From Salinicola sp. (GTDB lineage Bacteria > Pseudomonadota > Gammaproteobacteria > Pseudomonadales > Halomonadaceae), in NCBI GenBank assembly GCA_002695065.1, contig NZNW01000027.1:1-48586 (forward strand): a stretch of DNA of 48,586 nucleotides, in the 5' to 3' direction. A program made the position numbers and the translations under genes. A model generated the notes under the pieces. It saw nothing but the letters and a program-made list of their open reading frames with translations, was not told the origin of the DNA and made no database searches. Shown here in pieces: positions 1 to 48,586 of the stretch (its first letter is position 1; each line of letters begins with the position of its first letter).

Positions 1-34
1 CCGCGAGCCGCGAGCCGCGAGCCGCGAGCCGCGA
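1..34. repeat. Heptanucleotide tandem repeat, CCGCGAG type
   Basis: Four full copies of CCGCGAG plus six bases of a fifth run from the window edge, so the array may extend to the left. Read in another phase the unit is GAGCCGC. It lies about 75 bp beyond the 3' end of chaB and has the same 7-bp period as the arrays at 89-109, 11957-12019, 12074-12108, 21632-21666 and 21757-21784. Confidence 0.85.
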
Positions 35-62
35 AAATCAGCATGCGGTTTGTCATGCAGAA

Positions 63-92
63 CTAAGCCAGCGACGTTTGTCGCTGGCTTAG
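63..92 (-). terminator. Perfect 13-bp hairpin downstream of chaB
   Basis: The arms CTAAGCCAGCGAC (63-75) and GTCGCTGGCTTAG (80-92) pair perfectly around the loop GTTT. The hairpin starts about 16 bases past the chaB stop on the minus strand. The tract after it is only weakly T-rich, so termination is likely but may not be efficient. Its promoter-proximal arm shares bases with the heptad repeats at 89-109. Confidence 0.6.
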
Positions 93-109
93 CTCTTAGC
101 TCTTAGCTC
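89..109 (-). repeat. Heptanucleotide tandem repeat, GAGCTAA type, starting at the chaB stop codon
   Basis: Three perfect minus-strand copies of GAGCTAA. The first begins inside the chaB stop codon (TGA at 110-108), and the last merges into the arm of the hairpin at 63-92. The stop-codon-adjacent position matches the arrays after glcB and fpr. Confidence 0.8.
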
Positions 110-338
110 AAGCCTTCGGATGCCAGTTGCCGTCGTCGCCCTTCGCGTACTTCGCTTCGACGGCCTTCCAGGCCACGGCGTGGGCGACCTCTTCGCGCGA
201 ACTGTCGCCGCGTCGATCCTCGGGGTTCTTGTACTCTTCCCAGGCGTCGTTGAACGCCTCCTTGTAGATCGTGCGGGCGTGTGGCGGCAGCACCTTGCGC
301 GCGCTGTCGGGGATATCGTCACGGGAATCGTAAGGCAT
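108..338 (-). CDS. chaB: ChaB family protein
   Basis: A 76-residue protein matching the small ChaB family, once described as a cation-transport (ChaA) regulator but of uncertain function. It opens with MPYDSRDDIPDSARKVLPPHA and carries the family's AFNDAWEEY and AWKAVEAKY segments, which form a compact helical domain. Length is normal. The start has a good ribosome site, AAGGAGAG, about 7 bases upstream. On the minus strand TTGACG (397-392) and TACACT (376-371) form a possible promoter with a short 15-bp spacer. No chaA gene is seen nearby. Identity is confident; the cellular role is not. Confidence 0.9.
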   Translation of the reverse strand: MPYDSRDDIPDSARKVLPPHARTIYKEAFNDAWEEYKNPEDRRGDSSREEVAHAVAWKAVEAKYAKGDDGNWHPKA

Positions 339-404
339 GGACTCTCTCCTTGAGTACGACGTTCCGTCTCAGTGTAGACGCTCGGGAGAGGCGTCAAGAC
401 CGGC

Positions 405-2333
405 TCAGGACTCCGCCTGCATCAGCTCCGCCTCCAGCGCTTCCAGCGCCTCTTCCGCCGCCATCCACTCGCTCTCGAGTTGTTCCACTTCGGCCTGACG
501 CTCGCCCTGTTCCCGCACCAGCCGTGTCAGTTCGTCCTTGCGCCCGGCGTCATAGATGTCCGGATCCGCCAGTTGAGCCTCGATCGCGGAAAGCGCACCC
601 TGGGCCCTGTCGAGCTTCTTTTCCGCCGCATCGCGCTGCCTGCGCAGCGGTTTCATCTGCTCGCGGCGTTCGGCGGCCGCCCGTCGCACCGCCTTGCGAT
701 CACCGCCGTCCGCCGCGCCTTTCTCCTGGCGCGCCTCCTGCTTCAGGTCGCGCCGGCGCTCCGTCTCGCGGGACTTCAGCCACTGATGATAGTCGTCGAG
801 ATCGCCGTCGAAGGGCTCGACCCGCCCGTCGTCCACACGCCAGAAGGTGTCGACGCTGGCCCGCAGCAGATGGCGATCGTGGGAGACGATGATCACCGCG
901 CCCTCGTACTCCGCCAGCGCCTCGGCCAACGCCTCGCGCATGTCCAGGTCGAGATGGTTGGTGGGCTCGTCCAGCAGCAGCAGGTTGGGCTTTTCCCACG
1001 CCACCAGCGCCAGTGCCAGCCGCGCCTTCTCGCCACCGGAGAAGCGCGAGACGTCACCAAAGACGTCGTCGCCGCGGAAGCCGAAACCGCCCAGGAAGTT
1101 GCGGATCGAGAGATCGCCGGCCGTCGGCGAGAGTCGCTGCACGTGCATGAACGGCGTGGCGGTCACATCCAGATGCTCGAGCTGATGCTGGGCGTAATAG
1201 CCGACCACCAGGTTGTCCCCTGGAACGCGCGTGCCAGCGAGCGGCGGCAGGTCGCCGATCAGGGTCTTGATCAGCGTCGACTTGCCCGCGCCATTGGGCC
1301 CCAGCAAGCCGATGCGCTCGCCGGGCAGGATCGACACTTTCACTTCCTCGAGAATCGTACGGTCGGCATAGCCCAGCGCGGCCCGATCCAACGACAGCAG
1401 CGGCGTGGAGGTCTTGTCCGCGCAGGGCAGCCGAAAGCGAAACGGGGAGTCGGCGCGGGCGGCGGCGATGTTTTCCATCCGCTCGAGCATTTTCAGGCGG
1501 CTCTGGGCCTGGCGCGCCTTGGTCGCCTTGGCCCGGAAGCGCTCGACGAAGCTCTCGATCTCGGCGCGTCGGGCCTGCTGCTTCTCGAACGCCGCCTGCT
1601 GCTGCGCCAGCCGCTCGGCACGGGCGCGCTCGAAGGCGCTGTAATGGCCGCGATAGAGCATCAGTTGCGCCTGGTCGATATGCAGGATGTGGTCGCAGAC
1701 CGCGTCGAGGAAATCGCGGTCGTGGGAGATCAGCATCAGCGTGCCGGGGTAACGCGTCAGCCACTGCTCGAGCCATAGCAGCGCATCCAGGTCCAGGTGG
1801 TTGGTCGGCTCGTCCAGCAGCAGGATCTCGGAGGGGGTGAACAGCGTCCGGGCCAGGCCGACGCGCATCCGCCAGCCACCGGAGAACGCCGCCAGCGGGC
1901 GATAGAGATCCTCCTGCGCGAATCCCAGGCCGGCCAGCAGCTGCTCGGCCCGGGACCGGGCGGTATAGCCGTCGAGGGCCTCGATCTGACCATGCAGCGA
2001 CGCCTCGCGCTGCACGTCGCCACTGGCCTGGGCCTCGGCCAGCGCCGCTTCCGTCTCGCGCAGGGTCACGTCGCCGTCGAGCACGAACTCCACCAGCGGC
2101 CGCTCGATGGCCGAGACCTCCTGAGCCATGTGGGCGATGCGTTTGCCACCGGCAATCTCGACGCTGCCGGCATCCGCGCCCAGCTCCCCCCGGATCAGCG
2201 CGAACAGGCTCGATTTGCCGGCACCGTTGGCACCGACGACGCCGACCTTCTGGCCTTCGTGCAGCACCAGGTCGGCGCCCTCGAACAGCCGTCGGGTGCC
2301 GCGTTGCAGGGCGAGTTGGCGGAATGCGATCAT
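405..2333 (-). CDS. yheS: ABC-F family ATPase, YheS type
   Basis: A 642-residue soluble protein with two ABC ATPase domains and no membrane segments, the hallmark of ABC-F translation factors that act at the ribosomal E site. Domain 1 has Walker A GANGAGKS (34-41), signature SGGWRMR (151-157) and Walker B LLLDEPTNHLD (171-181). A charged inter-domain linker spans about 235-290. Domain 2 has GPNGAGKST (345-353), SGGEKAR (432-438) and LLLLDEPTNHLD (451-462). The C-terminal ~110 residues are a charged coiled coil. Length and sequence fit E. coli YheS (637 residues) better than EttA or Uup. The start abuts the divergent TIGR02444 gene. Confidence 0.93.
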   Translation of the reverse strand: MIAFRQLALQRGTRRLFEGADLVLHEGQKVGVVGANGAGKSSLFALIRGELGADAGSVEIAGGKRIAHMAQEVSAIERPLVEFVLDGDVTLRETEAALAEAQASGDVQREASLHGQIEALDGYTARSRAEQLLAGLGFAQEDLYRPLAAFSGGWRMRVGLARTLFTPSEILLLDEPTNHLDLDALLWLEQWLTRYPGTLMLISHDRDFLDAVCDHILHIDQAQLMLYRGHYSAFERARAERLAQQQAAFEKQQARRAEIESFVERFRAKATKARQAQSRLKMLERMENIAAARADSPFRFRLPCADKTSTPLLSLDRAALGYADRTILEEVKVSILPGERIGLLGPNGAGKSTLIKTLIGDLPPLAGTRVPGDNLVVGYYAQHQLEHLDVTATPFMHVQRLSPTAGDLSIRNFLGGFGFRGDDVFGDVSRFSGGEKARLALALVAWEKPNLLLLDEPTNHLDLDMREALAEALAEYEGAVIIVSHDRHLLRASVDTFWRVDDGRVEPFDGDLDDYHQWLKSRETERRRDLKQEARQEKGAADGGDRKAVRRAAAERREQMKPLRRQRDAAEKKLDRAQGALSAIEAQLADPDIYDAGRKDELTRLVREQGERQAEVEQLESEWMAAEEALEALEAELMQAES

Positions 2334-2400
2334 GCCGGGCTCCAGGGCGCATCGAATGGGCGCTCATTCTACCAGCCATCCGCCATCGGTATGGAGTGCC

Positions 2401-2913
2401 ATGCCCGCCGACGATCTATCCGGTTCGCTCTGGACCTACGCCCTGGACCGCTACGCCCGCCCCGGCGTCGAAGCCGAATGCCTGAGGCTCCAGGATGATC
2501 ATGGCTGGGATATCTGCGAACTGCTGTGGGTCGCCTGGCTGAGCGAACGCCATCTGCGCCCCGATCCCGAGGCCGGCCAGGCCCTGGCCGCGGCGAGGCG
2601 CTGGCAACAGGAAATGACCGTGCCGCTGCGCAGTCGCCGCCGGGCGCTGAAAGCCGAGGTGTCGCGCCACCCCCGACTGGAGCCGCTGCGCCAGACCCTC
2701 AAGCAGGCGGAACTGCAGGCCGAGCGTGAAATGCTGGCGCGGCTGGCCGCCTTGCCCGCCCTCGAGGCCATGACGGCTGCGGCCCTCGAACAGGCGCTGG
2801 ACAGTTGTCGGATGCTGCGCGAGGTGCCCTCCGAGGATTACCCGCCGTTACGTCGTCTGCTGGCGCGCTGGATAATCGATGCCCCGGATGCGGAACCAAA
2901 ATCCACCTGTTAG
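2401..2913 (+). CDS. TIGR02444 family protein
   Basis: A 170-residue protein that I recognise as the TIGR02444 (DUF2390) family of gammaproteobacteria, which has no known function. It is Leu/Ala/Arg-rich, mostly helical and soluble. The N-terminal block reads SLWTYALDRYARPGVEAECL and is followed by QDDHGWDICELLWVAWL, both typical of the family. The start is set by GGAG about 6 bases before ATG. It diverges from yheS, a pairing I believe is common in Pseudomonas and relatives. No catalytic motif is visible. Confidence 0.85.
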   Translation: MPADDLSGSLWTYALDRYARPGVEAECLRLQDDHGWDICELLWVAWLSERHLRPDPEAGQALAAARRWQQEMTVPLRSRRRALKAEVSRHPRLEPLRQTLKQAELQAEREMLARLAALPALEAMTAAALEQALDSCRMLREVPSEDYPPLRRLLARWIIDAPDAEPKSTC

Positions 2914-2999
2914 AGTCACATCACGACCACCCACCGGTGTTTGAGGCTTCTTTCGCACACTGGCCAGCATCGGTTTCAATCCTGACCCAAGGAGTTTGC

Positions 3000-3749
3000 A
3001 TGAAACGTTTGGTAACCGCCGTCGCCCTCGGCAGCATCATGACGCTGCCGCTAACGGCTCTCGCCCAGGACAAGGTCGATCTCGACAGCGATCAGGCGAA
3101 ACTCAGCTACAGCATCGGCGCCACACTCGGTCAGGGCCTGTCCAAGGACATCAAGGATCTCGACGTCGACGCGTTCGCGGCGGCGATCAAGGATGTCTAT
3201 GGCGACGACGATCTGCAGATGAGCCAGGACGAGATCAGCACCACGCTGACCCAGTATCAGCAGAAGAAAGTGGCCGAACAGAAGGCCGAGCAGAAGAAAG
3301 TCGCCGACGAGAACCGCAAGAAGAGCGAAGCCTTCCTCGCGGAAAACGCCAAGAAGGATGGCGTCAAGACCACCGATTCCGGCCTGCAGTACAAGGTTCT
3401 CGAGTCCGGTGACGGCGAATCCCCGAGCGCCGACGATACCGTCCGCGTCAACTACGAGGGCACCCTGCCGGACGGTACCGTCTTCGACAGCTCCTACAAG
3501 CGCGGTGAGCCGATCTCGTTCAAGGTCGACCAGGTCATTCCGGGCTGGCAGGAAGCGCTGACGATGATGCACGTCGGCGATACCTGGGAAATCACCGTTC
3601 CCTCCGACCTGGCGTACGGCCCGGCCGGCACCGGCGGCCCCATCGGCCCCAACCAGGCCCTGCAGTTCAAGGTGGAACTGCTCGCGATCAATCCTGACGA
3701 TGCCGCCGACGACGGCAGCAGCGACGACGGTGACAACGACGACAGCTAG
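3000..3749 (+). CDS. Periplasmic FKBP-type peptidyl-prolyl isomerase (FkpA/Mip-like)
   Basis: A 249-residue precursor that catalyses cis-trans isomerisation of prolyl bonds in periplasmic proteins. Residues 1-22 are a signal peptide ending ALA. Residues ~30-130 form the FKBP_N helical dimerisation domain, rich in Lys and Gln. The FKBP domain follows (VRVNYEGTLPDGTVFDSS, VIPGWQEAL, then LAYGPAG in place of the usual AYG...I). The last ~15 residues are almost all Asp and Ser, an acidic tail common in halophile periplasmic proteins. AAGGAG lies 5 bases before this ATG, ruling out the longer in-frame opening. FkpA and Mip-type FklB are both possible names. Confidence 0.92.
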   Translation: MKRLVTAVALGSIMTLPLTALAQDKVDLDSDQAKLSYSIGATLGQGLSKDIKDLDVDAFAAAIKDVYGDDDLQMSQDEISTTLTQYQQKKVAEQKAEQKKVADENRKKSEAFLAENAKKDGVKTTDSGLQYKVLESGDGESPSADDTVRVNYEGTLPDGTVFDSSYKRGEPISFKVDQVIPGWQEALTMMHVGDTWEITVPSDLAYGPAGTGGPIGPNQALQFKVELLAINPDDAADDGSSDDGDNDDS

Positions 3750-3779
3750 ACGCTGTACCGCGTACCGCACGTCCTCCCC

Positions 3780-3805
3780 GACGCCGGCCCTTCCAGGCCG
3801 GCGTC
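3780..3805. terminator. Hairpin between convergent genes
   Basis: GACGCCGGCC (3780-3789) and GGCCGGCGTC (3796-3805) form a perfect 10-bp stem with a 6-base loop, just downstream of the FKBP gene and of the convergent unknown gene. The T tract on either side is weak. Confidence 0.55.
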
Positions 3806-3810
3806 GATGT

Positions 3811-4347
3811 TTACAGGCAGCGCTTGTCTTTACGCCCCATCGTCCCGCTGCCCAGATCATGGCTGTCGAAATCGAACCAGCTCCCCTTCAGGCCGTGGTC
3901 GCTGAGCACGACCACCTGGGCCCGCCAGGCGTCCACATGCGCGCTGCACAGCCCCAGGTTCCCCTCTCCGACGAACAGCCCATCCCCCTGCGACTGCAGC
4001 GCGAGACGACGTGAATGCACGTTCATGTCGCGACCAATGAACTGGACCGTCACCGACTGCGGCGAGCGGCCCTGGACACGGGCCTCGAACGTCAGCGTGC
4101 CGGCCTCGTCATGCGTCTCCTGCAGCGCGAACGCCACCGACGAGTCGATCCCCAGGTTGGCGTGGCACCCGCCCTCCAGCAATACGCAGCCCTGCGCCGG
4201 CGGATACCAGGTCACGTCGCGGGTCGACTCCCGCAGATAGTAGTAATCGAGTAGATACCAGAGCGCGATGACGATCGTCATCAGGGTGACCCCGATCAGC
4301 AGATTGAGCATGCGGGGTCGGGTGGTTTCCTCTTCGTAGGCAGCCAT
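3811..4347 (-). CDS. Hypothetical single-pass membrane-anchored protein
   Basis: A 178-residue protein that I do not recognise. A short cytosolic N terminus is followed by one hydrophobic segment at about 14-33 (LNLLIGVTLMTIVIALWYLL). The remaining ~140 residues look extracytoplasmic and beta-rich, with cysteines in the segments GCVLLEGGC and LGLC and one at the C terminus, suggesting disulfides. The ribosome site before this ATG is poor; a start at Met13 is possible but would leave almost no cytosolic leader. It converges on the FKBP gene. The layout fits an inner-membrane-tethered periplasmic domain; no function can be assigned. Confidence 0.65.
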   Translation of the reverse strand: MAAYEEETTRPRMLNLLIGVTLMTIVIALWYLLDYYYLRESTRDVTWYPPAQGCVLLEGGCHANLGIDSSVAFALQETHDEAGTLTFEARVQGRSPQSVTVQFIGRDMNVHSRRLALQSQGDGLFVGEGNLGLCSAHVDAWRAQVVVLSDHGLKGSWFDFDSHDLGSGTMGRKDKRCL

Positions 4348-4437
4348 GGACTTTCAGAGACTCCAAGCGTTGGGCATTAGTCGATAGACTGGCCATCACC
4401 GGCGCTACATCACCGAAGCGCTCGACAAGGATGACAC

Positions 4438-5358
4438 ATGAGCGACATCGCGAACGCCCTGGGCCCGCTATTTCTGTTGATTTTACTCGGTGCGGGGCTG
4501 GGTTGGGCACGTTTTCCGGGCGGCGATTTCTGGCCACGGCTCGAGCGCTTCATCTACTACCTGCTGTTCCCGGCGATGCTGGTGGCGACACTGGCCACCG
4601 CCGACGTCAGCCAGGTCCCGGTCATCCGGCTCGGGGTGACGCTGGTCGGCACCATGACGATGATGGGTCTGGGACTGTGGCTGATGCGGCATCGCCTCCA
4701 GCTGGCGCCGGCCGCCTTCACTTCCGCCTTCCAGGGCGTGGTGCGCTTCAATACCTATGTCGGCGTCGCCGGTGCCACGGCCCTGCACGGTGCGGCCGGC
4801 ACCACGGTAGCGGCCGTCGCCGTCGCGCTGATGGTCCCCACGGCCAACATCCTCTGCGTGCTGGCGTTCATCGCCTCCGGCACGCTGGGTAGCGCCAGTC
4901 TGCGCCAGAGCGCCCTGGCGCTGCTGCGCAATCCGTTGATTCTCGCCTGCCTGCTGGGCGTCGCCTTGAATCTTGGCGACGTCGGCCTGCCCGGCTGGAG
5001 CTTCGAGGCCATCGGCCTGCTCGGCAACGCCGCGCTGCCGCTGGGGCTGGTGGCAGTGGGGGTTGCCCTGCGGCCTCAGGCGCTCTGGCACAGCGGCAAG
5101 GCATTCTGGCTATCGAGTGGACTCAAGCTGATCGTGACGCCATTGATCGTGGTGGCGTTGGCCTGGGCCGTCGGTCTGCATGGCGCGGATCGCGACGTGG
5201 CACTGCTGTTCGCCGCGCTGCCGACCGCCACCTCCGCCTACATTCTGGCCCGTCAGCTGGGCGGCGACGCCGAGCTGATGGCCGCCGTGATCACCGGTCA
5301 GACGCTACTGGCGATGGCGACCCTGCCGTTGCTGCTGCACGCCTTCGGTGTGAGTTGA
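4438..5358 (+). CDS. AEC family transporter (auxin efflux carrier superfamily)
   Basis: A 306-residue, very hydrophobic protein with about ten predicted membrane helices in two five-helix halves, as in the AEC/MleP family of organic-acid and auxin-like permeases. The family segments VRFNTYVGVAGATAL and the C-terminal LPTATSAYILARQLGGD are visible; the latter is a strong AEC signature. AAGGATG lies 5 bases before the ATG. Substrate is unknown. It stands alone, transcribed away from the unknown membrane protein, and is followed by the Fur-box/sRNA region. Confidence 0.88.
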   Translation: MSDIANALGPLFLLILLGAGLGWARFPGGDFWPRLERFIYYLLFPAMLVATLATADVSQVPVIRLGVTLVGTMTMMGLGLWLMRHRLQLAPAAFTSAFQGVVRFNTYVGVAGATALHGAAGTTVAAVAVALMVPTANILCVLAFIASGTLGSASLRQSALALLRNPLILACLLGVALNLGDVGLPGWSFEAIGLLGNAALPLGLVAVGVALRPQALWHSGKAFWLSSGLKLIVTPLIVVALAWAVGLHGADRDVALLFAALPTATSAYILARQLGGDAELMAAVITGQTLLAMATLPLLLHAFGVS

Positions 5359-5372
5359 CGAGTGCAAATAAA

Positions 5373-5386
5373 AAAGATTCTCGTTA
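5373..5386. promoter_or_regulatory. Fur-box-like site 1
   Basis: AAAGATTCTCGTTA matches 12 of 14 positions of the palindromic Fur pattern AATGATTCTCATTA. It lies just upstream of a TTGCAA -35-like hexamer (5390-5395) in a non-coding stretch. Matched by eye, not scored with a matrix. Confidence 0.6.
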
Positions 5387-5389
5387 CGC

Positions 5390-5418
5390 TTGCAATCACA
5401 AATGAGAATGATTAACCT
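5390..5418 (+). promoter_or_regulatory. Candidate sRNA promoter between the Fur boxes
   Basis: TTGCAA (5390-5395) resembles a -35. At 17-bp spacing the -10 position reads TAACCT (5413-5418), a weak match. The second Fur box covers the spacer, so Fur-Fe(II) binding would block polymerase. The predicted transcript start is near 5424-5426. Confidence 0.5.
5401..5414. promoter_or_regulatory. Fur-box-like site 2
   Basis: AATGAGAATGATTA matches 13 of 14 positions of the Fur half-palindrome pattern AATGAGAATCATTA. Its centre is 28 bp from that of site 1, and it overlaps the spacer and -10 of the candidate promoter at 5390-5418. Confidence 0.68.
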
Positions 5419-5423
5419 TTCTC

Positions 5424-5540
5424 TCGTGGCGTCGCCAAACGCCACTGACCACAGCAGCGAATGTCAGGTTCCTGCCATGGTTATCTCCTCATCAAGCTAG
5501 TCACGGTCCTTAGTGCCGCCCCGCCAGGGGCGGCTTTTTT
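5424..5540 (+). ncRNA. Candidate Fur-regulated small RNA (RyhB/PrrF-like architecture)
   Basis: About 117 nt with no plausible ORF. It has a 5' stem-loop, with GTGGCGT (5426-5432) pairing perfectly to ACGCCAC (5439-5445) around CGCCAA. A long unstructured middle of about 70 nt follows. A strong terminator closes it (GCCGCCCC/GGGGCGGC, then six T). The middle holds CCATGGTTATCTCCTCATC (5475-5493), the exact complement of GAGGAG, a 6-base spacer and ATG. Two Fur-box-like sites flank its promoter. I see no primary-sequence match to RyhB or PrrF from memory. Alternatively, this is the long 3' UTR of the AEC gene, though that would not explain the Fur sites or the 5' stem-loop. Confidence 0.6.
5515..5540 (+). 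terminator. Intrinsic terminator of the candidate sRNA
   Basis: GCCGCCCC (5515-5522) and GGGGCGGC (5527-5534) form a perfect 8-bp GC stem with loop GCCA, followed by TTTTTT. The T tract is only on the plus-strand side, so it serves a rightward transcript and not the convergent LysR gene, whose stop codon touches it. Confidence 0.9.
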
Positions 5541-6475
5541 CATGCCCGCGGCCGCTGTCCGGTATCGCGTCCACTCAAGGCGTCCCGCTGCCAGGGCCCG
5601 CGACCGTGCAATCGCTCCCGGAGCAACTGGGCCAGAGCCTCGACGGCGGGTTGCGACGCGGCATCGATCGCCTGGGCGAAGTGCAGTCGGGCGACACATC
5701 GCCGGATCGGCGGCAGACCGTCGCTCTCGTCCAGCGCCCGCATCGCCGTGGTGACCCGTTCGCGATCGAGCACACCGATCGCCATTCCGGTCTCGATGGC
5801 CTTCTCCACCGCGTGGATGCTGGTGCTGGTGAAGACGGTTCGCCACGGTCGCTGGATCGAGTCGAGCCCCTCGATCGCCAGATGACGATAGGGACACTGC
5901 TCGGGATGGACCGCCAGCGGTACCACCGCCTCCCGGTGAATGGCGCCCTGAATCGGCGCCGCCCACACCGGCGTGGGGTGCCATAGCGTTTCTCCCCCCT
6001 CCAGCCCCGTGGCATGGTCGAGCACGATGGCCAAGTCGAGCTGACGCTTCCTGAGTGCCCGCGCCAGGCGGCCGCTGGTATCGGTGTTGACGTCCAGCAG
6101 GATGCCCGGATAGCGCGCCATGAACTGGGGCAGGGTGTCGTCGAGCAGCTCGCGGGCATAGTCCTCGGGGATGCCCAGTCGGACGCGGCCACTCAGGCGC
6201 TCGCCGCTGAACCGGCTGATCAGGGTGTCGTGGACGCGCAGCAGCTCGCGGGCTTCGCGCAACAGCACCTCGCCACTCGGGGTCAGCGATACCCCTCTCG
6301 AACCACGCTCGAGCAGCCGCACGTCCAGCTCGGTCTCCAAGCGCTTCATCTGCATGCTGATGGCGCTGAGCGTACGGTGGCGGATCTCCGCCGTGGCCGC
6401 CAGCGACCCCGTCTGGGCAACCACCTGGAATGTGCGCAGCAGTTCGAGATCGAGCGTGGAGCTGACTTCAATCAT
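5540..6475 (-). CDS. LysR family transcriptional regulator
   Basis: A 311-residue LysR-type regulator. The winged helix-turn-helix is at about residues 8-66 (LELLRTFQVVAQTGSLAATAEI, then SAISMQMKRLE), followed by the periplasmic-binding-like effector domain. I place the start at MIEVSSTLDLELL, because the 22 residues available upstream would run into the shared regulatory region and do not look like coding sequence; the ribosome site is weak either way. It diverges from the EamA transporter gene, the usual arrangement when the regulator controls that neighbour. The effector is unknown. Its stop codon overlaps the last base of the sRNA terminator. Confidence 0.88.
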   Translation of the reverse strand: MIEVSSTLDLELLRTFQVVAQTGSLAATAEIRHRTLSAISMQMKRLETELDVRLLERGSRGVSLTPSGEVLLREARELLRVHDTLISRFSGERLSGRVRLGIPEDYARELLDDTLPQFMARYPGILLDVNTDTSGRLARALRKRQLDLAIVLDHATGLEGGETLWHPTPVWAAPIQGAIHREAVVPLAVHPEQCPYRHLAIEGLDSIQRPWRTVFTSTSIHAVEKAIETGMAIGVLDRERVTTAMRALDESDGLPPIRRCVARLHFAQAIDAASQPAVEALAQLLRERLHGRGPWQRDALSGRDTGQRPRA

Positions 6476-6485
6476 ATTGAACACC

Positions 6486-6513
6486 AATCGATTTTTATTC
6501 GATTCATTGAATC
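6486..6513. promoter_or_regulatory. Operator-like inverted repeats between LysR and EamA genes
   Basis: Two adjacent palindromes: AATCGA (6486-6491) with TCGATT (6499-6504), and GATTCA (6501-6506) with TGAATC (6508-6513) around one base. They sit in the 93-bp divergent gap and are good candidates for LysR binding. Autoregulation plus control of the transporter is inferred. Confidence 0.5.
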
Positions 6514-6568
6514 CGCAAGCGCGCGCAGACTCAAGCCGCATCGTCCCGAGACAAGAGGAGGAGTTGGC

Positions 6569-7477
6569 ATGCGCAACGCGACGCTGAACGCAGCCCTGAT
6601 GACCGGCTTCGTGCTCTGCTGGAGCTCCGGCTTCATCGGCAGCCGCCTGGCGGATGAGGCACCGATGTCAGCGATGGACCTGTTTGCCTGGCGCTTCCTG
6701 CTCGCGGCCTCGATCGCCGCGCTATGGTGGTCGCTGAGCCGACGACGCGCGGCGACACTCTCCGGCTGGCTGCGCGAGATGGGGGTCGGCGCGCTCACCA
6801 TGGGTGGCTATCTGCTTGGCGTGATGCTGGCCGTCGGCCTGGGCGTCAGCGCCGGGGCCACCGCCTTGATCACCGCCCAGCAGCCGCTGCTGGCAGCCGC
6901 CATCGCCACCCTCTGGCTGCGCGAGCAGCTTCCGCCGGTGGCCTGGACAGGTCTCGGTGTCGCGGCGACCGGCGTCGCCTTGTGCATCGCAGGAGATTGG
7001 CAGGGTGCCGGCAGCGCGATCGGCTGGGCCTACGTGCTGCCGCTGCTGTCGGTGGTCAGCGTGACCCTCGGCAGCGTACTCGCCTCCCGGCGTCCGTCGG
7101 GCCTCGGCATGCCGGCCACGTTGACGGCGCAGCTCAGCGCGGCGAGCCTGGTCTTTCTGGTCGCGGCGCTGGGCGACGGCCAGCTCGAGCGCCCGGGCAG
7201 TGAGTTGATGACCTGGCAGACACTGGGTTGGCTGATCGCGCTGTCGAGCTTCGGCGGCTACGGCTTCTTTACCGTCTGCCTGCGTCGTGTCGGCGTCAAC
7301 GCGGTCTCCAGCGCCATCTACCTGACGCCGCCGGTCACGCTGTTGTGGAGCGCGTGGATGTTCGGCGAGAGCGTTGACACGCTCCAGCTCGGCGGGATGG
7401 CCCTGGCGCTGCTGGGCGTGGCGATCGCGCTGGTCGCCAACTACCGCTTGCGGCACTTCGATGGCTGTGCGCATTGA
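6569..7477 (+). CDS. EamA/DMT family transporter
   Basis: A 302-residue protein with about ten membrane helices in two EamA (DUF6) repeats, typical of drug/metabolite-superfamily exporters of amino acids or other metabolites. The first repeat begins GFVLCWSSGFIGSRLA. The second has the usual YLTPPVTLLWSAWMFGE segment before its last helices. AGAGGAGGAG lies about 5 bases before the ATG, which fixes the start inside a longer open frame. It diverges from the LysR gene, its likely regulator. Substrate cannot be told from sequence. Confidence 0.88.
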   Translation: MRNATLNAALMTGFVLCWSSGFIGSRLADEAPMSAMDLFAWRFLLAASIAALWWSLSRRRAATLSGWLREMGVGALTMGGYLLGVMLAVGLGVSAGATALITAQQPLLAAAIATLWLREQLPPVAWTGLGVAATGVALCIAGDWQGAGSAIGWAYVLPLLSVVSVTLGSVLASRRPSGLGMPATLTAQLSAASLVFLVAALGDGQLERPGSELMTWQTLGWLIALSSFGGYGFFTVCLRRVGVNAVSSAIYLTPPVTLLWSAWMFGESVDTLQLGGMALALLGVAIALVANYRLRHFDGCAH

Positions 7478-7504
7478 GCGTTGCCGGAGGGACCACCGGC
7501 GCGA

Positions 7505-8230
7505 TCAATCTCGGCGATAGATGAGGTCCCAGACGCCATGCCCCAGGCGCTCGCCGCGGCTTTCGAACTTGGTCAGCGGGCGGAAGGCGGGGCGCTCGAC
7601 GAAGGGCGCCGTTTCGGCCGGCGCGGTGTTGACGAACCCCGGTGCCTCGGCCATGACCTCTGCCATGAACTCGGCGTAGGCCTGCCAGTCGGTCGCCATG
7701 TGCAGCTTGCCGCCCGGCTCGAGCCGGGAACGCACCAGCTCGACGAACGGCAACTGCACGATCCGCCGCTTGTGATGCTTCTTCTTGGGCCACGGATCGG
7801 GGAAAAAGAGCTGCAGCGTATCGATGCTCGCCTCCGGCAGGCAGTCCGCCAGTACGGCCAGCGCATCCTCGCGATAGACCCGCAGGTTGGTGAGCCCGCG
7901 CTTGTCCGCCTCGTCGAGCAGCTTGCCCACGCCGGGCGCGTGGACCTCGATGCCGATGAAGTCGGTCTCGGGATGGCTTTCCGCCTGCTCGACCAGGGAC
8001 TTGCCCATGCCGAAACCGATCTCCACCACGCAGGGGGCCTGGCGGCCGAACAGTTGCTCGAGATCCTGGCGGCCATCGGCCACCGTCAGCCCCCATCTGG
8101 GCCAGACCTCCTTCAGGCCGCGCTCCTGCGCCGCCGTCATGCGGCCGGCCCGCAGCACGTAGCTCTTGATGCCTCGGCGCGCGGGCGTATCGGTGACGGA
8201 TTCGTTGTCAGGCGTCGTCTTGTCAGTCAT
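7505..8230 (-). CDS. trmB: tRNA (guanine-N7-)-methyltransferase
   Basis: A 241-residue SAM-dependent enzyme that methylates G46 in the variable loop of tRNA. Visible motifs are the SAM-binding EIGFGMG (70-76), [12 protein letters not shown] (91-102) and the diagnostic [15 protein letters not shown] (142-156), followed by [10 protein letters not shown]. Length is normal. The N-terminal ~20 residues are variable and polar. The ribosome site is weak. It lies 76 bp after thiG in the thiS-thiG-trmB order also found in Pseudomonas. Confidence 0.96.
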
Positions 8231-8263
8231 GCAGAGGAATCAACAGGCAAAAGAGAGGGAAAT

Positions 8264-8284
8264 GGCCGCCGGCAAAAGGCGGCC
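8264..8284 (-). terminator. Hairpin between thiG and trmB
   Basis: GGCCGCC (8264-8270) and GGCGGCC (8278-8284) form a 7-bp stem. On the minus strand it is followed by ATTTCCC, a poor T tract, so it may weaken transcription into trmB or stabilise the thiSG mRNA rather than end it. Confidence 0.35.
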
Positions 8285-8306
8285 CCATGGGCGTCGATGG
8301 CAAGGC

Positions 8307-9104
8307 TCAGCCGTTGATACGCCCGGCGAACGGCGAAGAGGGGCTGGCGCTCTGGCGGCGTGGCATGCGCTCGGCGAGGAACGCCTCGCGTCCGGCTTCG
8401 ACCGCCTTGCGCATGGCATTGGCCATCATCACCGGATGCCTGGCGTGGGCGATGGCGGAGTTCATCAGTACGCCATCGCAGCCCATCTCCATCGCCAGCG
8501 CCGCATCGGACGCCGTACCGATGCCCGCATCGACCAGTACCGGCACCTCGGCGTGCTCGAGGATGATCGCCAGCGTCGCCGGATTGAGCAGGCCGTTGCC
8601 GGAACCGATCAGCGATCCCAGCGGCATCACCGCGCAGCAGCCACGTTTTTCCAGCTCCTTGGCCACGATGGGATCGTCGCTGGTATAGACCATGACGTCG
8701 AAACCGTCGTTGACCAGCGTCTCGGCGGCCGCCAGCGTCTCGACCACATTGGGATAGAGCGTCTTGTCGTCACCCAGGACCTCGAGCTTGACCAGGTTGT
8801 GGCCATCGAGCAGTTCGCGGGCGAGCCTGCAGGTCCGCACGGCGTCCTTGGCGGTATAGCAGCCGGCGGTATTGGGCAGCAGCGTGTAGCGTGACGGTGA
8901 AATGGCGTCGAGCAGATTGGGCTCGTCCGGATTCTGGCCCAGATTGGTCCGGCGAACCGCGAACGTCACCACATCGGCAGCGCTGGCCTCGATCGCCGCA
9001 GCGGTCTCTTCGAAGTCGCGATACTTGCCGGTGCCGACCAGCAGGCGAGAGGCAAAGCGACGTCCGGCGACGGTCAACGGGGCGTCCTGAATCGGCTGGG
9101 ACAT
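8307..9104 (-). CDS. thiG: Thiazole synthase
   Basis: A 265-residue TIM-barrel enzyme that forms the thiazole phosphate of thiamine from deoxyxylulose 5-phosphate, dehydroglycine and ThiS thiocarboxylate. The Schiff-base lysine is in [10 protein letters not shown] (Lys106). [26 protein letters not shown] and [18 protein letters not shown] are standard ThiG segments. AGGAG lies 7 bases before the ATG. It follows thiS by 32 bp. Its substrate is the product of the dxs gene at the other end of the window. Confidence 0.97.
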
Positions 9105-9136
9105 GGATGGCTCCTGGTCGTGAATCAGGCGGCGAT

Positions 9137-9337
9137 TCAGCCGCCACCGATGGCGTGCACGATCTCCACGCTGTCGCCGTCGTTCAGGCGTGTCTGCGCG
9201 TGCAGGCTGCGTGGCACGATCTCCTCGTTGACCTCGATGGCGATGCGCCGCCCCGACAGGCCGAGCGAGTCGACCAGTTGAGCCAGCGTCGGCTCGCCAT
9301 CGAACTGACTGGGCTCACCGTTGAGCTGAATCTGCAT
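9137..9337 (-). CDS. thiS: Sulfur carrier protein ThiS
   Basis: A 66-residue beta-grasp ubiquitin-like protein ending in the Gly-Gly needed for adenylation and thiocarboxylation (IVHAIGGG). It delivers sulfur to Thi[11 protein letters not shown] and [14 protein letters not shown] are typical of the family. AGGGAG lies 7 bases before the ATG. It is the first gene of a thiS-thiG-trmB unit. No TPP riboswitch fits in the 87 bases upstream. A minus-strand TACAAT at 9378-9373 could be its -10, but no good -35 is seen. Confidence 0.95.
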
Positions 9338-9364
9338 GACGGCTCTCCCTGAAGCGGATCTCGA

Positions 9365-9386
9365 GGAGGCGCATTGTAGCGCCTCC
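9365..9386 (-). terminator. Hairpin downstream of the AGCS symporter gene
   Basis: GGAGGCGC (9365-9372) and GCGCCTCC (9379-9386) form a perfect 8-bp stem with a 6-base loop between the AGCS stop and thiS start. No T tract follows. Its loop contains the TACAAT that could serve as the thiS -10. Confidence 0.4.
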
Positions 9387-9424
9387 AGGAGAATCAGGCA
9401 TCCCGGTCAAGCCTCGCGCGGAAC

Positions 9425-10903
9425 TTAGACGGTGCTCTCGCGCGCCGGCCAGACATCGGCATCGACCTGCTCGGGCCGCTTCAGCACGCCCTTGGGGTCG
9501 AAGGTCGGCTCGCGCACGCCATCCTTGCGCTGGCGCTCGTAATCCTTGAGCACGCGCAGGGCGACGGGGCACAGCAGCAGAATGGCAACGAGGTTGGTGG
9601 TGGCCATCAGCCCCATGGCGAGATCGGCGAAGTCCCACACGAACTGCAGTTGCGCCACGGAACCGATCATCACCATCGCCAGCACCGCGACGCGCAATAC
9701 CGATACCGCCGCCTTGGCATGGCGCTTGAACAGGTACTCGATATTGATCTGCGAGTAGGAGAAATTGGCGATGATCGAGGTGAACGCGAACAGGAAGATC
9801 GCAATCGCGATGAAAATCTCGCCGAAGCTGCCGAGGTGGTCGACCATCGCATCCTGGGTCAACTGGATGCCGACGATATCCTGCCCCGGAGACGTACTCA
9901 TCAGGCGTTCGTAGACGCCGGAAAGCAGGATCACCACCGCGGTGCAGCTGCAGATGACCAGGGTATCGATGAACACGCCAAAGGACTGCACCAGCCCCTG
10001 CGCCGCCGGGTGCTTGACGTCGGCCTGGGCGGCGGCGTTGGGCGCCGAGCCCATGCCCGCCTCGTTGGAGAACAGGCCGCGCTTGATGCCGTTTTCCATC
10101 GCGATCTTGATGGTGTAGCCCACCGCACCGCCGACGGCGGGGCCGTAGCCGAAGGCACTCTTGACGATCAGCTCCAGCATCGCGGGCACTTCGCTGAGAT
10201 TCACCACCAGTACGTACAGCGCCACCAGGAAGTAACCGATGGCCATGATCGGCACGATCTTCTCGGCGGTGCGCGCCACGGACTTGAGTCCACCGTAGAT
10301 GACCAGCCCGGTGATGATCACCAGTATGACACCGGTCACCCAGTTGGGAATCGAGAACGCCTGGGACAGGCCCTGTGCGATGGTATTGGACTGCGCGCCG
10401 TTGAACGCGAGCCCGTAGGCGATCAGCAGGAAGACCGCGAACAGCACGCTCATCCAGCGCTGTCCCAGCGCCCGCTCGATGTAGTAGGCGGGGCCGCCGC
10501 GGAAGACGCCATCCTCGTTGCGCTTCTTGTAGGTCTGGGCTAGGGTCGACTCGATGAACGAGGTGGCGAAGCCGACCAGCGCCGTCATCCACATCCAGAA
10601 GATCGCCCCGGGGCCACCGACCCACAGCGCAATCGCCACGCCTGCCAGGTTCCCGGTGCCGACCCTGGCCGCCAGCGATGTCGCGAAGGCCTGAAAGCCG
10701 CTGACGCCCGTCCCCGAACCGCGACTGTTGAACGTGACCCGCGCCATGTGACCAAACAGCCGGAACTGCATGAAACGCGTGAGCACGGTGAACAGGAGCC
10801 CGGCGCCCAGCAGCAGGTACAGGAGAATATAAGTCCAGACAAAATCGCTGACCGGGGTCATGACCGCATAGACCGCGTCGTGAAGCGTGTTGATGAAATC
10901 CAT
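9425..10903 (-). CDS. Alanine/glycine:sodium symporter (AGCS family)
   Basis: A 492-residue inner-membrane protein with about eleven helices that takes up alanine or glycine with Na+ (AlsT/DagA type). The family motif is clear: ATSLAARVGTGNLAGVAIALWVGGPGA, interrupted by normal variation, with GGPAYYIERALG and LFSNEAGMGSAPNAAA further on. A sodium-driven carrier fits a halophile. AAGGA lies about 9 bases before the ATG. It diverges from the DUF423 gene; a small palindrome CGCTAG-A-CTAGCG (10974-10986) lies between them. Confidence 0.95.
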   Translation of the reverse strand: MDFINTLHDAVYAVMTPVSDFVWTYILLYLLLGAGLLFTVLTRFMQFRLFGHMARVTFNSRGSGTGVSGFQAFATSLAARVGTGNLAGVAIALWVGGPGAIFWMWMTALVGFATSFIESTLAQTYKKRNEDGVFRGGPAYYIERALGQRWMSVLFAVFLLIAYGLAFNGAQSNTIAQGLSQAFSIPNWVTGVILVIITGLVIYGGLKSVARTAEKIVPIMAIGYFLVALYVLVVNLSEVPAMLELIVKSAFGYGPAVGGAVGYTIKIAMENGIKRGLFSNEAGMGSAPNAAAQADVKHPAAQGLVQSFGVFIDTLVICSCTAVVILLSGVYERLMSTSPGQDIVGIQLTQDAMVDHLGSFGEIFIAIAIFLFAFTSIIANFSYSQINIEYLFKRHAKAAVSVLRVAVLAMVMIGSVAQLQFVWDFADLAMGLMATTNLVAILLLCPVALRVLKDYERQRKDGVREPTFDPKGVLKRPEQVDADVWPARESTV

Positions 10904-11045
10904 CTCGGAAGTCCTTATGGGTAACGATGACGTCGCAAACGCTGGCAGGCGGCTGCCGAGCCGGTTTTTTACGCGCTAGACTAGCGGGCGTCAATTCCGC
11001 GGCTGACGCCCTCCAGAAGCATAGCCGCCATCGAGGAGTCGCAAC

Positions 11046-11438
11046 ATGCACCAAAAGTGGCCCTGGTTTTTTGCCGCCCTGAGTGGGTTTCTGATCGTGG
11101 CGGCCGGTGCCTTCGGCGCTCACGCGCTGGCGAACACGCTGACGCCGCGCGATCTCGAGGTCTTCCACACCGCCGTGCGCTACCAGGCGTGGCACACGCT
11201 GGCGGTCATGGCCGTGCTCGGCTGGCAGGGGAAACAGGCCCTGCGCGGACAGCGTCTGGCCGTCGGGCTGTGGTTCGCGGGGATGGTGCTGTTCAGCGGT
11301 TCGCTCTACCTGCTGGTGCTCGGCGGAATGCGAGTGCTGGGGGTCGTCACGCCCTTCGGCGGTCTGCTGCTGATGGCGGGGTGGCTGGTGCTGGCGTGGA
11401 GCGCCTGGCGTCAGCGGCCGGTCACGGGCCAGGCGTGA
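11046..11438 (+). CDS. DUF423 family membrane protein
   Basis: A 130-residue protein with four predicted helices, matching the YgdD/DUF423 family of unknown function. The family segment GAFGAHALANTLTP near residues 22-35 and the later VRYQAWHTLAV are clear. GAGGAG lies 8 bases before the ATG. It diverges from the AGCS gene. Its 3' end lies 21 bp from that of the convergent thioesterase gene. Confidence 0.9.
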   Translation: MHQKWPWFFAALSGFLIVAAGAFGAHALANTLTPRDLEVFHTAVRYQAWHTLAVMAVLGWQGKQALRGQRLAVGLWFAGMVLFSGSLYLLVLGGMRVLGVVTPFGGLLLMAGWLVLAWSAWRQRPVTGQA

Positions 11439-11459
11439 CCGCGGTCGAGTCAACGGAGA

Positions 11460-11876
11460 TCAATCGTCGCGATCCGGCAGCACGTAGGTCGCGGTGACGA
11501 GCGCCACGGGCTCGTTGTCGCCGGTGGAGAAGAGCTGCACTTCACCCACCGCCAGCCGCTGGCCGAGCTTGAGAATGCGCGCGTTGGCGATCAGGTCACG
11601 GTCGCCGCGGGCACGGCGCAGGAAGTGGCAGTTGAGGCTGCTGGTCACCGCCATCGCTTCCGGCCCGATCTGGGCCAGGACCGCCACGTAGAGGCAGACG
11701 TCGGCCAGGTTCACCATCGACGGGCCGGAGACACAGGCGCCTGGGCGCAGGTGCTCGTCCTCGATCGCCAGGCTCATGGTCGCCCGCATGTGATCGACGG
11801 CTTCGATGGTGCCCTGACGCTGGGGAAAGACATCATCGAGGAAGTCCTCGATTTCGGCGGCGGTCATCACGGTCAT
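11460..11876 (-). CDS. PaaI-type hotdog-fold thioesterase
   Basis: A 138-residue protein resembling the PaaI/hotdog thioesterases that hydrolyse acyl-CoA. The family hallmark segment RPGACVSGPSMVNLADVCLYVAV contains the Asp that usually activates water. SSLNCHFLRRA and the C-terminal VALVTATYVLPD are typical strands. The start is set by AGGGAG 6 bases before this ATG; a longer open frame (to 12044) reads through the heptad repeats and is rejected. Substrate is unknown. It lies downstream of glcB across the repeats. Confidence 0.85.
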   Translation of the reverse strand: MTVMTAAEIEDFLDDVFPQRQGTIEAVDHMRATMSLAIEDEHLRPGACVSGPSMVNLADVCLYVAVLAQIGPEAMAVTSSLNCHFLRRARGDRDLIANARILKLGQRLAVGEVQLFSTGDNEPVALVTATYVLPDRDD

Positions 11877-11956
11877 CGGGCTCTCCCTGGATGGCTGTTC
11901 GACGGGCGGCGCAGCATCGACGGGAACGACAGCGCCGCCGTCAAGATAGCCCAGAG

Positions 11957-12019
11957 AGCTGGAAGCTGGAAGCTGGAAGCTGGAAGCTGGAAGCTGGAAG
12001 CTGGAAGCTGGAAGCTGGA
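11957..12019 (+). repeat. Heptanucleotide tandem repeat, nine copies of AGCTGGA
   Basis: Nine perfect 7-bp units run head to tail, followed by a partial AGC, between the glcB 3' end and the thioesterase gene. They are inverted relative to the degenerate minus-strand heptads at 12074-12108, so an mRNA crossing the gap could fold AAGCTGGAAG onto its complement. The same inverted arrangement recurs at 21632-21784. Confidence 0.95.
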
Positions 12020-12073
12020 AGCCAAGATCAAACCACCACCGCAAAATCCAACAACCGGTTTTCGCTTTTGACT

Positions 12074-12108
12074 TTTCTTCCGACTTCCAGCTTATGACTT
12101 CAAGCTCC
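12074..12108 (-). repeat. Degenerate heptad repeats at the glcB stop codon
   Basis: Five minus-strand heptads in register: GGAGCTT, GAAGTCA, TAAGCTG, GAAGTCG, GAAGAAA. The glcB stop TGA (12102-12100) lies across the first two, so the array starts within the coding end. Confidence 0.7.
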
Positions 12109-14295
12109 GGGCGTAGCCCGGCCCGCCTTGTCCACGGCGCGCCAGTGGTGCAGCAGCGGTTCGGTGTAGCCGGAGGGCTGCTCGCGGCCCTTGAAGATCA
12201 GGTCCGAGGCGGCCTGGAAGGCGCTGGAATCTTCCAGATGCGAGGTCATCGGCGTATAGCCGGGATCGTCGGCATTCTGCCCGTCCACCACCTTGGCCAT
12301 GCGCTCCAATGTCTCGCGCACCTGCGCCTCGTCGACGATGCCGTGGTGCAGCCAGTTGGCGATGTGCTGGCTGGAGATGCGCAGCGTCGCGCGATCCTCC
12401 ATCAGGCCGACATCGTGGATGTCCGGCACCTTGGAGCAGCCCACGCCGTGTTCGACCCAGCGCACCACGTAGCCGAGGATGCCCTGGCAGTTGTTGTCGA
12501 GTTCCTGCTGGATCTCGTCGGCGCCCCAGGCCGCCTTGGGGTCGACCGGCACGGTCAGCAGATCGTCGAGCAGATCCACCTCCCCCTGATCTTCCAGTTC
12601 GCGCTGAATCGCTCCCACGTCGATCTGGTGATAGTGAAGCGCATGCAGCACCGCCGCGGTCGGCGACGGCACCCAGGCGGTATTGGCACCCGCCTTGGGA
12701 TGGCCCACTTTCTGCTCCAGCATCGCCGCCATCAGGTCCGGCATCGCCCACATGCCCTTGCCGATCTGGGCCCGGCCCCGCAGTCCGCAGGCCAGCCCGA
12801 TCTGGACGTTGCTGCGCTCATAGGCGCCGATCCACTTGCTGCCCTTCATGTCGCCCTTGCGCAGCATCGGCCCCGCGTTCATGGCGGTGTGCATCTCGTC
12901 GCCGGTGCGGTCCAGGAAACCGGTATTGATGAAGGCGACGCGCGAGGCTGCCGCGTCGATGCAGGCCTTGAGATTGACCGAGGTCCGGCGCTCCTCGTCC
13001 ATGATGCCCATCTTCAGCGTGGTCGCCGGCAGCCCGAGCAGTTGTTCGACGCGACCGAACAGCTCGTCGGCGAACGCCACTTCCTGCGGCCCGTGCATCT
13101 TGGGCTTGACGATGTAGAGCGATCCGGCACGCGAGTTGCCACGCTCCCGTTTCAGGTCGTGCAGACCGATCAGCGAGGTCATCACCGCATCCAGGATGCC
13201 CTCGGGGATCTCGTTGCCCTCGTCGTCGAGGATGGCCGGCGTGGTCATCAGATGGCCCACATTGCGCACGAACATCAGCGAGCGGCCCGGCAGGGTCAAG
13301 GAGCCACCATCCGGCAAGGTGTAGTCGCGATCCGGATTGAGTCGCCGGGTGACGGTCTTGCCGCCCTTGTCGAAGCGCTCCTCGAGATCGCCTTTCATCA
13401 GGCCGAGCCAGTTGCGATAGACCAGCGTCTTGTCCTCGGCATCGACCGCCGCCACCGAATCCTCGCAATCCATGATCGTGGTCACCGCCGCCTCGACCAG
13501 CAGATCCTTGACGTGTGCCGGATCGGTCTTGCCGATCGGGTGGTCGGCGTCGATCTGGATCTCGAGATGCAGGCCGTGGTTGGAGAGCAGGATCGCCGTG
13601 GGCGATGGCGCCTCGCCCCGGAAGCCGACGAACTGGCCCGGATTCTTCAGGCCGGTATCGCGCCCGCCCTCCAGCGTGGCCGACAGCCGGCCATCGCGAA
13701 TGGCATAGCCGACCGCCTCCCGGTGCGAACCGGTCGCCAGCGGCACGGCCATGTCGAGCACGTTGCGGGCGTAGGCGATCACCTTCTCGCCGCGCTTGGG
13801 GTTGTAGGCGTTGCCCTTCTCGGCGCCATCCGCCTCGCTGATCACGTCGGTGCCGTAGAGCGCATCGTAGAGGCTCCCCCAGCGAGCGTTGGCGGCATTG
13901 AGCGCGTAGCGGGCGTTGTTGACCGGTACCACCAGTTGCGGTCCGGCCTGCCGCGCGATCTCGTCATCCACGTTGGTGGTGGTGGCCTGGACCTTCGCGG
14001 GGGCATCGACCAGATAGCCGATCTTCTCGAGGAAGGCGCGATAGGCCGCCATATCCTCGATCCCGCCGGGATTGTCGCGATGCCACTGATCAAGCTCGGC
14101 CTGCAGGCGATCGCGTTCGGCCAGCAGCGCCCGATTGCGGGGCGCCAGGTCGTGGACCAGCGCGTCGAAGCCGGCCCAGAAGGCGTCGGCCTCGATATCG
14201 GTGCCCGGCAGGACCTCGTCGACAATGAAGCGATCGAGCGCTGTCGCTACCCGCAATCGGTGATGAGTGGTACGTTTCGTCGTGTCGGATATCAT
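12100..14295 (-). CDS. glcB: Malate synthase G
   Basis: A 731-residue enzyme that condenses glyoxylate with acetyl-CoA to malate, used for growth on acetate or glycolate. It is collinear with E. coli GlcB (723 residues): [75 protein letters not shown] and [20 protein letters not shown], apart from local changes. I start at MISDTTKRT because GGAGACGAAC gives a good ribosome site there; a GTG eight codons upstream is open but less well placed. No isocitrate lyase or glycolate oxidase gene is linked here. Confidence 0.96.
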
Positions 14296-14391
14296 GTTCG
14301 TCTCCAGATCGGTAGTCACTCAGGTCACGGCCGCCGCTTCATTCACGCCGCCACCGCACCCACCAGACCACTTGTGGGAAATGACCATTTG

Positions 14392-14406
14392 TGGAAAATA
14401 TTTCCA
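14392..14406. promoter_or_regulatory. Palindrome TGGAAA-N3-TTTCCA in the glcB/hydrolase gap
   Basis: A perfect 6-3-6 inverted repeat in an unusually AT-rich patch between the divergent glcB and hydrolase genes. It is likely an operator or an AT-rich promoter core. The cognate regulator is not encoded nearby. Confidence 0.45.
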
Positions 14407-14408
14407 TA

Positions 14409-14428
14409 GATTATGCGACATCATAATC
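14409..14428. promoter_or_regulatory. Palindrome GATTATG-N6-CATAATC in the glcB/hydrolase gap
   Basis: A perfect 7-6-7 inverted repeat 3 bp from the preceding palindrome. On the minus strand it includes TATGAT and CATAAT, either of which could be the glcB -10, so a bound protein would control glcB directly. The rest of the 266-bp gap shows nothing recognisable. Confidence 0.5.
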
Positions 14429-14561
14429 GGCCTCCCGGATGTTGTCTCCTTCGACCTTCGTCACCCTCCGCATCCCGAGCTATCGATCGCCCGCCTCCTG
14501 CACCGCGTCATGGTTTCGGTAGCGCACGACGAGTAGCATAGGCGGATCAGGAGATACGTAC

Positions 14562-15557
14562 ATGCTCGACTTTTCGCCATTGAAGGCTGTTGGCCCGCTT
14601 CATCACATCAAGACGCTTTCCGATTCACCATTGGCCGACTATCTCGACCATTACCGGCTGTCGCCGCTGCTGGACAGCAACGGGAATCTGGAGCTCCATG
14701 CCGGTTATCTCCAAGCCGAAGGAGAGCAGGGAAGAACCTTCGAGCTCTGGGTGCAGGTCTGGGCTCCCCCCTCGCCCCGGGGCACGATCTTCGTGGTCCA
14801 CGGCTACTTTGATCATCTCGGCCTCTACGGCCACCTGCTCGAACGCCTGCTGGCGCTTGGCTGGCAGGTGGTGATGTGGGACCTGCCCGGCCACGGACTC
14901 TCCAGCGGCGCCCGCGCCACCATCGACGACTTCACCGACTACGTGAAATGCTTCAATGACGTCGAGCGTCAGATAGCGCAACGACATCTGGCGCCGGGGC
15001 CGTGGCTGGCAATCGGCCAGAGCACCGGCGCGTCGATCGTGGCCACCGACGCCCTGGCTCGCGGCGACGAAGCGCCGTGGCAGGGGCTGGTGATGCTGGC
15101 CCCCCTGGTTCGCCCCTGGGGCTGGAACCAGTCCCGCTGGCTACACCGTATCGCCAGCCCTTTCGTGGATACCATTCCCCGAAAGTATCGCGCCAACACC
15201 ACCAATCTCGATTTCGCCGACTTCCTGCGTCTGCACGACCCCCTCCAGGACGACCATCTGGCCTTGACCTGGGTCACGGCCATGCGCCGTTGGATGCCGA
15301 CCCTGCTCAAGCGGCCACCCAGCGAGCTGCCGGTGCTGATCCTGCAGGGAGAGCAGGACCTGACCGTCGACTGGAGCTGGAATCTCAAGGCGCTCCGCCG
15401 GAAGTTTCCCCGCGCCCAGATCGTGCGTCATCCCGATGCCCGTCACCATCTGGTCAACGAGGCGGAACCGATTCGTCAGGTGCTGTTCGAGGCGCTCGAC
15501 GACTTCCTGACGCGCTTCGCCGCGACGCATCCTCCCGACCCGCTGCCCGCCTCATGA
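14562..15557 (+). CDS. Alpha/beta hydrolase (serine aminopeptidase S33/lysophospholipase-like)
   Basis: A 331-residue cytosolic hydrolase of the Hydrolase_4 type. It has the oxyanion segment FVVHGYFDHLGLYGHL, then WDLPGHGLSSG, the nucleophile elbow IGQSTG (Ser about 154), the acid region LILQGEQDLTVDW, and the catalytic His in RHHLVNE. It resembles monoacylglycerol lipases, but the substrate is not known. AGGAG precedes the ATG by about 9 bases. Its stop overlaps the lipoprotein start (ATGA), so the two are probably co-translated. Confidence 0.88.
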   Translation: MLDFSPLKAVGPLHHIKTLSDSPLADYLDHYRLSPLLDSNGNLELHAGYLQAEGEQGRTFELWVQVWAPPSPRGTIFVVHGYFDHLGLYGHLLERLLALGWQVVMWDLPGHGLSSGARATIDDFTDYVKCFNDVERQIAQRHLAPGPWLAIGQSTGASIVATDALARGDEAPWQGLVMLAPLVRPWGWNQSRWLHRIASPFVDTIPRKYRANTTNLDFADFLRLHDPLQDDHLALTWVTAMRRWMPTLLKRPPSELPVLILQGEQDLTVDWSWNLKALRRKFPRAQIVRHPDARHHLVNEAEPIRQVLFEALDDFLTRFAATHPPDPLPAS

Positions 15558-16051
15558 AGTCGCTGATCATCGGGCTCGCGTTGCTCACGCTGGGCGGATG
15601 CGCCGGCATCAGCCAGTCGCCGCCGGATGCCCGCGAGGCATTGAAGGGCCTGGCCGCCAATGCCGCCCGGGGATTGCTGGCCTCCCCGCCCTGGCCCGTG
15701 CAGAACACCCCGGCGGTCACGATTCTGCTGCGCCCCGCGGAAGTCGCCGAGGCGCTTCCGATCACGCCGGCCGCGCTGAACGAGGCGTTGGGTCGGGCGC
15801 TGCTGAGCAACGAGAACGCGCCTCATGTCCTGGACTGGGCGCCGACCTCGATGTCGGCGCAAGCCGACGGACAGTGGCTGCTCCAGGCCAGGCTGACGGC
15901 CGACTCGCCGCCGCTGCGTTTGAGCGACCGGACCTTGCAGCCCTATCTGCTGCAGTTCGACCTCTCCCAGCCCGACGGTGAGCACTGGCAGTGGCACGCC
16001 AGTGGCGCGATCGATCCCGATGCCCTGCCCAGGACCACCGAGTCCCCCTGA
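15554..16051 (+). CDS. Small lipoprotein of unknown function
   Basis: A 165-residue predicted lipoprotein: hydrophobic signal followed by the lipobox LTLGGC with Cys16 as the modified residue. The mature part is about 150 residues, mixed alpha/beta, and ends in a Trp-rich strand segment (EHWQWHASGAID). Residues after AG at the mature N terminus do not show the Asp inner-membrane retention signal, so outer-membrane sorting is likely. The layout of the second half vaguely recalls the LpoB fold, which I hold only as a guess. The start overlaps the hydrolase stop by 4 bases. Confidence 0.75.
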   Translation: MKSLIIGLALLTLGGCAGISQSPPDAREALKGLAANAARGLLASPPWPVQNTPAVTILLRPAEVAEALPITPAALNEALGRALLSNENAPHVLDWAPTSMSAQADGQWLLQARLTADSPPLRLSDRTLQPYLLQFDLSQPDGEHWQWHASGAIDPDALPRTTESP

Positions 16052-16075
16052 TTTCCACGTCCGAGAGAGAGATTC

Positions 16076-17188
16076 ATGTCACGCTTTGCTCGCCACCTCG
16101 GCAATCAAGATGGTCCCCACAATCCGTTCCCCGGGTTGCAGGCGCTGGAGCGCCGGCTCGGGCATGCCCTGCCTCACCGTATTGGCTCCAACGAAGGGCT
16201 CGACATGCCGCACCGGGCACTGACGGCCCGATTCGGGAAGAACGTCGCCGACCTCGCCCGCACCTATGGCGACGCCGAGGCGTGGCAGGTTCGCCGGCGT
16301 CTGGCCGAGAGCCTGGGCTTGCCGATGGAAGCGCTGCTGGTGGATGCGGGCGCGGACAGCCTGATGGCGCTGGCGCTGCGCGCCCTTTGCGAGACAGGCG
16401 ACACGGTCATCACCAGTGCCGGCACCTACCCGACCTGGAGCTACTTCGTGCACGCCCAGGGCTGCCGCCAGGTGGAAGTCGCGTACGCCAGTCGCGCCGA
16501 CCTGCTGGCGCCGGATCTCGACGCCCTGGCGGCCAGGGCCAGTCGCGAGAACGCCCGCGTCGTCTATCTCGCCAATCCCGACAACCCCAGCGGCCATCTC
16601 CACAGCGACGCCGACGTACTGGCGCTGCGCAACGGACTCCCCGAGGAGTGCACCCTGGTCCTCGACGAGGCCTACCATGACTTCCGCGACGACGCGGGGT
16701 CGCCGGCCGCCAACGCGATCTGGCCCGGGGTGATTCGTCTACGCACCTTCTCGAAGGCCCATGGCCTCGCCGGCCTGCGCGTGGGCTACGCCATCGCCAC
16801 GCCGGACACCCATGCCATGCTGCTGAAAGTGAGGATTCACTACGCTGTCTCGTCACTGGCGCTGGCGGCCGCGGAGACCGTTCTCGCGCACCCCGACGAG
16901 ACCCGCGAGCATGTGACCGCGGTGGTACGCCGACGCGAGGCGCTGAGCGAGTGGCTGCGAGAACGCGGCGCCGACGTGCTGCCCAGCACGACCAATTTCG
17001 TGGCACTGCGGCTGGACGACGCCGAGCGGGCCACGGCGATCCATCGGCAACTGCTGGCGGAAGGCACCCTGATCCACCGCCCGGCGCACCCGGCGCTGGG
17101 CCATGTGCTGCGGATCAGCGCGCTCGAGGATGCGCTGGTGCCGGGCAGGCTCGAGACGTTGGCATCGGCCCTGCGGGACGGGGGATGA
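16076..17188 (+). CDS. HisC-like class I/II aminotransferase
   Basis: A 370-residue fold-type I PLP enzyme. The key segments are YGDAEAWQVRRRLAESLG (the N-terminal substrate region), YLANPDNPSGH, LDEAYHDF and the PLP-lysine region TFSKAHGLAGLRVGYA. The C-terminal FVALRLDDAE and LRISA complete the fold. It most resembles histidinol-phosphate or aromatic aminotransferases, but no other his gene is present, so a catabolic or other role is possible. GAGAGA lies about 7 bases before the ATG. It follows the lipoprotein by 24 bp. Confidence 0.85.
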   Translation: MSRFARHLGNQDGPHNPFPGLQALERRLGHALPHRIGSNEGLDMPHRALTARFGKNVADLARTYGDAEAWQVRRRLAESLGLPMEALLVDAGADSLMALALRALCETGDTVITSAGTYPTWSYFVHAQGCRQVEVAYASRADLLAPDLDALAARASRENARVVYLANPDNPSGHLHSDADVLALRNGLPEECTLVLDEAYHDFRDDAGSPAANAIWPGVIRLRTFSKAHGLAGLRVGYAIATPDTHAMLLKVRIHYAVSSLALAAAETVLAHPDETREHVTAVVRRREALSEWLRERGADVLPSTTNFVALRLDDAERATAIHRQLLAEGTLIHRPAHPALGHVLRISALEDALVPGRLETLASALRDGG

Positions 17189-17215
17189 ATCGTGCTTGCC
17201 TGACGCCGCTCGGAT

Positions 17216-18736
17216 TCAGGCCCGCATGGGGTCGTTGGCCTTCAGCATTCGGTCCAGTTGGCGATAGCCGATCGCCTCCATCAGCTGCGCCTTGCCGACC
17301 CGCGTCTCGCCGCTGAGATCGGCCAGGGTCAACGCCACCCGTAGCACGCGGTGATAGGCTCGCGCCGAAAGATTGAGCCGATCCAGCACGCTGGCGAACC
17401 ACTGCCGCTCATCCGAGGACAAGGCGCAGGCGGCTTCCAGCTCGGAGCCAGGAAGATGGGCGTTGAGATGCCCCCGCGCCTGCTGGCGCCGGCGGGCGGC
17501 GAGAACCCGCTCCCTCACGCTGGCCGATGCTTCCCCCGGCGTCCGGTCGGTGAGCTGCGTGGCCGGCAGCGCCGGCACTTCGACCTGCAGGTCGATCCGG
17601 TCCAGCAGCGGCCCGGACAATCGCGACTGGTAGCGCTGGATCTGCGCGGGGCTGCAGTGGCAGCGCTGGCGCGGATCGCCGAGATGACCGCAGGGGCAGG
17701 GATTCATGGCGGCGACCAGTTGGAAGCGGGCCGGGAAGCGGCGCTGGTGATTGGCCCGGGAGATCAGGATCTGCGCCGATTCCATCGGCTCGCGCAGCAC
17801 TTCCAGCACGTGGCGGTCGAACTCCGGCAGTTCGTCCAGAAACAGCACGCCCTGGTGCGCGAGCGAGATCTCGCCGGGCCGCGGCCGCGAGCCGCCGCCC
17901 ACCAACGCCACGCTGCTCGAGGTGTGATGAGGATTGCGAAACGGCCGCTGTCCCCAGCGTTCCATGATCGGCAGTCCGCAGACCGACCTCACCGCCGCCA
18001 CCTCGAGCGATTCATCTTGTGTCAGTGGCGGCAGAATGCCCGCCAGCCGACTGGCCAGCATGGTCTTGCCGGTGCCTGGCGGCCCCGCCAGCAGCAGATT
18101 GTGGCCACCCGCCGCCGCGACCTCCAGCGCCCGGCGCGCCTGGTGCTGGCCTTTGACATCCGCCATATCCGGTTGGGGGAGCTCCGCGTTGACGGGCGCG
18201 CCAAATTGGTGCGCAACGAGTTTCTCGCGACCGAGCAGATGGCTTACCACCTCGAGAAGATGCCCCGCCGCGAACACTTCGACGCCGTCGGCCAGCGCGG
18301 CTTCGTCGGCATTGGCGAGCGGGACGATGAGACCGCGGCCCGCCCGCCGTGCGGCCAGTGCGGTCGGCAGTACGCCGGTGACCGGCCGCAGCGCGCCATC
18401 CAGCGCCAGTTCGCCGACGACCTCGAGCTGCCCGGCCGCCTCGACGGGAACCTGGCCGGATGCCATCAGAATGCCCAGGGCGATGGGGAGATCGAAGCGG
18501 CCGCCGTCCTTGGGCAGGTCGGCAGGCGCCAGGTTAAGCGTGATGCGACGCGAGGGAAACTCGAAACCGGCGTTGATGAGTGCGCTGCGAACCCGTTCGC
18601 GACTCTCCTTGACCGCCGTTTCCGGAAGACCCACCAGCGTCAATCCCGGCAGACCATTACTGAGGTGAACCTCGATCAGCACTTCGGGGGCCTCGAGTCC
18701 GAGGCTGGCGCGGGCGCGCACGATGGCAAGCGTCAT
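17216..18736 (-). CDS. comM: YifB/ComM family Mg-chelatase-like ATPase
   Basis: A 506-residue AAA+ ATPase. In Vibrio, ComM is a branch-migration helicase that extends recombination during natural transformation. The N-terminal Lon-like ChlI domain starts MTLAIVRARASLGLEAPEV. Walker A is GPPGTGKT (218-225), Walker B VLFLDE near 297-302, and the Cys-rich AMNPCPCGHLGD segment is followed by the C-terminal Mg_chelatase_C domain ending YRQLDRML. The start is set by GGGAG about 6 bases upstream; the open frame extends 20 codons further without a ribosome site. The 173-bp gap to ubiK holds an AT-rich patch near 18815-18840 that could be its promoter. Confidence 0.94.
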   Translation of the reverse strand: MTLAIVRARASLGLEAPEVLIEVHLSNGLPGLTLVGLPETAVKESRERVRSALINAGFEFPSRRITLNLAPADLPKDGGRFDLPIALGILMASGQVPVEAAGQLEVVGELALDGALRPVTGVLPTALAARRAGRGLIVPLANADEAALADGVEVFAAGHLLEVVSHLLGREKLVAHQFGAPVNAELPQPDMADVKGQHQARRALEVAAAGGHNLLLAGPPGTGKTMLASRLAGILPPLTQDESLEVAAVRSVCGLPIMERWGQRPFRNPHHTSSSVALVGGGSRPRPGEISLAHQGVLFLDELPEFDRHVLEVLREPMESAQILISRANHQRRFPARFQLVAAMNPCPCGHLGDPRQRCHCSPAQIQRYQSRLSGPLLDRIDLQVEVPALPATQLTDRTPGEASASVRERVLAARRRQQARGHLNAHLPGSELEAACALSSDERQWFASVLDRLNLSARAYHRVLRVALTLADLSGETRVGKAQLMEAIGYRQLDRMLKANDPMRA

Positions 18737-18909
18737 GTCGTCTCCCAGGTCGGCACCTGGGCAGTCGCCCCAGGCCGGGGGATGCCAGCGCGACATCCCT
18801 TGCAGCCCTACAACTACATAATGTTACGTGATATCGCAACTCGAGCGGTGCCGACAATCGGACCGCCCCCAGCGACGAAGTGAACCGGGAGCCTCCGATC
18901 CTGCCGCGA

Positions 18910-19236
18910 TCAGGGCCGGGTTCCGTGGGCGCTGCCATCGGTATCATCGACGGGCGGCGTCTTGGGCTCGACCCGGGGTTGGGCCGCCTGCTCGCTCTGC
19001 AACGTATTCTCCAGCGCCGCGACCTGCTCCTCCAGCGCCTCGACGCGTTCACGCGTGCGCTGGAGCACCTCCATCATGATGTCGAAATCCTCCCGGGAAA
19101 CGATCTCCATACGCTCCATGGCGCCCCGCAATACACCCTGCATGTTGCGTTGGATATCGCCGGGTGCCTGGGAGGCGCCGTGAAGCTTGTCACCCAACTG
19201 CCTGGTCAGACGCTCGAACCGATCCTGTGCCGACAT
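18910..19236 (-). CDS. ubiK: Ubiquinone biosynthesis accessory factor UbiK
   Basis: A 108-residue coiled-coil protein of the BMFP/YqiC family. UbiK works with UbiJ and the Ubi complex in aerobic ubiquinone synthesis. The N-terminal part binds membranes (FERLTRQLGDKL). The C-terminal coiled coil is VSREDFDIMMEVLQRTRERV followed by EALEEQVAALE, the family signature. The tail is longer and polar (about 25 residues). AAGGAGA lies 8 bases before the ATG. It diverges from glnK, an arrangement also found in Pseudomonas. Confidence 0.92.
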   Translation of the reverse strand: MSAQDRFERLTRQLGDKLHGASQAPGDIQRNMQGVLRGAMERMEIVSREDFDIMMEVLQRTRERVEALEEQVAALENTLQSEQAAQPRVEPKTPPVDDTDGSAHGTRP

Positions 19237-19311
19237 GAAACTGTCTCCTTGATTTCCCGATGTCTTCGGTGACCTGTCACTCAAGTCTACGCAAACTCCC
19301 GGCTTTACGCC

Positions 19312-19328
19312 TGCGCACAAAAGGTGCA
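19312..19328. promoter_or_regulatory. glnK: NtrC-like site 1 upstream of glnK
   Basis: TGCGCACAAAAGGTGCA fits the 17-bp NtrC pattern TGCACCA-N3-TGGTGCA in 10 of 14 fixed positions, with one arm good and the other degenerate. Confidence 0.5.
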
Positions 19329-19343
19329 GCCGAAAAACCGGGC

Positions 19344-19360
19344 TGCATGGTTCTGGTGCA
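19344..19360. promoter_or_regulatory. glnK: NtrC-like site 2 upstream of glnK
   Basis: TGCATGGTTCTGGTGCA fits the NtrC pattern in 11 of 14 fixed positions. Its centre is 32 bp (three helical turns) from that of site 1, the same spacing as the two strong NtrC enhancer sites of E. coli glnA, and about 120 bp before the predicted transcript start. Confidence 0.65.
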
Positions 19361-19380
19361 GCCAATGACGTCAGTCGTGA

Positions 19381-19842
<462 letters not shown>

Positions 19843-19867
19843 CGGCGCGGAACGAGGAGACAAAAGA

Positions 19868-21118
19868 ATGAATGATCAAGTAGTCCAACTTTCCTACGCA
19901 CTCGACACCTTCTACTTCCTGGTGACGGGCGCCCTGGTGATGTGGATGGCGGCCGGGTTCGCCATGCTCGAGGCGGGGCTGGTCCGCGCCAAGAACACCA
20001 CCGAAATCCTGACCAAGAACGTCGTTCTCTACGCCATTGCCTGCACCATGTACCTGCTGGTCGGCTACCACATCATGTACTCCAGCGAGAGCGGCGGCTT
20101 CCTGCCCAACCTCGGCTTCCTGATCGGCGCGGAGAACAGCGTCGACGACGTGATGTCCAGTGGCGGCGACGTCTACTATTCCGCACGCTCCGACTTCTTC
20201 TTCCAGGTCGTGTTCGTCGCCACGGCGATGTCGATCGTCTCCGGCGCCGTTGCCGAGCGCATGAAACTGTGGGCATTCATGCTCTTCGCCGTGGTCATGA
20301 CCGGCTTCATCTATCCGATTCAGGGCTACTGGAAATGGGGTGGCGGCTTCCTCGACGCGGCCGGTTTCCAGGATTTCGCCGGTTCCGGTGTCGTCCACCT
20401 GTGCGGTGCCACGGCCGCGTTCGCCGGGGTACTGCTGCTGGGCGCGCGCAAGGGCAAGTACGGCAAGAACGGCGCCATCTATGCGATCCCGGGCTCCAAC
20501 CTGCCGCTGGCCACGCTGGGCACCTTCATCCTGTGGCTGGGCTGGTTCGGTTTCAACGGCGGCTCGGAGCTGATGGTTTCCAATGTCGATGAGGCCAATG
20601 CCGTCGCTCAGGTCTTCGTCAACACCAACGCGGCCGCTGCCGGCGGTGTCATCGCCGCGATCATCCTGGCCAAGCTGTGGTTCCGCAAGGCGGACCTGAC
20701 CATGGCGCTGAACGGCGCGCTGGCCGGCCTGGTCGCCATCACCGCCGAACCGCTGGCCCCCACTGCCCTCGGCGCAACGCTGATCGGTGCCGTCGGTGGT
20801 CTGCTGGTGGTCATCGCCATCGTGACGCTCGACAAGGTCAAGATCGACGATCCGGTCGGGGCCATCTCGGTCCACGGCGTCGTCGGCGTCTGGGGCCTGA
20901 TCGCCGTACCGCTCTCCAACGGCGATGCCACGTTCGGTGCCCAGTTGCTGGGTATCGTGACCATCTTCGCCTGGACTTTCATCGCCAGCCTGGTGGTGTG
21001 GGGCATCATCAAGGCAGTGATGGGTATCCGGGTCTCCGAGGAAGAGGAATATGAAGGTGTCGATATCGCGGAATGCGGTATGGAAGCCTATCCTGAATTC
21101 AACGTCGGCAAGAAGTGA
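19868..21118 (+). CDS. amtB: Ammonium transporter AmtB
   Basis: A 416-residue channel protein with eleven expected helices. It carries ammonium across the inner membrane and is gated by GlnK. Family segments include FAMLEAGLVRAKN, the first pore histidine region VVHLCGATAAF, LGWFGFNGGSE, and the second histidine region AISVHGVVGVWG. There is no clear cleavable signal; the N terminus resembles forms without one. GAGGAG lies about 7 bases before the ATG. It is cotranscribed with glnK and followed by a strong terminator. Confidence 0.96.
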   Translation: MNDQVVQLSYALDTFYFLVTGALVMWMAAGFAMLEAGLVRAKNTTEILTKNVVLYAIACTMYLLVGYHIMYSSESGGFLPNLGFLIGAENSVDDVMSSGGDVYYSARSDFFFQVVFVATAMSIVSGAVAERMKLWAFMLFAVVMTGFIYPIQGYWKWGGGFLDAAGFQDFAGSGVVHLCGATAAFAGVLLLGARKGKYGKNGAIYAIPGSNLPLATLGTFILWLGWFGFNGGSELMVSNVDEANAVAQVFVNTNAAAAGGVIAAIILAKLWFRKADLTMALNGALAGLVAITAEPLAPTALGATLIGAVGGLLVVIAIVTLDKVKIDDPVGAISVHGVVGVWGLIAVPLSNGDATFGAQLLGIVTIFAWTFIASLVVWGIIKAVMGIRVSEEEEYEGVDIAECGMEAYPEFNVGKK

Positions 21119-21151
21119 GCCGACACACCGAGTGAGCTGGCGTGCTCCCCT

Positions 21152-21175
21152 GGCCCCCTTCGGGGGGCCTTTTTT
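21152..21175 (+). terminator. Intrinsic terminator after amtB
   Basis: GGCCCCC (21152-21158) pairs with GGGGGCC (21163-21169), closing a 4-base loop TTCG, followed by a run of six T. This separates the glnK-amtB unit from the next P-II gene. Confidence 0.9.
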
Positions 21176-21248
21176 AATTCCCGCGACCGGCGGTGTATGC
21201 TTAAACTACTAGTCGTCGAGCATTCGTAACGGCCACTCGAAGAGTTGA

Positions 21249-21626
<378 letters not shown>

Positions 21627-21631
21627 CCCAC

Positions 21632-21666
21632 AGCTGGAAGCTGGAAGCTGGAAGCTGGAAGCTGGA
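21632..21666 (+). repeat. Heptanucleotide tandem repeat, five copies of AGCTGGA
   Basis: Five perfect copies begin 5 bases after the stop of the second P-II gene. The unit is identical to the array at 11957-12019. An inverted degenerate array (21757-21784) begins at the stop of the convergent fpr gene, and the terminator at 21692-21737 lies between them. Confidence 0.95.
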
Positions 21667-21691
21667 AAGCAGCGTTTGCTGGATGTCTGAC

Positions 21692-21737
21692 AAAAGAAAC
21701 CCCGCCTGGCGATACTGCGCCTGACGGGGTTTCTTTT
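21692..21737. terminator. Bidirectional intrinsic terminator
   Basis: AAAAGAAACCCCG (21692-21704) and CGGGGTTTCTTTT (21725-21737) form a perfect 13-bp outer stem with an inner GGCG/CGCC stem. The T-rich arms serve both the P-II gene and the convergent fpr gene. Confidence 0.92.
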
Positions 21738-21756
21738 CTTCCAGCCGCGAAGCGGC

Positions 21757-21784
21757 GCTCTTCAGGCTTCCAGCTTCGAGCTTA
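21757..21784 (-). repeat. Degenerate heptad repeats at the fpr stop codon
   Basis: Four minus-strand heptads in register from the stop codon: TAAGCTC, GAAGCTG, GAAGCCT, GAAGAGC. The fpr stop TAA is the first three bases. They are inverted relative to the five AGCTGGA copies at 21632-21666. Confidence 0.75.
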
Positions 21785-22558
21785 CTTCTCGACGAACGCC
21801 CGCTCGATGACGTAGTCGCCCGGCTCGCCCATGCGCGGCGAGATGGCGAACCCGAGTTCGTCGAGCAGCCCGCTGGTCTCTTCGAGCATCGCCGGGCTGC
21901 CGCAGATCATGGCCCGGTCCTGCTTCGGATCCAGCGGCGGCAGGCCGGTATCCTCGACCAGCTTGCCGCTGCGGATGTGGTCGGTCAGACGACCCATGGT
22001 GTGGAACTCCTCACGGGTCACCGTCGGGTAGTAGACCAGTTTGTCGCGAATCTCGTCGCCCAGGTACTCGTGTGCCGGCAGCTCCTTGGAGATGAAGTCG
22101 GCATAGGCCAGTTCGCTGACGGTGCGCACGCCGTGGATCAACACCACCTTCTCGTAGCGCTCATAGACCTCGGGATCCTGGATCAGGCTCATGAACGGCG
22201 CCAGACCGGTGCCGGTGGAGAGCATGTAGAGGTTTCGCCCCGGCAGCAGATCGTCGCAGACCAGCGTGCCCGTAGGCTTGCGGCTGACCATGATCTGGTC
22301 GCCGACCTTGAGATGCTGCAGGCGCGACGTCAGCGGGCCATCCTGTACCTTGATGCTGAAGAACTCGAGATGGTCCTCGTAGTTGGGGCTGGCGACGGAG
22401 TAGGCCCGGACCAGAGGCTTGCCGTTCACTTCCAGGCCGATCATCACGAACTGTCCGTTCTTGAAACGCAGACTACGCTCGCGCGTGGTGCGGAAGCTGA
22501 ACAGGGTGTCGTTCCAGTGGTGAACGCTCAGGACTTCTTCCAGCGCAAACTTGCTCAT
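21782..22558 (-). CDS. fpr: Ferredoxin/flavodoxin-NADP+ reductase
   Basis: A 258-residue FAD enzyme that moves electrons between NADPH and ferredoxin or flavodoxin, important in oxidative stress and Fe-S repair. RAYSVASPNYEDHLEFFSI is the FAD-binding region, LSTGTGLAPFMSL the NADP-binding glycine segment, and MICGSPAMLEE the nicotinamide pocket. The C terminus VIERAFVEK is the bacterial subclass I type found in Azotobacter and Pseudomonas FprA. AAGGAG lies 6 bases before the ATG. It diverges from a FinR-like gene. Confidence 0.95.
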   Translation of the reverse strand: MSKFALEEVLSVHHWNDTLFSFRTTRERSLRFKNGQFVMIGLEVNGKPLVRAYSVASPNYEDHLEFFSIKVQDGPLTSRLQHLKVGDQIMVSRKPTGTLVCDDLLPGRNLYMLSTGTGLAPFMSLIQDPEVYERYEKVVLIHGVRTVSELAYADFISKELPAHEYLGDEIRDKLVYYPTVTREEFHTMGRLTDHIRSGKLVEDTGLPPLDPKQDRAMICGSPAMLEETSGLLDELGFAISPRMGEPGDYVIERAFVEK

Positions 22559-22638
22559 GACCGGCTCCTTGCGATGACGATGATCGATAATAGCTAAAAG
22601 GCATAAACGGGATGACGAGTAGATGTGCGAACTATAAG

Positions 22639-22657
22639 AACAGAATGGTATTCTGTT
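22639..22657. promoter_or_regulatory. Operator-like palindrome AACAGAAT-N3-ATTCTGTT
   Basis: A perfect 8-3-8 inverted repeat in the 152-bp gap between fpr and finR. A second one, TGGATA-N5-TATCCA (22670-22686), follows. These are the best candidates for FinR binding; the regulatory link is inferred from Pseudomonas, where FinR activates fprA. Confidence 0.6.
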
Positions 22658-22710
22658 AAGTGGATTGTTTGGATAACCTATATCCACAAAATCGATAAAA
22701 GGCATCGCCC

Positions 22711-23637
22711 ATGCGCTACACCCTGCGGCAACTCGAGGTTTTCGTCGCGATTGCCCAGCACCAGAGCGTATCTCGCGCCGCGCAGACGCTCTCGATGTCG
22801 CAGTCGGCGACGAGTACCGCGCTGGCGGAACTGGAGAGACAGTTCGACTGCCAGTTGCTGGACCGGCTCGGCAAGCGGCTCAAGCTGAACGCGCTGGGCT
22901 TTCAGCTGCTGCCCAAGGCGGTCGCGCTGCTGGATCGCGGCGAGGAGATCGAGGAGCTGCTGCAGGGCCAGAGCGGCATCAGTTCCCTAGAAGTGGGGGC
23001 GACGCTGACGATCGGCAATTACCTGGCGACACTGCTGATCAGCGACTTCATGCAGCGCTATCCGGAGAGCCGGGTCCGACTGCACGTTCGCAACACCGCC
23101 TCCATCGTCGAGCGCATCGCGCTCCACGAGCTGGATCTGGGCCTGATCGAGGGCGACTGCCAGCACGACGACATCATTATCCAGCCCTGGATCGAGGACG
23201 ACCTGACCGTGTTCTGCTCGCCGCGTCACTCACTGGCCCAGGCAGGAAGCGCCGATGTCGAGCGGCTGCTGCGCGAAGCGTGGATCATGCGCGAGGTGGG
23301 CTCGGGAACGCGCCGGACGCTGGAACATGCCATGCGCCATCGGCGGGGCCGCTTCAACATCCTGCTGGAGCTGGAACATACCGAAGGAATCAAACGGGCG
23401 GTGGAATCCGGCCTCGGCATCGGCTGCGTGTCGCGCCTGGCGCTGAGGGACGCCTTTCGCCGCGGCAGCCTGGTGCCGATCGCGACACCGGAGCTGGATC
23501 TCACCCGACGCTTCGCCTTCATCTGGCACCGCCAGAAGTACCTGACGACCGGCATGCGCGAGTTCCTGCGCCTGTGCCGCGAGATGACCGCCGGCATCCA
23601 GCGTAGCGACGAGATCGATCTGCCGACGATCCCCTGA
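22711..23637 (+). CDS. finR: LysR family regulator, FinR type
   Basis: A 308-residue LysR-type regulator. The N-terminal helix-turn-helix is at residues 1-62 (MRYTLRQLEVFVAIAQHQSVSRAA, with SQSATSTALAELERQF), followed by the effector domain. It diverges from fpr exactly as finR does in Pseudomonas putida, where FinR induces the reductase under superoxide stress, and the length fits. Strong palindromes lie between the two genes. The name rests on this context and general similarity. The ribosome site (AAAGGC) is moderate. Confidence 0.82.
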   Translation: MRYTLRQLEVFVAIAQHQSVSRAAQTLSMSQSATSTALAELERQFDCQLLDRLGKRLKLNALGFQLLPKAVALLDRGEEIEELLQGQSGISSLEVGATLTIGNYLATLLISDFMQRYPESRVRLHVRNTASIVERIALHELDLGLIEGDCQHDDIIIQPWIEDDLTVFCSPRHSLAQAGSADVERLLREAWIMREVGSGTRRTLEHAMRHRRGRFNILLELEHTEGIKRAVESGLGIGCVSRLALRDAFRRGSLVPIATPELDLTRRFAFIWHRQKYLTTGMREFLRLCREMTAGIQRSDEIDLPTIP

Positions 23638-23665
23638 GAGGGTCATCGTCGGCATCCGTCGAGGG

Positions 23666-24082
23666 TCAGTCGAGCTTGCCGGCGATCTCCTCCTCGCTGG
23701 CTTTCGAGAGGTCCTTGTCCAGCGTCTGGATCACGCAGTCGAGCGTCGGCTTGTCGAGCTTGTCACGCAGTTGGCCCAGGAACTGCGGCGCGGCGATCAG
23801 CACGAACTTGTCAGCCTTGCCCTGGGTTCTCGCGTCGCGCAGATAGCCGGCGACCTCCTTGGCAAAAAACATCGCCTGTTTCTCGGACGTGGCGTTGTCA
23901 TTGCCGGTCTGGCGCTGACTGGCCCCGGAGGTGGCCGAACCCTCGCCGCCCGTGCGCAGGTCTCCCGTGTGCAGCCGGGATTCCGGATGCGTCAGCGTTT
24001 CGATCTCACGCAGTACCCGCGCCTCTCGGGCGAAGATACGTGCGCGCGATGCGTCGGCGGCGACAACGAAGGTCTTGTCCAT
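23666..24082 (-). CDS. Host attachment family protein
   Basis: A 138-residue protein matching the family annotated as required for attachment to host cells (PF10116), also related to the baeRF domains of archaeal release-factor-like proteins. It opens TFVVAADASRARIFA and ends with KFVLIAAPQFLGQLRDKL, then a helical tail. The middle (about 45-75) is Ser/Thr/Gly/Asn-rich and probably disordered. The host-attachment label comes from plant-associated bacteria and need not apply here. AGGAGAG lies 8 bases before this ATG; a longer frame lacks such a site. Confidence 0.82.
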   Translation of the reverse strand: MDKTFVVAADASRARIFAREARVLREIETLTHPESRLHTGDLRTGGEGSATSGASQRQTGNDNATSEKQAMFFAKEVAGYLRDARTQGKADKFVLIAAPQFLGQLRDKLDKPTLDCVIQTLDKDLSKASEEEIAGKLD

Positions 24083-24165
24083 GATCACTCTCTCCTGCTC
24101 CGTGGATAGTGACCCAAGCTTGGTAGAGATTCCCTCATCGCTCAACCTTCATGCCGACACAGAGA

Positions 24166-24197
24166 CGACTTCGCCCCGCTGGTGCGGGGCGAAGTCG
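24166..24197 (-). terminator. Strong hairpin after ridA
   Basis: CGACTTCGCCCCGC (24166-24179) and GCGGGGCGAAGTCG (24184-24197) form a perfect 14-bp stem with loop TGGT, 22 bases past the ridA stop. It lacks a T tract, so it may act mainly as a 3'-end mRNA stabiliser. Confidence 0.6.
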
Positions 24198-24218
24198 CAT
24201 GGACCGAACTTCCATCGA

Positions 24219-24611
24219 TCATTTCGCAGGCGGGATCCAGGCGATCATGTCCACCTCGACATCGGCACCGCCGGCCAGGCCGGTGACGCCAATGCAGGTG
24301 CGCGTCGGCAACGGATCCTCGAAGTAGCTGGCGTAGACGCCGTTCACCTCCTCGAAGTGCCCCATGTTGGTGATGAAGACGCGGCTCTGGACCACATGCT
24401 CGAAGCCGCTGCCCACCGCCTCCAGCACGATCGCCAGGTTCTGCATCACCCGGTGCGTCTGCTCGCTGAACGTCCCCAGCAGCATCTCGTTGGTCTCCGG
24501 CACGGTCGGCATCTGGCCGGTGATGAAGACCAGATCGCCGACCCTGCAGGCGTGGGAGAACGGTGCGATCGGCTGCGGAGCGCCCGAGACGAAAAGCTTT
24601 TCGATACCCAT
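24219..24611 (-). CDS. ridA: RidA family reactive intermediate deaminase
   Basis: A 130-residue YjgF/YER057c/UK114-fold protein. RidA proteins hydrolyse reactive enamines and imines such as 2-aminoacrylate formed by PLP enzymes. The conserved FITGQMP segment, NLAIVLEAVGSGFEHVV and the Arg of LPTRTCIGV (the carboxylate-binding arginine) are present. It is the last gene of the aapJQMP operon, 12 bp after aapP, so it probably handles by-products of the amino acids brought in. It may be a Rid subgroup other than RidA itself. GAGGAG precedes the ATG. Confidence 0.9.
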   Translation of the reverse strand: MGIEKLFVSGAPQPIAPFSHACRVGDLVFITGQMPTVPETNEMLLGTFSEQTHRVMQNLAIVLEAVGSGFEHVVQSRVFITNMGHFEEVNGVYASYFEDPLPTRTCIGVTGLAGGADVEVDMIAWIPPAK

Positions 24612-24623
24612 CCGATTTTCTCC

Positions 24624-25403
<780 letters not shown>

Positions 25404-25467
25404 GGCAATGATTTCCTGATGACGATCTTGTTGTGTGTGGGCACGAGTGGCGGAAGTCCTGTCGCGC

Positions 25468-26580
25468 TCACCGTTTATGTCCGGTATTGAGACGACGCTC
25501 GATGTACTGGCTGTAACGGGACATGCTGAAGCAGAAGATCCAGAAAACCGCTGCCGCGAACACATAGCCCTCGGTGGAGAAACCGAGCCAGTTGGAGTCG
25601 GTCAGGCCGGCGCGAATGATCGCCAGCAGATCGAACAGCCCGATGATCAGCACCAGCGAGGTGTCCTTGAACAGCGCGATGAAGGTGTTGACGATGCCCG
25701 GAATGACCATCTTCAGCGCCTGCGGCAGAATGATCAGCCCCATGCGCTGCCAATAGCTCAACCCCAGGGCCTGCCCCGCCTCGTTCTGCCCCTTGCCGAT
25801 CGCCTGCAGCCCGCTGCGGATCACCTCCGCCATGTAGGCGCTCCAGAAGAACATGATCCCGATCAGCGCCCGCAACAACTTGTCGAAATCCAGTTCGCCC
25901 GGCACGAACAGCGGCAGCATGACAGAGGCCATGAACAGGACCGTGATCAGCGGCACCCCCCGCCAGAACTCGATGAAGATCACGCAGACGCCCTTGACGA
26001 AGGGCATCTTCGAGCGCCGCCCCAGTGCCAGGATGATACCCAGCGGCAGCGAGCCAACGATGCCCACCACGGCGATCGTCAGCGTCAGCATCAACCCGCC
26101 CCAGGCACGAGTCGGCACGTATTCGAGTCCGAACGAGCCCCCCACCAGCAGGAAGAAGGCGATGATCGGGAACACGACCAGCGTGAACAGCGCGACCCAC
26201 TTCTTGCGTGGCATTCGTGGGACCGCCAGCCAGGCCACCAGGATCGCCAGCAGCGCGAAGACGATATCGACTCGCCAGCGCGCCGCCTCGGGGTAGAAGC
26301 CGTAGATGATGGACTCGAAGCGAGCCGAGATGAACACCCAGCAGGCGCCCTCGCCGGTACAGGCGTCGCGGGTGGTGCCGATCCAGTCGGCGTCGATCAC
26401 CGCCCACTCCAGGAATGGCCAGACCAGTCGCGCCAGCAGCAGGATGACCACGATCGAAACGATGCTGTTGATCGGGCCGTTGAACAGGTTGGCCCGGAAC
26501 CAGCCGAGCACGCCCCGGCTCTGGTCGGGCGCCTCGCGCGCCTCGATCATTTGGGTGCGGAAGGTAGAGTCAGTCGTCAT
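25468..26580 (-). CDS. aapM: Amino acid ABC transporter permease AapM (copy 1)
   Basis: A 370-residue inner-membrane permease of the His/Glu/Gln/Arg family. The long N-terminal extension with Cys-containing ACTGEGACW and [13 protein letters not shown] is a hallmark of AapM/BztC-type subunits. The BPD_transp_1 domain fills the second half ([14 protein letters not shown] to [11 protein letters not shown]), with the EAA loop [20 protein letters not shown] that docks the ATPase. The start lies one base beyond the aapQ stop, implying coupling. Confidence 0.94.
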
Positions 26581-26581
26581 C

Positions 26582-27772
26582 TCAACGCTCCTTCAGCAGC
26601 GTGCGCGCATTGTAGAGGTTCATCAGGAACGACACCGTCAGGCTGATGACCAGATAGACCGCCATGGTCATGGCGATGATCTCGATCGCCTGCCCCGTCT
26701 GGTTCAGCGTGGTGCCGGCAAAGACGGCAACGAGGTCCGGGTAGCCGATCGCCGTGGCCAGCGAGGAGTTCTTGATCAGGTTGAGATACTGGCTGGTCAT
26801 CTGCGGAACGATGACCCGCATCGCCTGGGGGATGACGATCTTGCGCAGGGTGATGGTCTCCGGCAGGCTCAGCGAGCGCGCCGCCTCGGTCTGGCCATGG
26901 GAGACCGACAGAATGCCCGAACGCACGATCTCGGCGATGAAGGCCGCGGTGTAGATCGACAGCGCCAGCCACAGCGCCAGCAGCTCCGGCAGGATATTGA
27001 TCCCGCCGCGGAAGTTGAAACCGGTCAATTCCGGCAGCGTCCAGTCGAGCGGCGACCCGGTGGCGAGGAAGACGATCAGCGGCAGGCCGATGACGACAGT
27101 CGCGCCGATCCAGTAGACCGGCAGCGCCTGGCCGGTTCTCGCCTGGCGCCGCTTGGCGAACAGGCCGAACAGGAAGACGGCGACGACGGCGATCAATAGC
27201 GCCCAGGGCGTCGCGGAGAAGCCCTCGAGCGGCTGCGGATCGGGCATCACCATGCCGCGCACGTTGAAGAAGAAGGCATCGAACAGCGACAGGCTCTGTC
27301 GCGGCGATGGCAGCGCCCGCAGCACGGCGTAGTACCAGAACAGGATCTGGACCAGCAGCGGGATATTGCGGAAAGCCTCGACGTAGATCGTCGCCAGACG
27401 CGCCAGCAGCCAGTTGGGCGACAGACGGGCAATGCCGACCAGGAAGCCGATGATCGTCGCCGCCACGATCCCCAGTGCCGATACCAGCAGCGTGTTGAGC
27501 AGACCGATGACGAACGTTTTGCCGTAGGTGCTATCGCTGGTGTAGTCGATCAGCGTCTGCGGAATCGAGAAACCGGCTCGCCCTTCGAGAAAGCCGAAAC
27601 CCGTCTGAATACCGCGGGCCTCGAGGTTGACCAGCGTGTTGTGGACCAGATAACCGATGAAAACCGCCAGGACCAGGAACAGCACGGCCTGAACGATCAG
27701 GGCGCGGATGGCGGGATTCCGCCACAGGGGGCCCCGCCCCCGTCGCGGCAGGGTAGTGGATGGACGCAGCAT
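26582..27772 (-). CDS. aapQ: Amino acid ABC transporter permease AapQ (copy 1)
   Basis: A 396-residue inner-membrane permease, partner of AapM. The N-terminal extension LVHNTLVNLEARGIQTGFGFL is typical of AapQ/BztB. The conserved EAA loop reads GQTEAARSLSLPETITLRKIV, then PQAMRVIVPQMTSQYLN, and the family ending LTVSFLMNLYNAR follows. About eight helices are expected. It is separated from aapJ by 85 bp holding a hairpin (27801-27837). Confidence 0.94.
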   Translation of the reverse strand: MLRPSTTLPRRGRGPLWRNPAIRALIVQAVLFLVLAVFIGYLVHNTLVNLEARGIQTGFGFLEGRAGFSIPQTLIDYTSDSTYGKTFVIGLLNTLLVSALGIVAATIIGFLVGIARLSPNWLLARLATIYVEAFRNIPLLVQILFWYYAVLRALPSPRQSLSLFDAFFFNVRGMVMPDPQPLEGFSATPWALLIAVVAVFLFGLFAKRRQARTGQALPVYWIGATVVIGLPLIVFLATGSPLDWTLPELTGFNFRGGINILPELLALWLALSIYTAAFIAEIVRSGILSVSHGQTEAARSLSLPETITLRKIVIPQAMRVIVPQMTSQYLNLIKNSSLATAIGYPDLVAVFAGTTLNQTGQAIEIIAMTMAVYLVISLTVSFLMNLYNARTLLKER

Positions 27773-27800
27773 GAGTTGTCTCTACTCGAGCGTTGAGAAA

Positions 27801-27837
27801 CACCGCACCCCGGCGCTCAGACCGAAGGGGCGCGGTG
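27801..27837 (-). promoter_or_regulatory. Hairpin between aapJ and aapQ (copy 1)
   Basis: CACCGC-A-CCCC (27801-27811) pairs with GGGG-C-GCGGTG (27827-27837). It has no T tract. In binding-protein operons such stems usually protect the upstream message so that the binding protein is made in excess; that role is inferred. Confidence 0.55.
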
Positions 27838-27857
27838 TCGAGAGGACGAGTTGACGC

Positions 27858-28886
27858 TCAGCGAACCGGCGGGGCGTACTGGATGCCGCCGTCGTTCCAC
27901 AGCGCGTTGATGCCACGTTCGAGCTTCATCGGAGAATCCATGCCGACGGTACGCTCGAAGACTTCGCCGTAGTTGCCCACCATCTTGACGATGTTGTAGG
28001 CCCAATCGTTGCTGATGCCCATCTGCTCGCCGAAGGAGCCATCCTTGCCCAGCAGGCGGGCCACGTCCGGGTTCGGCGGGTTGTCGCGCATCTGGTCGAC
28101 GTTGTCGCTGGTCACGCCGAGCTCTTCGGCGTCGAGCATCGCGAACAGCGTCCACTTGACGATGTTGAACCACTGGTCGTCACCCTGGCGAACGACCGGG
28201 CCCAGCGGCTCCTTGGAAATGCGCTCGGGCAGAATCACCACGCCGTCGGGATCCGCCAGTTGCAGACGCAGCGCGGCCAGCTGCGACGAATCGGAGGTCA
28301 GCACGTCGCAACGTCCGCTGTCGAAACCCTGAGCGGTCTGGTCGGAGGTATCGAACGCGACCTGCTGGAACTGCATGTCATGGGCCTTGAAGTAGTCGGC
28401 CATGTTCAGCTCGGTGGTGGTCCCCGCCTGGACGCAGATGGAGGCTCCATCGAGCTCGGTGGCACTCTCGATGCCCAGGTCCTTGCGGACCAGGAAGCCC
28501 TGACCGTCATAGAAATTGACGCCAGTGAAGTTCAGACCCAGGGAGTTGTCGCGCGTGGCGGTCCAGGTGGTGTTGCGGGACAGCACGTCGACTTCGCCGG
28601 ACTGCAGGGCGGTGAAGCGCTCCTTGGCGGTGAGCGGAGAGAACACCACCTTCTCCGGATCGCCGAGAACGGCAGCGGCAACGGCGCGGCAGACCTCGAC
28701 ATCGATGCCGGTCCACTTGCCGTTTTCATCGGGTGAGGAGAAGCCGGTCAGACCCGTGCTGACGCCACAGGTGAATTCGCCGCTGCTTTTGACATCATCC
28801 AAAGTGGCAGCCTGAGCAGGGGTCACGGCAGCCGCGGCAAGCAGGGCGGCTGGCAGTACGATCAGGCTTTTGTTGTTGTGGCGCAT
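27858..28886 (-). CDS. aapJ: Amino acid ABC transporter substrate-binding protein AapJ (copy 1)
   Basis: A 342-residue precursor of a periplasmic binding protein for general L-amino acids. Residues 1-26 are a signal peptide ending AQA. The mature protein shows the family segments FTCGVSTGLTGFS, WTGIDVEVCRAVAAAVLGD, LSRNTTWTATRD and YDGQGFLV, and ends with NYGEVFERTVG and the WNDGGIQYAPPVR tail. GAGGGAG precedes the ATG. It is the first gene of aapJQMP-ridA, under a sigma-54 promoter and a distant NtrC-like site. Confidence 0.95.
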   Translation of the reverse strand: MRHNNKSLIVLPAALLAAAAVTPAQAATLDDVKSSGEFTCGVSTGLTGFSSPDENGKWTGIDVEVCRAVAAAVLGDPEKVVFSPLTAKERFTALQSGEVDVLSRNTTWTATRDNSLGLNFTGVNFYDGQGFLVRKDLGIESATELDGASICVQAGTTTELNMADYFKAHDMQFQQVAFDTSDQTAQGFDSGRCDVLTSDSSQLAALRLQLADPDGVVILPERISKEPLGPVVRQGDDQWFNIVKWTLFAMLDAEELGVTSDNVDQMRDNPPNPDVARLLGKDGSFGEQMGISNDWAYNIVKMVGNYGEVFERTVGMDSPMKLERGINALWNDGGIQYAPPVR

Positions 28887-28946
28887 ATGGAATCAACTCC
28901 CTCGCGTTATCATTTGAGTGCATGCCGGAACATGCCAGATGAAATT

Positions 28947-28962
28947 AGCAAAGTTCGTTCCA
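28947..28962 (-). promoter_or_regulatory. aapJ: Sigma-54 promoter of aapJQMP-ridA
   Basis: On the minus strand TGGAACGAACTTTGCT matches TGGCACG-N4-TTGCW at all but one defined position, with correct GG/GC spacing. It leaves a leader of about 50 nt before the aapJ ATG. Confidence 0.82.
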
Positions 28963-29100
28963 CTTTCGCGCCAAGGGCCGTAAAACCCTGTTTCAACGCT
29001 ATCCTAGCGCCGTCGCCTACGAGCACATCGGGTCCGCCCGGCATCCGGAGCCGACGCAGTGACAACAAATTGTTTCAAAACAGTGCTTAAATAACACAGC

Positions 29101-29117
29101 CGCACCATGATGGTGCC
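29101..29117. promoter_or_regulatory. aapJ: NtrC-like enhancer site upstream of aapJ
   Basis: CGCACCATGATGGTGCC is a near-perfect NtrC site (GCACCA-TGA-TGGTGC), about 170 bp before the predicted transcript start of the aap operon. The gap between VanZ and aapJ (28887-29175) holds no gene; I see no second NtrC site in it. Confidence 0.72.
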
Positions 29118-29175
29118 CGCTCACGAGCCCCTTCCGGCGCGAATGGCCATCAAGGCATCGCGAAGCGATCTTCGA

Positions 29176-29574
29176 CTATGGTTGAATCCCGCGACCGCGT
29201 CGGCACCACATCCCGGCCATGGACAGTCCCAACAGGGCGACGCTGGCCCCGAGCGAGTTGGCGAGGATATCGGCCCAGTCGCCGCCTTGACGTCCCGGCA
29301 CCCACAGCTGCAGGTACTCGACGACGACGCTGAACGCGACCGCCGCCAGCCAGGCCAGCAGCCAGCGGCACCCCGCGACACGCAGCCCGGTCGCCAGGCC
29401 GGCGTAGGCGATGAAGTGATTGAACTTGTCCCAGGGCAGGTGCTGCGGCAAGTCCCCCGCGGGACTCAGGCTCCCCCAGGCGATCCCGGCGGCCCACACC
29501 AGCGTCAGCAGCGCCGCGGCGGTGCGCCGGATACGCGGCGACATGCTCTTGCCCCACTCGCGGCGGCGTCGCAT
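29176..29574 (-). CDS. VanZ-like family membrane protein
   Basis: A 132-residue protein with about four helices and the VanZ-like motifs WDKFNHFIAYAGLA and VVVEYLQLWVPGRQGGDWADILANSLGA. VanZ itself gives low-level teicoplanin resistance; most relatives have no known job. The start is uncertain: ATG at 29574 sits 5 bases after the upstream stop, which suggests coupled translation, while ATG at 29544 would give 122 residues. It is the last gene after hemE and the DCC gene. Confidence 0.8.
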   Translation of the reverse strand: MRRRREWGKSMSPRIRRTAAALLTLVWAAGIAWGSLSPAGDLPQHLPWDKFNHFIAYAGLATGLRVAGCRWLLAWLAAVAFSVVVEYLQLWVPGRQGGDWADILANSLGASVALLGLSMAGMWCRRGRGIQP

Positions 29575-29579
29575 TTCGC

Positions 29580-30074
29580 TCACGGCGCGTCCGCCAGTTC
29601 GGCAGGCAACCCGCAGCGACGACAGAGCCCGGCAGGCAGACGATCCACCCAGCGTGGGTGATCCTCGAGGCGCGGGGCGCCCAGCGATGAGAGCCGATGT
29701 CGGTGGTCGCCGATGAAACGGTAGCCCCCATCGCGCAGGGGACGCGGGATCCAGCGCAGCCACTCGAGCTGCCGCCACCCGCCCCGCAACCGGGTGGCCA
29801 GACGCCAGGCGGCGTCGCTGTTGCGGCTGGGCGCGCCGTCGACGAAAACCCAGATGCTGTCGGACCGCGCGAAGTCGATCCGGAAATGCTCGCCGAGCCG
29901 GCGCGAGACCGCCCCCTTCAGCCCGGAGATGCGCAGTCGGCTGTCCGGGCGCTCGCGAGCCAGCAGCCAGCGTACCGAGCGCCGGCAGAACGGGCAGTCG
30001 GCATCGAACAGCAGCAGGCCGTCCCCGGCCTCGCCGCCGGTGGACTCAGCGATGATAGGCGGGGCTGAGCTCAT
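29580..30074 (-). CDS. DCC family thiol-disulfide oxidoreductase-like protein (DUF393)
   Basis: A 164-residue protein with the family-defining [18 protein letters not shown] near residues 21-38, a thioredoxin-like Cys-X2-Cys. Later conserved pieces are DSIWVF and [15 protein letters not shown], and a C-terminal CRRCGLP adds two more cysteines. Function of the family is unknown. The start lies inside the end of hemE (29-base overlap), so translation is probably coupled. It may use or deliver reducing power around haem synthesis, but that is only a context guess. Confidence 0.85.
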
Positions 30075-31161
30075 GCAGGGCGTCCATGAACGCGGTGACG
30101 TGATCCGGATCGGTGAACTGGCTGATGCCGTGTCCCAGGTTGAAGACGTGGCCCTCGCCCGGACCGAAGCTCTCGAGGATGCGGGCGACCTCCTCGCGGA
30201 TTCGCGACGGCGGCGCGAACAGCACGTTGGGGTCGAGATTGCCCTGCAACGCCACACGGTCGCCGACGCGCCGGCGGGCGTCGCTCAGCTCGGTGGTCCA
30301 GTCCAGGCCCACCGCGTCACAGCCGCTGTCGGCGATCGACTCGAGCCACTGCCCGCCGTTCTTGGTGAACAGGATCACCGGCACGCGGCGGCCGTCGTGA
30401 TCCCGGATCAGGCCATCGACGATGCGCTGCATGTAGGCCAGGGAGAATTCGCGGTACGCGGGCGTCGACAGGGCGCCCCCCCAGGTATCGAAGATCTGCA
30501 CCACCTGGGCACCGGCTCGGATCTGGGCGTTGAGATAGTCGGTCACTGCCGTGGCCAGTACGCCCAGCAAGGCATGGAGCGTGTCGGGATCGCCGTAGAG
30601 CATCGCCTTGAGATGGCGGAAATCCTTGCTGGAGCCGCCTTCGACCATGTAGGTCGCCAGTGTCCAGGGACTGCCGGAGAAGCCGATCAGCGGTACGCGG
30701 CCGTTGAGCTCGCGACGGATCGTGGCGACGGCGTTCATCACGTAGTCGAGATCGCTCTCGGCCGACGGCGCGCTCAGGGCAGCCACGTCGGCAGCGGAGC
30801 GCACCGTCTTGCGGAACTTGGGCCCTTCGCCGGTCTCGAAATAGAGCCCGAGCCCCATGGCGTCCGGGATGGTCAGGATATCCGAGAACAGAATCGCCGC
30901 GTCCAGCGGATAACGTTCGAGAGGCTGGAGCGTCACTTCGCAGGCCAGCTCGGCGTTGCGACACAGATCCATGAAACTGCCGGCGTGGGCCCGGGTCTGG
31001 CGATACTCCGGCAGGTAGCGGCCCGCCTGTCGCATCATCCAGACCGGCGTGCGGTCCACCGGTTGGCGGGCCAGCGCCCGCAGCAGGCGGTCGTTATGCA
31101 GCGCAGGCGGCTGGACATCGTCGGAAAGCGCCTGCGACGGGAGATCACGGGACAGAGTCAT
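30046..31161 (-). CDS. hemE: Uroporphyrinogen decarboxylase
   Basis: A 371-residue TIM-barrel enzyme that removes four carboxyls from uroporphyrinogen III to give coproporphyrinogen III in haem synthesis. The signature [16 protein letters not shown] holds the substrate-binding arginines. [16 protein letters not shown] has the essential Asp, and [15 protein letters not shown] and FNLGHGI follow. About 12 extra residues precede the usual start. A minus-strand TACAAT near 31193-31198 may be its -10, close to the divergent ribA promoter. Confidence 0.97.
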
Positions 31162-31219
31162 GACGGCCTTTTGCGTTCGAGATTTGCCGGCATTGTAACG
31201 GATCGGCCGCCAGGCCTGT

Positions 31220-31225
31220 TATAAT
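31220..31225 (+). promoter_or_regulatory. ribA: Consensus -10 hexamer upstream of ribA
   Basis: A perfect TATAAT lies 72 bp before the ribA GTG start. No good -35 stands at 16-18 bp, though TTGTAA is 21 bp away. No FMN riboswitch fits in the short leader. Confidence 0.5.
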
Positions 31226-31297
31226 GCCGCCCTTTTAATTGCCCGGCGCTCTCGGCCGGCATTCGACGCCGGAGCCCCTCCCAATCGCGAGGTCATC

Positions 31298-31933
31298 GTG
31301 ACGATCCGCTTCATCGCCGCATCGCAACTACCCACCCCCTGGGCGACGTTCATGCTGCACGGCTTCCAGGAAGAGGCCACCGGCAAGGAGCACGTCGTGC
31401 TCACCCTTGGCGACGTCACCACGCCGACACCGGTCCTTGCGCGGGTGCACTCCGAATGCCTGACCGGCGACGCCCTGTTCTCGATGCGCTGCGACTGCGG
31501 CTATCAGCTCCAGGAAGCGCTCAAGCGGATCGCCGACGAGGGGCGCGGCGCCCTGCTCTATCTGCGCCAGGAAGGCCGCGGTATCGGCCTGCTCAACAAG
31601 ATCCGTGCCTATGCGCTGCAGGACGATGGCGCCGACACCGTCGAAGCCAACGAGCGCCTGGGTTTCGGTGCCGACCAGCGCCGCTACGATATCTGCGTGC
31701 CGATGCTGGAACACCTTGGCATCCGGTCGCTGCGGCTGATGACCAACAACCCGCGCAAGGTCGAGGCGCTGAGCCAGGATGGCGTCGAGATCCACGAACG
31801 CCTGCCGATCACCACCGGTCGCAATCCGTTCAACGAGCACTACCTGACCACCAAGGTCGGCAAGCTCGATCACATGATGGATCTCGACGATTTCACGCCC
31901 GCCAGCGACGTGGATATCGAGCGCGACGCCTGA
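31298..31933 (+). CDS. ribA: GTP cyclohydrolase II
   Basis: A 211-residue enzyme that opens GTP to the first riboflavin precursor. Zinc ligands are in [18 protein letters not shown], the catalytic segment is [20 protein letters not shown], and [12 protein letters not shown] and [11 protein letters not shown] complete the match to E. coli RibA. Translation starts at GTG, with GAGG 6 bases upstream and no suitable ATG nearby. It has a ~15-residue tail beyond the E. coli end, rich in Asp. Confidence 0.96.
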
Positions 31934-32094
31934 GCGAGCGCTCCTCGCGGCCGGACTTCTTACCGGCGTCACATCGGCGTCATCATGGCCGCACGGACTG
32001 AACCCCGATGTCTCGATTCAGTCACAGAAGACAGCTTTCCGAATTCTGCCGCCGTGGCGGCAGCCGCCTCGATTGCAGTGAGGTTTCGAAAATC

Positions 32095-32781
32095 ATGTCA
32101 GATCTGCCGCCAGAACCCTCCAGTCACCCTGAATCCGGCGAGTTCACCCGCCTCGAGGAGTGGCTGCACAGCATCAGCCACGGCATCGGCGCGGCACTGA
32201 GTCTCGTCGGCATGATCGTGTTGATCGTGCTCGCCAGCATCGCCGCCCACGTCGACCCCTGGAAGATCGTCAGCGTCTCGCTCTACGGCAGCTGCCTGCT
32301 GCTGCTCTACACCGCCTCGACCCTCTATCACGGCTTTCGCGGCCAGCGCCTGAAGCGCGTCTTCCAGGCCTTCGATCACTGCGCCATCTACCTGCTGATC
32401 GCCGGCACCTACACGCCATTCCTGCTGGTCAACCTCCGCGGGCCGATGGGCTGGGCGCTGTTCGCCGTCATCTGGAGCCTGGCGCTCGGGGGTATCGCGC
32501 TGCGTCTGATCTGGCCCCACCGGTTCGGCATACTGCGCGTGTTCATCTACCTGATCATGGGCTGGCTGATCCTGATCGCCTCCGACAGCCTCACCGCACA
32601 GCTATCCCCCACCGGCCTCGCCCTGCTGGTGGCTGGCGGCATCACCTACACCGTGGGCGTGATCTTCTACGCCATCCGGGCGATTCCGTTCCATCACGCG
32701 ATCTGGCACCTGTTCGTGATCGGCGGCAGTGTCTGTCACTTCCTGGCCGTCTACACCGCGGTACTGCCGTTCGAGACCTGA
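32095..32781 (+). CDS. Hemolysin III family membrane protein (YqfA-like)
   Basis: A 228-residue protein with seven predicted helices of the Hly-III/PAQR superfamily. The first conserved motif is SHGIGAALSL, the middle TASTLYHGFRG and FDHCAIYLLIAGTYTPF, and the last PFHHAIWHLFVIGGS. The His and Asp residues of these motifs bind zinc in PAQR relatives. A true haemolysin role is doubtful. I choose ATG at 32095 with GAGG about 12 bases upstream; a start at 32008 would add 29 residues with a poor ribosome site. Confidence 0.88.
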   Translation: MSDLPPEPSSHPESGEFTRLEEWLHSISHGIGAALSLVGMIVLIVLASIAAHVDPWKIVSVSLYGSCLLLLYTASTLYHGFRGQRLKRVFQAFDHCAIYLLIAGTYTPFLLVNLRGPMGWALFAVIWSLALGGIALRLIWPHRFGILRVFIYLIMGWLILIASDSLTAQLSPTGLALLVAGGITYTVGVIFYAIRAIPFHHAIWHLFVIGGSVCHFLAVYTAVLPFET

Positions 32782-32796
32782 GCCCGGTTGCCGGCG

Positions 32797-33270
32797 TCAT
32801 CGCTCCAACCGCTGCGCCCCCTCGCCGTCGCCGCCCAGCACGTCGCCCGGGTTGCGCAGCGGACACTGCGACAGCGACAGACAGCCGCAACCGATGCAGC
32901 CGTCGAGCTGGTCGCGCAGCTGGGTGAGATGGGCGATGCGCGTATCCAGCGCCACCCGCCAGCGTTGCGACAACCGCCGCCAGTCCGCCGCCGTCGGCGT
33001 GCGCGAGTCGGGCAGCGCCGCCAGTGCTTCGCGGATCTCCGTCAGCGGTACCCCGGTGCGCTGGGCGATCTTGATCACGGCCACACGGCGCAATACGTCC
33101 CGGGTGTAACGCCGCTGATTACCGGCATTGCGCCAGCTTTGGATCAGCCCCTTGGTTTCGTAGAAGTGCAGCGTCGATACCGCCACGCCGCTGCGCCGGG
33201 CCACATCGCCGACGCTCAAAGCCTGTTTGGTGGCGGAGAGCGACCCCCTCCGCGGCATCTTCATCGTCAT
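32797..33270 (-). CDS. soxR: Redox-sensing transcriptional activator SoxR
   Basis: A 157-residue MerR-family regulator. The winged helix begins [21 protein letters not shown]. The Fe-S cluster motif C-X2-C-X-C-X5-C is intact (Cys125, 128, 130, 136), so the protein should sense superoxide or redox-cycling compounds. SoxR outside enterics usually controls exporters and modifying enzymes rather than soxS. A SoxR box lies 14 bases upstream of its start and faces the ABC exporter gene. The ribosome site is weak; Met3 could also start. Confidence 0.95.
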
Positions 33271-33279
33271 GTTCCGCGC

Positions 33280-33310
33280 TTGACCTCAAGCTTGCTTGAG
33301 GAATTAGAGT
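33280..33310 (+). promoter_or_regulatory. soxR: SoxR box within a 19-bp-spacer promoter
   Basis: CCTCAAGC-TT-GCTTGAGG (33284-33301) is a perfect palindrome very like the E. coli soxS box (CCTCAA...TTGAGG followed by AATTA). It lies between TTGACC (33280-33285) and TAGAGT (33305-33310). The 19-bp spacer is the over-long spacing that SoxR/MerR proteins correct on activation. Transcription would run right, toward the exporter at 33564. Confidence 0.85.
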
Positions 33311-33346
33311 GCAGAAATTCCCATATCGCCGCAAGAGATCGCCGCC

Positions 33347-33460
33347 ATGCCATCCGACACCTTCGATCCGAGCCCGAGCAGCGCTCGACCGCCGACGAGC
33401 GCCGCCAGCCGCCGAGGTCCTCCCGTCCGCGGCTGGCGCCAATCGATGACTCCGGGGTAA
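33347..33460 (+). other. Short ORF in the SoxR-driven leader (37 codons)
   Basis: ATG to TAA, 37 codons, starting about 30 nt after the predicted SoxR-promoter start. It is rich in Ser, Pro and Arg, and the ribosome site is only AAGAGA. It could be a leader peptide or chance. The rest of 33311-33563 holds a TACAAT at 33472-33477 that may be a second promoter for the exporter. Confidence 0.25.
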
Positions 33461-33563
33461 CCGAACCGGCGTACAATCACGGCTTTACCGCCGCACCCGA
33501 GCGACTGATCGCCAGCGCTCGCGTGTCGTCACCCCGATCACGCAACAAGACTCCAGGATTGCC

Positions 33564-35423
33564 ATGTTTCGCTGGTTCGAAAACCGCCTCGATCCCTTTC
33601 CGCCGCAGGAGCCCCAGCGCCCACCCGAGACTCTGGTCGCCTTCTGCCTCCACTACACCCGCGGTGCCTGGCCGTACCTGCTGACGGCGACGGCGCTGAT
33701 GGCACTGATCGCCGGCATCGAGGTGTGGATGTTCGGCTTTCTCGGCAACATCGTCGACTGGCTTGCCGCCCAGGATCGCGAAACGTTCCTCGCCAATCAG
33801 GGCTGGAAACTGGCCGGCATGGCCTTCGTCGTACTGATCCTGCTGCCCGGCCTGGTGTGGCTGCACTCGCTGTTCCAGCAGCAGACGATGATGGGCAACT
33901 TCCCCATGCGCATCCGCTGGCAGGCGCATCGCTACCTGCTGCGCCAGTCGATGCATTTCTATCAGGACGAGTTCGCCGGACGCATCGCCACCAAGGTGAT
34001 GCAGACCTCGCTGGCCGTGCGCGAATGCGTGATCAAGCTGTTCGACGTGCTCAACTACGTCAGCGTCTATTTCCTGGGCACGCTGCTGCTGGTGGGCAAT
34101 GCCGACTGGCGCCTGGCGATGCCGCTGGTGGTGTGGCTGGCCGGCTACCTGGTGCTGCTGCGGGTGTTCGTGCCGATCATGGGCCGGGTGTCGAAATCCC
34201 AGGCCGACGCCCGTTCGCGCATGACGGGGCGCATCGTCGACAGCTACAGCAACATCCAGACCGTCAAGCTGTTTTCCCACGCCCAGCGGGAGGCCTCGTT
34301 CGCCAAGGAAGGCATGCACGGCTTCCTGGTCACCGTCTATCGCCAGATGCGGCTGGTGACAGGGCTCTACGGGATGCTCTACCTGCTCAATGCGCTACTG
34401 CTCTTCAGCGTCGGCTGGCTGTCCATCGCGCTGTGGCTGGGAGAAGCGATCAGCGTGGGCGCCGTCGCCGTGGCGCTGGGGCTGGTGATGCGGCTGTGGG
34501 GCATGTCGCAGTGGATCATGTGGGAAGTGTCGGGCCTGTTCGAGAACATCGGCACGGTCCAGGACGGCATGGCGACGCTGTCGCTGCCGCGCCAGATCGA
34601 GGACGCCCCCGAGGCTAGGCCGCTCGCCATCGATCGCGGCGAGATCGCGTTCGACCATATCCGCTTCCACTACGGCAAGGGCGGCGGCGTGATCGACGAC
34701 CTGTCGCTGACCATCCGGCCCGGCGAGAAGATTGGCCTGATCGGCCCGAGCGGTGCCGGCAAGTCGACCCTGGTCAACCTGCTGTTGCGTTTTTTCGAGC
34801 TGGAAGGCGGCGCGATTCGCATCGATGGCCAGAACATCGCCGACGTGACCCAGGAGAGCCTGCGCGCACGGATCGGCATGGTGACGCAGGATACCTCGCT
34901 GCTGCACCGTTCGGTGCGCGACAATCTGCTCTACGGCCGCCCCGACGCCACCGACGAGATGGCATGGCAGGCGGCGAAGCAGGCCCATGTCTCGGACTTC
35001 ATCGAGTCGCTGCGCGACGTCCACGGTCGCGAGGGCTTCGAGGCCCACGTCGGCGAGCGCGGGGTCAAGCTCTCCGGCGGCCAGCGCCAGCGTCTCGCCA
35101 TCGCCCGGGTGATGCTCAAGGATGCCCCGATCCTGATCCTCGACGAAGCCACCTCGGCGCTGGACTCCGATGTCGAGGCGGCGATCCAGGAGAACCTCGA
35201 CCAGCTGATGCAGGGCAAGACGGTGATCGCCATCGCTCATCGCCTCTCCACCATTGCGGCCATGGACCGCCTGGTGGTAATGGAGCGCGGACGCATCGTC
35301 GAACAGGGCAGCCATGCCGAATTGATTCGCCAGAACGGTCTCTACGCGCGGCTGTGGCGGCGTCAGTCGGGCGGCTTCCTGGAAGCGGAGGCCTCGCCGC
35401 CATCGACACAGGAGATTCGCTGA
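33564..35423 (+). CDS. ABC exporter, fused permease/ATPase
   Basis: A 619-residue half-transporter of the MsbA/MdlB type, expected to work as a homodimer exporting a lipid, drug or peptide. Six membrane helices occupy about 35-330. The ATPase has Walker A GPSGAGKS (394-401), LSGGQ (503-507) and ILILDEATSALD (about 520). The N terminus FRWFENRLDPFPPQEPQRPPE is a form seen in a proteobacterial subgroup with no assigned substrate. AGGA lies 6 bases before the ATG. The SoxR-box promoter upstream suggests export of a redox-active toxic compound. Confidence 0.92.
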   Translation: MFRWFENRLDPFPPQEPQRPPETLVAFCLHYTRGAWPYLLTATALMALIAGIEVWMFGFLGNIVDWLAAQDRETFLANQGWKLAGMAFVVLILLPGLVWLHSLFQQQTMMGNFPMRIRWQAHRYLLRQSMHFYQDEFAGRIATKVMQTSLAVRECVIKLFDVLNYVSVYFLGTLLLVGNADWRLAMPLVVWLAGYLVLLRVFVPIMGRVSKSQADARSRMTGRIVDSYSNIQTVKLFSHAQREASFAKEGMHGFLVTVYRQMRLVTGLYGMLYLLNALLLFSVGWLSIALWLGEAISVGAVAVALGLVMRLWGMSQWIMWEVSGLFENIGTVQDGMATLSLPRQIEDAPEARPLAIDRGEIAFDHIRFHYGKGGGVIDDLSLTIRPGEKIGLIGPSGAGKSTLVNLLLRFFELEGGAIRIDGQNIADVTQESLRARIGMVTQDTSLLHRSVRDNLLYGRPDATDEMAWQAAKQAHVSDFIESLRDVHGREGFEAHVGERGVKLSGGQRQRLAIARVMLKDAPILILDEATSALDSDVEAAIQENLDQLMQGKTVIAIAHRLSTIAAMDRLVVMERGRIVEQGSHAELIRQNGLYARLWRRQSGGFLEAEASPPSTQEIR

Positions 35424-35455
35424 GCCGAGCGCCGCTGCGGATACCCGGGTTGCGG

Positions 35456-35962
35456 TCAGCCCCTTGAAGACGGCAGTCCCACCACCCCCTGCAGCGCCGA
35501 GTCGCTGCGGCCGGCGTCCGGGATCACGCTGAAAGTGCCGTCGGTCTCCAGCACCACGGCATGGACGCACTCGACGTCGGCGATACCGCTCTCGCGGATG
35601 GCCGCGCACACCTCGGCTTCGACGACACGCTCCCGGGTCATGGTCGCCTGCTGAAAACGCCCCCGGAAAAGCAGCAGCGTCGGTTGCGACTTGACCAGAT
35701 TCTTGATCGCGCGGGAGCGCACCGAGGTGAACGTGATCGCGAACTGCAGCACGACGATCAGCAGAAAGGCGGTGATGCTTTGCGCCAGCGATACCTGCGT
35801 GGACACCAGTGCCGTCGACAGCGTCGAGCCCAGCGCGATGGTCACCACGAAATCGAAGGCGTTCCATTTCGACAGCGTACGCTTGCCGGAGAGCCGGATG
35901 ATGGCGATCAGGACCAGATAGCTGATGACGCCGACGACGACCGTATGGGCGACCGGATGCAT
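35456..35962 (-). CDS. DUF421 family membrane protein (YetF/YcaP-like)
   Basis: A 168-residue protein with three N-terminal helices followed by a cytosolic alpha/beta domain. The signature IIRLSGKRTLSKWNAFDFVVTIALGS is split across residues 21-46, and the later LLLFRGRFQQATMTRERV matches the DUF421 domain. Function is unknown; relatives influence spore or membrane traits in Bacillus. AGGAG lies 8 bases before the ATG. It is convergent with the ABC exporter gene. Confidence 0.87.
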   Translation of the reverse strand: MHPVAHTVVVGVISYLVLIAIIRLSGKRTLSKWNAFDFVVTIALGSTLSTALVSTQVSLAQSITAFLLIVVLQFAITFTSVRSRAIKNLVKSQPTLLLFRGRFQQATMTRERVVEAEVCAAIRESGIADVECVHAVVLETDGTFSVIPDAGRSDSALQGVVGLPSSRG

Positions 35963-36080
35963 GAATAGACTCCTGACTGACGGAAAAGGAAGAGGAGAAG
36001 GCTGTCAGCGTAGACACCTCGTTGCCGACCAACCAATCCAAACCGGACTGCCCCTCTTCTTTCTCACGCAATAGACAGCG

Positions 36081-36983
36081 TTATGAGGCGCCGGCGATCG
36101 TCCCGCGATCTTCGCTCAATACCTGCCAGAACGTGTCAGCCGTCAAGTTTCGATTGCCCAGCCAGCGGACCAAAATGATCTCGAGATGTTCCGACGGCAT
36201 ATCCTGATAGAGGCGCACGAGACTGCCGTCCTCGATCGACGTGGCCACCATGCTGTGCGGCATACAGGCAATGCCGTGACCCATGGCGACCATCGGCTTG
36301 AGCGCTTCCGACACCGTGGCTTCGAATGCTCGTTTGAGCCGGTGCGGCTGCGGGTGACGACTGACTTGGTCGCGCGACAGGGCGTGCAACTGCGCGCTAC
36401 GCGAGTAGGTCAGCCAGGGAATGGCGCTGTCCCCCGTCAGGCAATCAGCGGCCAGTGAGGGCGTTCCGACCCAATATAGCTCGTCGTGCCCCAGCGACAG
36501 CACTTCGAAATCCTCGCGCTGGAAATAGCGTTCGGACTCCTCGTCGCGATAGAACAGAATGAAATCGCAGCGCCCCGACATCAGCGCCATGTAATAGTTT
36601 TCGGTGGTCTTGTGGCCGGTATCGATCCGCGTATACAGCGGGTTACTGGCGCTGGTATAGCGGGAAATCCATTGCGGGAAGAAATTGCAGGCCAGCGTGT
36701 GCAAAGAGGCAAACGTCAACGGTCGATCTATGACCTTGACACTCTGCTCGCACTCCTTGGCCAGACGAACCAGTTCCAGGGCCGTGGGCAGCAGCGCATC
36801 GCCGGCGGCGGTCAGCCTCACCGGCGTGGACTGCCGATCGACCAGCGTCACGCCCAACTGCTTCTCGAGCAGCCGAATACGCCGACTCAGCGCGGACTGG
36901 GAGCAGTTCCGCAATTCCGCGGCGGCGGTGAACTTGCCAGTATCGGCGAGCGCCAGAAAATCGGCGTACCAGGCGACTTCCAT
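36081..36983 (-). CDS. LysR family regulator next to the second aap operon
   Basis: A 300-residue LysR-type regulator with the helix-turn-helix in the first 60 residues (FLALADTGKFTAAAELRNCSQ, broken into two helices, then ALSRRIRLLEKQLG). The effector domain is complete. Its divergent position, 168 bp from aapJ copy 2, makes it the likely regulator of that operon, perhaps sensing an amino acid. No strong ribosome site is seen before the ATG. The intergenic region has no clean palindrome and no sigma-54 motif. Confidence 0.88.
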   Translation of the reverse strand: MEVAWYADFLALADTGKFTAAAELRNCSQSALSRRIRLLEKQLGVTLVDRQSTPVRLTAAGDALLPTALELVRLAKECEQSVKVIDRPLTFASLHTLACNFFPQWISRYTSASNPLYTRIDTGHKTTENYYMALMSGRCDFILFYRDEESERYFQREDFEVLSLGHDELYWVGTPSLAADCLTGDSAIPWLTYSRSAQLHALSRDQVSRHPQPHRLKRAFEATVSEALKPMVAMGHGIACMPHSMVATSIEDGSLVRLYQDMPSEHLEIILVRWLGNRNLTADTFWQVLSEDRGTIAGAS

Positions 36984-37151
36984 ATTAGGTTATTCAAATG
37001 TTCGATGGTGGATGCAACTTCCCGGATCAATCGCTGCTGTTCTCTCCTATCGATTCTACGTAACTTGACCCGGGAAGATAGCGCAAAAAACCGAAATCGT
37101 TCCAACGCCAAAAGCGCTTTCCCGGACACATTACAATCGAAAGGTTCGATC

Positions 37152-38192
<1,041 letters not shown>

Positions 38193-38202
38193 CCCCGACC
38201 GT

Positions 38203-38221
38203 GCCGCCCGCAGCGGGCGGC
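38203..38221 (+). promoter_or_regulatory. Hairpin between aapJ and aapQ (copy 2)
   Basis: GCCGCCCG (38203-38210) and CGGGCGGC (38214-38221) form a perfect 8-bp stem with loop CAG. TTGGGATTTTT follows, so partial termination or 3'-end protection of the aapJ message is likely. It occupies the same position as the hairpin in copy 1. Confidence 0.65.
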
Positions 38222-38234
38222 TTGGGATTTTTCC

Positions 38235-39392
38235 ATGTTCGTGACTCGACGTCTGCAAAACGCTCGCGTGCTCAGCGCCGTGCAGCAGGGGGCCGTGCTG
38301 CTGCTGGTGGCGGCGGTCTTCTACTGGCTGATCCACGAGGCGAGCGTCAATCTCGATGCCAAGGGCATCGCTTCCGGGTTCGGTTTTCTCGCCGATCGCG
38401 CCGGCTACGACATCACCTTCCATCTGATCGACTACACGCCCAACGACACTTATTTCCGCGCCTATCTGGTGGGATTGCTCAATACCTTGCTGGTGTCGCT
38501 CATGAGCATCGCGCTGGCCACGTTGCTGGGTGTGCTGCTCGGCGTCTGCCGGGTCTCGGGCAACTGGCTGATCAGCCGCCTGAGCTATCTGCTGGTCGAG
38601 TTCCTGCGCAACGTCCCGCTGGTGGTCCATCTGATCTGGTGGTACAGCCTGGTGCTCGCCCTGCCCAGCGTGCGCCAGGCGATCGAGCTCTTCGACGTCG
38701 CCTTCCTCAGCAATCGCGGGCTGACCATCCCCTGGGCCAGCGACGGTTCGCTGGTCGGCTGGGGTCTGCTGTGGCTCTGCCTAGGGGGTCTGCTGGGTAG
38801 TCTGGCCATGGGGCGCTATCTCGCCCGTCAGCCCTGGAAGGGGCTGGGGCCGTCGCGCTGGCCGGCGATCCTCGGCGGCGCCATCGCCCTGCCGTTGCTG
38901 TGCTACCTGATCAGCGACGCCCACTGGAAGTGGGACGTACCGGTATCGCACGGCTTCAGCTTTGCCGGCGGCGTGGCGCTGACACCCGAACTGCTGGCGC
39001 TGTGGCTGGCGCTGTCGATCTACAGCTCGAGCTATATCGCCGAAATCGTGCGCGGGGCGATCCAGTCGGTGCCGCGCGGGCAGTACGAAGCCGCGGACGC
39101 CCTGGGTTTCCGTCCGCGCAAGGCGATGGCCAAGCTGATCATCCCGCAGGCGATCTATCCCATGATTCCGCAGGTCACCAGCACCTATCTCAACATCATC
39201 AAGAACTCCTCGCTCGGCGTCGTGGTGGGTTTCATGGAACTGGTCTCGTCGACCGGGGGCACCACGCTCAACCAGACCGGGCAAGCGATCGAGTGCATCG
39301 CACTGGTGATGGCGACCTACTGCGTCTTCAGCCTGGTGACATCCGCGCTGATGAATTTCTACAACCACCGTGTCGGCCTGCGCACGCATTGA
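38235..39392 (+). CDS. aapQ: Amino acid ABC transporter permease AapQ (copy 2)
   Basis: A 385-residue inner-membrane permease, paralogous to the AapQ at 26582. It has the N-terminal LIHEASVNLDAKGIASGFGFL, the EAA loop GQYEAADALGFRPRKAMAKLI, and the closing SALMNFYNHRVGLR. About eight helices are expected. It follows aapJ by 42 bp and precedes aapM by 10 bp in a tight operon. Confidence 0.94.
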   Translation: MFVTRRLQNARVLSAVQQGAVLLLVAAVFYWLIHEASVNLDAKGIASGFGFLADRAGYDITFHLIDYTPNDTYFRAYLVGLLNTLLVSLMSIALATLLGVLLGVCRVSGNWLISRLSYLLVEFLRNVPLVVHLIWWYSLVLALPSVRQAIELFDVAFLSNRGLTIPWASDGSLVGWGLLWLCLGGLLGSLAMGRYLARQPWKGLGPSRWPAILGGAIALPLLCYLISDAHWKWDVPVSHGFSFAGGVALTPELLALWLALSIYSSSYIAEIVRGAIQSVPRGQYEAADALGFRPRKAMAKLIIPQAIYPMIPQVTSTYLNIIKNSSLGVVVGFMELVSSTGGTTLNQTGQAIECIALVMATYCVFSLVTSALMNFYNHRVGLRTH

Positions 39393-39402
39393 GGTTTGTG
39401 AC

Positions 39403-40500
39403 ATGACGACAACGACGCTCTCCACGCCGACTTCATCGCAGACCCTACCGCCACGTGTGGCCAGCCGGGCCTGGCGTTGGGCACGGCGGCAGCTGTTCCC
39501 CTCTCCGCTGCAAGCATTACTGTCGCTGGCTACGCTCATCCTGAGCGGCTGGTTCGCCTACGTCGCACTCGACTGGCTGGTGTTCTCGGCCACCTTCGTC
39601 GGCACCAGCCAGGCCGACTGCACCGGCGATGGCGCCTGCTGGCTACCGATCACCCAGCGCCTGGGGCTGTTCGTCTACGGTTTCTACCCCGAGACCCAGC
39701 GCTGGCGGGTCGACATCGCCTTCGCCCTGGCCGCGGGGGTCTTTCCACTGCTCTACATCAAGCGTATCGACCGCCGCTGGACGCTGGCGTATCTGGTGCT
39801 GCTGCCGTTCGCGATGTGGTGGCTGCTGAAGGGCGGACCGGGCCTGCCGGACATCTCCTCGACGCGCTTCGCCGGCATCCTGGTGACGGTCTTCCTGGGC
39901 GTGGTGGGCATGGTCTTCGCGCTACCCATCGGCATCCTGCTCGCCCTCGGCCGCCGCTCTAAGAAGCCGGTCATTCGCGTGCTGAGCGTCCTCTACATCG
40001 AACTGATCCGCTCGGTTCCGGTGATCACGCTGCTGTTCATGGCCTCGCTGATGATCCAGCTGTTCCTGCCCTCGGGCTGGAACCTCGACATCCTACTGCG
40101 CGTGCTCGCAGTACTGGTGCTGTTCACCGCGGCCTACATGGCGGAAACGGTGCGCGGCGGCCTGCAGGGCATGCCAAAGGGCCAGTACGAAGCCGCTGCC
40201 GCGCTCGGGTTCTCCTACTGGAAGGCGATGGGGCTGATCATCCTGCCTCAGGTGCTGCGCAACACCATTCCGCCGCTACTGACCCAGTTCGTGGGGCTGT
40301 TCAAGGAGACCACGCTGGTGATGGTGGTGGGCGTGCTCGATGTCGTCGGTATCGCCATGAGTACCACCTCCGCCCCCGAGTGGATCGGCCGGGAGAACGA
40401 GGTCTATCTGTTCCTGGCCCTGTTCTTCTTCGCGATCTGCTTCGCACTGTCGCGCTACGCGCGCTATCTCGAACGCCAACTGGAGAAGAGTCGCCAATGA
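39403..40500 (+). CDS. aapM: Amino acid ABC transporter permease AapM (copy 2)
   Basis: A 365-residue permease, partner of AapQ copy 2. The AapM-specific extracytoplasmic segment [10 protein letters not shown] and [16 protein letters not shown] are present, then the transport domain ([17 protein letters not shown] loop [20 protein letters not shown]). I start at [12 protein letters not shown] with GAGG 8 bases upstream. The stop overlaps the aapP start (ATGA). Confidence 0.94.
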
Positions 40501-41273
40501 GCAAACCGACGCCAGTCGCGGCCGATTCCACGGTCGTGCGTATCGAACGTCTGAACAAGTGGTACGGCGACTATCATGCGCTGAAAGATATCTCGCTGAC
40601 CGTCTCCACCGGCGAGCGCATCGTCGTCTGCGGGCCTTCCGGCTCGGGCAAGTCGACCCTGATCCGCTGCATCAACCAGCTCGAGAAGCATCAGCGGGGC
40701 ACGATCGAGGTGCTCGGCGAGACCCTCGACGACAACATCAAGCGCCTGGAGCGAATCCGCCGCAGTGTCGGCATGTGCTTCCAGCACTTCAATCTGTTCC
40801 CGCATCTCACCGTGCTCGAGAACTGCACGCTGCCACAGACCGCCAACCTGCGCGTGCCCCAGGCAGAGGCCATCGAGCGGGCGCTGACGCTGCTCGACAA
40901 GGTGCAGATGCGTGATCACGCCAACAAGTATCCCGGCCAGCTCTCCGGCGGCCAGCAACAGCGGATCGCCATCGCCCGCGCGTTATGCATGCGCCCCCGT
41001 GTGATGCTGTTCGACGAGCCGACGTCGGCGCTCGATCCGGAAATGATCGCCGAGGTGCTCGAGGTCATGGTCGACCTGGCCCAGGAGGGCATGACCATGA
41101 TCTGCGTGACGCACGAGATGGGCTTCGCCAAGAAGGTCGCCGACCGCGTGGTGTTCATGGATGGCGGCGAGGTCATCGAACAGGCACCGCCGGCCCGCTT
41201 CTTTCAATCCCCGGAATCGTCGCGTACCCGGCGCTTCCTCGACCAGATTCTCGACCATGGAGTTAGTGCATGA
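40497..41273 (+). CDS. aapP: Amino acid ABC transporter ATP-binding protein (copy 2)
   Basis: A 258-residue ABC ATPase with Walker [38 protein letters not shown] and CVTHEMGFA. It is paralogous to the copy at 24624. It overlaps both neighbours by four bases (ATGA), the tightest coupling in the operon. Confidence 0.94.
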
Positions 41274-42226
41274 AGTCACCCATCGCCTTGGCCATTCACG
41301 GCGGCGCCGGCGTTCTCAAGCCCGGCCGTCTCAGCGAGCGGGAAGAAAACGATATCCACGCGTGGCTGCATCGCGCCATCGCCACCGGCCATCGTATCCT
41401 CGAAGCTGGCGGCAATTGCCTCGATGCGGTCGAGGCGTGCGTGGTCGAGCTCGAGCTCTGCCCCTGGTTCAACGCAGGCCTGGGGGCCGTCTTCACGCAA
41501 GCCGGTGAACACGAACTCGACGCCGCGATCATGCGCGGCAGCGACCGCAATGCCGGCGCCATCGCCGGCGCGCGCCACGTGCGCCATCCGATCTGCGGCG
41601 CGCGCCAGGTGATGGAGCACAGCGATCACGTGATGCTCGGCGGCCGAGGTGCCGACGACTTCCTGGCGTCCCGTGGCATGACACCGGTCGACAACGACTA
41701 CTTCGATACGCCGCTACGCCGGCAACAGTGGGAGGAACATCGCCACTCGAACGGCGCCATGGCTCTGGAACCGACGCATGCAGAAGGCCACAAGTTCGGC
41801 ACGGTCGGTGCCGTGGCGCTGGACAGCCACGGGCACGTCGCCGCCGCCACCTCGACCGGCGGCATCACCAATAAGCGTTACGGGCGGATCGGCGATACGC
41901 CGTTGATTGGTGCCGGCACCTGGGCGGACGATCGCTCCGCCGCGATTTCCGCCACCGGGCACGGCGAGTATTTCATTCGCACGGCGGTAGCCCACGATAT
42001 CGCCGCGCGCATGCAGTATGGCGGCGCCGATCTGGCGACGGCCTGCGACGATGTAGTGCATGGCGAACTCAAGGCGATCGGTGGTGACGGTGGCGTCATC
42101 GCCGTTGCCCCTGACGGCGATACCCGCCTCGTCTTCAACACGCCGGGCATGTACCGTGCCTGGCGCGACGAGAACGGCGTCTTACACACCGCCATCTACG
42201 CCGATGACGATCGCCGGTATCTTTAA
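41270..42226 (+). CDS. iaaA: Isoaspartyl peptidase/L-asparaginase
   Basis: A 318-residue Ntn-hydrolase precursor that self-cleaves and then removes beta-aspartyl residues from isopeptides or deaminates asparagine. The N-terminal IHGGAG motif is at 9-14. The catalytic threonine is in [12 protein letters not shown] (Thr178), where cleavage makes the two subunits. [22 protein letters not shown] is split across 195-216 and GHGEYFIR follows. It is the last gene of aap copy 2 and starts inside the aapP stop, so the transported material may include Asn or beta-aspartyl dipeptides. Confidence 0.94.
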
Positions 42227-42286
42227 GCCCTCGCCACCTGCCGGGGCAGCCTCGAGCCTTCGTTACCGCGCCAGCCATCGTGTTCT

Positions 42287-42616
42287 TCAGCTCACCAGTT
42301 TCAGACCCACCACCGCCGAGACGATCATCCCCACGAAGGCGAGTCGCAGCGGACGCCGCGATTCGCCCCACAGCAGCATGCCCATCAGCGTGCTGCCGAG
42401 GGTGCCGATCCCGGTGAAGATGGCGTAGGCCACGCCCATGTCGATCGAGCGCATGGCGATCGACAGCAGGCCCAGCGAGCTGCCGAAACCGACGACGAGC
42501 AGCAGCATGCCGTGCAGGCGCTGGCCGCGATTGAGGCGGTCGAAGCCGGCGACGCCGACAATTTCGAAAGCGCCCGAGACCAGCAGCGCGATCCAGTGCA
42601 GTGTGGTCGGTTCCAT
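42287..42616 (-). CDS. ykkD: Paired SMR efflux subunit, YkkD type
   Basis: A 109-residue small multidrug resistance protein with four helices. The essential membrane Glu is in SGAFEIVGV (residue 17). Segments such as LHWIALL, LLSIAMRSIDMGVAYAIFTGIGT and VGLKLVS follow Bacillus subtilis YkkD closely. It overlaps the ykkC-like stop by one base (TGATG), so the two subunits are made in step and probably form a heterodimer. Paired YkkCD proteins export guanidinium or drugs. Confidence 0.85.
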   Translation of the reverse strand: MEPTTLHWIALLVSGAFEIVGVAGFDRLNRGQRLHGMLLLVVGFGSSLGLLSIAMRSIDMGVAYAIFTGIGTLGSTLMGMLLWGESRRPLRLAFVGMIVSAVVGLKLVS

Positions 42617-42945
42617 CAGTCGCTCACCCGTTGCAATCCGATCACGCCAGCCAGCAACAGCGCGATGAAGGCCAATACCGGCCAGTGAAACGCCACCCCG
42701 AACAGCAGCCAGTCGGCGACGGCCGTGCCCGCCGCGCCCAGGCCGACGAAGACCGTATAGACGGTGCTGGTGGGCATGTAGCGCACCGCCCGCGAAGCGA
42801 GCCACAGGCTGGTGACCGCCAGCATGACGGTGAGCAGCCAGTCAGGCACGCTTTCGGCATGCTTCAGGCCGGCTGCCCAGCCGACCTCGGCCAGGCCGGC
42901 CAGCGGCAGGATGATCCATTGCGGTCGCATCATGACTTGCACCAC
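42616..42945 (-). CDS. ykkC: Paired SMR efflux subunit, YkkC type
   Basis: A 109-residue SMR protein with four helices and the essential Glu in LAGLAEVGWAAGLKHAES (residue 20). It resembles B. subtilis YkkC, including LKHA-S and TVYTVFVGLGAAGT. The exact start could be any of three nearby Met codons (1, 5 or 6). A divergent TetR gene and a palindromic operator lie just upstream, in place of the guanidine riboswitch known for Bacillus ykkCD. Confidence 0.85.
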   Translation of the reverse strand: MVQVMMRPQWIILPLAGLAEVGWAAGLKHAESVPDWLLTVMLAVTSLWLASRAVRYMPTSTVYTVFVGLGAAGTAVADWLLFGVAFHWPVLAFIALLLAGVIGLQRVSD

Positions 42946-42961
42946 TCGGCAAAGAATGACT

Positions 42962-42979
42962 AACTAACGGTCGTTAGTT
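42962..42979. promoter_or_regulatory. TetR-type operator between ykkC and tetR genes
   Basis: AACTAACG-GT-CGTTAGTT is a perfect palindrome in the 92-bp divergent gap. TetR repressors bind such 16-20 bp sites, so it probably controls both the SMR pair and the regulator itself. Confidence 0.78.
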
Positions 42980-43037
42980 TATTTCGCCCTACCAAACTTG
43001 GCAAGCTACGCCCTCAATCCCACTGGAAGACGACCTC

Positions 43038-43622
43038 TTGAACACCCGCGACCGCCTCAAGCAGATCGGCCTCTCGCTATTCGCCCGCCACGGCTACGAA
43101 GCCACGACACTGGCGCAGATCGCCTCTGCTGCGGGCATCAAGAAGCCCTCGATCTACAACCACTTCGACAGCAAGGCAGCGCTGTTCCTGGAGCTGTCCC
43201 GCGATGCCGACGACGACATGATCGCGCTGATCGACGCCAGCCTGGCCGAGATGGCGGACGCCCCGTTCGAGCAGCGGCTGCGACACCTGCTGCAGCAGTG
43301 CGCCACCTTCGCCTATCGCGAGCATCAGGGCGTTTTCTACAAGCGCTTTCTGCTGTTTCCTCCCCACGATCTCGTCGCCGAGGCCGAGGCGATTACCGAA
43401 CAGGGCGAGTCACGAATCGACCGGCGCCTGCTCGCCTTCGTCGAGGCAGGGCACCGAGCCGGCGCCCTGCGCGAGACACTGGCCGACGATCACTTCATCG
43501 CCGCCTTCTACTGCGTCATCGACGGGCTGCTGTCGGAAACCTTCATGTACGAAAGGCCGGAACTGGAACGCCGGTTCGAAGGCGTCTGGTCGGTATTCTG
43601 GACGGGCGTGAAGGCAGGCTGA
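43038..43622 (+). CDS. TetR family transcriptional regulator
   Basis: A 194-residue repressor. The TetR_N helix-turn-helix spans residues 1-48 (LFARHGYEATTLAQIASAAGI, split over two helices, then KPSIYNHFDSK). The ligand domain follows. Translation appears to start at TTG, with GGAAG about 8 bases upstream, because the domain would be cut by any later ATG. It diverges from the YkkC/YkkD pair and shares a palindromic operator with it. Confidence 0.88.
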   Translation: MNTRDRLKQIGLSLFARHGYEATTLAQIASAAGIKKPSIYNHFDSKAALFLELSRDADDDMIALIDASLAEMADAPFEQRLRHLLQQCATFAYREHQGVFYKRFLLFPPHDLVAEAEAITEQGESRIDRRLLAFVEAGHRAGALRETLADDHFIAAFYCVIDGLLSETFMYERPELERRFEGVWSVFWTGVKAG

Positions 43623-44222
43623 TCAGCCTTCGTCGGGCTTGCGATAAGCCTGATAGCAGTGCTGGTTGCGCTCGAGAGCGATCAACGAGTGGGTGTCGAG
43701 GCCGGGAATGTCGGCGATTTCCAGTCCATTCAGCGCGGCGATGGTGTGGGGCGGGCAGTCGTTACGCGGCGGTATGTCATTCCAGCCCAGCAGCAACAGG
43801 CCGCCGGGCCTGAGGCAGGTCACGGCGCCGGCAAACGCCGCTTCCACCGCGTCGGGCTCGTCCAGCCCCCACCCCAGCACACCGTTGCAGATGACCGCAT
43901 CGAGGCTGTCTGCCGCGACATGCTCGGTGATGTCGGTCATGTTGGCCACGATATGCGGGTCACCGCCAAAAGCCGCCTTGGCAGGATCGATCTCCATGGT
44001 CATGACCCGCTTGCGCGGCAGCAGCCCAGGATAGTGGCGGGTATACCAGGCACATCCGACGAGCAGCAGCGACTCCACTGCCGGGTCGCGGTCGAGCGCG
44101 GGCAACACCACGTCCTCGAGCAGTCGGCGGTCGCCGTAGCGGTAACGCAGTATCCATCCACTCTTGTCGATCGTGCCCAGCATTCGGGCGGCGGTGCGGT
44201 AGAGATCGGCCTTCGCTGGCAT
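43623..44222 (-). CDS. Class I SAM-dependent methyltransferase-like protein
   Basis: A 199-residue protein with a Rossmann methyltransferase layout: LLLVGCAWYTRHYPGLL in the motif I position, VMTMEIDPAKAAFGG (acidic end of strand 2), SLDAVICNGVLGWGLDE (motif IV) and LRPGGLLLLGWND. Motif I is unusual, lacking the E/DxGxGxG pattern, so SAM binding is uncertain. Its stop immediately abuts that of the convergent TetR gene. Substrate is unknown. Confidence 0.75.
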   Translation of the reverse strand: MPAKADLYRTAARMLGTIDKSGWILRYRYGDRRLLEDVVLPALDRDPAVESLLLVGCAWYTRHYPGLLPRKRVMTMEIDPAKAAFGGDPHIVANMTDITEHVAADSLDAVICNGVLGWGLDEPDAVEAAFAGAVTCLRPGGLLLLGWNDIPPRNDCPPHTIAALNGLEIADIPGLDTHSLIALERNQHCYQAYRKPDEG

Positions 44223-44322
44223 CCAGTCACGTCCTTGTCGTGGCAGTCTCGGCGTTCGAGCCTCTATCTAAGCCTGTTAGCTGCCACGAGACAATAGCGA
44301 CCGGGGTCGTTGCGAGACGGTT

Positions 44323-45099
44323 TCAGCCCGCGCGCTGCTCCCGCGTCTTCTTGATCAGATCGTAGGCGTTGCTGATCTCGCTGGTGCGCTCCTTGGCCAT
44401 CTCGCGCATGCTCTCGGGCAAGCCTTTGCCGGCCAGCTTGTCGGGATGGTTCTCGCTCATCAGCTTGCGATAGGCGCGCTTGAGCTCGGCATCGGAGGCG
44501 TCCTCGGAGAGGCCCAGCACGCGGTAGGCGTCTTCCAGCGACTGGCCGCTGCTCGCCCCGCCGGCTCCCTGATGGGCGCCGCCGCGCAACATCGCCTCGA
44601 TCTGCTGGATCTCCGCTTCGGAGAAGCCGAGGCCCCGGGCCACGCGAAGCAGCATGTCGTGCTCGGCGGGGTGCATCTGGCCGTCGGCGGCGATCGCCGC
44701 CAGTTGCACCTGCAGGAACACCTGCAGCAGCGCGCGCTGGCCGCCGGTGACGCGCCGGACCGTCTCCACCTCGGCGTCGAGGTCGAACTCCGGCGACTTG
44801 CCGCGATTGAAGGCCGCCTTGGCCCGCTCGCGCATCTCCCCGCTCAGATTGAGGCGATCGAACAGCATCTCCGCCGTGCGGATCTCGTCCTGGGTGATAT
44901 GGCCGTCGACCTTGCACACGCAACCCATCACCGCGAAGGTCGACTCCAGGAACTGATGCTGGATGTTGACGACGCGCCCCACCAGCGAGCTGCGCAGCTT
45001 GCGGCTGATCCACCAGCCGATAGCGGCACCGATCAGAAGGCCCGGCAACTTGCCGAAGAGATAGCCGATGACGGCGCCGATCAGAATGGCAATTGACAT
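44323..45099 (-). CDS. djlA: Co-chaperone DjlA
   Basis: A 258-residue membrane-anchored DnaK co-chaperone. One hydrophobic segment with glycine zipper (AILIGAVIGYLFGKLPGLLI) lies at residues 4-23, then a TerB-like helical domain, a Gly/Ser linker (about 173-185), and a C-terminal J domain with HPD at 218-220. In E. coli it activates the Rcs envelope stress system. AGGAC lies 5 bases before the ATG. It follows dxs by 7 bp. Confidence 0.93.
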   Translation of the reverse strand: MSIAILIGAVIGYLFGKLPGLLIGAAIGWWISRKLRSSLVGRVVNIQHQFLESTFAVMGCVCKVDGHITQDEIRTAEMLFDRLNLSGEMRERAKAAFNRGKSPEFDLDAEVETVRRVTGGQRALLQVFLQVQLAAIAADGQMHPAEHDMLLRVARGLGFSEAEIQQIEAMLRGGAHQGAGGASSGQSLEDAYRVLGLSEDASDAELKRAYRKLMSENHPDKLAGKGLPESMREMAKERTSEISNAYDLIKKTREQRAG

Positions 45100-45106
45100 G
45101 AAAGTC

Positions 45107-47110
45107 CTATCGGTCGTTGTTGGTGTTCAAGCGTTGACGGATGGCGGCCTCGATTCCCGTGGCGTCCAGGCCGCAATCGCGCAGTAGCTCGGCGGGCTTG
45201 CCATGTTCGACGAAGGCATCGGGAATCCCCAGGTTGAGCACCTGAACCTCGACGCCTTCCGCTGCCAGCAGTTCGTTGACACCGCTACCCGCGCCGCCGG
45301 CCACCACGTTCTCCTCCAGCGTCACCAGCAGATCGTGATCCCGTGCGGCGGCCAGGATCGCCTCCCGATCCAGCGGCTTCACCGAGCGCATGTTGAGGTG
45401 CGTCGCGTCGAGATGCTCGGCCACCTCGGCCGCCGGCGTATTGAGGCTGCCGAAGGCCAATAGCGCAACGCGCTTCTCCGGCGCGGCCGATTCACGGCGC
45501 AGCTCGGACTTGCCGATCGGCACCCGAGCTGCCAGATCCGCCGGAATCTCGCTGCCGGGCCCGGTCCCGCGTGGATAGCGCACGGCGGCAGGACCCTCGT
45601 GATGATAGGCGGTCGACAGCATCGCCCGGCACTCGGCCTCGTCCGCCGGCGCCAGAATGATCATGCCCGGCACGCAGCGCAGATAGGAGAGATCCAGTGC
45701 CCCATGGTGCGTCGGGCCGTCCTCGCCGACGAGACCGGCGCGATCGATGGCAAAGGTCACATCGAGATGCTGGACGGCGACATCGTGAATCAGCTGGTCG
45801 TAGCCGCGCTGCAGGAAGGTCGAGTAGATCGCGACCACCGGCTTCATCGCCTCGCAGGCCATGCCGGCCGCCAGCGTCACCGCATGCTGCTCGGCGATCG
45901 CCACGTCGTAGTAACGCTCGGGATAGGTCTGCGAGAAGCGGATCAGGTCCGAGCCCTCGCGCATGGCCGGAGTGATCCCGATCAACCTTTGATCCTCGGC
46001 CGCCATGTCACACAGCCAGTCGCCGAAGACGTTGCAGTACTTGCGCGGCTTCGGGCGCAATGAATCGTCGGACTTGGGTTTCGAACGCGGTTTCGGCTCC
46101 GCTGTCGATCCCGCTGCGCTCGTCGCGGCAGTCGGCGGCGTGGTGGCGTCCACTTCCGGTAGCCTCGGTGGCGCCTTTTCCAGCTTGGTGATCGCATGGA
46201 AGCCGATCGGGTCGGCTTCCGCCGGCCGAAAGCCACGCCCCTTGCGGGTACGAATATGCAGGAACTGCGGGCCGTCAAGATCGCGCACGGCTTCCAGCGC
46301 CTGATTCAGCGCCGCCAGATCGTGACCGTCGATGGGGCCGAGATAGTTGAAGCCCATCTCCTCGAACAGCGTCGCCGGGCTGATCATGCCCTTGACGTGC
46401 TCTTCGGTGCGCCGCGCGAACTCGAGCGCCCCGGGCAGGTGCGAGAGTACCCGCTTGCCGTTCTCGCGCATGGCGGCATAAGGCTTGCTGGTCAGAATCC
46501 GGGTCAAATAACTCGCCATGCCACCGACGTTTTCCGAGATCGACATCTCGTTGTCGTTGAGCACGACCAGCAGGTTGGCGTTGACGTGGCCGGCGTGGGC
46601 CAGCGCCTCGAACGCCATCCCGGCCGTCAGGGCGCCGTCGCCGATCACCGCGCAGACGCGACGCTTCTCGCCCTTGGTCCGGGCGCTCAGCGCCATGCCC
46701 AGCGCCGCCGAGATCGAGGTGCTCGAGTGACCGACGCCGAAGGTATCGAACGGCGACTCTTCGCGCCGCGGAAACGCCGCCAGGCCGCCATACTGGCGAA
46801 TGCTCGCCAGCGCCTCGCGACGCCCGGTCAGGATCTTGTGCGGATAGGCCTGATGGCCGACATCCCACAGCAAGCGATCGTGAGGCGTTTCCAGCGCGCG
46901 GTGCAGCGCCACGGTCAATTCGACGACGCCGAGACCGGCACCGAAATGGCCGCCACTGCAGCCTACGCTGTACAGCAGGTAGGCGCGCAGCTCGTCGGCG
47001 ACCTGCCGCTGTTGGGTCAGCGACAGCGTGCGCAGGCCCGCCGGCGACTCGAGGGTGTCGAGCAGCGGGGTGAATGGGCGCCGAGTGGGGATTTCATCGA
47101 ACAGCTTCAT
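45107..47110 (-). CDS. dxs: 1-deoxy-D-xylulose-5-phosphate synthase
   Basis: A 667-residue thiamine-diphosphate enzyme that joins pyruvate and glyceraldehyde 3-phosphate, first step of the MEP isoprenoid route. [23 protein letters not shown] (158-166) with Asn187 bind ThDP-Mg; [28 protein letters not shown] and [11 protein letters not shown] are in the pyrimidine and C-terminal domains. It is about 45 residues longer than E. coli Dxs because of a Pro/Thr/Ser/Lys-rich linker at 311-357. The ribosome site is weak; the ispA stop lies 17 bp upstream. Confidence 0.97.
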
Positions 47111-47127
47111 AAAATGTCGTTACCGGG

Positions 47128-48018
47128 TCAGTGATCGCGATCGATCATGAAACGGGCCAGAGCCGCCAGTGGCAGGCCTGCCTCGCCCAGCGGCTGCAGG
47201 GCCTCGAGCGCCTCGTCGAGCAGGTCGAGCGCGCGGTCACGGGCCTGCGCGACACCGAGAAGAGCAGGATAGGTCGGTTTGTCGCGGCGCGCGTCGGCGC
47301 CGGAGGTCTTGCCCAGCGTCCGGGTGTCGCCGGTGACGTCGAGAACGTCGTCGTGAATCTGGAACGCCAGCCCCATCGCCGCGGCGTAGCGGTCCAGCGC
47401 CGCGACTCTGGGATCGGACTCCTCGACCGCGACCAGCGCCCCCAGGCGCACGGCGGCACGGATCAACGCCCCGGTCTTGTGCTGGTGCATCATTTGCAGT
47501 GCCGCAAGATCCATCGGCGCGCCGACGGCACCGAGATCGATCGCCTGCCCCGCAGCCATGCCATCCCGGCCGGCGGCCTGGGCGAGCGTGGTGACCAGGG
47601 CCGCCAGACGCGGATGCGGCCTGGAGGCGAGCGCCTCGAACGCCAGCGTCTGCAGCGCGTCGCCGGCCAGAATGGCCAGCGGCTCGTCGAAGGCGCGATG
47701 GACCGTCGGCCGGCCGCGACGAAGGTCGTCGTCGTCCATCGCCGGCAGATCGTCGTGAACCAGCGAATAGGCATGGATCATCTCGATCGCCGCCGCCGGC
47801 GCATCCAGCGCGTCGTCCTCGGCCCCGAGCGCGCGGCCGGCGAGATAGACCAGCACCGGACGCAGCCGCTTGCCGGTCCCCAGTACGCTGTACCGGAGAG
47901 CATCGTCGAGGGTGGCGCAACTGCCGTTCTGGCGATTGAGCCAGCCGGTCAAGACGTGCTCGCTGCGCGACCGCGCCGCGTCGATACCCGCCGCGACACC
48001 GGGGTGATCAGCGCTCAT
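47128..48018 (-). CDS. ispA: (2E,6E)-farnesyl diphosphate synthase
   Basis: A 296-residue polyprenyl synthase making farnesyl diphosphate from IPP and DMAPP. The first Asp-rich motif is DDLPAMDDDDLRRGRPT and the second DDVLDVTGD. GKRLRPVLVYLAG and MIHAYSLVHDD are typical. It starts inside the end of xseB (11-base overlap), with GGGAG about 8 bases before ATG. The order xseB-ispA-dxs is the common gammaproteobacterial cluster. Confidence 0.96.
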   Translation of the reverse strand: MSADHPGVAAGIDAARSRSEHVLTGWLNRQNGSCATLDDALRYSVLGTGKRLRPVLVYLAGRALGAEDDALDAPAAAIEMIHAYSLVHDDLPAMDDDDLRRGRPTVHRAFDEPLAILAGDALQTLAFEALASRPHPRLAALVTTLAQAAGRDGMAAGQAIDLGAVGAPMDLAALQMMHQHKTGALIRAAVRLGALVAVEESDPRVAALDRYAAAMGLAFQIHDDVLDVTGDTRTLGKTSGADARRDKPTYPALLGVAQARDRALDLLDEALEALQPLGEAGLPLAALARFMIDRDH

Positions 48019-48286
48019 CGTCGGGCTCCCGGGTCTCGAACGGCACCGACTGCAGGCTGCCGTCGCCCTGTTCGAGCAGGGCCTGGACCTTGAGTTCGGC
48101 GCTGTCGAGGCGGTGCTGGGCATCCCGTGTCAGGCGGATGCCGCGCTCGAAGGCGCTCAGCGAAGCCTCCAGCGTCAGTTCGCCGGATTCGAGTTGAGCC
48201 ACGAGCGTCTCAAGCCGATCCAGTGTCGCGGCAAAGTCCTTGGGGTCGTCCTGGGAAACGTCCTTGTCAGCCATCTTGTCGGGCAT
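48008..48286 (-). CDS. xseB: Exodeoxyribonuclease VII small subunit
   Basis: A 92-residue helical protein, the small subunit of ExoVII, which degrades single-stranded DNA with XseA. The family signature LDRLETLVAQLESGELTLEAS, split by normal variation, and LSAFERGIRLTRDAQHRLDSAE is clear. The usual start is Met1 or Met5; GAGAGC favours Met1. A minus-strand TATACT (48395-48390) could be its -10. Confidence 0.94.
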   Translation of the reverse strand: MPDKMADKDVSQDDPKDFAATLDRLETLVAQLESGELTLEASLSAFERGIRLTRDAQHRLDSAELKVQALLEQGDGSLQSVPFETREPDDER

Positions 48287-48586
48287 GGGGCTCTCGTGTC
48301 ATCGCTCGCGGCCATCCCAATGATGCCGGGAGCTCTCATCGAGGCGCGAACGTCCGGATAACGCCACGCCAGTTCGGAAACGGCTTGCCAGTATACACCG
48401 CCGCCCGGGGGGGACGTCTGCCCCCGGCGGCAAATCCGGCACGGCGCCCTCGTGGCCGCCCGTTCAGGGCTGGGCGACGCACCTGGCGGATGCACTCGCT
48501 TCACGTTGAAGCCGCGTCATTTTCATCCTGCCCTGCGGTGCCTGTGTTAAGCTATGCGCCCGCTGGCGCCGCCGAGGCGGGGGCTC
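48287..48586. other. Intergenic end of the window
   Basis: Three hundred bases with no convincing gene on either strand. It holds the likely xseB promoter (TATACT at 48395-48390, minus strand) and a GC-rich hairpin: GCCGCC (48400-48405) with GGCGGC (48426-48431) around an inner G5/C5 stem. On the plus strand, TTGAAG and TTAAGCTATG near 48505-48556 could begin a promoter for a rightward gene outside the window. Confidence 0.5.

Follow-up and report, generated by a model that had tools for sequence, protein, structure and literature searches.

The window, by which we mean the whole 48,586-nucleotide stretch of Salinicola sp. DNA that was analysed, contains a small-RNA (sRNA) gene lying between genes for a Mem_trans permease and a convergently transcribed LysR-type regulator (Table 1). 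The features that the initial annotation observed at this locus are real. That annotation described two Fur-box-like sites flanking a -35-like TTGCAA, and these are present, with best scores of 13/19 and 12/19 against the 19-mer Fur consensus (the 12/14 and 13/14 given in the annotation are on a different, 14-position scale). The 7-bp stem-loop that it placed at the predicted start was also found, as was its GC terminator with T6 confined to the plus strand: a scan of positions 4800-6200 returned two overlapping terminator-like sites there on the plus strand, whereas the minus strand had none. The fold of the 117-nt sequence has a z-score of -4.5 (0 of 200 shuffles equally stable), and within the core it comprises a weak 5-bp helix in the minimum-energy structure and 3 bp in the centroid. 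Counting against the locus, a generic sigma-70 scan detected no promoter there. Farther along the window, at ∼11900-12050, ORF translations contain SWKLEAG-type repeated units.

Table 1. Features of the sRNA locus and its neighbours in the Salinicola contig (positions are those of the window).
Feature	Position	Strand	Basis or remarks
Mem_trans permease, upstream neighbour	4438..5358	+	Relative directly upstream, same strand, in 43/69 relatives' loci
sRNA gene	5364-5540	+	Fur-box-like promoter, predicted start ∼5425, two stem-loops, core, terminator; ∼115 nt
Upstream Fur-box-like pair, 12/19 (5364-5382) and 11/19 (from 5370), offset 6 bp	5364..5388	+	Consensus matching; similar sequence in relatives
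-35-like TTGCAA	5390..5395	+	TTGAC- in many relatives
Downstream Fur-box-like pair, 13/19 (5398-5416) and 12/19 (from 5404), offset 6 bp, between -35 and start	5398..5422	+	Consensus matching
-10-like TAACCT, 17-bp spacer	5413..5418	+	TATCTT/TACCTT in many relatives
Predicted sRNA transcript, ∼115 nt	5425..5540	+	Start predicted from promoter
Stem-loop 1, 7-bp stem GTGGCGT/ACGCCAC (5426-5432/5439-5445)	5426..5445	+	Fold and covariation
Stem-loop 2, conserved apical GTCAGG (5463-5468)	5446..5483	+	Fold and covariation
Core TCTCCTCATCAAGCTAGTCACGGTC, putative target-pairing segment, mostly unpaired in predicted fold	5484..5508	+	Fold, Rfam alignment, conservation
Core part common to both core types	5496-5508	+	Sequence comparison
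Intrinsic terminator, 5515-5534 with 8 GC pairs, then T6 (5535-5540)	5515..5540	+	Terminator scan, covariation
LysR-type regulator, downstream convergent neighbour	5540..6541	-	Relative likewise placed in 23/69 loci

No Rfam family reached its curated cut-off in the window. At E ≤ 10 there were five matches, among which PrrF (RF00444) alone had an E-value below 0.3, so neither RyhB, whose model was absent from the five, nor any other Rfam family was retained as a candidate; PrrF was the one iron-sRNA family represented. The PrrF match covers 5391-5542 on the plus strand and model positions 1-150 of 150 at 52.4 bits (E 2.7e-8 in one search and 1.8e-8 in another that differed in length), and its alignment takes in the Fur-box region and the core. 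Because this score falls below the curated gathering cut-off of 90 bits, Rfam itself would not annotate the locus, and we speak of a PrrF homologue rather than a formal member of RF00444. The primary sequence had been judged to resemble neither RyhB nor PrrF; this holds for RyhB but fails for PrrF, since RF00444 aligns from end to end.

A comparison in the other direction used a covariance model, R1, built solely from 24 Halomonadaceae sequences (of 35 dereplicated copies, the 11 more divergent ones were omitted). Across 293 genomes of the order, scanned with stricter filters that lose weak matches, R1 had matches in 50 genomes spread over 29 of 118 genera; Halomonadaceae account for 12 of the 50. 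When 18 of the out-of-family loci were scanned with Rfam, all 18 matched RF00444 at the same place, and the nine that exceeded 90 bits all came from one family (f21), probably the Pseudomonadaceae. The end-to-end alignment to RF00444, together with the recovery by R1 of loci that Rfam calls PrrF, argues for a homologue and not merely a functional counterpart. The earlier proposal of a functional counterpart of RyhB and PrrF in the Halomonadaceae thus stands in its Fur-type iron-sparing design and needs revision in that the RNA appears to be more than a counterpart.

The position of the gene points the same way. The fur gene was found in 30 of 30 genomes, and hfq in the Salinicola genome. sRNA and fur lie on one contig in 21 of the 30 family genomes, 40-131 kb apart in 14 and farther apart in seven, and in f21 the distance is 52-63 kb in four of five genomes; among the other 15 out-of-family genomes, none carried the two on one contig at 150 kb or less, and six carried them on separate contigs. 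These distances, which were derived by hand, suggest that a place ∼40-65 kb from fur, as seen in most close-linked Halomonadaceae and f21 genomes, is an old common neighbourhood. An independent origin within the Halomonadaceae of a Fur-controlled sRNA that is only functionally like RyhB and PrrF, as the initial annotation had it, is accordingly improbable: it would fit the sub-threshold score, and BrrF is reported to serve this purpose with a sequence unlike those of known Fur-regulated sRNAs (PMC7377471), but it has to contend with the shared place near fur, an end-to-end alignment that includes a similar core, and reciprocal matches between the two models.

A covariance search of Rfam and of Halomonadaceae genomes had been put forward as a check on the initial proposal; besides the PrrF match in Rfam, it yielded R1 matches in 197 of 201 sampled family genomes, covering 23 of 24 genera, with no match in G018, G042, G065, or G094. 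Plain blastn with 181 bases matched 181 of the 201. In an 84,980-species collection, the exact 24-base core was located in 73 stretches; the titles of these stretches name genera that we take to belong to the Halomonadaceae, save one titled only Gammaproteobacteria bacterium. By hand count, 55 of the 201 family genomes carry at least two copies of the sRNA, and the Salinicola genome carries one. Tandem copies are present in several Halomonadaceae genera; one review gives tandem prrF genes as exclusive to P. aeruginosa (PMC6321483). Arrays within the family include three copies at L043:2459-3161 (G022) and four at L051:2978-3654 (G139), and outside it five at G449:C3:1547579-1548841 and three at G300:C8:352259-352928. 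In the four-copy array, a Fur box is recognisable by eye in the first copy and in none of the other three; the stretches upstream of copies 2-4 are nearly identical to one another, so this array may give rise to a long read-through RNA resembling PrrH.

Fur-consensus sites of at least 13/19 occurred at 42 of 814,856 positions on both strands of a sample of the Salinicola genome, so that one in a promoter-sized stretch is unusual without being proof, and conservation is the stronger point. The best match reached at least 12/19 in all 69 canonical-core copies as compared to 10 of 69 shuffled stretches, a count that scored the first 85 bases of each 200-base context, included near-identical relatives, and left out rewritten-core copies. 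To judge by sequence, the RNA would thus have the Fur-box promoter of its own that is expected of a PrrF. Neighbours were counted in 69 loci of relatives, 17 of them from Salinicola, within flanks of ∼1.5 to 3 kb: a relative of the permease lay directly upstream in 43 (17 of these Salinicola) and elsewhere in the locus in nine, and none was found in 17. A search of viral contigs returned no relative of the permease. With a same-orientation permease gene so often directly upstream, the RNA could be taken for a 3'-UTR or terminator element of that gene lacking a promoter of its own; we consider this very unlikely, as Fur-box-like sites lie upstream of every scored canonical-core copy and the permease is missing from those 17 loci, within flanks of limited length.

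The predicted structure is preserved with the promoter. When 39 copies (E ≤ 1e-15, drawn from 33 of 45 loci; a wider set of 68 matches includes some that are weak and probably false) were aligned with R1, all 28 modelled pairs showed pairing-preserving changes on both sides, 92.1% of cells were paired, and the covariation score was 0.508, whereas slid pairings gave no more than 0.106 and shuffles no more than 0.209. Relatedness among the sequences, and the fitting of the alignment to the structure, inflate these figures. Pairing was 99.6% in helix 1 (stem-loop 1), with both-side changes in six of six pairs, 89.4% and 83.1% in helices 3 and 4 (stem-loop 2), and 99.6% in helix 5 (the terminator). 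From a MAFFT alignment alone, both-side changes were seen in nine of 14 predicted pairs, belonging to stem 1 and the terminator, and stem 2 was not predicted. Within the 24-sequence alignment the GTCAGG of stem-loop 2 is invariant while the surrounding stem varies; in L050:3012-3145 and L071:3029-3164, an insert in stem-loop 2 replaces the GTCAGG loop.

That the transcript encodes a short protein instead of acting as a base-pairing RNA is hardly credible: a 97-aa mechanical ORF (5461-5754, MSGSCHGYLLIKLVTV...) does run across it and is open through core and terminator in Salinicola, but the longest core-crossing frames vary among relatives (LLIKLVTV, SPHQASHG, ISSSS-stop, and others) and the stems covary. 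Relatives retain both the Fur-box-like sites and the stems, the latter with compensatory changes, and the best-supported reading of the locus is therefore a putative Fur-controlled, iron-sparing, trans-acting sRNA of the Halomonadaceae.

Under the proposed mechanism, Fur-Fe(II) would occupy the promoter and silence the sRNA when iron is sufficient, and iron starvation would lead to production of the ∼115-nt RNA. The stem-loops and terminator would expose a core that is largely unpaired; probably aided by Hfq, this core would pair with the Shine-Dalgarno and start-codon regions of the acnB, acnA, and sdhC (succinate dehydrogenase operon) mRNAs, blocking translation of these iron-rich enzymes and sparing iron.

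These three genes were chosen for target tests because PrrF is reported to regulate sdhCDAB, acnA, and acnB in P. aeruginosa (PMC2851614). For each genome, the local complementarity between its own core and the start region (-50 to +25 for targets, -40 to +30 for background starts) was compared to that of shuffled cores (1000 for sdhC, acnA, Mn-SOD, and acnB, 500 for Fe-SOD, and 300 for background starts), with p ≤ 0.05 as the threshold. It was passed by sdhC in 23 of 30 genomes, acnA in 12 of 30, and acnB in 12 of 27. The acnB starts had been re-anchored post hoc on a conserved start motif after a pass with several wrong starts (10 of 27 at p ≤ 0.05); G015 and G109 are without acnB, and the match in G047 was truncated. 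In L341/L340 (G010:C1:2577201-2579761), acnB was matched as two overlapping pieces, owing to a frameshift or an assembly error. As a negative control, Mn-SOD passed in 2 of 24 genomes (30 loci less five Fe-type ones moved to the Fe set and the truncated one of G164, the Mn and Fe labels resting on a reading of N-termini), and background starts in Salinicola passed in 17 of 350 (one of 351, containing an N, was dropped). Complementarity at sdhC, acnB, and acnA is thus commoner than in either control. Fe-SOD, considered as a further conserved target, passed in 3 of 22 start regions (G074, G140, and the divergent SOD of G019) and is unsupported in general.

In the Salinicola genome itself the pairings are modest (p 0.020 for sdhC, 0.055 for acnA, and 0.097 for acnB). 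RNAduplex energies with heuristic starts did not single out sdhC, as 21% of background starts in this genome bind equally well or better, and near-complete complements of the core showed no excess there (five non-self sites vs. 12 for the reversed pattern). The sdhC start appears to be the GTG within GCCGTGAATAGC. Read against GCTAGTCACGGT, the core portion common to both core types, this sequence forms 10 Watson-Crick pairs and one G-U pair over 12 positions. The match is kept in some lineages with a different N-terminal sequence, such as G109 (CGTGACTAG) and G016 (CCGTGACTA). Taking alignment, promoter, and pairing together, we consider it very probable that the sRNA is a PrrF homologue that would be silenced by Fur when iron is sufficient and would pair with the starts of acnB, acnA, and sdhC to spare iron.

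The core itself is of two types. In genera g10 and g20, apparently Halomonas/Vreelandella-like, TATCTCCTCATCAAGCTAG... is replaced by TTTCTCCCTCTCATTGCTAGTCACGGTC or, in two g20 genomes, by TTTCTCCTCCTCATTGCTAG.... At acnB, six of the 14 old-core genomes read CTTGATGAGGG and one reads ATTGATGAGGG; the GA-extended ATGAGAGG, a change that matches the new core, is found in all eight g10 genomes tested, in none of the 14 old-core genomes, and in none of the five g20 genomes. Of these five g20 genomes, the two whose core is of the second form have CAATGAGGG, and the other three have CGATGAGGG despite their rewritten core, so that in these three the acnB site shows no clear match to the new core. 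At acnB, 24 of 27 genomes score higher with their own core type than with the other, narrowly in some, and G013, G016, and G164 score lower; at acnA the own type scores higher in 20 of 30, equal in two, and lower in eight.

In the AcnA tree, all new-core genomes group together, and G048, an old-core genome, stands next to that group and outside it (83/68); in the AcnB tree, which has fewer supported branches, G048 is nested beside the two genomes with the second core form (99/97). Independent repeats of the core switch, at which the AcnB tree hints, are contradicted by the AcnA tree, and a single switch is the cautious reading. Since the switch is single on the AcnA tree and the genomes are related, they do not constitute independent trials. 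We lean slightly towards the view that PrrF is ancient across the order as a whole and had its target-pairing seed rewritten in one Halomonadaceae lineage (CTCCTCATCAAG to CTCCTCCTCATTG and CTCCCTCTCATTG), with target mRNAs changing in step, a view made less secure by the three g20 genomes in which the new core is without a matching acnB site. If true, an sRNA regulon would have been re-coded naturally, step by step, without loss of function, and the two core types with their differing acnB sites would form a natural swap experiment on the co-evolution of an sRNA and its targets.

These results would extend PrrF-type iron control beyond Pseudomonas to the Halomonadaceae, a family that includes industrial hosts. 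For use as a regulation tool, the P. aeruginosa PrrF1 scaffold is described as having been introduced, in a PrrF1-2-Hfq system, into Halomonas bluephagenesis (PMC12164125, PMC13414033), and the accessible portions of the open-licence literature on PrrF, sRNAs, and Fur in halomonads report no native PrrF homologue in this family. A native PrrF relative, present in most sampled family genomes, might cross-talk with the introduced PrrF1 tool if H. bluephagenesis has one too.

Among known iron sRNAs, RyhB of Enterobacteria shares the Fur-repressed, iron-sparing logic, and its Rfam model gave no match here at E ≤ 10. BrrF of Burkholderia is reported to act at low iron on acnA, sdhC, and sodB; according to that report it sits after hemP without a Fur box directly upstream and has no similar sequence outside the Burkholderiales (PMC7377471). 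ArrF (Azotobacter) and NrrF (Neisseria) are iron-repressed RNAs termed PrrF homologues (PMC2851614), and the Salinicola RNA resembles them by description, as an RNA of the PrrF type that would be iron-repressed. The closest likeness is to PrrF1 and PrrF2 of Pseudomonas (RF00444), with which it shares the Fur-box region, the 5' stem-loop, the UCUCCUCAUCA-GCUA-UCACGGU consensus core, the GC terminator, and a length of ∼115 nt ending at an intrinsic terminator (its start being predicted), the P. aeruginosa RNAs being given as 116 and 114 nt (PMC2851614). It differs in its diverged stems, in a core that reads AAGCUAGUC where the RF00444 consensus reads AGGCUAAUC, and in its single copy, as compared to the two sibling copies described as usual in Pseudomonas (PMC4211561). 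The RNA itself is thus of a known kind, and the novel part would be the re-coded seed in its sister genera.
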